Shown: piece by piece, positions 1-36,954 of the stretch
How the letters are laid out: every line of letters begins with the position of its first letter
Position numbering within the stretch: position 1 is the stretch's first letter
Source: a virus
IMG/VR virus record: IMGVR_UViG_3300025132_000121
Location: 1 to 36,954 of that record
Length of the DNA stretch: 36,954 nucleotides
Reading direction: 5' to 3' (one strand)
Program-made: the position numbers and the translations under genes
Notes under the pieces: generated by a model
What the model saw: the letters and a program-made list of their open reading frames with translations, nothing else
What the model was told of the DNA's origin: nothing
Database searches by the model: none

Positions 1-19
1 TCAAAAGAGGGAGGACAAC

Positions 20-481
20 ATGGCAATTCATAAGATCGATGGTGTTGATGCCGTAGACGGCGGATCACAGATTAGTTCATTTCCGAAGAAGTTCGTTACA
101 CTGTATGCGAATGCGGCTGTAACCAAGGGCGATTGGGTCAAGATTGACATCGGAAACGCCAAGAATGGCCGTGGCGCGTCCGTGATGACGACTGCTGCTG
201 GTTCTGTAAATCAAGCATTCGGTGTTGCGGTTGAGACTGTTGCGGCTGGCAACGACGTTAAGATTCAGACCGCTGGTCTGAACGAAGCTGCTTTGATGCT
301 CGCAAGCCAGACTGCCGGTACTGCTTTGATTTGTGACGGTGGCACTGCTGGTGCTGCCTCGACCTTTGGCGCTGACGAGGCTGCTGCTCCGTGTGGAGTC
401 TATGTTTCGAGCGATGGATCCACAGCTAGTGTCGCTGCTGCAACCAATCGCGTACTGATCATCGACCAAGGCTACTTCTAG
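20..481 (+). CDS. Small decoration-like virion protein (DUF2190-like)
   Basis: This 153-aa protein is rich in Ala, Gly, Thr and Val and has no charged helical regions, as expected of a beta-rich virion surface protein. The pattern VTKGDWVKID (about 35-44) followed by FGVAVETVAAGNDVKIQTAG (about 67-86) resembles the small DUF2190-type capsid decoration proteins, in which a value is held and an 'A-GxxVxVxTxG' strand follows; this is recognition by eye. The start is supported by GGGAGG 7 nt before the ATG. It is the first gene of the window and is followed by a hairpin terminator, so it probably ends the capsid operon, whose other genes lie left of the window. It could instead be another minor head protein. 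Confidence 0.6.
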   Translation: MAIHKIDGVDAVDGGSQISSFPKKFVTLYANAAVTKGDWVKIDIGNAKNGRGASVMTTAAGSVNQAFGVAVETVAAGNDVKIQTAGLNEAALMLASQTAGTALICDGGTAGAASTFGADEAAAPCGVYVSSDGSTASVAAATNRVLIIDQGYF

Positions 482-514
482 GCCATATTCGCTACCGGGC
501 TCCGGCCCATTCTC

Positions 515-555
515 GGCTGCTGGGGTATAATGCACCAGCAGCCGTTTTCTTTTTG
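515..555 (+). terminator. Rho-independent terminator after the decoration-like gene
   Basis: A perfect 9-bp stem (GGCTGCTGG at 515-523, CCAGCAGCC at 535-543) with an 11-nt loop is followed by GTTTTCTTTTTG. This is a classic intrinsic terminator for rightward transcription. The loop contains TATAAT at 526-531 (see findings). Confidence 0.85.
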
Positions 556-567
556 TAGGGGTACGTC

Positions 568-2340
568 GTGAACCTGAAAGAGCTCACCGAAGAAATCAAC
601 TCAGCACTCGACTACAACCCCGACTTGGAAGCATACAAGAGCCAAGTCGCGCGGGTTATCAACCGTCATTACCTGCAGTGCTCAAGCCAGTACAACTGGT
701 TGTTCCGACAAAAGCGCGTGCCCCTGACTCTCCGAGCTGACATCACCGGGGATGCGACCACCAACAAGCTCTCAGTGGGAAACGCTACCGACAGCTTCGA
801 TGCCAGCAACGTCATCAACTTTGAGGGCACAGCTGACACGCTTCCTACCTTCGAGATGTTGGGCAACCCTCTGATCATTCAGGACAACGACACGTACACG
901 ACCAGAGCGGGCATCTCGCATGGTGCAAGTGAGCGTGAGTTCACCATCACGGGCATCTTCGACTTGGGCACTGCGCTCGCAGACTATGGCGCCTCAGGTC
1001 GTTACGGTGGCACAGGTGACCCTGAGTGGCCTGACGGGTATCAGCCTGGTGACCACTCCGGTATCATTCTGGACCGTCCGATCATTGACCCCAGTACAGA
1101 TGACGGATCATCCCTGACAACGAAAGACTACTACACAGACTGGAAGATTGAGTTCCGTCAGTACTACCTGCCTGCAGACTGTGTGGAAGTACTGGGGATT
1201 GTAGACCGTGGCCTGAAGACCCCAGTGCATACGCAGTCCAGCTCGTCCATCACGACGTCTGTGAACACAGCTCCAGACCGTGGACGGCTCATATTTATCG
1301 ACGCCGCTAAGGAAGAGCACCTCTATCTAGACCGCGACAGTACCGGAGACCCGGTCATCGGCATCGAGGGCATGCCCAAGAATCTGACACCGCCGATGGT
1401 TCCGCCGCAGTTGGAAGCGATTGCTCGAGACATTGACGATACAGATTTGAAGGAAAGTCGATTGAAGGGTGGTGACACCTATGAGTATTGCTACACCTTC
1501 GTGTATGCAGGCATCGAGTCAGCACCGTCTCCAATTTCAAGTATTACTCTGCCTACAACCTCTACCTACTTCGCAATGGACATCGGCAGCGAAGCGGTTG
1601 AGGGTGATTTCCGTAGAGATGGCACCTTCGGTCGAACTGAAACCACTATTACAGAGCGTGGAAGCACGCCTACGAGTGCTGACATCAAGCGCCGCATGAC
1701 GGGTCGAATCAAGCGTTTCTATCGGCGTAAGGTCCAAGCACCTGGTGACAAGGTGAGTCTGCAGTGGCAGGGATACCAGAGATGGCTGCACATCGGCGAC
1801 CACTTCACCGATGGGTCGGTGTTGGACATCGGACGCAAGCAGTCGGTGTTCGCTAGTCCTGCTGGAGCTACTCGAGAGGAGTTTCCAGACGATTTCGCAT
1901 CGGGTCGGCCAGTTCTCGGTTGGCCACAAGCCGAGTTTCTTGAGCTCGGGTACTGGACCTACCACGACGGAGAGCTCGCAAAGCTGAAGGTACTGGATGA
2001 ATCCGGTCCCCGTCAGACTATGAGAGTGTACCGTCCGCCGAGTCAAGACATGGATGTAGAGATTCGGTACTTGGCACGACCAAAGAGGCTTGTGGCGGAC
2101 TCTGACGTGCCTGAGTGGCCGGTTCAGTATCATCACCTACTGGTGTACATGGCACTGGCAGACATCTGCTTGCAGCACGGCATGAATAGTCAGTCTCAGC
2201 TGTATGAGCGGAAGTCCATAGAGCTCTTGGACAGGATGAAGCAAAAGTACTTGAGCCGGACGAACAGGAAGTACATCCGTCGAGGTTTCGACCGAGTTGT
2301 GTTTGCGGGTGAGCGGTTCGGCGTACCAACAAAGGTGTAG
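568..2340 (+). CDS. Putative head-tail adaptor (neck) protein
   Basis: This 590-aa protein starts at GTG, with TAGGGG upstream, directly after the terminator. The N-terminus (LKELTEEINSALDYNPDL, about 2-20) and the helical C-terminus (about 520-575: PVQYHHLLVYMALADICLQH, then ELLDRMKQKYL) match the general pattern of phage head-tail adaptor proteins that plug onto the portal and carry a two-helix end. Between them is a large beta-rich insertion. Around 305-390 it includes a segment with EYCYTFVYAGIESAPSP and a run of Arg-rich strands (GRIKRFYRRKV), similar in style to a segment of the next gene. It lies 3 nt before the nozzle-like gene, which fits a connector function. The family is inferred from position and pattern; length is greater than typical small adaptors. 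Confidence 0.6.
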   Translation: MNLKELTEEINSALDYNPDLEAYKSQVARVINRHYLQCSSQYNWLFRQKRVPLTLRADITGDATTNKLSVGNATDSFDASNVINFEGTADTLPTFEMLGNPLIIQDNDTYTTRAGISHGASEREFTITGIFDLGTALADYGASGRYGGTGDPEWPDGYQPGDHSGIILDRPIIDPSTDDGSSLTTKDYYTDWKIEFRQYYLPADCVEVLGIVDRGLKTPVHTQSSSSITTSVNTAPDRGRLIFIDAAKEEHLYLDRDSTGDPVIGIEGMPKNLTPPMVPPQLEAIARDIDDTDLKESRLKGGDTYEYCYTFVYAGIESAPSPISSITLPTTSTYFAMDIGSEAVEGDFRRDGTFGRTETTITERGSTPTSADIKRRMTGRIKRFYRRKVQAPGDKVSLQWQGYQRWLHIGDHFTDGSVLDIGRKQSVFASPAGATREEFPDDFASGRPVLGWPQAEFLELGYWTYHDGELAKLKVLDESGPRQTMRVYRPPSQDMDVEIRYLARPKRLVADSDVPEWPVQYHHLLVYMALADICLQHGMNSQSQLYERKSIELLDRMKQKYLSRTNRKYIRRGFDRVVFAGERFGVPTKV

Positions 2341-2343
2341 TCA

Positions 2344-4950
2344 ATGAACACTCAAACCCTTCAAGTCTTCAGCCTTCGCGGCATGGACGAACGCTGGCTT
2401 CCGGAGCCTCAGGATGCGTTGTACATCCAAGACATGACTTGGACTCCGAACGATTCTTGGCGAACATCTGGAGGATTCCTCCAGGTTTATCAGCCAGACA
2501 TCCTCTCTCTCATTGAAACCACAACAACGAAGATCGACATTGAAGAGACTGGCGGTAATCAACAGGGAACACTGAAAGACCCTGAAACTGAAGCCGTGAC
2601 CACCGTCATTACAACGACAGTCACCACCGATGTCGGAATGTTGGGCGACGATACGTTTGGGACCATCAACTCGATTCACTGGTTCGCTCAACACAACGGA
2701 GCTCGTCAGTGGTTGATTTTTGAAGAAGTGAACGCTGAGTTCAATAAAAATACAGAGAAGATTGAACCCTCTAATAAGGTGACCCTGAAAGCATTCTATG
2801 GGTCGATCGCCAAAGGCTTTGCGGACTCACCACTGAGTAACAAGCCTACGATTGACCTTAAGCAGTACGTACTGAATGAGAGCTCAACGAGCATCACAAA
2901 TATCAATGATCGAGTCCGCACAGATCTTTCAGTCAGGACACAGTCTCAATCTTACGGCGGTCGAATTTATCTCGTCAACGGATCCGATGAACCTCTTGTC
3001 TTCGACGGTGAGGTGTGCGAGCGAGCTGGGTTCGCTGACAAGCCACCTTCTCCTACCGGAAATGCTGCTGATTTTCGTTCTTCAACCACCGTTCCCATCG
3101 CTGTTGGTGACTGGGACGACAATGTAGAAATCATAGACGATCTTGAGCCGTTTTTAGGGTCAGCGTTCGAAGGTTTCACAGTTCCCGCCTACTACGCTTC
3201 TAAGGTCAATGGTGTTGGATTTTATTCACTGCACAAAAACCTACCATACTGGGGGCTAGGTTCTTTCAGTGACGCCACCATCGGTGCTGGCTCATACAGG
3301 TTCAGAGGCGCTGGGATTGAGCCACGGAACGATGCAGACTTCGACAATGCCATAATGTTGAGAGCGAACTACTACGGCAAGGAGCAGCTCGACACAAGAA
3401 AGTGTGGATTCCAGTACAAAGTGACCTACGTAAACGAGCGTGGTCAAGAATCCGAAGCGTCTGCTACCAGTAGTTTGATGACCGTTTACAACGGTCGTGG
3501 GGGCGGAAAAAAGAGAACTCTACACGGCAAATGCATGGTGTCCCTCAACATTCCCATCGGACCAAAAGAGTGTGTAGCTAGAAGAATCTATAGAACTAGA
3601 AACGTGTACGATTCAAATGGAAACTTGTACACCAAGGGTGACCAAAGGTCGTTCTACTTTCTTAAAGAAATCACTGACAACATGACGACTCAGTTTGTCG
3701 ATGGACACCCAGACACAGCATTGGGTGCGCTTCTCGACGAGGACGGGCTTGGTAACTTCCCCAGCAAGACTAAGTTTCTCGCAGTCTTCAAGAACACGAT
3801 GTTTGCTGGAGGGTCCGATTTAAATGAGATCAGGTACTCAGCCCCGTTGTTTCCTGAGGTTTTTCCGAGGAGCAACGTATTGGTCATTGGTGATGATGAC
3901 GGCGGTCAGATTACTGGAATGAGGACCACAAGAGATGCTCTGATTGTCTTTAAGACTCGAGGCATCTACCTCATCAAGGGTGACCCCCTGAACGGCTTTC
4001 ATGCGAAGACACTCAACAAAGATGTAGGCTGCATAGCACCGGATACGATTGCTGAGCTGCCAGGTCTTGGTATAGCCTTCCTTTCCGAGAGATCGGTGTA
4101 TCTGCTTGAGGGGGCTCTTGAAAATACAGGGAGCATCACGGGTGTAGTGAACATCGGTGGAGAGATTCCTAACCAGCTTGAGCGTGTCAACACCGCAGCT
4201 GCGATTCGCGCGTCAGGGCTGGTGTATCAGAGAGACAAAGAGTACTGGCTCTCACTGGCTATCGATGGCTCCGACAAAAACAACTACTGCCTGATCTACC
4301 ATTACGAGGTGGGTTCTTGGAGCGTCAGGAAGGATTTCCCAATCGACTGCATGGTCGCGTCTAAAGACCACAGAGGGTACCTTTTTATCGGCAGTAACGA
4401 CACTCAGAACGATTCTCGAGCAGGAATCTTGGTGTACACCAAGGGTGCTTCAACAAAGGGCTCTACGACTGTTACAAGGGACGCTGACACTTTCGATGTC
4501 GAGACTAGCGTTCCAATACCGATTCAGTCTATCTACGAAACCGTGTCGAACGACTACGAGAGTGTGTTCAGTAACTTTAGGCCAGCTCACGTCATGGCTT
4601 ATGCAGTCGGATACGGCGACAACGGATTGACGGTCAACACTCGTGTCAACAGGTCGATTGACCAAGTCAGAAGCACCCAGCAGGTAGCCGAGCAGCAAGA
4701 CCCCAACGAAGTATACCCAGTGTACGGATCGGCTAAGTTTGATGTGGACCGATGGACATCATACCGGCCCACGGTGATTCGCTACGACGTATCGACAACG
4801 CATAAAGGTCCCGTCAGAGAGCTCTCCGTCTCGTTTGCAAGCGCGGTCAACAACAAGATTGAGATCATCGGATATGACTTAGAAGCCAAGTACGGCGAAC
4901 AGCGGAACATCAAGCCGCTCAACAAGGCGCTGCGACCAAGCGGGAGATGA
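2344..4950 (+). CDS. Tail nozzle / tail tubular-like structural protein
   Basis: This 868-aa protein opens with LRGMDERWLPEPQDALYIQD and a WRTSGGF segment, an opening seen in large phage tail-tube or nozzle proteins that form a propeller-like shell. The centre (about 475-590) holds a recognisable block: NTMFAGGSDLNEIRYSAP, FPEVFPRSNVLVIGDDDG, a 'DALIVFKTRGIYLIKGD' strand pair, then DVGCIAPDTI and GIAFLSERSVYLLEG. This block recurs in phage structural proteins annotated as tail nozzle or stopper. Around 365-425 it has a fibronectin-like segment (YKVTYVNERGQESEAS, then ARRIYRTRN) related in pattern to one in the preceding gene. Start is ATG 3 nt after the previous stop; its own stop lies in the start cassette of the next gene. 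Confidence 0.65.
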   Translation: MNTQTLQVFSLRGMDERWLPEPQDALYIQDMTWTPNDSWRTSGGFLQVYQPDILSLIETTTTKIDIEETGGNQQGTLKDPETEAVTTVITTTVTTDVGMLGDDTFGTINSIHWFAQHNGARQWLIFEEVNAEFNKNTEKIEPSNKVTLKAFYGSIAKGFADSPLSNKPTIDLKQYVLNESSTSITNINDRVRTDLSVRTQSQSYGGRIYLVNGSDEPLVFDGEVCERAGFADKPPSPTGNAADFRSSTTVPIAVGDWDDNVEIIDDLEPFLGSAFEGFTVPAYYASKVNGVGFYSLHKNLPYWGLGSFSDATIGAGSYRFRGAGIEPRNDADFDNAIMLRANYYGKEQLDTRKCGFQYKVTYVNERGQESEASATSSLMTVYNGRGGGKKRTLHGKCMVSLNIPIGPKECVARRIYRTRNVYDSNGNLYTKGDQRSFYFLKEITDNMTTQFVDGHPDTALGALLDEDGLGNFPSKTKFLAVFKNTMFAGGSDLNEIRYSAPLFPEVFPRSNVLVIGDDDGGQITGMRTTRDALIVFKTRGIYLIKGDPLNGFHAKTLNKDVGCIAPDTIAELPGLGIAFLSERSVYLLEGALENTGSITGVVNIGGEIPNQLERVNTAAAIRASGLVYQRDKEYWLSLAIDGSDKNNYCLIYHYEVGSWSVRKDFPIDCMVASKDHRGYLFIGSNDTQNDSRAGILVYTKGASTKGSTTVTRDADTFDVETSVPIPIQSIYETVSNDYESVFSNFRPAHVMAYAVGYGDNGLTVNTRVNRSIDQVRSTQQVAEQQDPNEVYPVYGSAKFDVDRWTSYRPTVIRYDVSTTHKGPVRELSVSFASAVNNKIEIIGYDLEAKYGEQRNIKPLNKALRPSGR

Positions 4951-4951
4951 C

Positions 4952-5896
4952 ATGGCCTGGAAGTACAAGCAAGAGCACGTAAAAGACGGGGACGTCGTTG
5001 AGCCATCAGAATGGCGAATCAACGTCAACGAAACTCTATCTGAAATCAATGGCTACTTGGACTCGGACAACATCGCGGAAGGTTCGATTGGTTCCGACCT
5101 GATTCGCAGAAAAACTTTTACTGACGTGTTTTCATCCTCGGTCAATCCGAATCGGTCGTACATTTTCAATCATGAAGGCTCTGGATGGCAAAGAAGAACC
5201 CTGAGTCACATCAGTAAAGATTACAAAGACTTAGGAATGGATCAGAACCCCAGTGAACACACCTCTAGATTCATAGTGGGAGAGGCCCCAGGTATAGATC
5301 CTACGGCATACGATGTAGTCCAAAACGACCAGCTACCTCACATTACCTTCACGCCAGACTCGGACGGTTTACTTATTTGTGAGTTTAACGGCTTTGTCTG
5401 GTGGTCCGGATACAGTACACATCCCGATTTTTTGAATCGTAATAAAAGCTATGACACTACGAGGTTCGACAACCTTCACACGTATGGATTTTTTGCTGAT
5501 CAGAAGAAGTACTTCAAGCACTACTCATCTTATGTGTTGTGTTCTCAGTGGAGATTAGTGGTCAACGGTCAAAGCGTTGCGGAGAGTGGTCCTCTCGGCA
5601 ATGAATACAGATCTCACCCAATCTATTTGTGTGGAGCTGCACCAATACTCAAGAATACTGAAACTCAAGTTCAACTAGAAGCTCAGTTTATTTGGTACTC
5701 GCGTGGCAAGGATCTTGCCATTCAAGCGTCGTCTTACGCTCCTTTGTTCATACACCCATACTCTACGGCATCTAAAGAGCCGGACAGCGACTACGCAAGC
5801 CACAAGGTCACAGACGAAAACTACAATACTCAGACGTACAGAAACGACTGCACACTTCAACATCCGTATCTCACAGCCATTTTTAGGAAGCGATAG
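4952..5896 (+). CDS. Tail/fibre structural protein, family member 1 of 3
   Basis: This 314-aa protein has an N-terminal module of about 50 residues: DGDVVEPSEWRINVNETLSE, then INGYLDSDNIAEGSIG. It reads as a short helix plus a 'leucine/asparagine' linker typical of phage proteins that attach a beta domain to the tail. The rest is rich in Tyr, Ser, Asn, Trp and His and looks beta-structured, with no recognised enzyme motif. The next gene shares the N-terminal plan (GDVVE...IN...L.DEID..NI.E). The start ATG follows CGGGAGATGAC, a cassette repeated before the third family member. Role as a tail appendage is inferred from neighbours. Confidence 0.55.
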   Translation: MAWKYKQEHVKDGDVVEPSEWRINVNETLSEINGYLDSDNIAEGSIGSDLIRRKTFTDVFSSSVNPNRSYIFNHEGSGWQRRTLSHISKDYKDLGMDQNPSEHTSRFIVGEAPGIDPTAYDVVQNDQLPHITFTPDSDGLLICEFNGFVWWSGYSTHPDFLNRNKSYDTTRFDNLHTYGFFADQKKYFKHYSSYVLCSQWRLVVNGQSVAESGPLGNEYRSHPIYLCGAAPILKNTETQVQLEAQFIWYSRGKDLAIQASSYAPLFIHPYSTASKEPDSDYASHKVTDENYNTQTYRNDCTLQHPYLTAIFRKR

Positions 5897-6861
5897 TGCC
5901 CAAAATCACACCACCAGAATTTGTAGAAGGCGATGTTGTTGAGAAGAGAGACATTACGGATCTCAGAGATTCAATCAACAGTAATCTGATTGACGAGATT
6001 GACGGCTCCAACATTCGTGAAGAGGGCTTGGACCGGAGGGTCTTCAAAGAGGGTTCGGTTGTACCTAAGTTCACGACGACACAAAGGTTGTACTCGTCAA
6101 AAATTCAACCCGTTGTTTGTAGTCAGAATTGGAGAATCGTATCTTATGCCACTGCCGACGACCTGAAGGGCAATAAAGACCACCCAACTCAAGCGGTATT
6201 ACCTATTCGATGGAACACGGAAACCGATACCCATTGTGTCATTCGGTTGTCCATGTATGTAGACAGTCAAACCTGCGACAGAAGGCCCATTCACGAAGCG
6301 CAAAACTACTGGGATTTCGGACTGCTTGTCGTTTCTCCTGGCGAGTCGAGGCCTTCTGGATTTCCAACGACTGGATTTGAGCAAATGGCCTCTTTCACCA
6401 AAAACTTCAGGGTGTCGCCGTTTCAAAGAGTGGGCTTGAACAATGCGTTCAATCGAGACCGAACTCAAGGCTATTTCACCAAGGGTCAGTCCAATGCGAT
6501 TCACAGAGCACTGGGCTTGTCCGGTGATTTCGATGAAGCCGATGTTGACAACCAGCGAAGACGAGTAGGCTCATCTGTACCTAGTAGTAATGTTTTTTCC
6601 TACCATGAGGAAACATACCCAAGAGGCGCTTGGTATCAGTACGCATTCGATCGAGCATCTAATTTCAACTCATCGTTTTCCATGACTTGTCATGCGACAA
6701 GCGAATTGAGTAGAGCTTCTGAACTCAATGCTAATTTCATGTGGCCGTTTTCAGGTACAGCGAAAATCTACGTAATGTACAGGTCTAATCTTGCAGGGGC
6801 CACACCTCCTACGCTTGATGTCCACAACCTGAATTTATCAGCTCAAATTTACCGGAGATGA
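5896..6861 (+). CDS. Tail/fibre structural protein, family member 2 of 3
   Basis: This 321-aa protein starts at GTG, overlapping the previous TAG by one base (TAGTG), with AGGAAG upstream; no ATG fits better. The N-terminus (FVEGDVVEKRDITDLRDSIN, then NLIDEIDGSNIREEG) mirrors the preceding protein in motif order and spacing, which argues for duplication of the attachment module. The body is Ser/Asn/Arg-rich, beta-like and contains no recognised catalytic motif. Its C-terminal half (about 225-320) has aromatic strands such as GAWYQYAFDRA and IYVMYRSNL, comparable in style to the neighbours. Overlapping starts imply translational coupling and fixed ratios of the three products. Confidence 0.55.
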   Translation: MPKITPPEFVEGDVVEKRDITDLRDSINSNLIDEIDGSNIREEGLDRRVFKEGSVVPKFTTTQRLYSSKIQPVVCSQNWRIVSYATADDLKGNKDHPTQAVLPIRWNTETDTHCVIRLSMYVDSQTCDRRPIHEAQNYWDFGLLVVSPGESRPSGFPTTGFEQMASFTKNFRVSPFQRVGLNNAFNRDRTQGYFTKGQSNAIHRALGLSGDFDEADVDNQRRRVGSSVPSSNVFSYHEETYPRGAWYQYAFDRASNFNSSFSMTCHATSELSRASELNANFMWPFSGTAKIYVMYRSNLAGATPPTLDVHNLNLSAQIYRR

Positions 6862-6862
6862 C

Positions 6863-7888
6863 ATGTCTATCAAGTGGCCAATAACGGACCTTACAGGCAG
6901 TAGTGTACTCAAGGCAGAGCACATTAACGATGGCTCGGATGCTCTGCAGAACTTCGTCAATGAAGGGATTGGAACTGATGAGCTCAAGTCCCCAGTTGAG
7001 TTTCTAGGCGGTCTTGATACAACGCCATACGATCAAAAAGGATGGCTTGAAAGCCGACAGGTGTACCGTCCTGAGTTTTATGGGTCTCCATCACCGCGAA
7101 TGATGGCCACGAGTGGTCAGACACACTTCCGAGAAGTTCAAAACGATTGGTCATCCGGAGTCGTTTTCAACACCGAACTTACTGGAGCAAGTCCAGTAGC
7201 AGTGCCGGATACGGCAACCCGCATCAAACTCAAGCACAAAGCAACCGTCAATATCATGGCCAGCTTTTACATGTTTGAAGTAGGTGGTGTGGCATTGGCT
7301 GCTACCGAAATTCCATTAGACAATGCCGCTCACTACAACCCTGCTGGGTATGGTGGATTCGCTGGATCAGATTTAGACAGAGACGCAGAGGACCAATTGC
7401 AACGAGGATACGAATCACTTCGAGCTGGTAACTGCAACTTGAGCATCAACGGTGCCATCATACCGAGTACAAAACGTCGAATCTATACGTCTACAGTAGG
7501 TCCTAAGAGTAATTTTTTTCAAGCTGAGTTGCCTGCAGCAGATATGTTTGCCTTGGATGGAATGGGAGCGGAATCAAAGAGAGTTTTGTATCAGCAGCGT
7601 GGGTTCTTATTTTTCCCTATGATTGGGAGACATCAGCACAATATTTTGCTTCAGACTACTTTAGAGCCAGGAGTTCATGATCTTGGTTTGGTTTTCACAG
7701 GCAGAGTGATTTCTGCTGCGCCAGGACCAGATTATGGACTGCTTGATTTCTTCTGGGCCAACAAACGGGGAGCTGAACAATACGATCGAGGCAGTGTTGA
7801 CGAGCGGCCTGCGTTCCCGAAAATAAAGAACATCTTCTTTTTGGCTCGTAACTTCATTGTGGACTGCTACTACGAGGACAACGTCTGA
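6863..7888 (+). CDS. Tail/fibre structural protein, family member 3 of 3
   Basis: This 341-aa protein follows the previous stop by one base, using CCGGAGATGACATG, which matches 12 nt of the cassette before the first family member. The N-terminus (SSVLKAEHINDGSDALQNFV, then NEGIGTDEL) keeps the plan of a short helix followed by an acidic 'x-D/E-I/L' linker but has diverged. The C-terminal part contains strands such as LEPGVHDLGLVFTGRVISA (about 275-293), the sort of 'amplitude plus symmetric strand' pattern of trimeric fibre or cap domains. No enzymatic motif was seen. It closes the connector/tail set; a 49-nt gap then precedes the internal protein genes. Confidence 0.55.
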   Translation: MSIKWPITDLTGSSVLKAEHINDGSDALQNFVNEGIGTDELKSPVEFLGGLDTTPYDQKGWLESRQVYRPEFYGSPSPRMMATSGQTHFREVQNDWSSGVVFNTELTGASPVAVPDTATRIKLKHKATVNIMASFYMFEVGGVALAATEIPLDNAAHYNPAGYGGFAGSDLDRDAEDQLQRGYESLRAGNCNLSINGAIIPSTKRRIYTSTVGPKSNFFQAELPAADMFALDGMGAESKRVLYQQRGFLFFPMIGRHQHNILLQTTLEPGVHDLGLVFTGRVISAAPGPDYGLLDFFWANKRGAEQYDRGSVDERPAFPKIKNIFFLARNFIVDCYYEDNV

Positions 7889-7937
7889 TTCCGGTTGTTC
7901 AGATAGGTCGGAAGTAGTACTTTAAGAAGGGTGAAAC

Positions 7938-8438
7938 ATGGCTGAAGAGTTCGAAAAATACCAGAAGGCAGCAGGCAAAGCAGGTGAAGCTGAGGGCCGT
8001 GCTGCAGGCCGTGCAGAGGGTGCTGCTAAGGGCTCTGCAATTGGTACCGGAGTCGGTACTGGCGCTGGAGCTGCTATCGGAGCGGCATTCGGAAATCCGA
8101 TATTGGGTGCAGCGATTGGCGGCTCTATCGGTGGAGCCATCGGTGGTCTCTTTGGTGGCAACAGAGAAGCGAAGCGTAGAGCTCGAAGAGAGAAAAGAAA
8201 GGCTAAAGAGAGGGCCGCTAAGCAGTTTCAGAAGGACTGGAAGTCTAAGAAGCGCAAGCAGGTAGCTGCTGAGCGTTCGGCCAGAGCCAGTGTCGAGCAG
8301 GCTAACTTGCAGTCTCAGCAAGCGAAGGCATTGTCGAGTGATGCTGTTCTGGCTTCGATGATGGACACCACTCCTCCTGTGACTTCGTCGAGAGGTAAGA
8401 CGCAGCTCGACAAGTTTGAAGATCTCAACTTTGGATAA
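7938..8438 (+). CDS. Glycine-zipper internal virion protein candidate
   Basis: This 166-aa protein has three zones. Residues 1-30 are Ala/Glu-rich helix. Residues about 32-76 form a glycine zipper with GxxxG spacing (for example GTGVGTGAGAAIGAAFG and AAIGGSIGGAIGGLFGG), able to insert into or line up in a membrane. Residues 77-130 are strongly basic (KRRARREKRKAKERAAK), followed by a helical Gln/Ala/Ser tail. Small glycine-zipper proteins next to large internal proteins recall the T7 gp14-type ejection proteins that form a pore in the cell envelope; this is an analogy, not a sequence match. GAAGGGTG sits 5 nt before the ATG. The next gene starts 3 nt downstream. Confidence 0.55.
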   Translation: MAEEFEKYQKAAGKAGEAEGRAAGRAEGAAKGSAIGTGVGTGAGAAIGAAFGNPILGAAIGGSIGGAIGGLFGGNREAKRRARREKRKAKERAAKQFQKDWKSKKRKQVAAERSARASVEQANLQSQQAKALSSDAVLASMMDTTPPVTSSRGKTQLDKFEDLNFG

Positions 8439-8441
8439 ATC

Positions 8442-9869
8442 ATGGCAGAAGAAGCAGAAGACAAGACCGAAGAGAAAGACGAAGGCGCGTTCACTCCAGA
8501 TGACTTTGTGTATGACAAGGACACGAAGAAGTACGTTCGTAAGAGCATGTCGCCAGGACTTTACCGGCGACAAAATCTAGCAGCGACAAAACAAGCGGCG
8601 ACCGCAGGTGGTATTGCTGTTGCCGGCGAATTGGGACAGTTTCTTGTTGGTCTTCAGACCATGAAGGACCCTGTAATCAAGGGACTTGGGGCAGAAGCAG
8701 CTCAGCTTAAGGCGGATATAGACAAGGATGCCGATTTACTAACCGATGAAGAAAAGGCAGCTCGACGCGAGGCTGGCATGGCTAATGTCCAGAGGGCCAT
8801 GGAGCAGCAACAGCGTCGAACGGAAAAGATTGCCGCCTCTACAGGTAAGTTTGACGCGGCAAGCCTGCTTGCTGCAGGCGATAGAAGTCTCGGTCAGGTT
8901 CGACAGGCTGCTTTGGATACTGAAGCGAGACTTGCGGCAGAAGATGTGGCTCGAGAGAAATTGAAGGAAGAATCCGACGCACGCAAACAAGCTCGTCTTG
9001 ATTCTATAAAGCAAACCCTTCTCAACGTCCGTAAGGAGACCGTACTCGAACCACTGCAAAGGGTGCTTGGCACGGGCACCTCAGCTGCTCAAAAAATATT
9101 GGCTCATGCCCCGGCAGCGTCGATTGAAAAGGAAGTCGAACAACTTCGTGACCTAAAGGTGCCAGATGAGGACATCGCCGAGGTCGACCGATTGCTTGCG
9201 ACAAACCCCAAGAAGGGTCGCGAGATGATCAAAGAGCTCACCGAAAAATATAAGGGTGGCCCTCCTGAGACTAAAGAGGCAAAGAAAGCAGAACCTAAGA
9301 AGGGGCCCGTCGATGTCGATGTTGGCTTCAAGAAGGCTGATGAGTATTGGGCAAACAACAAGAGCGGAGATGGTGACGACTTTCGTCAGTGGGCTCGCAA
9401 GAACTACCCAGACGAAGTGCTCAAGGATGACCGTCAAGCAAATCTCGACGCAAGCGGACCCGTCAACAGCAAGGCTTTTAAGGATGCCTGGAACAAGTAC
9501 GGCGAGGAGTACCTCAAGGAGGAGGCACGACCCCTTGGGGCGCCCACAGTCACCGTAGAGAAGATTGAAGAGGCGAAAAGTAAGCAAGAGTTAGATGCTC
9601 AAGCCACGGAGCGAAACAAGGACATTGCGCCTCTTGGGTTTGAAGCGTTGTACCCGAGCTCTGATGTTCGCCGTGAGTACATGTCAAGAAGCGATCAAGG
9701 TGATTTCCTGATTTCGTGGAGTCCGTCGACTCAGAGCTTCAGAATCTTAGATCCCGAAACAAGACAGCGTGAGTTAGAAATCACTGTCGATCAGATGAAG
9801 GAAAGCGACCAAGAGTTTGCACAGAATCTTCTGAAGCTCGCTGAAGCTGAAGGGCTGGTCAAGAGTTGA
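8442..9869 (+). CDS. Helical internal virion protein, unknown family
   Basis: This 475-aa protein is highly charged, with an acidic N-terminus (AEEAEDKTEEKDEG) and long stretches of Ala/Lys/Glu/Arg heptad-like sequence from about 85 to 200, which are probably coiled coil. Around 52-66 it has a short hydrophobic segment (TAGGIAVAGELGQFL). I do not recognise the family. Its position between the glycine-zipper gene and the fibre-domain gene, and the overlap of its TGA with the next ATG (TGATG), point to a co-translated internal or ejection protein. Function beyond structural is unknown. Confidence 0.5.
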   Translation: MAEEAEDKTEEKDEGAFTPDDFVYDKDTKKYVRKSMSPGLYRRQNLAATKQAATAGGIAVAGELGQFLVGLQTMKDPVIKGLGAEAAQLKADIDKDADLLTDEEKAARREAGMANVQRAMEQQQRRTEKIAASTGKFDAASLLAAGDRSLGQVRQAALDTEARLAAEDVAREKLKEESDARKQARLDSIKQTLLNVRKETVLEPLQRVLGTGTSAAQKILAHAPAASIEKEVEQLRDLKVPDEDIAEVDRLLATNPKKGREMIKELTEKYKGGPPETKEAKKAEPKKGPVDVDVGFKKADEYWANNKSGDGDDFRQWARKNYPDEVLKDDRQANLDASGPVNSKAFKDAWNKYGEEYLKEEARPLGAPTVTVEKIEEAKSKQELDAQATERNKDIAPLGFEALYPSSDVRREYMSRSDQGDFLISWSPSTQSFRILDPETRQRELEITVDQMKESDQEFAQNLLKLAEAEGLVKS

Positions 9870-10444
9870 TGCCGGCTAACTCGCCAAGTCGCCGCGAGTA
9901 TGTGCAGTTTAAGCGCATGTTGGAGCAGGCACTTCTGGAGGTACCTCTGCCTGCCGGCATCATTGATACTGATCACATCATTCCTGGTGCCATCAGGCCT
10001 GAGAACTGCAAGCTGGATGCTCAGTGGGAATTTCAGTCGAACGATTTTCAGCGCGCGCCTCGAGCTCCGGCGAGAACAACTACCGCGACTGAGTCTCAAC
10101 AGCCAAACAGAATCAGTGTCGACTCGTATGGTGGAACCTCAAGCTATTCGGTAGATGATGAGCCGGTTCAGGAGGAGGGGCCAGAGAGCGTTGAGCAGGT
10201 AGTGTTCTTAGACGCAGTGAGACGAAAGGTCATCTTTACACTGCCCCCAGCTGCTAAAAACTCTGGTGTTCGTGTCTATGTGAAGCGCACGGACTCCGAT
10301 TCTAACGAGATTTGCAGGATAGAAACTTTCCAAGACGATAAGATAGATGAGGATGATCGCATTACACTTGCGGCACTTGAGGCAGTGATTCTTATTGCTG
10401 ACTCAGGAAAATGGCATCTGCTCTCTCGTTACACCCCATCGTAG
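9869..10444 (+). CDS. Structural protein with C-terminal fibre-type beta domain
   Basis: This is a 191-aa protein. Its ATG overlaps the preceding TGA (TGATG); a TTG one codon upstream is a less likely start. Residues 1-105 are low-complexity and Pro/Arg/Ser-rich. From about 110 to 191 comes a recognisable beta domain: a RKVIFTLPPA strand, then GVRVYVKRTDSDSNEICRI, and at the end AVILIADSGKWHLLSRYT. This pattern (strand, xKRTDS, then a final 'SDG-W-LL' strand) is common at the tips of phage fibre and decoration proteins and is seen in many tail-associated proteins. Why a fibre domain sits among internal proteins is unclear. Confidence 0.5.
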   Translation: MPANSPSRREYVQFKRMLEQALLEVPLPAGIIDTDHIIPGAIRPENCKLDAQWEFQSNDFQRAPRAPARTTTATESQQPNRISVDSYGGTSSYSVDDEPVQEEGPESVEQVVFLDAVRRKVIFTLPPAAKNSGVRVYVKRTDSDSNEICRIETFQDDKIDEDDRITLAALEAVILIADSGKWHLLSRYTPS

Positions 10445-10452
10445 GAAATGAA

Positions 10453-12192
10453 ATGGCAACTCCTCTTTTCCAAACTGATTTTGAGAGAGCACCGAGTGCT
10501 CTTGAGAGCTTTGAGAAAAACTTCCTCGATACCCGGATCAAGGAGGGCACAAAAGCCTACGAAAGGATGCTCAAGGCAGCAGACCCCAAGTTTGCAGTGG
10601 ACATCTACAAAGAGGAGATGAAACTTCTCACAGCGCTCGAAAAACAACTCAGTGGTCTGAAGTCATCTAAGAGCGGTGGGGGTAGTGTCACCTACACGAC
10701 AAGGCTTCCAAGTGAAAAAGACATCTTCAAACTCGAACAAAACATTATAGATGACCAAGTCAAACAACAGGATGACTACGTAACTGGCAAAGGCGGCTAC
10801 ACTACCCAACAAGCAAGAGTCCGAAAAACTCTCAGCCAAATTGAACAAGCGGAAACTCCTGAGGCGCGCAAGAACCTTACACGTAGCTTGCAACGTCATA
10901 TTCAAAGTTTCCAAGACGACGCCAGAAATAGGACTCGAGGCGCTGGGCACGCTTTTGGCGAAGCTGTAATGGAAGATGCAAGAGGTCTGAGTGATGAGAC
11001 TCGACAGGCAGTTTTCGGGACTCTTCGAGCTAACAAGTTGACGCCCAACAGTGAGGATTTGAAGATCTATGCTGAACCTCGTGAACTGAGAGCAGAGGAC
11101 CAAGAGCGACTCAACAAACTGCGGAAGGGCACGACCGACGTTCGATCAACTCAAAAGCAAGGCACTGCTGGCGTCGATCCATCAACACTGGCTTCTGACC
11201 TCATCAAAAGAATCGCAGCTCAACGCATCAGGGTAGAGCGAGCTCGTGACAATTCGTATGCAGCTCGTGAGGAATATCGAAGTCTTGCTGCAGGACCCAA
11301 TGTCAACTTGGCAATCAGTCCTCTTGCATCTCGGCCATCTCAGAGGTCTGACGCTTTAGCTGAGTACGCTAGGTTGGCTGAACTAGACCCGGAAAGAGCA
11401 GAATCTGTACTGGATGCGTCGCGTGATGCAGGTAAGTTGACGATACCTGACCGGCTTGCTCAGCTACGTGCCGATCCCGATGCAGGCGGTAAGGCACCTA
11501 TCGATACGGTTCTAGACCGTGTAGGGGCACTGGAGGCCCTTACTGGCTACTCTCGTGCTCCGACCGAGGCTGGACGCTTTGGTGTTGATGTAGACACGCG
11601 AGACTTGACCAGCACTGATATTCCCAGTGTGAGACAAGCAATGCAGGACATGTTGACTGCAGTGAAATCTCCGATGTTCGAAGATCAACAGTTTGGTAGT
11701 ATCGATAGCATGGGTGACACGCTTGAATTCGAGAACTACTTGGAGAATGCAATATCTGCATTGGACGAGACTCGAGAAAAAGACCCGAGCATGGCAGCTC
11801 AGCTGGCGCAGAACTTTTCCAAAGATCTTGTAGATTGGAAAGACTCTCAAGATGACAGGGAGATTGGTAGACTTCGATCTGACACGCAACCTGGATATGC
11901 GGTCAGTCGTTCTATCAATCGCATTCGCACCGCAAAGCGAGAAGCTGATAAGAGTGGTGACACTAAAATGTTGGCGGAGACGGTAGCGAATGAGGCGAAC
12001 AGATTTCGTGCGGCGGATGATTTCACGAGAAGCGCGTATGGAGACGAATTCATTGAGCGCGTCGAAGACTTCAAAGACCACAGAGATTTTGATTACTTCG
12101 AACAAAGTTTAATTGAACTTCAGCCTGCAGCAGAAGAAGCTGCAGTTGGTATCACCGATATAGGGGAAACAAATGGCACAGTCAGCAGCTGA
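10453..12192 (+). CDS. Large helical virion protein, unknown family
   Basis: The ATG at 10453 is preferred over the in-frame ATG at 10411 because AGGA lies 6 nt upstream and the upstream start would sit inside the preceding gene. The 579-aa product is charged and helical, with a Ser/Gly linker (KSSKSGGGS, about 71-79), many Arg/Glu/Gln repeats and no transmembrane segment. Around 340-420 it contains Leu-rich helices separated by Asp/Pro turns. No family was recognised. It overlaps the next gene by 20 nt and belongs to the putative internal-protein set. The role is inferred only from location. Confidence 0.5.
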   Translation: MATPLFQTDFERAPSALESFEKNFLDTRIKEGTKAYERMLKAADPKFAVDIYKEEMKLLTALEKQLSGLKSSKSGGGSVTYTTRLPSEKDIFKLEQNIIDDQVKQQDDYVTGKGGYTTQQARVRKTLSQIEQAETPEARKNLTRSLQRHIQSFQDDARNRTRGAGHAFGEAVMEDARGLSDETRQAVFGTLRANKLTPNSEDLKIYAEPRELRAEDQERLNKLRKGTTDVRSTQKQGTAGVDPSTLASDLIKRIAAQRIRVERARDNSYAAREEYRSLAAGPNVNLAISPLASRPSQRSDALAEYARLAELDPERAESVLDASRDAGKLTIPDRLAQLRADPDAGGKAPIDTVLDRVGALEALTGYSRAPTEAGRFGVDVDTRDLTSTDIPSVRQAMQDMLTAVKSPMFEDQQFGSIDSMGDTLEFENYLENAISALDETREKDPSMAAQLAQNFSKDLVDWKDSQDDREIGRLRSDTQPGYAVSRSINRIRTAKREADKSGDTKMLAETVANEANRFRAADDFTRSAYGDEFIERVEDFKDHRDFDYFEQSLIELQPAAEEAAVGITDIGETNGTVSS

Positions 12193-13282
12193 CTTTCTTG
12201 CAAAGCAAACCGGAAGAGTAAATAAGAGGCCAACCAAAGTCGGTGGTGGCACAGGCGGTGGTGGCACAAGCGGTGGCACGGGCGGTGGTGGCACAGGCGG
12301 TGGAACGTCGAAAACTTCAAAGCGACTCCCACCATCTCCGGAGCTTGTTCGTACCGCTGCAGCAGGACTAGCCTCCGCAGATGTAGTAACGGGTAGGGCA
12401 CCGAGGACGGAGACCGACTTTCAAGATGATTTCAAGGAGTCCCAAACAAACTTGGGTTTGGCCGCTACTCGAAGGGGTGAAGACGCCACACTGGCTGACT
12501 TATTGGAATCTAGACGATCTCAAATGATGGATACTCAGAAGGCGCTTCAAGAAGCAGAAATTGAACTGCAACGATCGGCCACTGCAAGACAGCAGGTTGA
12601 TCCGGGTGTTTTCAGCTTGAATCGTGCATCTCAAGATCCGGAAGCACTACAAGAAGCAGAGTTGTACAACAGGCGATTTGCAGTAAAGAAGAGGATTGAA
12701 AAAGATCTGGCTCAACAGTCGTCTGATATAGCCATGCTGCAAGAAGCTGCGGATAGTGGTCAGACTGTGGCTGGGATTAAGGAACAGTTGACGGCCAAAT
12801 TGAGAGCGCAACAGATCGAGAGGAATAGGATTCAAAACGAACTAAACCTCGTCGGTCGGCAGGAAGGCAGATCAGTCATGCGTCAGTTGACCCCATCTGC
12901 CATTAGCGGTCTCCCTCAATACGATGAGGAAGGAAATTACGAGGGGATAAGTGGTACAGAATTTGGGGCATTATCGGGTCCGTTTAGAGAAAGATTGGAT
13001 GCAGTGGATGCAGAGGAACGACGCACTGTTGAATTATTAGATTTGTTGCCAGAGACGCAAGAATTTGTTCCAGGTGTTGACCCAATCAATGAAACACCAG
13101 TACCAGCTACTGCGCCTTCACGGAAACCATCACGACCAATGAGTGACGATGAGTTTCTTGGCAGTATGATGAGTCAAAGTGTCACTAATCCGGTCGACCC
13201 AATTCTTGAAGAGTCAGTGAAAAATGAGCTTAAAAGAGGTGGTGGTCAACCCCTCGCAGACGCAGCAGACACCGGACGGTGA
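12173..13282 (+). CDS. Virion protein with Gly-Thr linker
   Basis: This 369-aa protein overlaps the previous gene by 20 nt and has TAGGGG 8 nt before its ATG. Residues 1-22 are basic and helical, 24-46 are a Gly/Thr linker (GGGTGGGGTSGGTGGGG type) encoded by an internal direct repeat, and about 60-290 is a long helical region rich in Gln, Glu and Arg, likely coiled coil. The C-terminal 60 residues are Pro/Ser/Asp-rich. The linker suggests a short N-terminal arm attached flexibly to a helical core. I do not recognise the family; context is the internal-protein cluster, directly upstream of the giant gene. Confidence 0.5.
   Translation: MAQSAADFLAKQTGRVNKRPTKVGGGTGGGGTSGGTGGGGTGGGTSKTSKRLPPSPELVRTAAAGLASADVVTGRAPRTETDFQDDFKESQTNLGLAATRRGEDATLADLLESRRSQMMDTQKALQEAEIELQRSATARQQVDPGVFSLNRASQDPEALQEAELYNRRFAVKKRIEKDLAQQSSDIAMLQEAADSGQTVAGIKEQLTAKLRAQQIERNRIQNELNLVGRQEGRSVMRQLTPSAISGLPQYDEEGNYEGISGTEFGALSGPFRERLDAVDAEERRTVELLDLLPETQEFVPGVDPINETPVPATAPSRKPSRPMSDDEFLGSMMSQSVTNPVDPILEESVKNELKRGGGQPLADAADTGR
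12241..12303 (+). repeat. 21-bp direct repeat encoding Gly-Thr linker
   Basis: The 21-bp unit CGGTGGTGGCACAGGCGGTGG occurs at 12241-12261 and 12283-12303, with a variant unit between. It is in frame and gives the Gly/Thr-rich linker of the surrounding gene, so its length could vary by slippage without breaking the frame. Confidence 0.85.
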
Positions 13283-13294
13283 TAGGGCAAAGTA

Positions 13295-16200
13295 GTGGCA
13301 GAAGAAACCGAAACATCGACGTTACCGGATGTAGACCCATACGCCGAACTGAAGGCCTATGAAGAAAGCATCTTCGGTGCTGACACTCAACAAGTTGATG
13401 TAGACGACTACCTTGCAAGCACCTTGCGCTCAGACGTGCAGCGTCTACCACAAACGGACGAGGAGGTAGAGCAGCAACAAATCGAGTCGGGGTATATGCC
13501 TCTCCCTGGTCGGGAGATGGACCTTGACCCTGCAACACCCGTTGAAATCGAGGACTACTTCTTCGAGGTGTACGACCACATTTTTCAGGGTCAGCTAAAC
13601 AGGGGCAAGACAGAACAGCAGGCTGAAAAAATTGCCTCAGAGCAAGCACGCAGCGCGCTTATCTACAACCTTGTTGGCGAAGTACCTAAGCCCACCGATC
13701 CTGACGCTAAGGGAATCTTAGCAGCTGGTGGTCGAGTGTTCGGCTCTCGCAAGTTGTACGGCATGAGGGACGCAGATACTCCCAAGAAAGCGTTCGACAT
13801 GCGAATGGAGGAGAATCGAAACGCCGAGCTTGAAATCAGAGAAATGGTTCAAGAAGAAGGCGCGATGGCTGTTCTCGGCAAGGTCTGGGAAGGCAGTGAA
13901 CCGATGACCATCGAAGAGGCTAAGAAGTCAGGTATCGGTATTGATCGTCAGTCTTTCTGGGGACGTGACCGACAAGACGGTGTCGACGATGATGTTTCGT
14001 TCTTCGATGACGCATACATTCCATTTGGCATCAAAAACATTCCTGAGTTGATTGAACGAGCTGCAATCAAAATCAACATACCTGGGATGTTCGCCAACGT
14101 GTTTCTAGACGAAGATGAGCGAGAGGCGTACCTCAAAGAAACCAAGCTTGCACTTCCCACTGAAAACTTCGAGAGAATCGTCGAGACTGTTGAGCTCGCT
14201 CATGAAAAGGGATTGAACGACAAGCAAATTGAGGACCAGCTCGGCGACGAAATAGGTTCTACATTGATGCAGCAGTCGTTTGACGATTTGCCGTCCGGCT
14301 TTCAAGTCGCAAAACCGTCTGTAGACCTGTTCAAAAAATCGGTGAACGCCAACAACGACCGCTTCACATTGTCCAACAACGATCAACTCAGGGGTGCTGC
14401 ACTTCTTGTTCAGGAAGGCGCCTCTGATAAGGTCATCCAGAAAGCGTTGAATGATGTGTCGTTCGGAGCACTACCAGAAGAGGTATGGGCCGGTTCAGTG
14501 CGTTCGACGGTCCCCTTGGTGCGGCAGTCTATCGAAACTGCCAAGCGGGTGATTGAAGCTAAGGGTGATGCAGGAAGAGCTGCGCGGGTTCTTGAAAAGG
14601 GCATCGAGTCGACCTTGTTCAGTGCCGAACAGGTCGGCGATGAAATCAAGGTGATGGAAAACACCTTGGGCAAGGCGCTCCGCATGCTGGGTGTCTTCAC
14701 CGAAGGAGTCGCAGAGATTGACGGCACATTTGGACTCACAGAGGATGCGGTCAAACAAAAACTCAAAGCAGTGGGATTGCCAGAGGAACTCTCTATTCTC
14801 CCTGGTCTCGGCGTCGGTAATATACTCAACGTCACCCCAGCATCAAGAGACTTCTATTTCAACTACGGCATGCGAGACATGGACTCTACGTGGTTGTCAC
14901 GAACGCTTGCTAATATTGAGACTGGCAATGTTGGATTCACTACACACTTGACGAACGAGGCGAGAAAGGACGGATTTGAACGAGGCACACCAGAGTTTCA
15001 CACCAAGCTTTTTATTGGTGGCGCTCTGGACTTCTTGGTGCCTTGGGAAAAGCTGCATCTCGCACCAGTGGCACACACAACCAAAGCTGCAGCTCGTGGA
15101 GCATCACTGACACGCAAGCTAAACGTGTCGGGGTATCGTGGACGTGCGTTCTTGGCGGGGTTCTCTCCTGCCATGTACAACCGTATTTACAAGACTTTTG
15201 AGCGAGCGTCTTTGGCTGCAGACAATATTCGAAGGCGACTGCCTGATGAAATTGATGCCCCGGCACTCAAAAGCTTGTTGGACCAAGACGATGCGTTTCG
15301 TGCAGCTCAGGATGTAGATGTCGAAGTTGCGGTTGATGACGTTGCGACTGACTTCCGACCCTTGACCTACACGGAACGTAAGTTTGCAGACCAAATCTTT
15401 GATCAGATGCAGGCAGGAAAGACCTTCGACGATGCGTCCGAAGCCATCAAGGATGGTTATTCACCGGACGTATTTGAGACTGCAGCTGACGTAACAGAGT
15501 CTGCTGTTCGTCATGTCATTGAGACTGAAGAGGGCATAGGACTATTTCCTTCTGGTAAACCGGGTACTCCTGAGTATCGACCAGGCGCCATACCGTTTGA
15601 GGTTGACCAACAGACCAAGCGTGTCCTTGCCGCAGCAGGCATTCGATACGAGGACATTAGAGATCAACTTGGAAAGCTCGCTGCATCTAATGCAGACGAG
15701 TACACCAAAAATCTACGTGCATTTTCGGCTATGGGTGCAGACGAAGACACTTTAGAACTTCGCAACTCAAAGCCCTACAAAAAAGTACGAGATCAACTCG
15801 ACAAGCTTGTAGAAGATGGCGACATGACCCCTGAAGAGAAGGTCACGCTGCTTGCCATGATGGAGACACGAGCTCACAACACCTCGGGTGTTGAGACAAT
15901 GTACAAGAAGATAAAAGACCCGGAGAGCTACTTCGAAGCAACGACCATTGAACGAGTTGCGACAAAGCTCGATGACGGCTCTGATGGACCGCCAGCGTTT
16001 AAAATTAAGACCACGCTCAGTAAAAATGCCGCCGATGAAATATCGATGAACAGCGTCAAGCAGCTGATCGATATCTTTGCCGACGAAGACACGCTCTCGA
16101 TGACAAGATTGCTGGACAATGATCTGGAGCTTTTGGTTGATTTGATGGGCAAACGATGGACAGCGGAGTTCATCAAAAACAAGATCGGTAATACTAAGCC

Positions 16201-19200
16201 ACGAGAAATACAGCCGAACAAGATGCCGTCAAATACGCTCAACGAGGCAGGTAAGACAATATTCGAGCGAAGATTAAGAACGCTTATTGAGGGCAGTGGT
16301 CGTCTGGGTGCAGACACCGTCTCTATGCGTGAGCTGTTGGCCAACCTTACATCGGTGTACGCGAGAATGGGTGACGGGGCAAAGGCCGCAATCATTCCGT
16401 CTATTACGAAGAGAGCAAACCTAAACGAGTTGTTGAAGCCGGACCGTTTCTTCCGGCCTGACATTATCAACCGAAATGTGGGTAGGCCCAATCGTCCGGG
16501 CACCATGGTTCGTGTCAGTGGAGACCTCTCAGCTCGTATCAGTGAGGGGCGAAGAGCCAAAACAGGTCGTAAGCGTGTTTTCGCAGATGTTGACGCGCAG
16601 CCGGAGTACGTAAAACAGGCTCTTGGTATCACCGACGACATGCAAGAAGTCGATGCCGTAGACGTATACGCTCGAGCTATTGGGTACGTGGTCGCTGAGA
16701 CCATGAAGAAAGAAGAGGCATCCAAGGCTCTTCGTGGCATGGATTTGGTGAATCTGACATCTGCTACCTTTGTGACAAGAGAGAAGGCCAAGAGCATTAG
16801 AAGGAGCGTCAACGCACGTTTGGCATCTGTGCTCGGCATCTCAAATCGCAGTAAGATCTCTGGTATTACCTACCTCGATGCGAAAAAGCTTAAAGGTATA
16901 GCCGATGCTAAATCAAACACCATCAGTCTGAACGAGACTCAACAGGCGAGCTTCAAGGTATTCATACAGAGATTAGCATCGGAGCCATTTGTTGCGACTC
17001 GAATGCCGCAAGAGCTCGTCGGTCCAGGCGCCAAGCTAGATTCAATCTCGTTTGAAAACTACAACCGTGTAGTTGAACTGATGCAAGATGTTGAGGCTGG
17101 GGCTTTTGCTCGTCGAACGGTCTATACGGAGGCTATTTCTAAGTCTCTCGCGTACTCATTGCTCGGTGCATTTAGGTCTGGTCCTATTGCTAAAATATCC
17201 GGCCCGATACCTCCGCTGAATAAGTTCGTGACCGGAGTCGAGAGGATGTTCAAACTGGACGACCCGCTCTCTGCTGTGCGACCAGAACTAAAGGAACTGC
17301 TTAGGAGAGAGCTCACTAAGCTGGAGAATGTGCGTAGTGACGTAATCAAGATCGCTAGAGATGCTCGTCGACAAAAACCCGACGCAACTATCGAGCAGAT
17401 TTTCGATTCACTTCGGAATCAACTTGAAGGCGACATGATGATGACGCCAGACCAAGTTGAGATTCTGCTTGGTAACGTCGAACTTTTCACCGACAAGGGC
17501 GAATACATAGGCAAGCAAGGACTCTTGTCTATATTCAACGAATTTACTACGGCTGAGATTGCAAGAATAGATGCCGAGTTTGCGGCATCTGAGCAAGCCA
17601 AGGGCGTAGACGTTGCTCCACAACAACTGAAGCCGTCACAGGCAGAAATCATTGCATCGGAAGATGTGATGACTCCAGATCAGTTTATCGAGGGTTTGAG
17701 CTCTGGAAAAAAGTTGCCTTCTCCAATTATTGAAGGTGAAAGTCGACTGCAGTACCTCACCAAATCTTCGACTCGGGCACTACTTCAAGACCTTTGCTCA
17801 AGTGGTAGCTTCCACGGTTTGCCGGAAGAAATAAACACAGCACTTACGCTGCTTGAAAGGTACTCGACGGATGAAGGACTTACAGCTGCTGCGGTGGCTA
17901 AGTTGGATGACGTTGAACGAATCTCTATTGCAGATTCGCTCTTCACAATTCAAGAAGAACTCGAGCGCCGAGCTAAGTACGTCCGAAACCGAGGTCAAAC
18001 CATACTGACGGCAATGAGTGGAGAAACAAGAGACGCCGCAAAGAACGTGGACACTGTTCAACTCGCTCATGCGTACAGGTTGTTTCATCAGGGCGGTAAA
18101 GGTTGGCAGCAGTTGTACGATTTCGTACAAAGCCAAGGTGCCGATTTGGGCTTGGACGTAGACAAGATCGGCAAGTTTAGTCCAGCTCAAGCGTTTCTTG
18201 AAATGACTGTTCGACTCATGGCAGAGGACAAGTTGTTGGGCTTGTACGATGTGATGGTCCAGCACGGCATGCCTGGTGCAAACGTGAACTACCGGATGCC
18301 GAAAAAGATTGTGTCACCAACCGGAGCTGAGGTCTCGATTGAGCGCAGTCATGCGTTTTATGATCGGGTCAGAGCCTACATGGACCAAATCTTCAAGGCT
18401 AACGACATTACAGAGGTGGTCGAGGCTACAGCAGACGCACCCGAACGCATCCGGAAGCCTCGCGTGCCCACAGGCAGTCAAGATGTGAAGTATCGATTCG
18501 CAGCTTTCGAAGAGAAGGGTGATGAAGTCACAGGCAACTTCCATGATCTTGATGCTCAACTTGCTGCTGAAGAAGCTCTTGTCCGATTCGGTGTACGCAC
18601 TCTGACTAATGGTCAGGAACTAGACACTATAGTTTTTCCAGATGGCAGCGTCACATACGGGCCTAAGGGTATCAAAGACGAGATTGATCAAGCACTCCTG
18701 AGAGCTGCATCGGTCGGTAAGGCTTTTGGAAGCGAGGCTGCTGAGCGCCTGAGAGTTGCCGACGTAGGAGCTCCGTTCGTACCCGGTGAAAAAACCACCA
18801 CAGTGAAAAACTACAGCAGAGTAGCCAATGCCATCACTGCTTTGGCTGAAATATTTCCGATTACATTCACAAACATCAAGCGTGGTGTGACAACTGGTCT
18901 GTTCATACCTAACCCTGCTTACTACACAGCAAACTTTATGGGTGGCGCACTACAGCTCGTCACCGCTGTGAACCCAGTGAAGGGTTTCTCGATGTTGACC
19001 AAGAATCCAAAGATGGTTGGTGCAGTCGTTGCACGGATGTTTGGGGAAGGCACACACAGGCCGTTTGGAAACAAGATTTTGGTCGCCAAGAACGGCATGA
19101 TCTACAACGCCGACCAGATTGCAGACATGGCTATTGCTTATCGGTTGAACTCAAGTTTCATTCAGGCCGAAACGCAGCGGTCCATGGCCGAAGATATCAA

Positions 19201-20401
19201 GCTTTACCTTAAGCAAAATCCTACCAAGCTTCAGAAAGCCAAACGGTTTGCTACTGCTTGGAATGATCAGTTGGCGGAAGTCGCTACAGCACTCGACAAC
19301 TTCTATCGTGTGTCGATTTTTGTAGATGGCTTGAACGACGGTGTGTCTCCTGGTCAAGCAGCTGGCCTCGCAAGACGAGCTGCATTTGACTACAGTGCGC
19401 TTACCGATTTCGAGCAACGCATCATGCGTAACACCATCATGTTTTACAGCTACATGCGTAAAAACATGGACCTGTTCTTCGATGCTCTCCTTACTGACCC
19501 GTCTCGAGTCACGAACCAGCTCCGACTGACAAATGGCTTGCATCGAGCAAACTTAGATGACGAGTCACAAGTTGTTTTGCCTGAGTACATTCAAGCACGA
19601 TTAGGAGTTGCTACGGCAAAACCGATTATCAACAAGCACGTCAACAGTGCTCGTATGTACGTACTGCCTAACACTCCAATCATGGATTCAATGAATCTAA
19701 TGATTGACACGTATGACGCAGTGCGTGGAAATGCTGACGCCGCTCGAATGTTGTTTAGCAAAGTTACCCCTTGGTATCAGGCGCCTGCGGTGTTTGCTCT
19801 TGGCGTAGACCCGTTCTATGGTGGTGAGGTAGACCGCTACAACAAGATACCTGCGTGGCTTATGGAGTGGGACTTGGCCGTAACGGGTGGTCAGCTCGGA
19901 CTGTTGTTGGAAGTGGAGAGAGAAAGCAACAGAAACGACAGATTGAGAACTTCACACGACGACTCTTACAGGCAGTTCTACAACGCCAAGAACGGTAAGC
20001 TTTGGTGGGCCTATCGCAATTTGCTTCAAATACCTGGTACTGGTCGCTCCATGAGCATCATTACACAAGTAGACCAAGCAAATTTGGGAATCGTAGAGGC
20101 GATCACCGATATGCTCCGTACTGCCCGACTTGAAGCTGAAGAACTTGGACTAGCTGATGAGAAAGACCGTGAGTGGGAGTTCATCGACGGCGACACCATG
20201 AGCCCTAAGGTTGGCCTCACACCACTCGATCATATTCTAGGTATTGGTGGAGTTCGTACCACCTTAGTACCGAATGTACAGTTTGCTCGCGAAAGAGCCC
20301 TCAAAGACTTACGTAGAGAATACAGGAAGAGATTCCCTCAAAGCCAAGACCCATTCGAGCAACGAGCTCAACAGCGTCAGTTTGACCCAGGCGAGTTTTA
20401 G
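13295..20401 (+). CDS. Giant virion protein (2368 aa), putative ejection protein
   Basis: GTG start with weak AGGG upstream; no better start was seen. The N-terminal 1000 residues are acidic and helical with no catalytic motif that I recognise. The C-terminal third contains the most distinctive block: NPAYYTANFMGG (about 1873-1884), then a Lys/Gln-rich helix region, then FDYSALTDFEQRIMRNTIMF and FYSYMRKNMDLFFDAL (about 2030-2067). 'Phe-Asp-Tyr...Phe-Glu...Met-Arg...Phe-Tyr...Arg-Lys-Asn' recurs in very large phage structural proteins of otherwise different N-termini; its exact role is unknown to me. Size, position and helical nature suggest a protein ejected with the DNA. I saw no lysozyme, transglycosylase or RNA polymerase motif. 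Confidence 0.65.
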   Translation: MAEETETSTLPDVDPYAELKAYEESIFGADTQQVDVDDYLASTLRSDVQRLPQTDEEVEQQQIESGYMPLPGREMDLDPATPVEIEDYFFEVYDHIFQGQLNRGKTEQQAEKIASEQARSALIYNLVGEVPKPTDPDAKGILAAGGRVFGSRKLYGMRDADTPKKAFDMRMEENRNAELEIREMVQEEGAMAVLGKVWEGSEPMTIEEAKKSGIGIDRQSFWGRDRQDGVDDDVSFFDDAYIPFGIKNIPELIERAAIKINIPGMFANVFLDEDEREAYLKETKLALPTENFERIVETVELAHEKGLNDKQIEDQLGDEIGSTLMQQSFDDLPSGFQVAKPSVDLFKKSVNANNDRFTLSNNDQLRGAALLVQEGASDKVIQKALNDVSFGALPEEVWAGSVRSTVPLVRQSIETAKRVIEAKGDAGRAARVLEKGIESTLFSAEQVGDEIKVMENTLGKALRMLGVFTEGVAEIDGTFGLTEDAVKQKLKAVGLPEELSILPGLGVGNILNVTPASRDFYFNYGMRDMDSTWLSRTLANIETGNVGFTTHLTNEARKDGFERGTPEFHTKLFIGGALDFLVPWEKLHLAPVAHTTKAAARGASLTRKLNVSGYRGRAFLAGFSPAMYNRIYKTFERASLAADNIRRRLPDEIDAPALKSLLDQDDAFRAAQDVDVEVAVDDVATDFRPLTYTERKFADQIFDQMQAGKTFDDASEAIKDGYSPDVFETAADVTESAVRHVIETEEGIGLFPSGKPGTPEYRPGAIPFEVDQQTKRVLAAAGIRYEDIRDQLGKLAASNADEYTKNLRAFSAMGADEDTLELRNSKPYKKVRDQLDKLVEDGDMTPEEKVTLLAMMETRAHNTSGVETMYKKIKDPESYFEATTIERVATKLDDGSDGPPAFKIKTTLSKNAADEISMNSVKQLIDIFADEDTLSMTRLLDNDLELLVDLMGKRWTAEFIKNKIGNTKPREIQPNKMPSNTLNEAGKTIFERRLRTLIEGSGRLGADTVSMRELLANLTSVYARMGDGAKAAIIPSITKRANLNELLKPDRFFRPDIINRNVGRPNRPGTMVRVSGDLSARISEGRRAKTGRKRVFADVDAQPEYVKQALGITDDMQEVDAVDVYARAIGYVVAETMKKEEASKALRGMDLVNLTSATFVTREKAKSIRRSVNARLASVLGISNRSKISGITYLDAKKLKGIADAKSNTISLNETQQASFKVFIQRLASEPFVATRMPQELVGPGAKLDSISFENYNRVVELMQDVEAGAFARRTVYTEAISKSLAYSLLGAFRSGPIAKISGPIPPLNKFVTGVERMFKLDDPLSAVRPELKELLRRELTKLENVRSDVIKIARDARRQKPDATIEQIFDSLRNQLEGDMMMTPDQVEILLGNVELFTDKGEYIGKQGLLSIFNEFTTAEIARIDAEFAASEQAKGVDVAPQQLKPSQAEIIASEDVMTPDQFIEGLSSGKKLPSPIIEGESRLQYLTKSSTRALLQDLCSSGSFHGLPEEINTALTLLERYSTDEGLTAAAVAKLDDVERISIADSLFTIQEELERRAKYVRNRGQTILTAMSGETRDAAKNVDTVQLAHAYRLFHQGGKGWQQLYDFVQSQGADLGLDVDKIGKFSPAQAFLEMTVRLMAEDKLLGLYDVMVQHGMPGANVNYRMPKKIVSPTGAEVSIERSHAFYDRVRAYMDQIFKANDITEVVEATADAPERIRKPRVPTGSQDVKYRFAAFEEKGDEVTGNFHDLDAQLAAEEALVRFGVRTLTNGQELDTIVFPDGSVTYGPKGIKDEIDQALLRAASVGKAFGSEAAERLRVADVGAPFVPGEKTTTVKNYSRVANAITALAEIFPITFTNIKRGVTTGLFIPNPAYYTANFMGGALQLVTAVNPVKGFSMLTKNPKMVGAVVARMFGEGTHRPFGNKILVAKNGMIYNADQIADMAIAYRLNSSFIQAETQRSMAEDIKLYLKQNPTKLQKAKRFATAWNDQLAEVATALDNFYRVSIFVDGLNDGVSPGQAAGLARRAAFDYSALTDFEQRIMRNTIMFYSYMRKNMDLFFDALLTDPSRVTNQLRLTNGLHRANLDDESQVVLPEYIQARLGVATAKPIINKHVNSARMYVLPNTPIMDSMNLMIDTYDAVRGNADAARMLFSKVTPWYQAPAVFALGVDPFYGGEVDRYNKIPAWLMEWDLAVTGGQLGLLLEVERESNRNDRLRTSHDDSYRQFYNAKNGKLWWAYRNLLQIPGTGRSMSIITQVDQANLGIVEAITDMLRTARLEAEELGLADEKDREWEFIDGDTMSPKVGLTPLDHILGIGGVRTTLVPNVQFARERALKDLRREYRKRFPQSQDPFEQRAQQRQFDPGEF

Positions 20402-20468
20402 TACGAATATCTCCCAAATCGTGATACCATTTTCCCGCAACCTTCCCTTTCCCTATATGGAGTAAATC

Positions 20469-21074
20469 ATGTCCCAAATCCCTGCACTTTCGGGCGGTCG
20501 CGCCCTTACACACGGTATCGCAATGATGGTCGACCACGGAGCTGGTGGTGGAGCCAAGATGCACGTTGGTGGTCAAGCAAACGCTCAAGTCGCTGCTGGA
20601 ACCTCTCACGAGAACAGCACTGACGAAGGCACTTTGTCCGTCTTCACTATCCCAGCAAACACCTTGGTTGCTGGCTCTACGATTCGCTTCTACGCTGCTG
20701 GAATTGTCGAGGACAACAACAGTACAGATACGCTGAAGACTCTCATTCGCCTCGGCACAAGCACCACCGACCGCAGCAACACTGAGGTGTTTTCATCAGC
20801 AGCCGTAGATGTCGCAGACGCTGATATTTACTGCTGGCACGGAATGATTCAGATCCGCACCTCTGGCTCCAGTGGAACCGCCGTTGCCATGGCTAGCTTC
20901 CAAGACCCAGACGCTTCAGGTACTGCTCCTAAGTGGAACTACAAGGCGAGCTTTGCTGTAGATACGACATCTGCTCTGCGTCTTGCCGTCACAGGTGATT
21001 GGAGTGTCGCTCACGCCGACAACGAGGCCAACTCGGAAATCTTCGTGGTAGACATCGTCAACCCGTCCACTTGA
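20469..21074 (+). CDS. Beta-rich virion or fibre protein
   Basis: This 201-aa protein has a short N-terminal Gly-rich segment (GGRALTHGIAMMVDHG, then GAGGGAKMHVGG) and then strands of a jelly-roll-like repeat: LSVFTIPANTLVAGSTIRF, then TDTLKTLIRLGT, TAVAMASFQD, and the ending NSEIFVVDIVNPS. The 'IPANTLxAGSxIRFxAxG' strand is common in phage tail or capsid appendages. TATGGAG precedes the ATG by 7 nt. It begins the fibre block after a 67-nt gap from the giant gene, and is followed by a UUCG hairpin, so it may be expressed more strongly than the genes after it. Exact location in the virion is unknown. Confidence 0.6.
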   Translation: MSQIPALSGGRALTHGIAMMVDHGAGGGAKMHVGGQANAQVAAGTSHENSTDEGTLSVFTIPANTLVAGSTIRFYAAGIVEDNNSTDTLKTLIRLGTSTTDRSNTEVFSSAAVDVADADIYCWHGMIQIRTSGSSGTAVAMASFQDPDASGTAPKWNYKASFAVDTTSALRLAVTGDWSVAHADNEANSEIFVVDIVNPST

Positions 21075-21091
21075 TTCTGAGTCATTGATTC

Positions 21092-21111
21092 GAGGGGGCT
21101 TCGGCCCCCTC
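21092..21111 (+). terminator. UUCG-loop hairpin, possible weak terminator
   Basis: GAGGGGGC (21092-21099), loop TTCG, GCCCCCTC (21104-21111) form a perfect 8-bp GC-rich stem with the very stable C(UUCG)G loop. Only a mixed tail (ACTCAACCTTTCTTTG) follows, so it may be a partial terminator or an RNA processing or stability hairpin rather than a full stop. Confidence 0.6.
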
Positions 21112-21136
21112 ACTCAACCTTTCTTTGGAGGCTCAG

Positions 21137-21565
21137 ATGCCAAGAGCTGGCTTCATTACAAACACGGCAGTGACCAACATCACGTCGACAAGTGCGTTCA
21201 CATCCACGTTGCTTGCAGAGCAGACGACTGGTACACCCAGTGATGCTCGGTCTCGTGCGATGCCTGGTGCTTGCTCGTTATCTCAGCTGGACCTCGTACT
21301 GACTGAGTACGCAGGCACGGGCACAATCGAAGTCTACATGACTTGGGACTCGACCGGCGACGACCCATTGACCTCCAAGGTGACTAGCGTATCGGTCACT
21401 GAAGGTGGCTCATCAAACACCGTTCACTGCGTCATTTCACTCGACAAGTTGTTCGTGACTGCACCATCGGGTCAGACTGCAACGGGTAAGTGCTACGTGT
21501 GGATTAAGCCTTCCGAAGCATGCAAGGTGTCCAAGGCTCGATTGCACTGGCACGACCACACATAA
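21137..21565 (+). CDS. Small beta-rich virion protein
   Basis: The ATG at 21137 is chosen over a TTG at 21125 because GGAGG lies within 6 nt and the TTG would overlap it. The 142-aa product is Thr/Ser/Val-rich with no helix-forming stretch, and has strands such as SQLDLVLTEYAGTGTIEVYM (about 49-68) and KCYVWIKPSEACKVSKARLHW near the end. It has two Cys close to the C-terminus (about 118 and 128). No family is recognised. Size and composition match the fibre-associated or cap proteins of its neighbours. The stop TAA begins the TAAGGAGCTCACATG start cassette of the next gene. Confidence 0.55.
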   Translation: MPRAGFITNTAVTNITSTSAFTSTLLAEQTTGTPSDARSRAMPGACSLSQLDLVLTEYAGTGTIEVYMTWDSTGDDPLTSKVTSVSVTEGGSSNTVHCVISLDKLFVTAPSGQTATGKCYVWIKPSEACKVSKARLHWHDHT

Positions 21566-21577
21566 GGAGCTCACATG
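21563..21577 (+). promoter_or_regulatory. Start cassette TAAGGAGCTCACATG (copy 1)
   Basis: The stop codon of the upstream gene, a strong ribosome-binding site and the next ATG are packed in 15 nt. Nearly the same string occurs at 25302-25316, 25913-25928, 30215-30229 (- strand) and 32174-32188 (- strand). Confidence 0.8.
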
Positions 21578-23665
21578 CCAACCTTCAACGGGTCATTCAC
21601 AGGTCGCGGTCAGAAAGTTAGCGGTACTGATGTAGACGCATCGGGTACCGTATTCATACAAGAGCGTGCAGACGCTCAGGCAGACGAAGCCGGCAAGGGT
21701 CAACTCTGGGTCGACAATCAGACTCCGTGTGAACTGTACTTCACCACGGATGCTGGAAACGACATCCAGATTACGTCTGGTACATCGATTGCCGGTGGTG
21801 GTGGTGGTACTGCCGCAGATGACATCAGCACGGGTGACGCCGCAGTTACTATCGCCACATCGAGCGGCAACATTACCCTTGATGCCCAAGCAGGCGATGC
21901 TGACATTATTTTCAAGGGCACCGACGATACCAGTGACATTACCGCACTGACTCTCGATATGTCAGAAGCTGGTGCGGCTCTGTTTAACGCTGCCGTTACT
22001 GTTGGTACCGACCTTACCGTCACAGGCGGCGACATCACTTACGGAGCCACAAACTCTACGCTTGCTGTGGGGGCTACAGCCCATGATGCAGCAGGTGCTA
22101 CGCTTAATATTTCTGGCGGAGCGCCTACTGCGGGCACAAGCAATAACCAAGCTGGTGGCTCGGTTACCATCTCTGGTGGCCAAGGTAAGGGTAGCGGTGC
22201 CGGTGGCGACATCGTCTTCAAGACCGCGAACGCTGGATCCTCCGGCAGCAGCTTGAACTCTCTCGCTACAGCCTTGACGATTAGCGACGATTTGTCTTCG
22301 ACTTTCGCTGGTGTGGTGAACACCGGGGTTGTGACTAGCACCGTTACTGCTGCTACTGGAGTGACGCTCGATCAAAACTTCAGCGTTACCGATGCCTCTA
22401 GCACTATCGGACTCGACATAGACTTTGACAAGACGGGCGCAAGTACGTCTGACAATACGATGATTGGCATCAATGTCGACATGGACAACACTACAGCCAC
22501 CAACGGCACAAACGAGATGGTTGGCGCCAAGTTGACTCCGACGCTTCAACATGCGTCAGCGGCGGGTACAACGCTGGTTAAAGGCATTGAAATCACTGCG
22601 ACTGGTAGTGGGCCAGGAAACACTACGACCAGAGCCTTGGACTTGACTGCAACAGGCGCAGACTTCAACCAAGGCGTGTTCATGAAGATTGATGACGGTG
22701 GTCCCGACATCAAGATGCTCAGTTCAGCCGACACTGGAGACTTCTGCACAATCGCTACTGGTGCGAATGGTGCCCTGACCATCACGACTACCGACGATGA
22801 CGGCGCGAATGCAGACATCAATCTTGAGCCCGATGGCGATGTCGTTATCAAGAACACAGTCAATGACTCTACTGCCGCAGTCCTCCGGTTTGTAAAAGAC
22901 AAGGGCGCTGCTGGTGCTGATGCAGATGGTTGTGGTGAGATTGAGTTCTTCGGAGACGATGACAACCAAGACAATATTCTTTTCGCGAAGGTCAGGGCTG
23001 AAGTAGCCGACGCATCAAACGGTGCCGAGGGTGGCCGGCTGATGCTCGGTGTAGCCACTCACGATGGGGAGTTTCAGAACGGCCTCGTAATCGAAGATGG
23101 AAGCGCTGAGGATGAAGTCAACGTCATTATCGGTAACGTAACTACATCAAAGACAAGCGTTTCAGGTGCTCTTGGTGTTCGAGACACAGCGCCCAAAGTT
23201 TCTCTGAATGTCATTCATGACTACAACTTAGTTACTTTTGAGAACCAACTTGCAGATGGGGAAGGCGGTGGTCGCGTTCTTCGCTATAGCCCAGGGGCCG
23301 ATGATACCCTGACTGTTGGTCAGCTTTACTTCTTGCATACTGATGGGACGTGGGATCAAACAGATGCTGACGCTGTTGCTACTGGTGCAACGCAGATGCT
23401 TGGTATTGGTCTCGGGAACGCAAGAACCGCAGGCTGCTTGATGGAGGGTTTTATTCGTATCCCATCGACCGAGATTCTAAATGTTCCCGGATCTGGTGCT
23501 GTAGATGGGCTTCCTATTTATGTCAGCACGACGGCTGGACACCTTGACTTTACCGCACCTTCCGGTGGGGGTGACTTCGTAAGAATCGTAGGTCACGCGC
23601 TTGATGACGACGGTGGTGACGTACTTATTTACTTCAACCCATCTAACAACCACGTTGAGCTATAA
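21575..23665 (+). CDS. Long tail or surface fibre protein
   Basis: This 696-aa protein is acidic, with few aromatic or basic residues. Residues about 75-235 hold repeating short strands such as NITLDAQAGDADIIFKGTDD and a block with NISGGAPTAGTSNNQAGG then SGGQGKGSGAGGDIVFKTA; this glycine/serine fibre pattern is widespread in aquatic phage fibres. After a beta-rich middle, the end (about 590-696) has GGRVLRYSPG, YFLHTDGTWDQTDADA, and GLPIYVSTTAGHLDF then RIVGHALDDDGGDVLIYFNP, a typical C-terminal receptor or cap domain. No enzyme motif was seen. The gene likely encodes a trimeric appendage; the following gene starts by 1-nt overlap and may be its partner. Confidence 0.7.
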   Translation: MPTFNGSFTGRGQKVSGTDVDASGTVFIQERADAQADEAGKGQLWVDNQTPCELYFTTDAGNDIQITSGTSIAGGGGGTAADDISTGDAAVTIATSSGNITLDAQAGDADIIFKGTDDTSDITALTLDMSEAGAALFNAAVTVGTDLTVTGGDITYGATNSTLAVGATAHDAAGATLNISGGAPTAGTSNNQAGGSVTISGGQGKGSGAGGDIVFKTANAGSSGSSLNSLATALTISDDLSSTFAGVVNTGVVTSTVTAATGVTLDQNFSVTDASSTIGLDIDFDKTGASTSDNTMIGINVDMDNTTATNGTNEMVGAKLTPTLQHASAAGTTLVKGIEITATGSGPGNTTTRALDLTATGADFNQGVFMKIDDGGPDIKMLSSADTGDFCTIATGANGALTITTTDDDGANADINLEPDGDVVIKNTVNDSTAAVLRFVKDKGAAGADADGCGEIEFFGDDDNQDNILFAKVRAEVADASNGAEGGRLMLGVATHDGEFQNGLVIEDGSAEDEVNVIIGNVTTSKTSVSGALGVRDTAPKVSLNVIHDYNLVTFENQLADGEGGGRVLRYSPGADDTLTVGQLYFLHTDGTWDQTDADAVATGATQMLGIGLGNARTAGCLMEGFIRIPSTEILNVPGSGAVDGLPIYVSTTAGHLDFTAPSGGGDFVRIVGHALDDDGGDVLIYFNPSNNHVEL

Positions 23666-24798
23666 TGGCTGACTACACTAAATATAATGGTGTTGCCGCA
23701 GCAGACATTATTAAGATTGACGGTGTAGCGGTTGGTAGTATCGTAAAGTGTGACGGCGCGACTAAGCCTTCTTCAGGCGCAACATATTGGTTTGCTGTAG
23801 GTGACGACAGAAGAGTTGGCTACATTACCGATGCCGATCTTAAAGCAGGAAATGATTGGACTGACTATGACTCATTCCAGGGTGGTAGCAGTCCAAACCC
23901 ATCTAGTAGTATCGATCATATTTCTGTTGCATACGGTAAAGATGAAAATGGCGATGAAATATGGGTTGGTACGTATGCGGATGACTCATGCGAGTTGTCA
24001 TACAAAGAAGGTATCCCGAGTTCGGGTCCATGGACTGGTGTAAATTCATTGAGTGGTGGTGGAGGCTTAACTGGACGAAGAGACCAAGTTCAGTGGGGTA
24101 ATGATGTTTGGATCGCGGTCGGCAAGATGGGTGGACCTGATGTTTTCAGATCAACCAATGGTAAGGACTGGAGTCACGTTGATGTTAGTGGCGCTAGTGG
24201 GATTAACAGTGAACGTGCTTATGCTTTGGCATCTAATGGTACTGGAACTTGGTGGTTCGCGCAGCAAAATAGAATTTACCAAAGTACTAATGATGGTTCA
24301 TCTTGGAGCCTGCTTCACACACTACTCGATTCAAGCAATGCAGATCCTGGTGATATTAGAGTTTTAGCGTATACCAACTCTACGCTTTTTGCTGGAGTCA
24401 ATGGTGGAGAGTGTTTTACTGCGGCGGCATCAGATTTAACTGACTGGTCAACTGAAACTACTATTAGTAATCATGGTGGGGCATGTTTCCAATTTGATAC
24501 TCGCGTTGCCGCCGCTGGTGGTCGCGTCATAGCTGTAGGCGGCCAGCTTAAATCAATAATTGATATTAATGGTAAAACCATAACCGTAGTTGAAAATGGT
24601 GTGGACTTCATCAGTGGAACTACTCACGGAACTTTGTCGGCTATATCAACAGACGGATCTGGAACGTGGTGCGTGGCTTGTTTCACTGGAGACATGTTTT
24701 TTAGCACCGATAACGGCGTAAACTTTAGTGCTTCTGAGCAAAACATGGGCGGCAAGGACATGCTAGATTGCGCCCCCAACGTATACTTGCCTCTATAG
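23665..24798 (+). CDS. Beta-propeller protein, putative receptor-binding or glycan-binding
   Basis: This 377-aa protein starts by TAATG overlap with the fibre gene. The N-terminus repeats a short motif twice (YNGVAAADIIKIDGVAVGS), an attachment segment often found in phage fibre tips. The rest contains BNR/sialidase-type blades with the S-x-D/N-x-G-x-x-W/F pattern: STNGKDWSHV (about 158-167), STNDGSSWSLL (about 208-218), STDNGVNFSAS (about 345-355). I see no clear catalytic set of a sialidase, so binding rather than hydrolysis is favoured. By eye its DNA is richer in A+T than its neighbours, hinting at recent transfer. Confidence 0.6.
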   Translation: MADYTKYNGVAAADIIKIDGVAVGSIVKCDGATKPSSGATYWFAVGDDRRVGYITDADLKAGNDWTDYDSFQGGSSPNPSSSIDHISVAYGKDENGDEIWVGTYADDSCELSYKEGIPSSGPWTGVNSLSGGGGLTGRRDQVQWGNDVWIAVGKMGGPDVFRSTNGKDWSHVDVSGASGINSERAYALASNGTGTWWFAQQNRIYQSTNDGSSWSLLHTLLDSSNADPGDIRVLAYTNSTLFAGVNGGECFTAAASDLTDWSTETTISNHGGACFQFDTRVAAAGGRVIAVGGQLKSIIDINGKTITVVENGVDFISGTTHGTLSAISTDGSGTWCVACFTGDMFFSTDNGVNFSASEQNMGGKDMLDCAPNVYLPL

Positions 24799-24807
24799 GG
24801 AGAAATA

Positions 24808-24909
24808 ATGAAGGATTTCATCGACCAACTTTTTTGTTCACAGAAGCGCATCTCTTGGCGACGACTGGCTGTGCTCGCTCTCGGAACCGTACTGCTGGCA
24901 AGCGGCTAA
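24808..24909 (+). CDS. 33-aa membrane peptide
   Basis: This ORF is too short for standard gene calls. ATG at 24808 follows TAGGGAGAAATA. The peptide begins MKDFIDQLFCSQKRISWRRL, then has a hydrophobic end AVLALGTVLLASG, i.e. a basic N-terminus and a single membrane segment. Gene spacing on both sides (9 nt before, 17 nt after) suggests it is a real coding unit. It could be a small holin, antiholin or other phage membrane peptide; no family is certain. Confidence 0.5.
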   Translation: MKDFIDQLFCSQKRISWRRLAVLALGTVLLASG

Positions 24910-24926
24910 TCACTTAAGGAAAAGTC

Positions 24927-25304
24927 ATGGCTCTGTCTTCAGCTCAGTTTGACAACACAGTTCTCACATACAAAATCATCAAGCAGACCATTACGAACGC
25001 TACCGCAAACGTAGATGTGACGTCCGAGTCTGGGAAGCTGTATGAGATTTCTTTGGTCAACAACTCATCTTCGAACGCTTATTTCAAAGCCACACTGGAT
25101 GATGATGTCGTGACGCCTGGAACCACTATTCCCGAGCTGATGATTCGTGTGAATGCTGCAGAATCCAAACGCTGGCACATCCCTGCTGGGCTGTCATTTA
25201 CCAAACTCAGCTTTTGGGCCGTGACCAATCCAACGGACAACAACACTACGTCTCCAACCCTGAACAGTGGTAACGGTCTAGTTACTACTTTGGTTACCTC
25301 ATAG
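24927..25304 (+). CDS. Small beta-sandwich paralogue 1
   Basis: This 125-aa protein starts with MALSSAQFDNTVLTYKIIKQ and contains SGKLYEISLVNNSS (about 35-48), IPAGLSFTKLSFWAVT (about 91-106) and a C-terminal strand GLVTTLVTS. The same order of elements (Gly-x-x-Tyr-x-I strand, then an IPxGL strand, then a LSF/W strand, then a final strand) appears in the genes at 26193 and, more distantly, at 25314 and 26549. No helical or catalytic segment was seen. SD sequence TAAGGAAAAG precedes the ATG. Likely a small virion decoration or fibre component; the exact role is not visible. Confidence 0.6.
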   Translation: MALSSAQFDNTVLTYKIIKQTITNATANVDVTSESGKLYEISLVNNSSSNAYFKATLDDDVVTPGTTIPELMIRVNAAESKRWHIPAGLSFTKLSFWAVTNPTDNNTTSPTLNSGNGLVTTLVTS

Positions 25305-25316
25305 GGAGCTCACATG
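25302..25316 (+). promoter_or_regulatory. Start cassette TAGGGAGCTCACATG (copy 2)
   Basis: It differs from copy 1 only in the stop codon (TAG for TAA). It joins paralogue 1 and paralogue 2. Confidence 0.8.
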
Positions 25317-25697
25317 GCAGTAACTACTGGAACAGTACCGGCAGCTCTTGCTGACACAATAGTGACCGACAGTGCCGTCGATGACGCAAATCCTGTTCAG
25401 GCTAATTCTGGATCAACGACTTGGTACTACCTGATTGGTGACGGCTCAAGTGGAGTTATCACCACAAGCACTTCATACATCAAGGTGTATGACGGTACAT
25501 CGGGGGCGCCAGATAGCAACAACCCAGACTATGTGTTCCCGGTGCCCGCCGGTGAAAAAATAGAGTATGTCTGCTCTGAAGGAAACGCTTTAGCTGGCGG
25601 CCTGCGTTACTTTGGGACATCTACAAAAGCAAACGGCTCTACTCAAGCGCCAACTACAGCTGCCAACGCATTGGTAGCCAAATTCCTTTTCATCTAG
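25314..25697 (+). CDS. Small beta-sandwich paralogue 2
   Basis: This 127-aa protein is the most divergent family member. It keeps a TTWYYLIGDG strand, SYIKVYDG (similar to the 'xLKLFDAE' strand of paralogue 3), a VFPVPAGEKIEYVC strand and an ALVAKFLFI end (similar to the other final strands). No signal peptide or membrane segment was seen. It starts by cassette copy 2 and is followed by a holin-like gene. It is likely a virion protein like its paralogues, but could be an independent small protein of similar fold. Confidence 0.5.
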   Translation: MAVTTGTVPAALADTIVTDSAVDDANPVQANSGSTTWYYLIGDGSSGVITTSTSYIKVYDGTSGAPDSNNPDYVFPVPAGEKIEYVCSEGNALAGGLRYFGTSTKANGSTQAPTTAANALVAKFLFI

Positions 25698-25705
25698 GAG
25701 AGATC

Positions 25706-25915
25706 ATGGAAACATTGAAAGCCAAGCTGGCCTCGAGAAAGTTCTGGGCAGCATTCATCGGAGCTCTGCTTCCCCCAGTGCTTGCGTTCGTGAGCGAAGA
25801 CATCGGTTTGGGCGAAGCACTCAAGCTTTCTGCCGGCGTGTGCGTCTCGTACATTCTGGGTCAAGGTTACGTAGACGCAGCTGAGAAGAAGGCTGTGGCT
25901 GCAAGCGCAGAGTAA
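25706..25915 (+). CDS. Small holin-like membrane protein
   Basis: This 69-aa protein has a basic N-terminus (LKAKLASRKFW), a hydrophobic segment about 14-29 (AAFIGALLPPVLAFVS), a second about 41-53 (AGVCVSYILGQGY), and a charged C-terminus (VDAAEKKAVAAS). The pattern 'SRKFWxAxIGA...YILGQGxVDA' occurs in small phage membrane proteins often annotated as holins. The start ATG follows TAGGAGAGATC. It sits among fibre paralogues rather than in the lysis set, so holin activity is not certain. Confidence 0.5.
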   Translation: METLKAKLASRKFWAAFIGALLPPVLAFVSEDIGLGEALKLSAGVCVSYILGQGYVDAAEKKAVAASAE

Positions 25916-25928
25916 GGAGCTCATTATG
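25913..25928 (+). promoter_or_regulatory. Start cassette TAAGGAGCTCATTATG (copy 3)
   Basis: A one-base-longer version of copy 1, joining the holin-like gene to the next gene. Confidence 0.75.
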
Positions 25929-26189
25929 TTCGGTATGACTGAAGATATGTCTGAAGAAGACGCACGAAAGTTGGATGAAATCAACGCGGGAGAGGGCAAG
26001 AACCTGACTTCAGCTCAAAAGGCTGTGGTGCTTAGGTTCGGGACCATCGACATCAAGGCCAAGAAGCCTAAGGACTCAATGTCCGTCGATATTCCTGCCG
26101 GACCAAAGGTGAAGCCCAAGGCTCGCCCCAACCCAGTTCAGCCCATCGATGTAGATGATTCATCTGTAAAAGTGAAGGGCATGGAATAG
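25926..26189 (+). CDS. Small unknown protein
   Basis: This 87-aa protein has an acidic, helical N-terminus (TEDMSEEDARKLDEINAGEG), then LTSAQKAVVLRFGTIDIKAK, and a Lys/Pro/Val-rich, probably disordered C-terminus (AGPKVKPKARPNPVQPIDVD). I do not recognise it. The start is supported by cassette copy 3, and the spacing (4-nt gap to the next gene) is tight, so translation is likely. The Pro/Lys tail could bind nucleic acid or a virion partner; no evidence beyond composition. Confidence 0.45.
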   Translation: MFGMTEDMSEEDARKLDEINAGEGKNLTSAQKAVVLRFGTIDIKAKKPKDSMSVDIPAGPKVKPKARPNPVQPIDVDDSSVKVKGME

Positions 26190-26192
26190 TAG

Positions 26193-26549
26193 ATGGCACT
26201 GTCCAAGACCAAGTTTGAAGACGCATTCAAGTACGAGATTGTCCAAGAGACGGCGTGCGATGAGACTGCAATTGTCAACACAACCTCTGGTCCTGGCTCC
26301 ATCTACGCTATCCACTTCGTCAACAGCAACAACGCAGCGTCGCTAAAGCTGTTTGACGCAGAGTCTGTGACCATGTCTACCACGGTGGCAGACATGGTTT
26401 TCAAAATCCCTGCTACCTCGACGACGATGATTGAGATTCCGGATGGACTTCCATACACGTACTTGAGTTTTGCTGTGACTGCGAACTCTAATCCCCAAGA
26501 CAACACCGCTCCTGCAGCTGGTGTCAATGTCAGGTTCTTGGTGGGCTGA
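26193..26549 (+). CDS. Small beta-sandwich paralogue 3
   Basis: This 118-aa protein aligns with paralogue 1 from the first residue: MALSKTKFEDAFKYEIVQET, then PGSIYAIHFVNSNN, ASLKLFDAES, IPDGLPYTYLSFAVT and the final VNVRFLVG strand. The shared start (MALSxxxFxxxxxYxI) and the Tyr and Gly positions make common ancestry likely. No cysteine pairs, no helix, no membrane segment. Its stop TGA overlaps the ATG of paralogue 4 (TGATG), indicating coupled translation and similar amounts of both products. Confidence 0.6.
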   Translation: MALSKTKFEDAFKYEIVQETACDETAIVNTTSGPGSIYAIHFVNSNNAASLKLFDAESVTMSTTVADMVFKIPATSTTMIEIPDGLPYTYLSFAVTANSNPQDNTAPAAGVNVRFLVG

Positions 26550-26947
26550 TGGCTTCCGTAACAACATCTGCATTGACCGAGCTCGGTGGCAAGTACGTTC
26601 TCAACCGAAATGCAAAGGGTCATGACAATGACATTGCAGATCAGAAAAACGCACTCACGGGCAGTGGGACAATCTACTTGATTGAAATCGACAATGAGGC
26701 CAACTCATCCACGGTGTACCTGAAGATTCGGGACAACACCGACTTTCAGCCATCGGTGTCTACTGCGAACGGAGCTGGGACACCCGACCACAGCTTCATT
26801 GCTCCGGCGTTTACTAAGATGTGCTACTCGTTTCCTGCAGGCTTGGCCTTGTCGACTGGATTGTCGTACTGGGTGACCACAGGTGCTGCAGCTGGAACAT
26901 CGGCGAATGCAACGTCTGCAGTCATCGTCAAAATACTTTGTGCATAG
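26549..26947 (+). CDS. Small beta-sandwich paralogue 4
   Basis: This 132-aa protein keeps the family order: SGTIYLIEIDNEANSS (about 39-54), VYLKIRDNTDF, FTKMCYSFPAGLALSTGLSY (about 89-108; compare IPxGL), and the end AVIVKILCA. The N-terminus (ASVTTSALTELGGKYVLNRN) is unlike those of paralogues 1 and 3. The loop between strands about 66-84 is longer (VSTANGAGTPDHSF). It is the last structural gene before the lysis-type cassette. It starts by TGATG overlap with paralogue 3. Confidence 0.6.
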   Translation: MASVTTSALTELGGKYVLNRNAKGHDNDIADQKNALTGSGTIYLIEIDNEANSSTVYLKIRDNTDFQPSVSTANGAGTPDHSFIAPAFTKMCYSFPAGLALSTGLSYWVTTGAAAGTSANATSAVIVKILCA

Positions 26948-26966
26948 CGAGTGAGGAATGTTGAAC

Positions 26967-27359
26967 ATGGAACCCGTCACACTGACCGTTATTGCTGTTG
27001 TAGCGTCCCTGAGCGTCGGTTTCGGTGCTGGGTGGGGTCTGAAGCCTGATGCCGGTGCAGAAGCGATTGAGGCGCAAACTGAGGCCATTGCTGAGCTCAA
27101 CAGTGGTAATCAAGAGCTGGTGGCCAAGGTACAACAAGTTGCAGTTGAAGAAGCTCAGCGCGAAAGTGCGATTGCCAACAAGTTGACGGAATTGCCTCCC
27201 CCATGCATCAAAGAGGTTGGGGGGGATCCCATGTCTCTGCAATGCATGTGGGCGCTCTGTATTCGAACAGGTGAAACAGATAAGCAACGATGCGAGCCGT
27301 CTAAGTTGACCGACCAACTTATTGGGTCATATAGTTGTCCTGAGAACGTCAAACCGTAG
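26967..27359 (+). CDS. Spanin-like membrane-anchored protein
   Basis: The ATG at 26967 is favoured over 26958 because GAGGA (26953-26957) is at a normal distance only from 26967. The 130-aa product has an N-terminal membrane segment (VTLTVIAVVASLSVGFGAGW, about 4-23), a coiled-coil helix (about 32-70, AIEAQTEAIAELNSGNQELV) and a C-terminal part with four Cys (CIKEVGG, SLQCMWALC, QRCEPS) and one more near the end. 'N-terminal anchor, periplasmic coiled coil' is the topology of i-spanins (Rz type); the multiple Cys are unusual. No matching outer-membrane lipoprotein was seen. The lysis role is an inference. Confidence 0.45.
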   Translation: MEPVTLTVIAVVASLSVGFGAGWGLKPDAGAEAIEAQTEAIAELNSGNQELVAKVQQVAVEEAQRESAIANKLTELPPPCIKEVGGDPMSLQCMWALCIRTGETDKQRCEPSKLTDQLIGSYSCPENVKP

Positions 27360-27367
27360 AGGAGTAT

Positions 27368-27679
27368 GTGGTGGAAATCAAAGATATTGCAGTCCCTGTA
27401 CTCACCGTCATCTTCGCAGCGGGTGTATCGTTCGCTTCACTTGAGTCTGCGGCTCAAGATGTAGAGGACCTCGATAAGCGAGTCACCGTTCTTGAGAGCA
27501 AGAAGGCGACCACTCTTACCCATCAAGAGGTAGTCGATGTCAAGATTGAGGGTGTTGAGAAGCGTCTGGATAAGATGGAAGACATTGTTTCTAAGATGCT
27601 TGAGAATCAGCAACATCAGGCAGTCAATATCGCACAGATCTGCCAAGCCACAAACGCCAACTGTAGCAGCGGTAACTGA
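27368..27679 (+). CDS. Small membrane-anchored coiled-coil protein (lysis region)
   Basis: This is a 103-aa product with a GTG start; GTG at 27371 is equally possible and better spaced from GAGGAG. An N-terminal hydrophobic segment (IAVPVLTVIFAAGVSFASL, about 7-25) is followed by a long coiled coil (about 27-90) with regular Val/Leu spacing, for example DVEDLDKRVTVLESKK and IEGVEKRLDKMEDIVSKML. The design resembles XhlA-type or other phage lysis-associated membrane proteins. It starts 8 nt after the spanin-like gene and ends 1 nt before the putative peptidase. It could instead be a second spanin component. Confidence 0.45.
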   Translation: MVEIKDIAVPVLTVIFAAGVSFASLESAAQDVEDLDKRVTVLESKKATTLTHQEVVDVKIEGVEKRLDKMEDIVSKMLENQQHQAVNIAQICQATNANCSSGN

Positions 27680-27680
27680 T

Positions 27681-28268
27681 ATGCGGCCTGAGATTCTCGA
27701 TTACGCTGAGTCCCTCGGCTACAAGGTCTTTGAGTCTGGGGCCTACAACGTCAACATCATCGGCGTGCGGTCCACAGACCACACGGCCAACAGCTTTGAC
27801 GATGTCATTCACTGCGTCTTCAAGGACGAAGACGATGTGTGGGTACACAAGTCATGGGCCTGCACAACTGAGCCTGGTAACTACTGGTTGGAGAACCCCA
27901 CCAACGTGAATGGCACAGCCATTTTGGTTCCGGGTCAGTATCGAGGTGTGTGGAAGATCGACAAGCACCAAGGGAAGTATGACGCGCTCTGCCAGAGGAA
28001 CGGTAAGGTCAAGACTTATCGTGACAGCAATAAAGACGACATCATTGATTGTGATGTGGAGTCTATTACTGAAGGCTACTATGGCATCAACATTCACAAA
28101 GCCGGGTCACACTCGACGCAAGTAGACCGATGGTCAGCTGGATGCCAAGTCTTCGCGAACGCAGATGACTTCGCTGAGTTCATGGACATCTGCTACAAGG
28201 CTCGAGACAAGTGGGGCAACTCATTCAGCTACACCTTGGTGCCTGAAGAAGCCAAACGAGTGGTCTGA
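27681..28268 (+). CDS. Putative endolysin, L,D-peptidase-like
   Basis: ATG at 27681 follows the previous TGA by one base; a longer upstream extension would run through the preceding gene. The 195-aa protein has no signal peptide or membrane segment. The most diagnostic part is GINIHKAG (about 136-143) followed by VDRWSAGCQVF (about 148-158): His139 and Cys155 in an SAGC context recall the catalytic His and Cys of YkuD-type L,D-transpeptidase-like enzymes, which bear a similar H...SxGC layout. Upstream strands (GTAILVPGQYRGVWKI) also fit. Position between lysis-type membrane genes supports a peptidoglycan-cutting role. Direct family assignment is not certain. Confidence 0.55.
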   Translation: MRPEILDYAESLGYKVFESGAYNVNIIGVRSTDHTANSFDDVIHCVFKDEDDVWVHKSWACTTEPGNYWLENPTNVNGTAILVPGQYRGVWKIDKHQGKYDALCQRNGKVKTYRDSNKDDIIDCDVESITEGYYGINIHKAGSHSTQVDRWSAGCQVFANADDFAEFMDICYKARDKWGNSFSYTLVPEEAKRVV

Positions 28269-28576
28269 TGGAAGCCTTGGTTGATTCCTTGTTGGCCGAT
28301 GGTCACCTCGGTATCTTCGCAGCGTTCTTGGTCTACCAGTTCATGACGATGCAGAAACGCCTGGACAAACTCGTAGAGGGATTCCAAGAGCAGATCGACG
28401 AGATTCGTAAAGAGTATGGCGACCGATCTGAAGCCATGCGTGAAAGATATGACCGTGTAATTCAAGAGTACCGGCACAATAACGACAGTCAGTCCAAAGA
28501 CTTCTTGATTACGCGCACAAAAGTACACAACGAGATCGTGTCTAAGTTGGACCGCATTTTAGATCGCGACAAGTAA
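28268..28576 (+). CDS. Holin candidate (BhlA/UviB-like topology)
   Basis: This 102-aa protein starts by TGATG overlap with the peptidase gene. It has one N-terminal membrane segment (GHLGIFAAFLVYQFMTM, about 12-28) followed by a strongly charged coiled-coil tail (RLDKLVEGFQEQIDEIRKEY and beyond). This one-segment-plus-charged-tail layout is that of BhlA/UviB-type holins. Placement right after the putative endolysin supports it. Competing holin candidates are the 33-aa and 69-aa proteins upstream. Confidence 0.55.
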   Translation: MEALVDSLLADGHLGIFAAFLVYQFMTMQKRLDKLVEGFQEQIDEIRKEYGDRSEAMRERYDRVIQEYRHNNDSQSKDFLITRTKVHNEIVSKLDRILDRDK

Positions 28577-28588
28577 GGAACCACAGTC

Positions 28589-29092
28589 ATGCCATCAACA
28601 GAAACGCCTGCACCAGTCACAACTCCTCAGCCTGTCGACATCGCCAACTTGGACGTGGGACCAGAACCCCCAGAGCTTTCAGAAACGCTCGGTGTAGCCT
28701 CAGACATCACGGCAGCGGCTGATGCAGCTCAAGCGATTGGTGGTGAGCATGCACCCGTAGTGGCCGTTGCCTTGGCTGGCATGGCCGTAGCTGGTGGCTC
28801 AAAGGCGTTCAAGCTGTACCGTGACTGGGCTGAGCAGAAGCACGAGCGGGAGATGAAGAAGCTGGAGATTGAGTCCCAGAACCAAGGTCTTGAGGGCGAG
28901 CAGCCTCCCCCTTGTGCGGTCAAGTCTGCGGCCATGCAGGCAGAAATCGACGGTCTCAAGTCGAAGCTTGCAGGCATTGAGAAGAAGACTTCTACCATTT
29001 CTGCTGACTTTGACGGAGACGATGTCGAGCGTCAGATGAAGCGCATGAAGAAACGTGTCGACGAGCTGTTCGAGATCGTTGAGAAGACCTAG
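28589..29092 (+). CDS. Ala-rich protein with hydrophobic segment and coiled coil
   Basis: This 167-aa protein has a Pro/Thr-rich N-terminus (about 1-30), an Ala-rich hydrophobic stretch around 53-69 (APVVAVALAGMAVAGGSKA) that could cross a membrane, then a charged helical C-terminal half (REMKKLEIESQN, later DDVERQMKRMKKRVDELFEI). SD AAGGA precedes the ATG. It is the last + strand late gene. It may be a structural or lysis accessory protein; no family recognised. Its stop TAG overlaps the stop of the - strand gene by the shared CTAG. Confidence 0.45.
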   Translation: MPSTETPAPVTTPQPVDIANLDVGPEPPELSETLGVASDITAAADAAQAIGGEHAPVVAVALAGMAVAGGSKAFKLYRDWAEQKHEREMKKLEIESQNQGLEGEQPPPCAVKSAAMQAEIDGLKSKLAGIEKKTSTISADFDGDDVERQMKRMKKRVDELFEIVEKT

Positions 29093-29382
29093 ATCAGCCC
29101 ACTCAGTAGCGTCAGGATTGAAACGACCAATGCGGAACAAGAAAAGAACAGAGCTCGTTTACTGGCACGCCAACTGCGCTGAACATCATGTCGCTTTACT
29201 TCGAAGTCGAAGTGCTGCTCAGGAGTCCAATCAGGAATCTTCTGAGTGTACTCAGGGCACTTCCGATGCTCCCACAGAGCGTCTTCAGGCAGCTGGAGAC
29301 CCCGGAACATTAAACAGACGCCTGCCTGTTTGCTAGCACCCTCGTAGGACTTGAAGAATCCGCATCGTCCACATCGTGCCAT
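29089..29382 (-). CDS. Cys-rich, tail-anchored small protein
   Basis: This 97-aa product starts at ATG 29382 (a TTG start at 29418 is possible but would lie inside a 12-bp hairpin). The N-terminus MARCGRCGFFKSYEG and two further Cys (AGVCLMF, HRKCPEY) give a CxxC...C...C pattern, possibly a metal-binding knuckle. The C-terminus is a single hydrophobic segment (ALFFSCSALVVSILTLLSGL), suggesting a tail-anchored membrane protein. It converges on the + strand gene. No clear SD was seen; GTGGGG in the preceding hairpin is the nearest. It looks coding because of the organised pattern, but expression is unproven. Confidence 0.5.
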   Translation of the reverse strand: MARCGRCGFFKSYEGASKQAGVCLMFRGLQLPEDALWEHRKCPEYTQKIPDWTPEQHFDFEVKRHDVQRSWRASKRALFFSCSALVVSILTLLSGLI

Positions 29383-29394
29383 GGCCAAAGAATA

Positions 29395-29424
29395 CCCCAC
29401 TTGAGTCGTGACACTCAAGTGGGG
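29395..29424. repeat. 12-bp perfect inverted repeat before the Cys-rich gene
   Basis: CCCCACTTGAGT (29395-29406) and ACTCAAGTGGGG (29413-29424) pair perfectly with a 6-nt loop. It ends 12 bases before the ATG of the - strand gene, so in that transcript its GTGGGG arm is in the leader. It could act as a bidirectional terminator or as a translation or protein-binding control site. Confidence 0.75.
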
Positions 29425-29430
29425 CCAGGT

Positions 29431-29447
29431 TTAATCCACGGGATTAA
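29431..29447. repeat. Small palindrome TTAATCC-ACG-GGATTAA
   Basis: A 7-bp perfect inverted repeat with 3-nt spacer in the junction between convergent blocks; possibly a protein-binding site. Confidence 0.6.
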
Positions 29448-29478
29448 TTGGTGACATCAGCCTATCTGATGAAACCAA
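29448..29478. repeat. Imperfect inverted repeat around CATCAG-CCTAT-CTGATG
   Basis: The core CATCAG (29455-29460) and CTGATG (29466-29471) extends outward to TTGGT/ACCAA with two mismatched positions. It is the third consecutive hairpin in about 80 nt. Confidence 0.55.
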
Positions 29479-29523
29479 ATCTTTACCACCACCCTTGTGT
29501 GTATTAAAGCCTGAATAAAATGG

Positions 29524-29602
29524 CCTGACCCCCCCACCCGGTAGGAATCGCCCATGCTCACGTCCCGAGATGGGAACAGACGATGTGGGTGGGGGGGTCA
29601 GG
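29524..29602 (-). terminator. Long hairpin ending the leftward operon
   Basis: CCTGACCCCCCCACCC (29524-29539) pairs perfectly over 16 bp with GGGTGGGGGGGTCAGG (29587-29602). The 47-nt interior holds a smaller CCCAT/ATGGG stem. It begins 6 nt beyond the stop codon of the DUF2589-like gene. On the - strand it is followed by CCATTTTATT, so it is probably the transcription end of the leftward operon. The large interior loop is unusual for an intrinsic terminator. Confidence 0.6.
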
Positions 29603-29608
29603 GGGACG

Positions 29609-30217
29609 TTACTTGCCAGCTGGAGCTGCAGCCACGCCCTGAGTAGGAGCGATGGCGTCGTTCAGCATGTCAAGCACCTTCATGAGGCCTTCTGGTGGCC
29701 CGTCATCACGGGCGACGACCTTGACGTCATACTTGGCACTGTTGTCGCTGCTACGGCTGTTCTCGCTGTGGTTAGCCACAGAGCCATGCACAGTGACCTC
29801 GCAAGAGAACAGACCAGCGTTGTACTTGGCCTTGGCTGTAAGGTCAGCCTTGCTGTCGGAGGTGGTCTTGCTCGAGGTGGAGGACTTGACCTCCATCGTG
29901 AACCGGACCTCGGCTTCCTTTACTGAGAGAGCTGGGGTGTTGATGATGGCGAGCAGGGGTACCTGGAGGTCCACCTTCTCCATCTTCGTGTTGCCAGCAG
30001 CATCTTGGACTGGCTTGTTGAAGCCGAAGTCGACGGTACGAGCTGACAGGTTGCCCTTGCCATCGTCGTTGAGACCAACGTCCTTGATGAAGTCGCTGGA
30101 TGCCTTAGCGAGCAGGGTCTGAGCGTTACACGCAGCCTTGAGGGGACCACCAATGAGTTGCTCCATTGGAAGGCCACCGAACTGCGATGACATTTGTACG
30201 AGGCCGGAATCTGCCAT
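29609..30217 (-). CDS. DUF2589-like protein
   Basis: This 202-aa protein starts by cassette copy 4. Residues about 18-48 carry PMEQLIGGPLKAACNAQTLL and then a 'SSDFIKDVGL' segment, the hallmark opening I recall for the DUF2589 family. Around 75-115 are KVDLQVPLLAIINTPALS and VKEAEVRFTMEV, and near the end DDGPPEGLMKVLDMLNDAI. DUF2589 proteins are of unknown function; the fold appears beta-rich after an amphipathic N-terminus. The family call is by memory. It is the last gene of a leftward operon with recombination genes, and a distant paralogue lies two genes upstream. Confidence 0.7.
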   Translation of the reverse strand: MADSGLVQMSSQFGGLPMEQLIGGPLKAACNAQTLLAKASSDFIKDVGLNDDGKGNLSARTVDFGFNKPVQDAAGNTKMEKVDLQVPLLAIINTPALSVKEAEVRFTMEVKSSTSSKTTSDSKADLTAKAKYNAGLFSCEVTVHGSVANHSENSRSSDNSAKYDVKVVARDDGPPEGLMKVLDMLNDAIAPTQGVAAAPAGK

Positions 30218-30229
30218 GGTGAGCTCCTA
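30215..30229 (-). promoter_or_regulatory. Start cassette TAGGAGCTCACCATG (copy 4)
   Basis: Stop codon, ribosome-binding site and ATG are packed as in the + strand copies although the genes are unrelated. Confidence 0.75.
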
Positions 30230-30832
30230 TTTTTTCCTCATGTTTTCCATGAGTGTTTGGTCAGCTGTTTTGTCTTCGATTGGAATTGGACTGTCTCGTC
30301 CAAGCCCCGGAATAATACCATACGCTCTTGTGGGAAAACGCTCCATGGGTTCGACTGTTTTTCCCATAGACCTCGTAGATTTAGGTGCCCCCTCTCGAGT
30401 TTCTCTGAGCATAAAAGCTTTATCGAACCTCTTGCCTTGTTGTTCATGTGATTCTAAGGCTTCAGTCAAGGCGAGTGAAAAAACTGCGTGCGTTCTTGCC
30501 GCGTCCCCAGGCCGCGAACCTCTTAGACCAGTTGCGTCCTTAGGAACACGTCTTGGGTCGTTTATTTCAGGTGGAGATGCGCTAATAGCCTGACGCAACT
30601 GCTGGGCAGCTTTACTATAGTTTTGTTCGTTTGGTGCTTCCGATGATTGCGGTATTGCTATATTCAAGCGAGAACTGTAAGGTCCAAACTTGCCTGTATA
30701 TCGATACAGTTCCGTCATGGCTGACTCAGGCTCTTGGTAGGCTCGCTGAAAAGCGTCTTTGTAAAAGTCTGTATCTCGCAATGCCGCAAGGTAGTCGGCA
30801 TCTAAACTTTTAGAATCATTCCCATCTGCCAT
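30227..30832 (-). CDS. Unknown protein between two DUF2589-like genes
   Basis: This 201-aa, highly charged protein starts MADGNDSKSLDADYLAALRD and contains YKDAFQRAYQEPESAMTELY (about 24-43), a central basic segment (EINDPRRVPKDATG; LRGSRPGDAARTH), and a tail rich in Arg/Pro/Lys (MRKK end). No signal peptide, membrane segment or known catalytic motif was seen. TAGGAGATCATCATG at 30830-30844 provides its start. The sandwich between two DUF2589-like genes suggests a shared pathway, but the role is unknown. Confidence 0.5.
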   Translation of the reverse strand: MADGNDSKSLDADYLAALRDTDFYKDAFQRAYQEPESAMTELYRYTGKFGPYSSRLNIAIPQSSEAPNEQNYSKAAQQLRQAISASPPEINDPRRVPKDATGLRGSRPGDAARTHAVFSLALTEALESHEQQGKRFDKAFMLRETREGAPKSTRSMGKTVEPMERFPTRAYGIIPGLGRDSPIPIEDKTADQTLMENMRKK

Positions 30833-30841
30833 GATGATCTC

Positions 30842-31336
30842 CTACGGAAGCAGTTTGATGAGCTGGTCGTCGATTCTTGCATAACCTTCAGGTGGTTCGC
30901 TGCCCTTGAAAACCAACTTCAGTTTAGCAGCATTGCTCTCCTTTTTGAACCACGACGGCTTGGTGGCGCAGGGTCGTACCATCAGCTGACCTTTTTTCTT
31001 GTCCGCAGTGAGACCAGAGATCTCCACTGACATCTCAACCTCGAGCGTATCCACCCGTAGGCTCTGGCCAGTAGTGAGGGACTGGAGGGGGACCGGAATT
31101 CTTTTTTGTACCAGTACTCCATTTTCCCATGTTGGGATCTCCATGACGACCATGCGAGGTGCATATATGTGTCTTCCGTCGTCATCGGTAATCGGATCTC
31201 CATTCTCATCAACCTTGAGCTCCCAGAACTCCTGGTTCGTAATCGAATCCAGTTCATGCCGTTCCGCGATGTCGGTCGCCGCTATAACAGCGGACTGAAT
31301 GGAGTGGACGATGTCGTCGAGAGAATGATCAGCCAT
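30842..31336 (-). CDS. Divergent DUF2589-like paralogue
   Basis: ATG at 31336 (MADHSLDD) is preferred over the ORF start at 31354 because it overlaps the zinc-ribbon gene by 8 nt and has AAGGATGG upstream. This 164-aa protein shares elements in order with the gene at 29609: RIPVPLQSLTTGQSLRVDTL then EVEMSVEISGL against VPLLAIINTPALSV then EVRFTMEV; and FKGSEPPEGYARIDDQLIKL against RDDGPPEGLMKVLDMLNDAI. It lacks the LIGGPLKA opening and has a distinct N-terminal part (about 1-70, with MVVMEIPTWENG). It is therefore a likely ancient duplicate or a partner of the same fold; family is inferred. Confidence 0.55.
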   Translation of the reverse strand: MADHSLDDIVHSIQSAVIAATDIAERHELDSITNQEFWELKVDENGDPITDDDGRHIYAPRMVVMEIPTWENGVLVQKRIPVPLQSLTTGQSLRVDTLEVEMSVEISGLTADKKKGQLMVRPCATKPSWFKKESNAAKLKLVFKGSEPPEGYARIDDQLIKLLP

Positions 31337-31514
31337 CGGTCGAACCGTATCCATCCTTGGCCCAGCCGCCGCCCTTCAGGACGAAGCTGGTCAGTGCGAT
31401 TTGTTTCTTCATGTCCTTAGAGCACTTTTCGCAGCTGGGCTTAGGATCACCAAATGCTTGGAGGACTTCGACTCTGACATCGCAGTCCTCGCATTTGAAC
31501 ACGTACAGGGGCAT
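31329..31514 (-). CDS. FmdB-type zinc ribbon protein
   Basis: This 61-aa protein has MPLYVFKCEDCDVRVEVLQA with a CxxC (8 and 11), then CEKCSKDMKKQI with a second CxxC (28 and 31), and ends SFVLKGGGWAKDGYGSTDG. This is the full pattern of the small FmdB-type regulatory or zinc ribbon proteins (two CxxC knuckles and a FVLKGxGWxKDGY tail). ATG overlaps the TAA of the preceding gene by one base. In bacteria these have unclear roles, perhaps as zinc or translation-related factors; here it sits in the phage early operon before the DUF2589-like paralogue. Confidence 0.8.
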   Translation of the reverse strand: MPLYVFKCEDCDVRVEVLQAFGDPKPSCEKCSKDMKKQIALTSFVLKGGGWAKDGYGSTDG

Positions 31515-32176
31515 TAGCCTTCGAAGTCAGTAGGCATTTCTATCTCTTCGGCAGGCTCCTGAGGCTTGGCTTCAACAGCTCCAGATTCCTTCTGAATCAT
31601 TAGTGCAGCGAGCTGCTTCAGTAGGGCCTTCATTTCGGGGTCGCCACCATTAGATACTGCGTTCTGAGCTTGGATTGCCTCGATGAGCTCCTTGTTGGAA
31701 CCACTGACATCAACCTTCACGTCAACCAAGGGAACGCCGTTCTGGTACTGCAGATCACGCTCGTTCTTGGCGTCGACAAACTTGACTGCAAGCATGATTG
31801 AATCGTCACCCCTATCATCGGGTCGGATGGCTGCTTCGAAATCCATGATGCACCACTCACCGTTCGGCTGAACAAGCTTGATGTGCTTCATCATGCTTTC
31901 AATCGTCTTGCCAATCTGTTCCCGGTACAGTGGCTCATCGACGTAGTTGAGCATGCCCTTGAGGGTCCACTCCGTCCTCTTGAGCTTGCTCCGGTACTTG
32001 GCAAACTCCTTCTTGGACTTCTTGTCAATGACGCGGCCAGTCATTTCGTCTTGAAGAATGTCCATCAGACGTTGTGGCTGGATGATGAACTTGCGTTGTA
32101 CTTCCTTGCCCGCCTTCTCAGACATCATCAGCTTGTATGGAGAAAGGTTGCTTGCGGCTTCGTCGAGTAGCGACAT
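31514..32176 (-). CDS. Unknown 220-aa early protein
   Basis: This protein starts at cassette TAAGGAGCACACATG (32174-32188). It is charged and helical at first (LDEAASNLSPYKLMMSEKAG, FAKYRSKLKRTEWTLKGML), then probably beta/alpha (VQPNGEWCIMDFEAAIRPDD, SIMLAVKFVDAKNERDLQYQ, GVPLVDVKVDVSGSNKELIE), with an acidic tail (EEIEMPTDFEG). No nuclease, ATPase or DNA-binding motif recognised. It lies directly after recT in the operon, so a DNA-metabolism accessory role is a reasonable guess. It contains one Cys and few aromatics. Confidence 0.5.
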   Translation of the reverse strand: MSLLDEAASNLSPYKLMMSEKAGKEVQRKFIIQPQRLMDILQDEMTGRVIDKKSKKEFAKYRSKLKRTEWTLKGMLNYVDEPLYREQIGKTIESMMKHIKLVQPNGEWCIMDFEAAIRPDDRGDDSIMLAVKFVDAKNERDLQYQNGVPLVDVKVDVSGSNKELIEAIQAQNAVSNGGDPEMKALLKQLAALMIQKESGAVEAKPQEPAEEIEMPTDFEG

Positions 32177-32188
32177 GTGTGCTCCTTA
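32174..32188 (-). promoter_or_regulatory. Start cassette TAAGGAGCACACATG (copy 5)
   Basis: One base different from copy 1 (A for T after GGAGC); joins recT to the next gene. Confidence 0.7.
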
Positions 32189-33070
32189 TGAGGTGAAATC
32201 TTCTTCTGGCTCTGGCAAGTCATTTGCCTGAGCTCGTTCAACCAAATCCTTCACTTTCGTCTTCCTCTTACGCTTAGGCTTGGCTTCTTGAACTTCAATA
32301 ACATTTTCTGCTTCTTTCGTGTTGTCCGTTTCGGTAACATCGGATTGAAATGAGGCATCAATAATGTTTGGCTCGTTGAAGTCACTATTGATGTCGTGAG
32401 CAACCACTGCCTTTGTTTTTGGTGAAAGCGGAAGGTACTTGCAGATGCGACGTACAACAGTCTTGCGCCACATCTCTTCAGTATGCTGGGCCCATGGACC
32501 GGAATCGGGATTACGAGAAGACTTTCGAATCTTGTTGATTTGATCACGACGCATGACTTCTACTTGGTGACCGCCGTTATTGAAATGAGCCACGGCATAT
32601 GCAAGTCGTAGTGGACCTGGGTCACCATCGAAGAACTGCTTGTGGTGCAACTTCTTACCGCCATCTAGATCGAACGAGCACTCAAACTCGTCCTTCTCGT
32701 AAACGATTTCAGCTGTAAAGTGAGACACATCACCAGAACGGAGAACGAGCTCCATCAGTCCCGTGTACTCAATCCACAGCTCAGCGTCATAAGTCTTCTT
32801 CGACTTGTTCCACATAGGAACCAAGGAAGCGCGATGAAGTGCTCCACCCGCAACGAGGTCCAGTTCACAGGCCTTGGCCAGTGCCATGTACACTGACGTC
32901 GGACTGCACTGAACCAAACGCTCGTTCTTCGATGCCTCAAACATTGCGGTGCGGATGATTCGGTCCACATCTGCACCGTTTGGCGCCACACTCACGAGGC
33001 TGCTTTTCTTCTTTTCCAAGAAATCGTTGAGATGTACAAGTTTGTCTCTGGTAGTCAATGCTGTAGTCAT
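32186..33070 (-). CDS. recT: RecT family single-strand annealing protein
   Basis: This 294-aa protein shows the RecT pattern: CSPTSVYMALAKACELDLVA (about 55-74), then a RASLVPMWN strand, ELWIEYTGLMELVLRSGDV (about 97-115), and a Lys/Arg-rich helical region with WAQHTEEMWRKTVVRRICKY near 195. It should anneal complementary single strands in phage recombination or replication, working with the exonuclease whose stop codon overlaps its ATG by 4 nt (ATGA). The C-terminus (about 245-294) is a variable acidic/basic tail with KPKRKRKTK. Length fits the family (typically about 250-320). Confidence 0.9.
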   Translation of the reverse strand: MTTALTTRDKLVHLNDFLEKKKSSLVSVAPNGADVDRIIRTAMFEASKNERLVQCSPTSVYMALAKACELDLVAGGALHRASLVPMWNKSKKTYDAELWIEYTGLMELVLRSGDVSHFTAEIVYEKDEFECSFDLDGGKKLHHKQFFDGDPGPLRLAYAVAHFNNGGHQVEVMRRDQINKIRKSSRNPDSGPWAQHTEEMWRKTVVRRICKYLPLSPKTKAVVAHDINSDFNEPNIIDASFQSDVTETDNTKEAENVIEVQEAKPKRKRKTKVKDLVERAQANDLPEPEEDFTS

Positions 33071-34023
33071 GTTGCCTCTTTTACTCGCAAGATGCGATTA
33101 CCTGGTTTCTCGACGACGAACTTGTCGTAAAGCTTGGGGTGTTTTTCACGGAAGGAGTCCTTGTCGAACACCTTTCTCGGCTTGCTCTGCTTCCAAGTGG
33201 CTACACCCGCAATACCACTATCGTCGCCAATCTTTGCCCTCATCAGATTCTCCATCTCGCGCCTCTCGACATCGAGCTGTTTAATCTGCTTTTTGACGGC
33301 AACGAGTTTTTCGTGAAGGTCTTTTTCAGCCACCGTGGCAACTCGAGGGGGTTCATCTTTGACTCTTGGATTCATTGCCGTCAGGACCGCTTTACATGCG
33401 TCTGTAGCATCCACATCGGGGGGCACTTCGGCTTCCACATGTTTGTCCCACCATGCTTGAGCCACGTCTAGTATCGCCTCCCCCAGCTGCTTGTCCCGCT
33501 GCAGTCTATACACCCTGAAGTCGTCGAGACTGAACAGGGTTGCGATGTCCCAGTATGGGGCGTCAAAGATCTCCATGTAGACACGCATCTGAATCTCTAC
33601 ATCTAGTGGGACATCAGTAGTTCCTGAGTCTCCCCAGCCGTACCGAAACCGACGTGTCTTTGCGTCCATGCCGAACCGCACACCATCTTTTTCACATAGG
33701 CGATCTGGTGTACCGAAAATGCGTGGCCGAGTGGGATGCCATGTCAGTCCTTCTTCCCAGAGCTTGCAACCTTCCCCAAGATGGAGCTCATAAAATTCAC
33801 AGACATACTTTTCCATCACCCGGCCACGCAACAAGATTGCGTTGTCGATGTCATCAGTCGAATAAAGACCTGTCTTTTCGGACCAAAGCTTGAAGAGGCT
33901 GTTCTCAAACGAGCCGAGCTTCTCTGACTCGTCAGCTCCAGCCATCATAATTGCTGCGATGTCTGTGCCACCCAAGCCTTTACGGCGCTCTGCCAGCCAC
34001 GCTTCGCGTTCTGCTTGATCCAT
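33067..34023 (-). CDS. YqaJ / lambda-exonuclease-type nuclease
   Basis: ATG 34023 (MDQAEREAWL) is preferred over the ORF start at 34095 because GAGAGGA lies 4 nt upstream. The 318-aa protein begins WLAERRKGLGGTDIAAIMM, the usual GG(S/T)DIAAI motif, followed by IFGTPDRLC (metal-binding Asp) and GMDAKTRRFRYGW: the E-x-K site reads D-A-K here. A central QMRVYMEI region and a C-terminal coiled coil (VKKQIKQLDVERREMENLMR) complete it. It degrades one DNA strand 5' to 3' and feeds RecT, whose gene overlaps. The paired genes are a classic two-component recombination set. Confidence 0.88.
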   Translation of the reverse strand: MDQAEREAWLAERRKGLGGTDIAAIMMAGADESEKLGSFENSLFKLWSEKTGLYSTDDIDNAILLRGRVMEKYVCEFYELHLGEGCKLWEEGLTWHPTRPRIFGTPDRLCEKDGVRFGMDAKTRRFRYGWGDSGTTDVPLDVEIQMRVYMEIFDAPYWDIATLFSLDDFRVYRLQRDKQLGEAILDVAQAWWDKHVEAEVPPDVDATDACKAVLTAMNPRVKDEPPRVATVAEKDLHEKLVAVKKQIKQLDVERREMENLMRAKIGDDSGIAGVATWKQSKPRKVFDKDSFREKHPKLYDKFVVEKPGNRILRVKEAT

Positions 34024-34042
34024 ATGTTCCTCTCTTTCGGTG

Positions 34043-34071
34043 AGAGTACTGAGTATCACAATGTGTGTCAA
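34043..34071 (-). promoter_or_regulatory. Putative leftward promoter for the exo-recT operon
   Basis: On the - strand, TTGACA (34071-34066) is followed after 17 bp by TACTCT (34048-34043). It has a perfect -35 and a weak -10. It lies 20 nt before the exonuclease start and faces a + strand gene starting at 34138, so this short region probably holds divergent promoters and operators. Confidence 0.5.
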
Positions 34072-34137
34072 CTGGCCACACCCGCATGTAGACAAAACGC
34101 AGCCATTCCGATACTGTAACGACCAAAGGTGTGTCGC

Positions 34138-34377
34138 ATGGTCATATCCGAGTACAGAAAAAGTCTCCCTGGTAAGAGCACTCGCGTAAGTTTCGTGACA
34201 TGGCTCAACGGTGAGCTCGTCAACTTCGATATGAAAATCAGTATCGGCTATCTCAGAGACCTTGAGTATGGTCGCAAAACACCATCACTGCCTCTTGCAA
34301 TCGGCATTGAACGAGCAACTGGCGGTATCGTCTCAGTAAGAGAATGGCCGGGGTTATCGCCTCGGCTACGTTTATGA
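34138..34377 (+). CDS. Cro/CI-like helix-turn-helix DNA-binding protein
   Basis: ATG at 34138 follows AAAGGTG; a GTG at 34129 is an alternative. The 79-aa product contains STRVSFVTWLNGELVNFDMK, then ISIGYLRDLEYGRKTPSLPL (about 34-53) and IERATGGIVSVREWPGLSP. The pattern 'SxxYLRDLExGRKxPSLxLAxxIExATGGxVxxxxW' matches Cro/YdaS-type HTH regulators. As a divergently transcribed neighbour of exo-recT it may control that operon through the 114-nt intergenic region. It is short, so the DNA-binding helices make up nearly the whole protein. Confidence 0.75.
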   Translation: MVISEYRKSLPGKSTRVSFVTWLNGELVNFDMKISIGYLRDLEYGRKTPSLPLAIGIERATGGIVSVREWPGLSPRLRL

Positions 34378-34388
34378 TTGGAGCAAAC

Positions 34389-34706
34389 ATGAGTTTGAAA
34401 GACAAAGTACAAGCGATTCGCCAGGCCCGTAAGCCCGGTCGTTTCATCATCCCCGGCTACGATACAAACGATGTGTTGAACACGTTGTTTGGGTACGTAG
34501 AGGAACTCGAGTCTGGCGCGTCGGAAGTAGAATCCTTGCGTGTCAAGGTCGGCATCTTAGAGGCGAAGATCGAATCAGGTCCTGACAAGAAGTTCGGCAC
34601 CAAAGATGACAAGGTGACTCTCAGCAAGGCTAAGAAGGCACCTGCCAAGCGCAAGCCTGCAGCAAAGAAGCCAGCTGCAAAGAAGAAGCCAACTGCAAAG
34701 AAGTAG
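34389..34706 (+). CDS. Histone-H1-like basic protein
   Basis: ATG at 34389 follows TTGGAGC; an upstream in-frame ATG at 34344 would overlap the HTH gene and lacks an SD. The 105-aa product has an N-terminal helical part (SLKDKVQAIRQARKPG), a coiled-coil-like segment (VESLRVKVGILEAKIE), and from about 75 a Lys/Ala/Pro tail with three imperfect repeats of PAAKK (AKRKPAAKKPAAKKKPTAKK). This tail is of histone-H1 type and should bind DNA by charge. It may help condense or protect phage DNA or act with the HTH protein next to it. Confidence 0.7.
   Translation: MSLKDKVQAIRQARKPGRFIIPGYDTNDVLNTLFGYVEELESGASEVESLRVKVGILEAKIESGPDKKFGTKDDKVTLSKAKKAPAKRKPAAKKPAAKKKPTAKK
34656..34703 (+). repeat. 15-nt repeats encoding PAAKK-type tail
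   Basis: CCTGCAGCAAAGAAG (34656-34670), CCAGCTGCAAAGAAG (34671-34685) and CCAACTGCAAAGAAG (34689-34703) are near-identical units that encode the basic tail. Confidence 0.8.
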
Positions 34707-34709
34707 CAG

Positions 34710-34940
34710 TCACATCTCGGTTTCGTCGGATGTGGACAGGAGTAGTTGCAACGCTACTTCTGTCTGCACTTTTTTGATGTGGTCTTCAACCACGTCTTCG
34801 ACGTGACTGTGAAGAATAGAGCTCACGACGCACTCTCCATCTTCGTCCATGACCTTTATGTAGGTATCGTCCGTTTCGACGTGCCAAGGATGTGGCTGTT
34901 GCCACTGGTCTCGAATGCTTTTGAGTTCTGACTTCATCAT
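34710..34940 (-). CDS. Small acidic unknown protein
   Basis: This 76-aa protein starts by 4-nt overlap with the upstream gene (ATGA). It has DQWQQPHPWHVETDDTYIKV (about 11-30), DEDGECVVSS and an amphipathic helix (SHVEDVVEDHIKKVQTEVAL). The pattern 'W-x-V...D-x-G-x-x-V' resembles small phage accessory proteins, but no family is recognised. It converges on the H1-like gene with only a 3-nt gap between the stop codons, leaving no room for a terminator. Confidence 0.5.
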   Translation of the reverse strand: MMKSELKSIRDQWQQPHPWHVETDDTYIKVMDEDGECVVSSILHSHVEDVVEDHIKKVQTEVALQLLLSTSDETEM

Positions 34941-35530
34941 ACAAGTAGTTTACGCGAACCTATTCCTCTGTGTGGAATAACGACCCGCTCTGACCAGTCG
35001 TTGATGAGCTCAATCATCGCCGTGTTGGCAGAGTCGTTGCAGTGCATCCCGAACGACTTTTCCTTCAACACACACGTCGTCCACATCAAGTCGACAACAC
35101 GGTACAGTTGTCGCCGTATGGAATCAGTCATCAGCATCGCTTTGTACGGCGTTATGTGAATCCATGCGTACAGTTTGTCGAGCTGGGATTCATCGAACGT
35201 GTGTCCGTCGTCAATCAAATCGGCCAAGATGTCCTGCACCTTGTGCCTCATAATCATGGCGTCTTCACAGTGTTCCCAATCCACCGTGAAGCCACGATTG
35301 ATGAAGTAATCAATACCGAACCCCAACACGGATGAGTAGCAGCCAGTTTCAATGAACTGCTTCACTCTGTTGGCCTCCGCCACCATTTGGAAGTCTATGC
35401 TCCCAGGATACGCTTTGACCTTAGAGTTGCCTTTCTGGCGCCTTATTAGGTCCTTGTCTTCCTCAGTGAGGTATCGGTCTATCTTTCGGTTTGTCATCTC
35501 TGCTGCTAATTGACTCATCTCAGTTCTCAT
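34937..35530 (-). CDS. Unknown protein linked to VapE
   Basis: This 197-aa protein starts at ATG 35530, or more simply at MSQLAAEM (35518), which begins 1 nt after the VapE stop. It is helical with TEEDKDLIRRQKGNSKVKAY (about 22-41), a GIDYFINRGFTVDWEHCEDA segment (about 72-91) and YRVVDLMWTTCVLKEKSFG. Several Cys and Trp are present but no recognised motif. Close linkage to the primase-helicase-like gene suggests a replication accessory function; evidence is position only. Confidence 0.5.
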   Translation of the reverse strand: MRTEMSQLAAEMTNRKIDRYLTEEDKDLIRRQKGNSKVKAYPGSIDFQMVAEANRVKQFIETGCYSSVLGFGIDYFINRGFTVDWEHCEDAMIMRHKVQDILADLIDDGHTFDESQLDKLYAWIHITPYKAMLMTDSIRRQLYRVVDLMWTTCVLKEKSFGMHCNDSANTAMIELINDWSERVVIPHRGIGSRKLLV

Positions 35531-36860
35531 TGGTGTTTTGATTATCTACGACAACTTCTGGTTTGTTCATCGGAACAACATTTTCAGGCTCTGCTTGTAC
35601 CCAGACATACTTGCGGTCTCCGTAGACCCGGCGTCTGACCCTCTCGTACCCGAGCTGACGCATGATATCTCCGACCCGCATCTCTGACGCTCTGCTCATC
35701 TGGTATCGATCGAGCTTCAGTGCATTCTCCATGAGGTCGGTCGTCGATGAGTTGCAACCGTTGGCTCGTATGTATCGTTCGATGACTTCTTGCCATGGGT
35801 CAAACTGACGGAACTCTGCTGACTGCTCATTGAGCTCGGCCTGCGAGTCGTTCTCAAGATACCAACGCTCACCGTTTTTATATGCAGCAACAGCCTCTGC
35901 CCACAGCTGAGCTCGATTCGTCTCGGTCCATACAGGGTCAATTGTACCAACTTGAATCGGCCAATACCGTCGAGAACCAGTTTCATCAGTGATGAACTCT
36001 GCCTTGTTCGTTGTGCCGCAGAACACTGTGTGTCGCTTCCAAGTCACTGCGTTGTGTCCATACGGAGGTCGGAATGTGTCTTCTTGAGCTGAAAGGAACG
36101 CCTTCGTACTGGAGTTGCGAGCACGTCGAATCGAGTCCAGCTCGGCGACCTCATAAATCCAAGCGCGGTGAATCTGCATGTAGGCATTCGTAGATCCGAT
36201 GTCCATGGGCGTGTCACAGAAATACTCTGGAGACGCTAGAATGCGGAAGGTCGTGCTTTTGCGTGCGCCTTGGGGTCCAACAAGGATCAGAACGCAGTCG
36301 GCCTTACAGCCTGGTTCCATGGCTCGTGCGATGCATTGCACTAACCACCTTCGCCCAATCTCACGAGTGAGCTTGGTGTCTTGAGCTCCACAGGCACGAA
36401 CAAGCCATTCATCCATGCGGGACACACCGTCCCATGTGGTTTCACCGAGCCAATCGATAAGCGGATTTTTGCCGTTGACCTCGGCGATATAGTTCACCGA
36501 CTCAATGATTGCTTGAGTTGTAAACTTGGCGTTGTAGTGGGCCTTCATCCAAATCTTGATGCGAGTGTAGTCCGTGTCTTTGAGGGGCCGTTCCTTGTAG
36601 TAGTTGGTGTTGCTGAACTCGTTGAGCCACACCTTCTTCTTCCACCGCTTGTCGCGCTCTAGAATTGTCAGCAGGTTGGATACCGTCGGAGCTACTTTCT
36701 GGGTGCCATCTTTGTTGGTCTGCATCTCAAGCAGATTGAGCACACGACCATCGACGCCATCCTGACCACTCTTCGTGTGCGATTCTTCGGCCATCTTCAA
36801 CAAATCAGTAAGACGTGGCGAGCCCTGTTTACCGTCGATCACCGCGTCCAAATCAAGCAT
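35520..36860 (-). CDS. VapE/VirE-type primase-helicase-like ATPase
   Basis: The start is ATG 36860: GGAGG lies 6 nt before it, while a GTG at 36911 has no SD and would lie in the upstream gene. The 446-aa protein shows the family core: PLIDWLGETTWDGVSRMDEW (about 132-151), a P-loop GPQGARKST (195-203, Lys201), a WIYEVAELDSIRRARNSSTK segment, then DTFRPPYGHNAVTWKRHTVF, CGTTNKAEFI and a GSRRYWPI arginine-finger block. The P-loop has Arg where Gly precedes the Lys. Such proteins act in phage and island replication initiation. Length fits. No DNA polymerase gene is in the window. Confidence 0.85.
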   Translation of the reverse strand: MLDLDAVIDGKQGSPRLTDLLKMAEESHTKSGQDGVDGRVLNLLEMQTNKDGTQKVAPTVSNLLTILERDKRWKKKVWLNEFSNTNYYKERPLKDTDYTRIKIWMKAHYNAKFTTQAIIESVNYIAEVNGKNPLIDWLGETTWDGVSRMDEWLVRACGAQDTKLTREIGRRWLVQCIARAMEPGCKADCVLILVGPQGARKSTTFRILASPEYFCDTPMDIGSTNAYMQIHRAWIYEVAELDSIRRARNSSTKAFLSAQEDTFRPPYGHNAVTWKRHTVFCGTTNKAEFITDETGSRRYWPIQVGTIDPVWTETNRAQLWAEAVAAYKNGERWYLENDSQAELNEQSAEFRQFDPWQEVIERYIRANGCNSSTTDLMENALKLDRYQMSRASEMRVGDIMRQLGYERVRRRVYGDRKYVWVQAEPENVVPMNKPEVVVDNQNTNEN

Positions 36861-36954
36861 CCGTGCCTCCAACAAGATTTTCAAGAGGGATCCTGTAAGA
36901 GGTCCGGTCACCGAGTTGCAATCGAATCGTCTTGGCGTACTCCCGGCCCTGCTC
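36853..36954 (-). CDS. 3' end of an upstream unknown gene (partial)
   Basis: On the - strand the last 33 codons before a TGA at 36855-36853 read EQGREYAKTIRLQLGDRTSY and then RIPLENLVGGTDA, a plausible coding end. The 5' part lies beyond the window. Its stop overlaps the VapE start by 8 nt, and its final codons carry the VapE ribosome-binding site. Identity unknown; a replication role would be a guess. Confidence 0.55.
   Translation of the reverse strand, partial: EQGREYAKTIRLQLGDRTSYRIPLENLVGGTDA

Follow-up and report, generated by a model that had tools for sequence, protein, structure and literature searches.

A predicted YdaS-like regulator and a variable histone-H1-tailed protein encoded opposite exo-recT in a phage group from metagenomes

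The locus and its conservation

The window analyzed here is the whole of IMG/VR virus record IMGVR_UViG_3300025132_000121 (36,954 bases). Two genes on its + strand are flanked by leftward genes. The first (34138–34377) encodes a helix-turn-helix (HTH) protein of 79 aa from an ATG start, with a GTG three codons upstream also open. The second, hereafter gene 2 (34389–34706, ATG start), encodes a small basic protein of 105 aa with a histone-H1-like C-terminal tail, and an in-frame ATG further upstream would give a product of 120 aa. To the left, the genes for a YqaJ/RecE-like exonuclease (exo, 33067–34023, − strand; Pfam YqaJ 3e-9, phrog_434 2.8e-59) and a RecT-like annealing protein (32186–33070, − strand; Pfam RecT 5.5e-35) both point away from the pair. 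To the right, the small gene g76 (34710–34940, − strand), which is convergent with gene 2, is accompanied by g197 and a VapE-like helicase/primase gene, all of them leftward and pointing towards the pair. The earlier note had described a two-gene + strand cassette amid leftward operons, encoding an HTH protein and a basic protein with a PAAKK tail; both ORFs are present, and the pair does converge on the VapE-side operon. The divergence from exo-recT, with a perfect TTGACA, was also described correctly, the hexamer being exact on the minus strand (34071–34066). The ORF lists, inspected by eye for approximately 29.1–36.9 kb, contained no further gene-like + strand ORF, and the longer + strand ORFs of this region overlap minus-strand genes. 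An ORF of 2368 aa was observed elsewhere in the window, inside a rightward gene block (13295–20401).

Scanning IMG/VR with the HTH protein identified 67 viral loci, and a profile of the HTH alignment retrieved the same 67 contigs. These loci are not independent, as many are near-copies, and the number of unique upstream stretches is 45. The exo gene adjoins the HTH gene on the opposite strand in all 67, with an additional HTH gene in between in L066. A complete gene 2 was found downstream of the HTH gene in 63 of the 67 loci: 60 with an ATG start and a Lys-rich tail, plus L057–L059, in which the gene was called by script from a GTG start 272 nt past the HTH gene. L057 alone of these three was inspected further, and a minus-strand reading frame fills its 272-nt gap. 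Gene 2 is cut off by the contig end in L032, and no gene 2 adjoins the HTH gene in L065, L066, and L067 (3/67), which keep exo and HTH; the sequence available for L065 and L066 covers about 450–480 nt past the HTH gene. Inspection by eye suggests that two loci at greater distance, L076 (2639–4450) and L077, also have exo, HTH, gene 2, and a small opposite g76-like gene in that order, followed by a helicase-like ORF in place of g197 and VapE. Two unlike gene 2 heads, used as queries, retrieved 7 and 11 loci, and all 18 lie on HTH-bearing contigs.

The pair is an old, syntenic part of this phage group and no recent insertion. The search for the pair in related phages that the earlier note had proposed was positive, with the complete pair beside exo in 63 of 67 loci. 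The description of the pair as the only + strand insertion stands for the strand, no other + strand gene having been seen at approximately 29.1–36.9 kb, but not for the insertion. Searches of INPHARED with the HTH protein returned two cyanophage proteins (53% cover, E 9e-3), the gene 2 head matched no phage in that collection, and the one virion protein searched there gave three distant partial matches. Literature searches of open-licence PMC turned up no paper on such a pair of HTH and H1-tailed proteins.

The HTH protein and the operator-like site

The AlphaFold2 model of the HTH protein, built from a 28-row alignment, has five helices and a pLDDT of 90.3, and displays the helical HTH fold of the lambda-repressor type, with weak sequence matches. 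The top Foldseek match was YdaS (8co2, E 0.087, probability 0.99, 30% identity), and no match reached an E value of 0.001. VIA-align ranked the N-terminal domain of TP901-1 CI first (3zhi, Z 8.3) and YdaS 8co2 fifth (Z 6.8), Z values of 7–8 being frequent among unrelated proteins and able to mirror a common helical arrangement. Pfam HTH_3 was matched by 23 of 28 HTH members at E ≤ 0.1 (best 8.8e-4), and the HTH protein of the window itself scored 14.5 bits, under the curated cut-off of 23 bits. Among sequence matches to the PDB, DdrO was best (E 0.0038, 21 residues), and YdaS had an E value of 0.019 over 55 profile positions.

The TP901-1 CI N-terminal domain (3zhi, 5a7l) superposed best in VIA-align, with an rmsd of 2.2 over 67 residues, but the identity is 10%; CI has a further C-terminal part, whereas the phage protein ends after the DNA-binding fold. 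The match to DdrO of Deinococcus (6rnz, 6rmq; VIA-align Z 5.3) is short, lying around the recognition helix, and DdrO is, by the name of its PDB entry, a cellular regulator. YdaS of prophage CP-933P (8co2/8c7k), the best Foldseek match, shares 30–32% identity over 69–77 alignment columns. In the published account of that system (PMC8630535), YdaS occupies sites over two divergent promoters, its own being bound at higher concentration, and a second gene lies downstream on the same strand, as here. Here, however, the HTH gene faces exo-recT rather than a CI-type repressor gene, no prophage setting was found for it, and there is one GTGTGKC-N5-GMCACAC site plus a half-site, in place of several inverted repeats with the consensus GTTTAGTAA. 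On the basis of fold, a conserved DNA site, and these weak sequence matches, the HTH protein is predicted to be a YdaS-like repressor of the Cro/CI fold.

The proposed site is an operator-like palindrome, GTGTGTC-N5-GCCACAC, at 34063–34081 in the 114-bp gap between exo and the HTH gene. In 45 unique sequences, 13 of the 19 columns of the palindrome (GTGTGTCAACTGGCCACAC) are at least 90% conserved, with a mean of 0.93 against 0.70 for the whole gap, whereas such columns number 1 of 14 in the adjacent promoter spacer and 0 of 7 on the other side. The palindrome contains the −35 box TTGACA (34066–34071, − strand) of a putative leftward promoter, PL, which would serve exo-recT with exo as its first gene. 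Of 44 unique loci, 41 have TTGACA as this box and the other 3 have TTGACG; its GTCAA is invariant (20/20 aligned). The −10 box of PL, TACTCT (34043–34048, − strand), follows a 17-nt spacer and conforms to TA---T in 39/44 loci and to TA in 44/44 at fixed spacing. Next to the palindrome lies a putative rightward promoter, PR, with the −35 box TAGACA (34089–34094, + strand; five of six columns at least 90% conserved, T[GA]GACA in 38/44) and, after a 17-nt spacer, the −10 box TACTGT (34112–34117, + strand; TA---T in 41/44 at fixed spacing). Because a pattern was used to find the −35 boxes, their presence is to some extent built in; this does not apply to the −10 boxes at fixed spacing. Both −10 boxes are poor, and neither PL nor PR was listed by a general promoter scan. 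A half-site, GTGTGTC (34129–34135, + strand), precedes the HTH start and overlaps the likely ribosome-binding region. Of 44 unique loci, 33 have GTGTG[TG]C within the last 13 nt before the HTH start, a pattern found in 0.24% of random windows of that length, and three of the nine columns at 34127–34135 are at least 90% conserved (mean 0.85). A conserved palindrome over the −35 box of PL with PR adjoining is the divergent-promoter arrangement, at the sequence level, of Cro/CI regulators.

The palindrome is unremarkable in one sequence, as 702 of 1000 shuffles of the gap gave an equal or better inverted repeat, and a claim of single-sequence significance was dropped; the case for the site is based on conservation and co-occurrence. 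The exact pattern GTGTGTCAANNNGCCACAC (16 fixed bases) is present on 57 IMG/VR contigs, 54 of which are HTH contigs. In the available stretches of the other three, an HTH profile search gave no match better than E 0.13. Thirteen HTH contigs lack the exact form: five (L033, L045–L048) carry the symmetrical GTGTGTC-N5-GACACAC, L052 differs at the first base, L057–L059 and L067 have divergent forms, and the −35 box of L062–L064, whose HTH identity is 58%, is the place of another palindrome, TGTCAATAGTTGACA. In these last three loci, site and protein look as if they had changed together. The exact site is retained in L065 and L066, two of the loci with no gene 2 adjoining HTH. It was found once each in 17 of 20 records and was absent from G004–G006. 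Five matches with one or two mismatches elsewhere in the 20 records were discarded as meaningless, since the pattern read backwards matches likewise in 11 of the 20 records. The palindrome could serve RNA polymerase or a factor other than the HTH protein. Since the HTH gene adjoins a conserved operator-like site containing the −35 box of exo-recT, and since the pair is conserved, the HTH protein very probably regulates early transcription. The earlier note had suggested that an H1-type tail next to a small regulator points to a DNA-architecture switch that could control early transcription; such control now appears apt for the HTH protein and its site, in which we place it, and less likely for gene 2.

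A temperate-phage reading of these features would make the HTH protein the CI or Cro of a lysogeny switch and gene 2 a CII-like partner, as in YdaS-YdaT. In its favor, the nearest fold relatives, YdaS and a CI domain, come from temperate phages, and a Cro-like gene followed by that of a small DNA-binding protein resembles ydaS-ydaT as described in PMC8630535. The gene opposing HTH is exo; among the few loci with ORFs listed, L066 alone has an extra small HTH-like gene between exo and HTH (5659–5952 of that contig, − strand, by eye), where a CI-type gene would sit. Against this, none of 20 records, which are contigs whose completeness is not stated (the longest 70.8 kb), yielded a tyrosine integrase or resolvase, and none of 8 a ParA; Pfam searches with 36 gene 2 members gave no YdaT-like family. 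A genome-collection scan left a single stretch, from Ensifer, and its 22-residue match was judged to be a chance reading across genes of the other strand. We consider a lysogeny switch rather unlikely, and our own reading is of a lytic phage relying on a Cro-like protein alone.

Architecture and variation of gene 2

The gene 2 protein, with a computed pI of 10.0, is predicted to consist of three parts, in a model of weak overall confidence (pLDDT 67). The N-terminal part (34389–34520, + strand) contains two predicted helices (residues 3–13 and 26–44), with pLDDT values of 85–89 in the block of residues 1–40. A middle module (34533–34628, + strand), VKVGILEAKI..DKKFGTKDDKVTL, is modeled as low-confidence beta strands and is present or absent among relatives; its GPDKKFGTKDD sequence may resemble the Asp-rich motifs of calcium-binding repeats. 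The tail (34629–34703, + strand) is probably disordered, as judged from its composition and a pLDDT of about 45–46. The last 25 residues, AKKAPAKRKPAAKKPAAKKKPTAKK, comprise 11 K, 8 A, 4 P, 1 R, and 1 T, in repeats of the AKKPAA type. Such a Lys/Ala/Pro-rich repeat tail is a feature of histone-H1-like/Hc2 proteins, and the low pLDDT is consistent with disorder. Pfam HC2 (histone H1-like) was matched by 5 of 36 gene 2 relatives at E ≤ 0.01, whereas matches to CCDC53 and Rep_fac_C were read as reflecting Lys/Ala/Pro composition. A fold search with the low-confidence model returned nothing under E 0.6.

A helical N-terminal part joined to a Lys/Ala/Pro repeat tail is also the layout of AlgP/PhaF and Hc2-type proteins. 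In PMC9239181, peptides of the AlgP KPAA repeats are said to bind DNA in vitro, and the disordered part of AlgP is given as 195 aa, against about 25 aa for the tail of gene 2. No relation between the N-terminal parts was found, and gene 2, unlike those genes, is a phage gene. T4 MotB, described in PMC6070864 as an early phage protein that binds DNA with no detectable sequence specificity, offers an analogy of role only. By analogy, the tail of gene 2 is likely to bind DNA, and the earlier note was right to draw attention to it.

Gene 2 is coding but fast-evolving. Over 741 pairs from 39 loci, median amino-acid identity was highest for HTH (0.80), followed by RecT (0.74), exo (0.70), and gene 2 (0.53), HTH identity exceeding that of exo in 728 of the 741 pairs and that of RecT in 627. 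The median dN/dS, obtained from the unsaturated pairs, most of the 741 being saturated at silent sites, was 0.086 for HTH, 0.074 for exo, 0.048 for RecT, and 0.23 for gene 2. The HTH value is not below those of exo or RecT, so the higher identity of HTH is no proof of special constraint on it.

The head of gene 2 falls into two main classes, and 8 class changes were counted on the exo tree of 55 loci, at least 6 of them forced by well-supported branches; this count leaves out L062–L064 and becomes 9 if these are placed in class A. Shuffled head labels gave a mean of 11.3–11.4 changes, so the class label still partly follows the tree. The middle module changed 5 times on the same tree. Close pairs were defined by exo genes of equal length and at least 93% identity, and those with no difference in either exo or gene 2 were dropped; in 9 of the 21 pairs listed, gene 2 identity fell more than 10 points below that of exo. 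The clearest case is L011 against L060: the flanking genes are 98.4–99.8% identical, the HTH proteins 98.7%, and the palindrome site identical, whereas the gene 2 proteins are 69.9% identical with 40 gaps. The divergent stretch opens with an indel of a single base, a few bases ahead of the gene 2 start codon, and runs to the stop codon, and nothing closer than 69% to the head of L011 was found among the loci examined. Smaller divergences, within the gene, were seen for L049/L051 and L014/L023; other close pairs, L010/L013 and L038–L041 among them, show none of this kind. Ordinary phage mosaicism can account for such allele differences, and diversifying selection on gene 2 is possible.

These alleles bear on a second alternative, in which the two genes form a toxin-antitoxin or defense-type pair, the HTH protein being an autoregulating antitoxin and gene 2 the toxin. 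Xre-type HTH antitoxins exist; the two-gene layout, the short gap, and a site ahead of the first gene would all suit such a pair, and the weak fold matches of the low-confidence gene 2 model include PfiAT and ParD-ParE chains, at E values of 0.75 and above. However, unlike gene 2 alleles stand behind the near-identical HTH genes of L011 and L060, which indicates no joint change, exo and HTH occur with no gene 2 adjoining in 3 of 67 loci, and the palindrome sits over the exo promoter. In PADLOC, gene 2 went unmatched both in the window and in L010, and the HTH protein had just a 0.052 match to an HTH model. No known toxin family was found in gene 2 with Pfam, PADLOC, and NCBIfam, searches by which a new type of toxin could be missed. 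We regard a toxin-antitoxin pair as very improbable.

In a third possibility, gene 2 would be an accessory gene of the ordinary mosaic sort with no role in control. Its tail would aid solubility or act as a tether to nucleic acid, and the HTH protein alone would matter for the switch. Fast evolution, allele differences between near-identical phages, and the three loci with no adjoining copy are all in keeping with this, and it is compatible with the HTH half of the explanation that we prefer. Conversely, an MSLK-type start and a Lys-rich tail recur in most aligned gene 2 relatives, and both head searches led exclusively to HTH-bearing contigs. We consider this a quite credible reading of gene 2, if at somewhat less than even odds.

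A candidate switch and its cargo

Past gene 2, a terminator-like hairpin with a T run (34731–34768, + strand) lies inside the 3′ end of g76. Its consensus stem has 8 pairs, 4 of them with changes on both sides, in 20 loci picked from the single clade showing the hairpin, with L004 and a second clade left out; it overlaps the coding end of g76, and codon constraint may explain part of its conservation. A scan for perfectly paired terminators found a candidate, in some cases weak, in 24 of 61 gene 2 rows (L076 included) and none in the other 37. Three terminator-like hairpins were found in all, on both strands, against 0.7 expected in shuffles. A second such hairpin (34345–34368) was observed at the 3′ end of the HTH gene, ahead of gene 2, and would argue against a single full-length transcript of both genes.

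The explanation that we prefer, with a probability of roughly 0.64, is a Cro-like switch of the YdaS type acting on exo-recT and on itself, with gene 2 as a co-transcribed gene for a nucleic-acid-binding protein. The analysis establishes the two genes, the conservation of the sites, their promoter-like geometry, the fold prediction, and the allele differences; binding, repression, timing, and a role for gene 2 are inferred, as follows. The HTH protein would bind the palindrome at 34063–34081 and mask the −35 box of PL, so that exo-recT would be turned off after an early burst. It would also act on its own promoter, PR, through the half-site at 34129–34135. PR would transcribe HTH and gene 2 together, the transcript ending at the hairpin at 34731–34768. 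The gene 2 protein would bind nucleic acid non-specifically through its Lys/Ala/Pro tail, and its variable helical head would decide what is brought to, or displaced from, the DNA. Such a switch looks like a variant of the known Cro-like kind.

Rather than a component of the switch, gene 2 is more likely to be a cargo that the regulated transcript carries, to judge from the loci with no adjoining copy (L065–L067) and from the strong divergence between the phages with identical sites (L011/L060). It is best regarded as a variable, co-expressed, and probably DNA-binding product. A more specific idea, which we put forward as speculative and on balance doubtful, is that gene 2 encodes a swappable early DNA-coating effector, in which a constant tail would anchor on host or phage DNA, a head exchanged as a cassette would answer host defenses or nucleoid proteins, and the switch of HTH and operator would time its dose with the recombination genes.

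For a phage group that this analysis met in metagenome contigs alone, the locus offers a testable candidate switch, consisting of a protein, a site, and promoters. Behind its constant promoter stands a natural series of alleles that encode H1-tailed proteins, and the exchange of these alleles is the part most worth experiment: if the heads are host-specific effectors, the differences among near-identical phages would reveal their targets.
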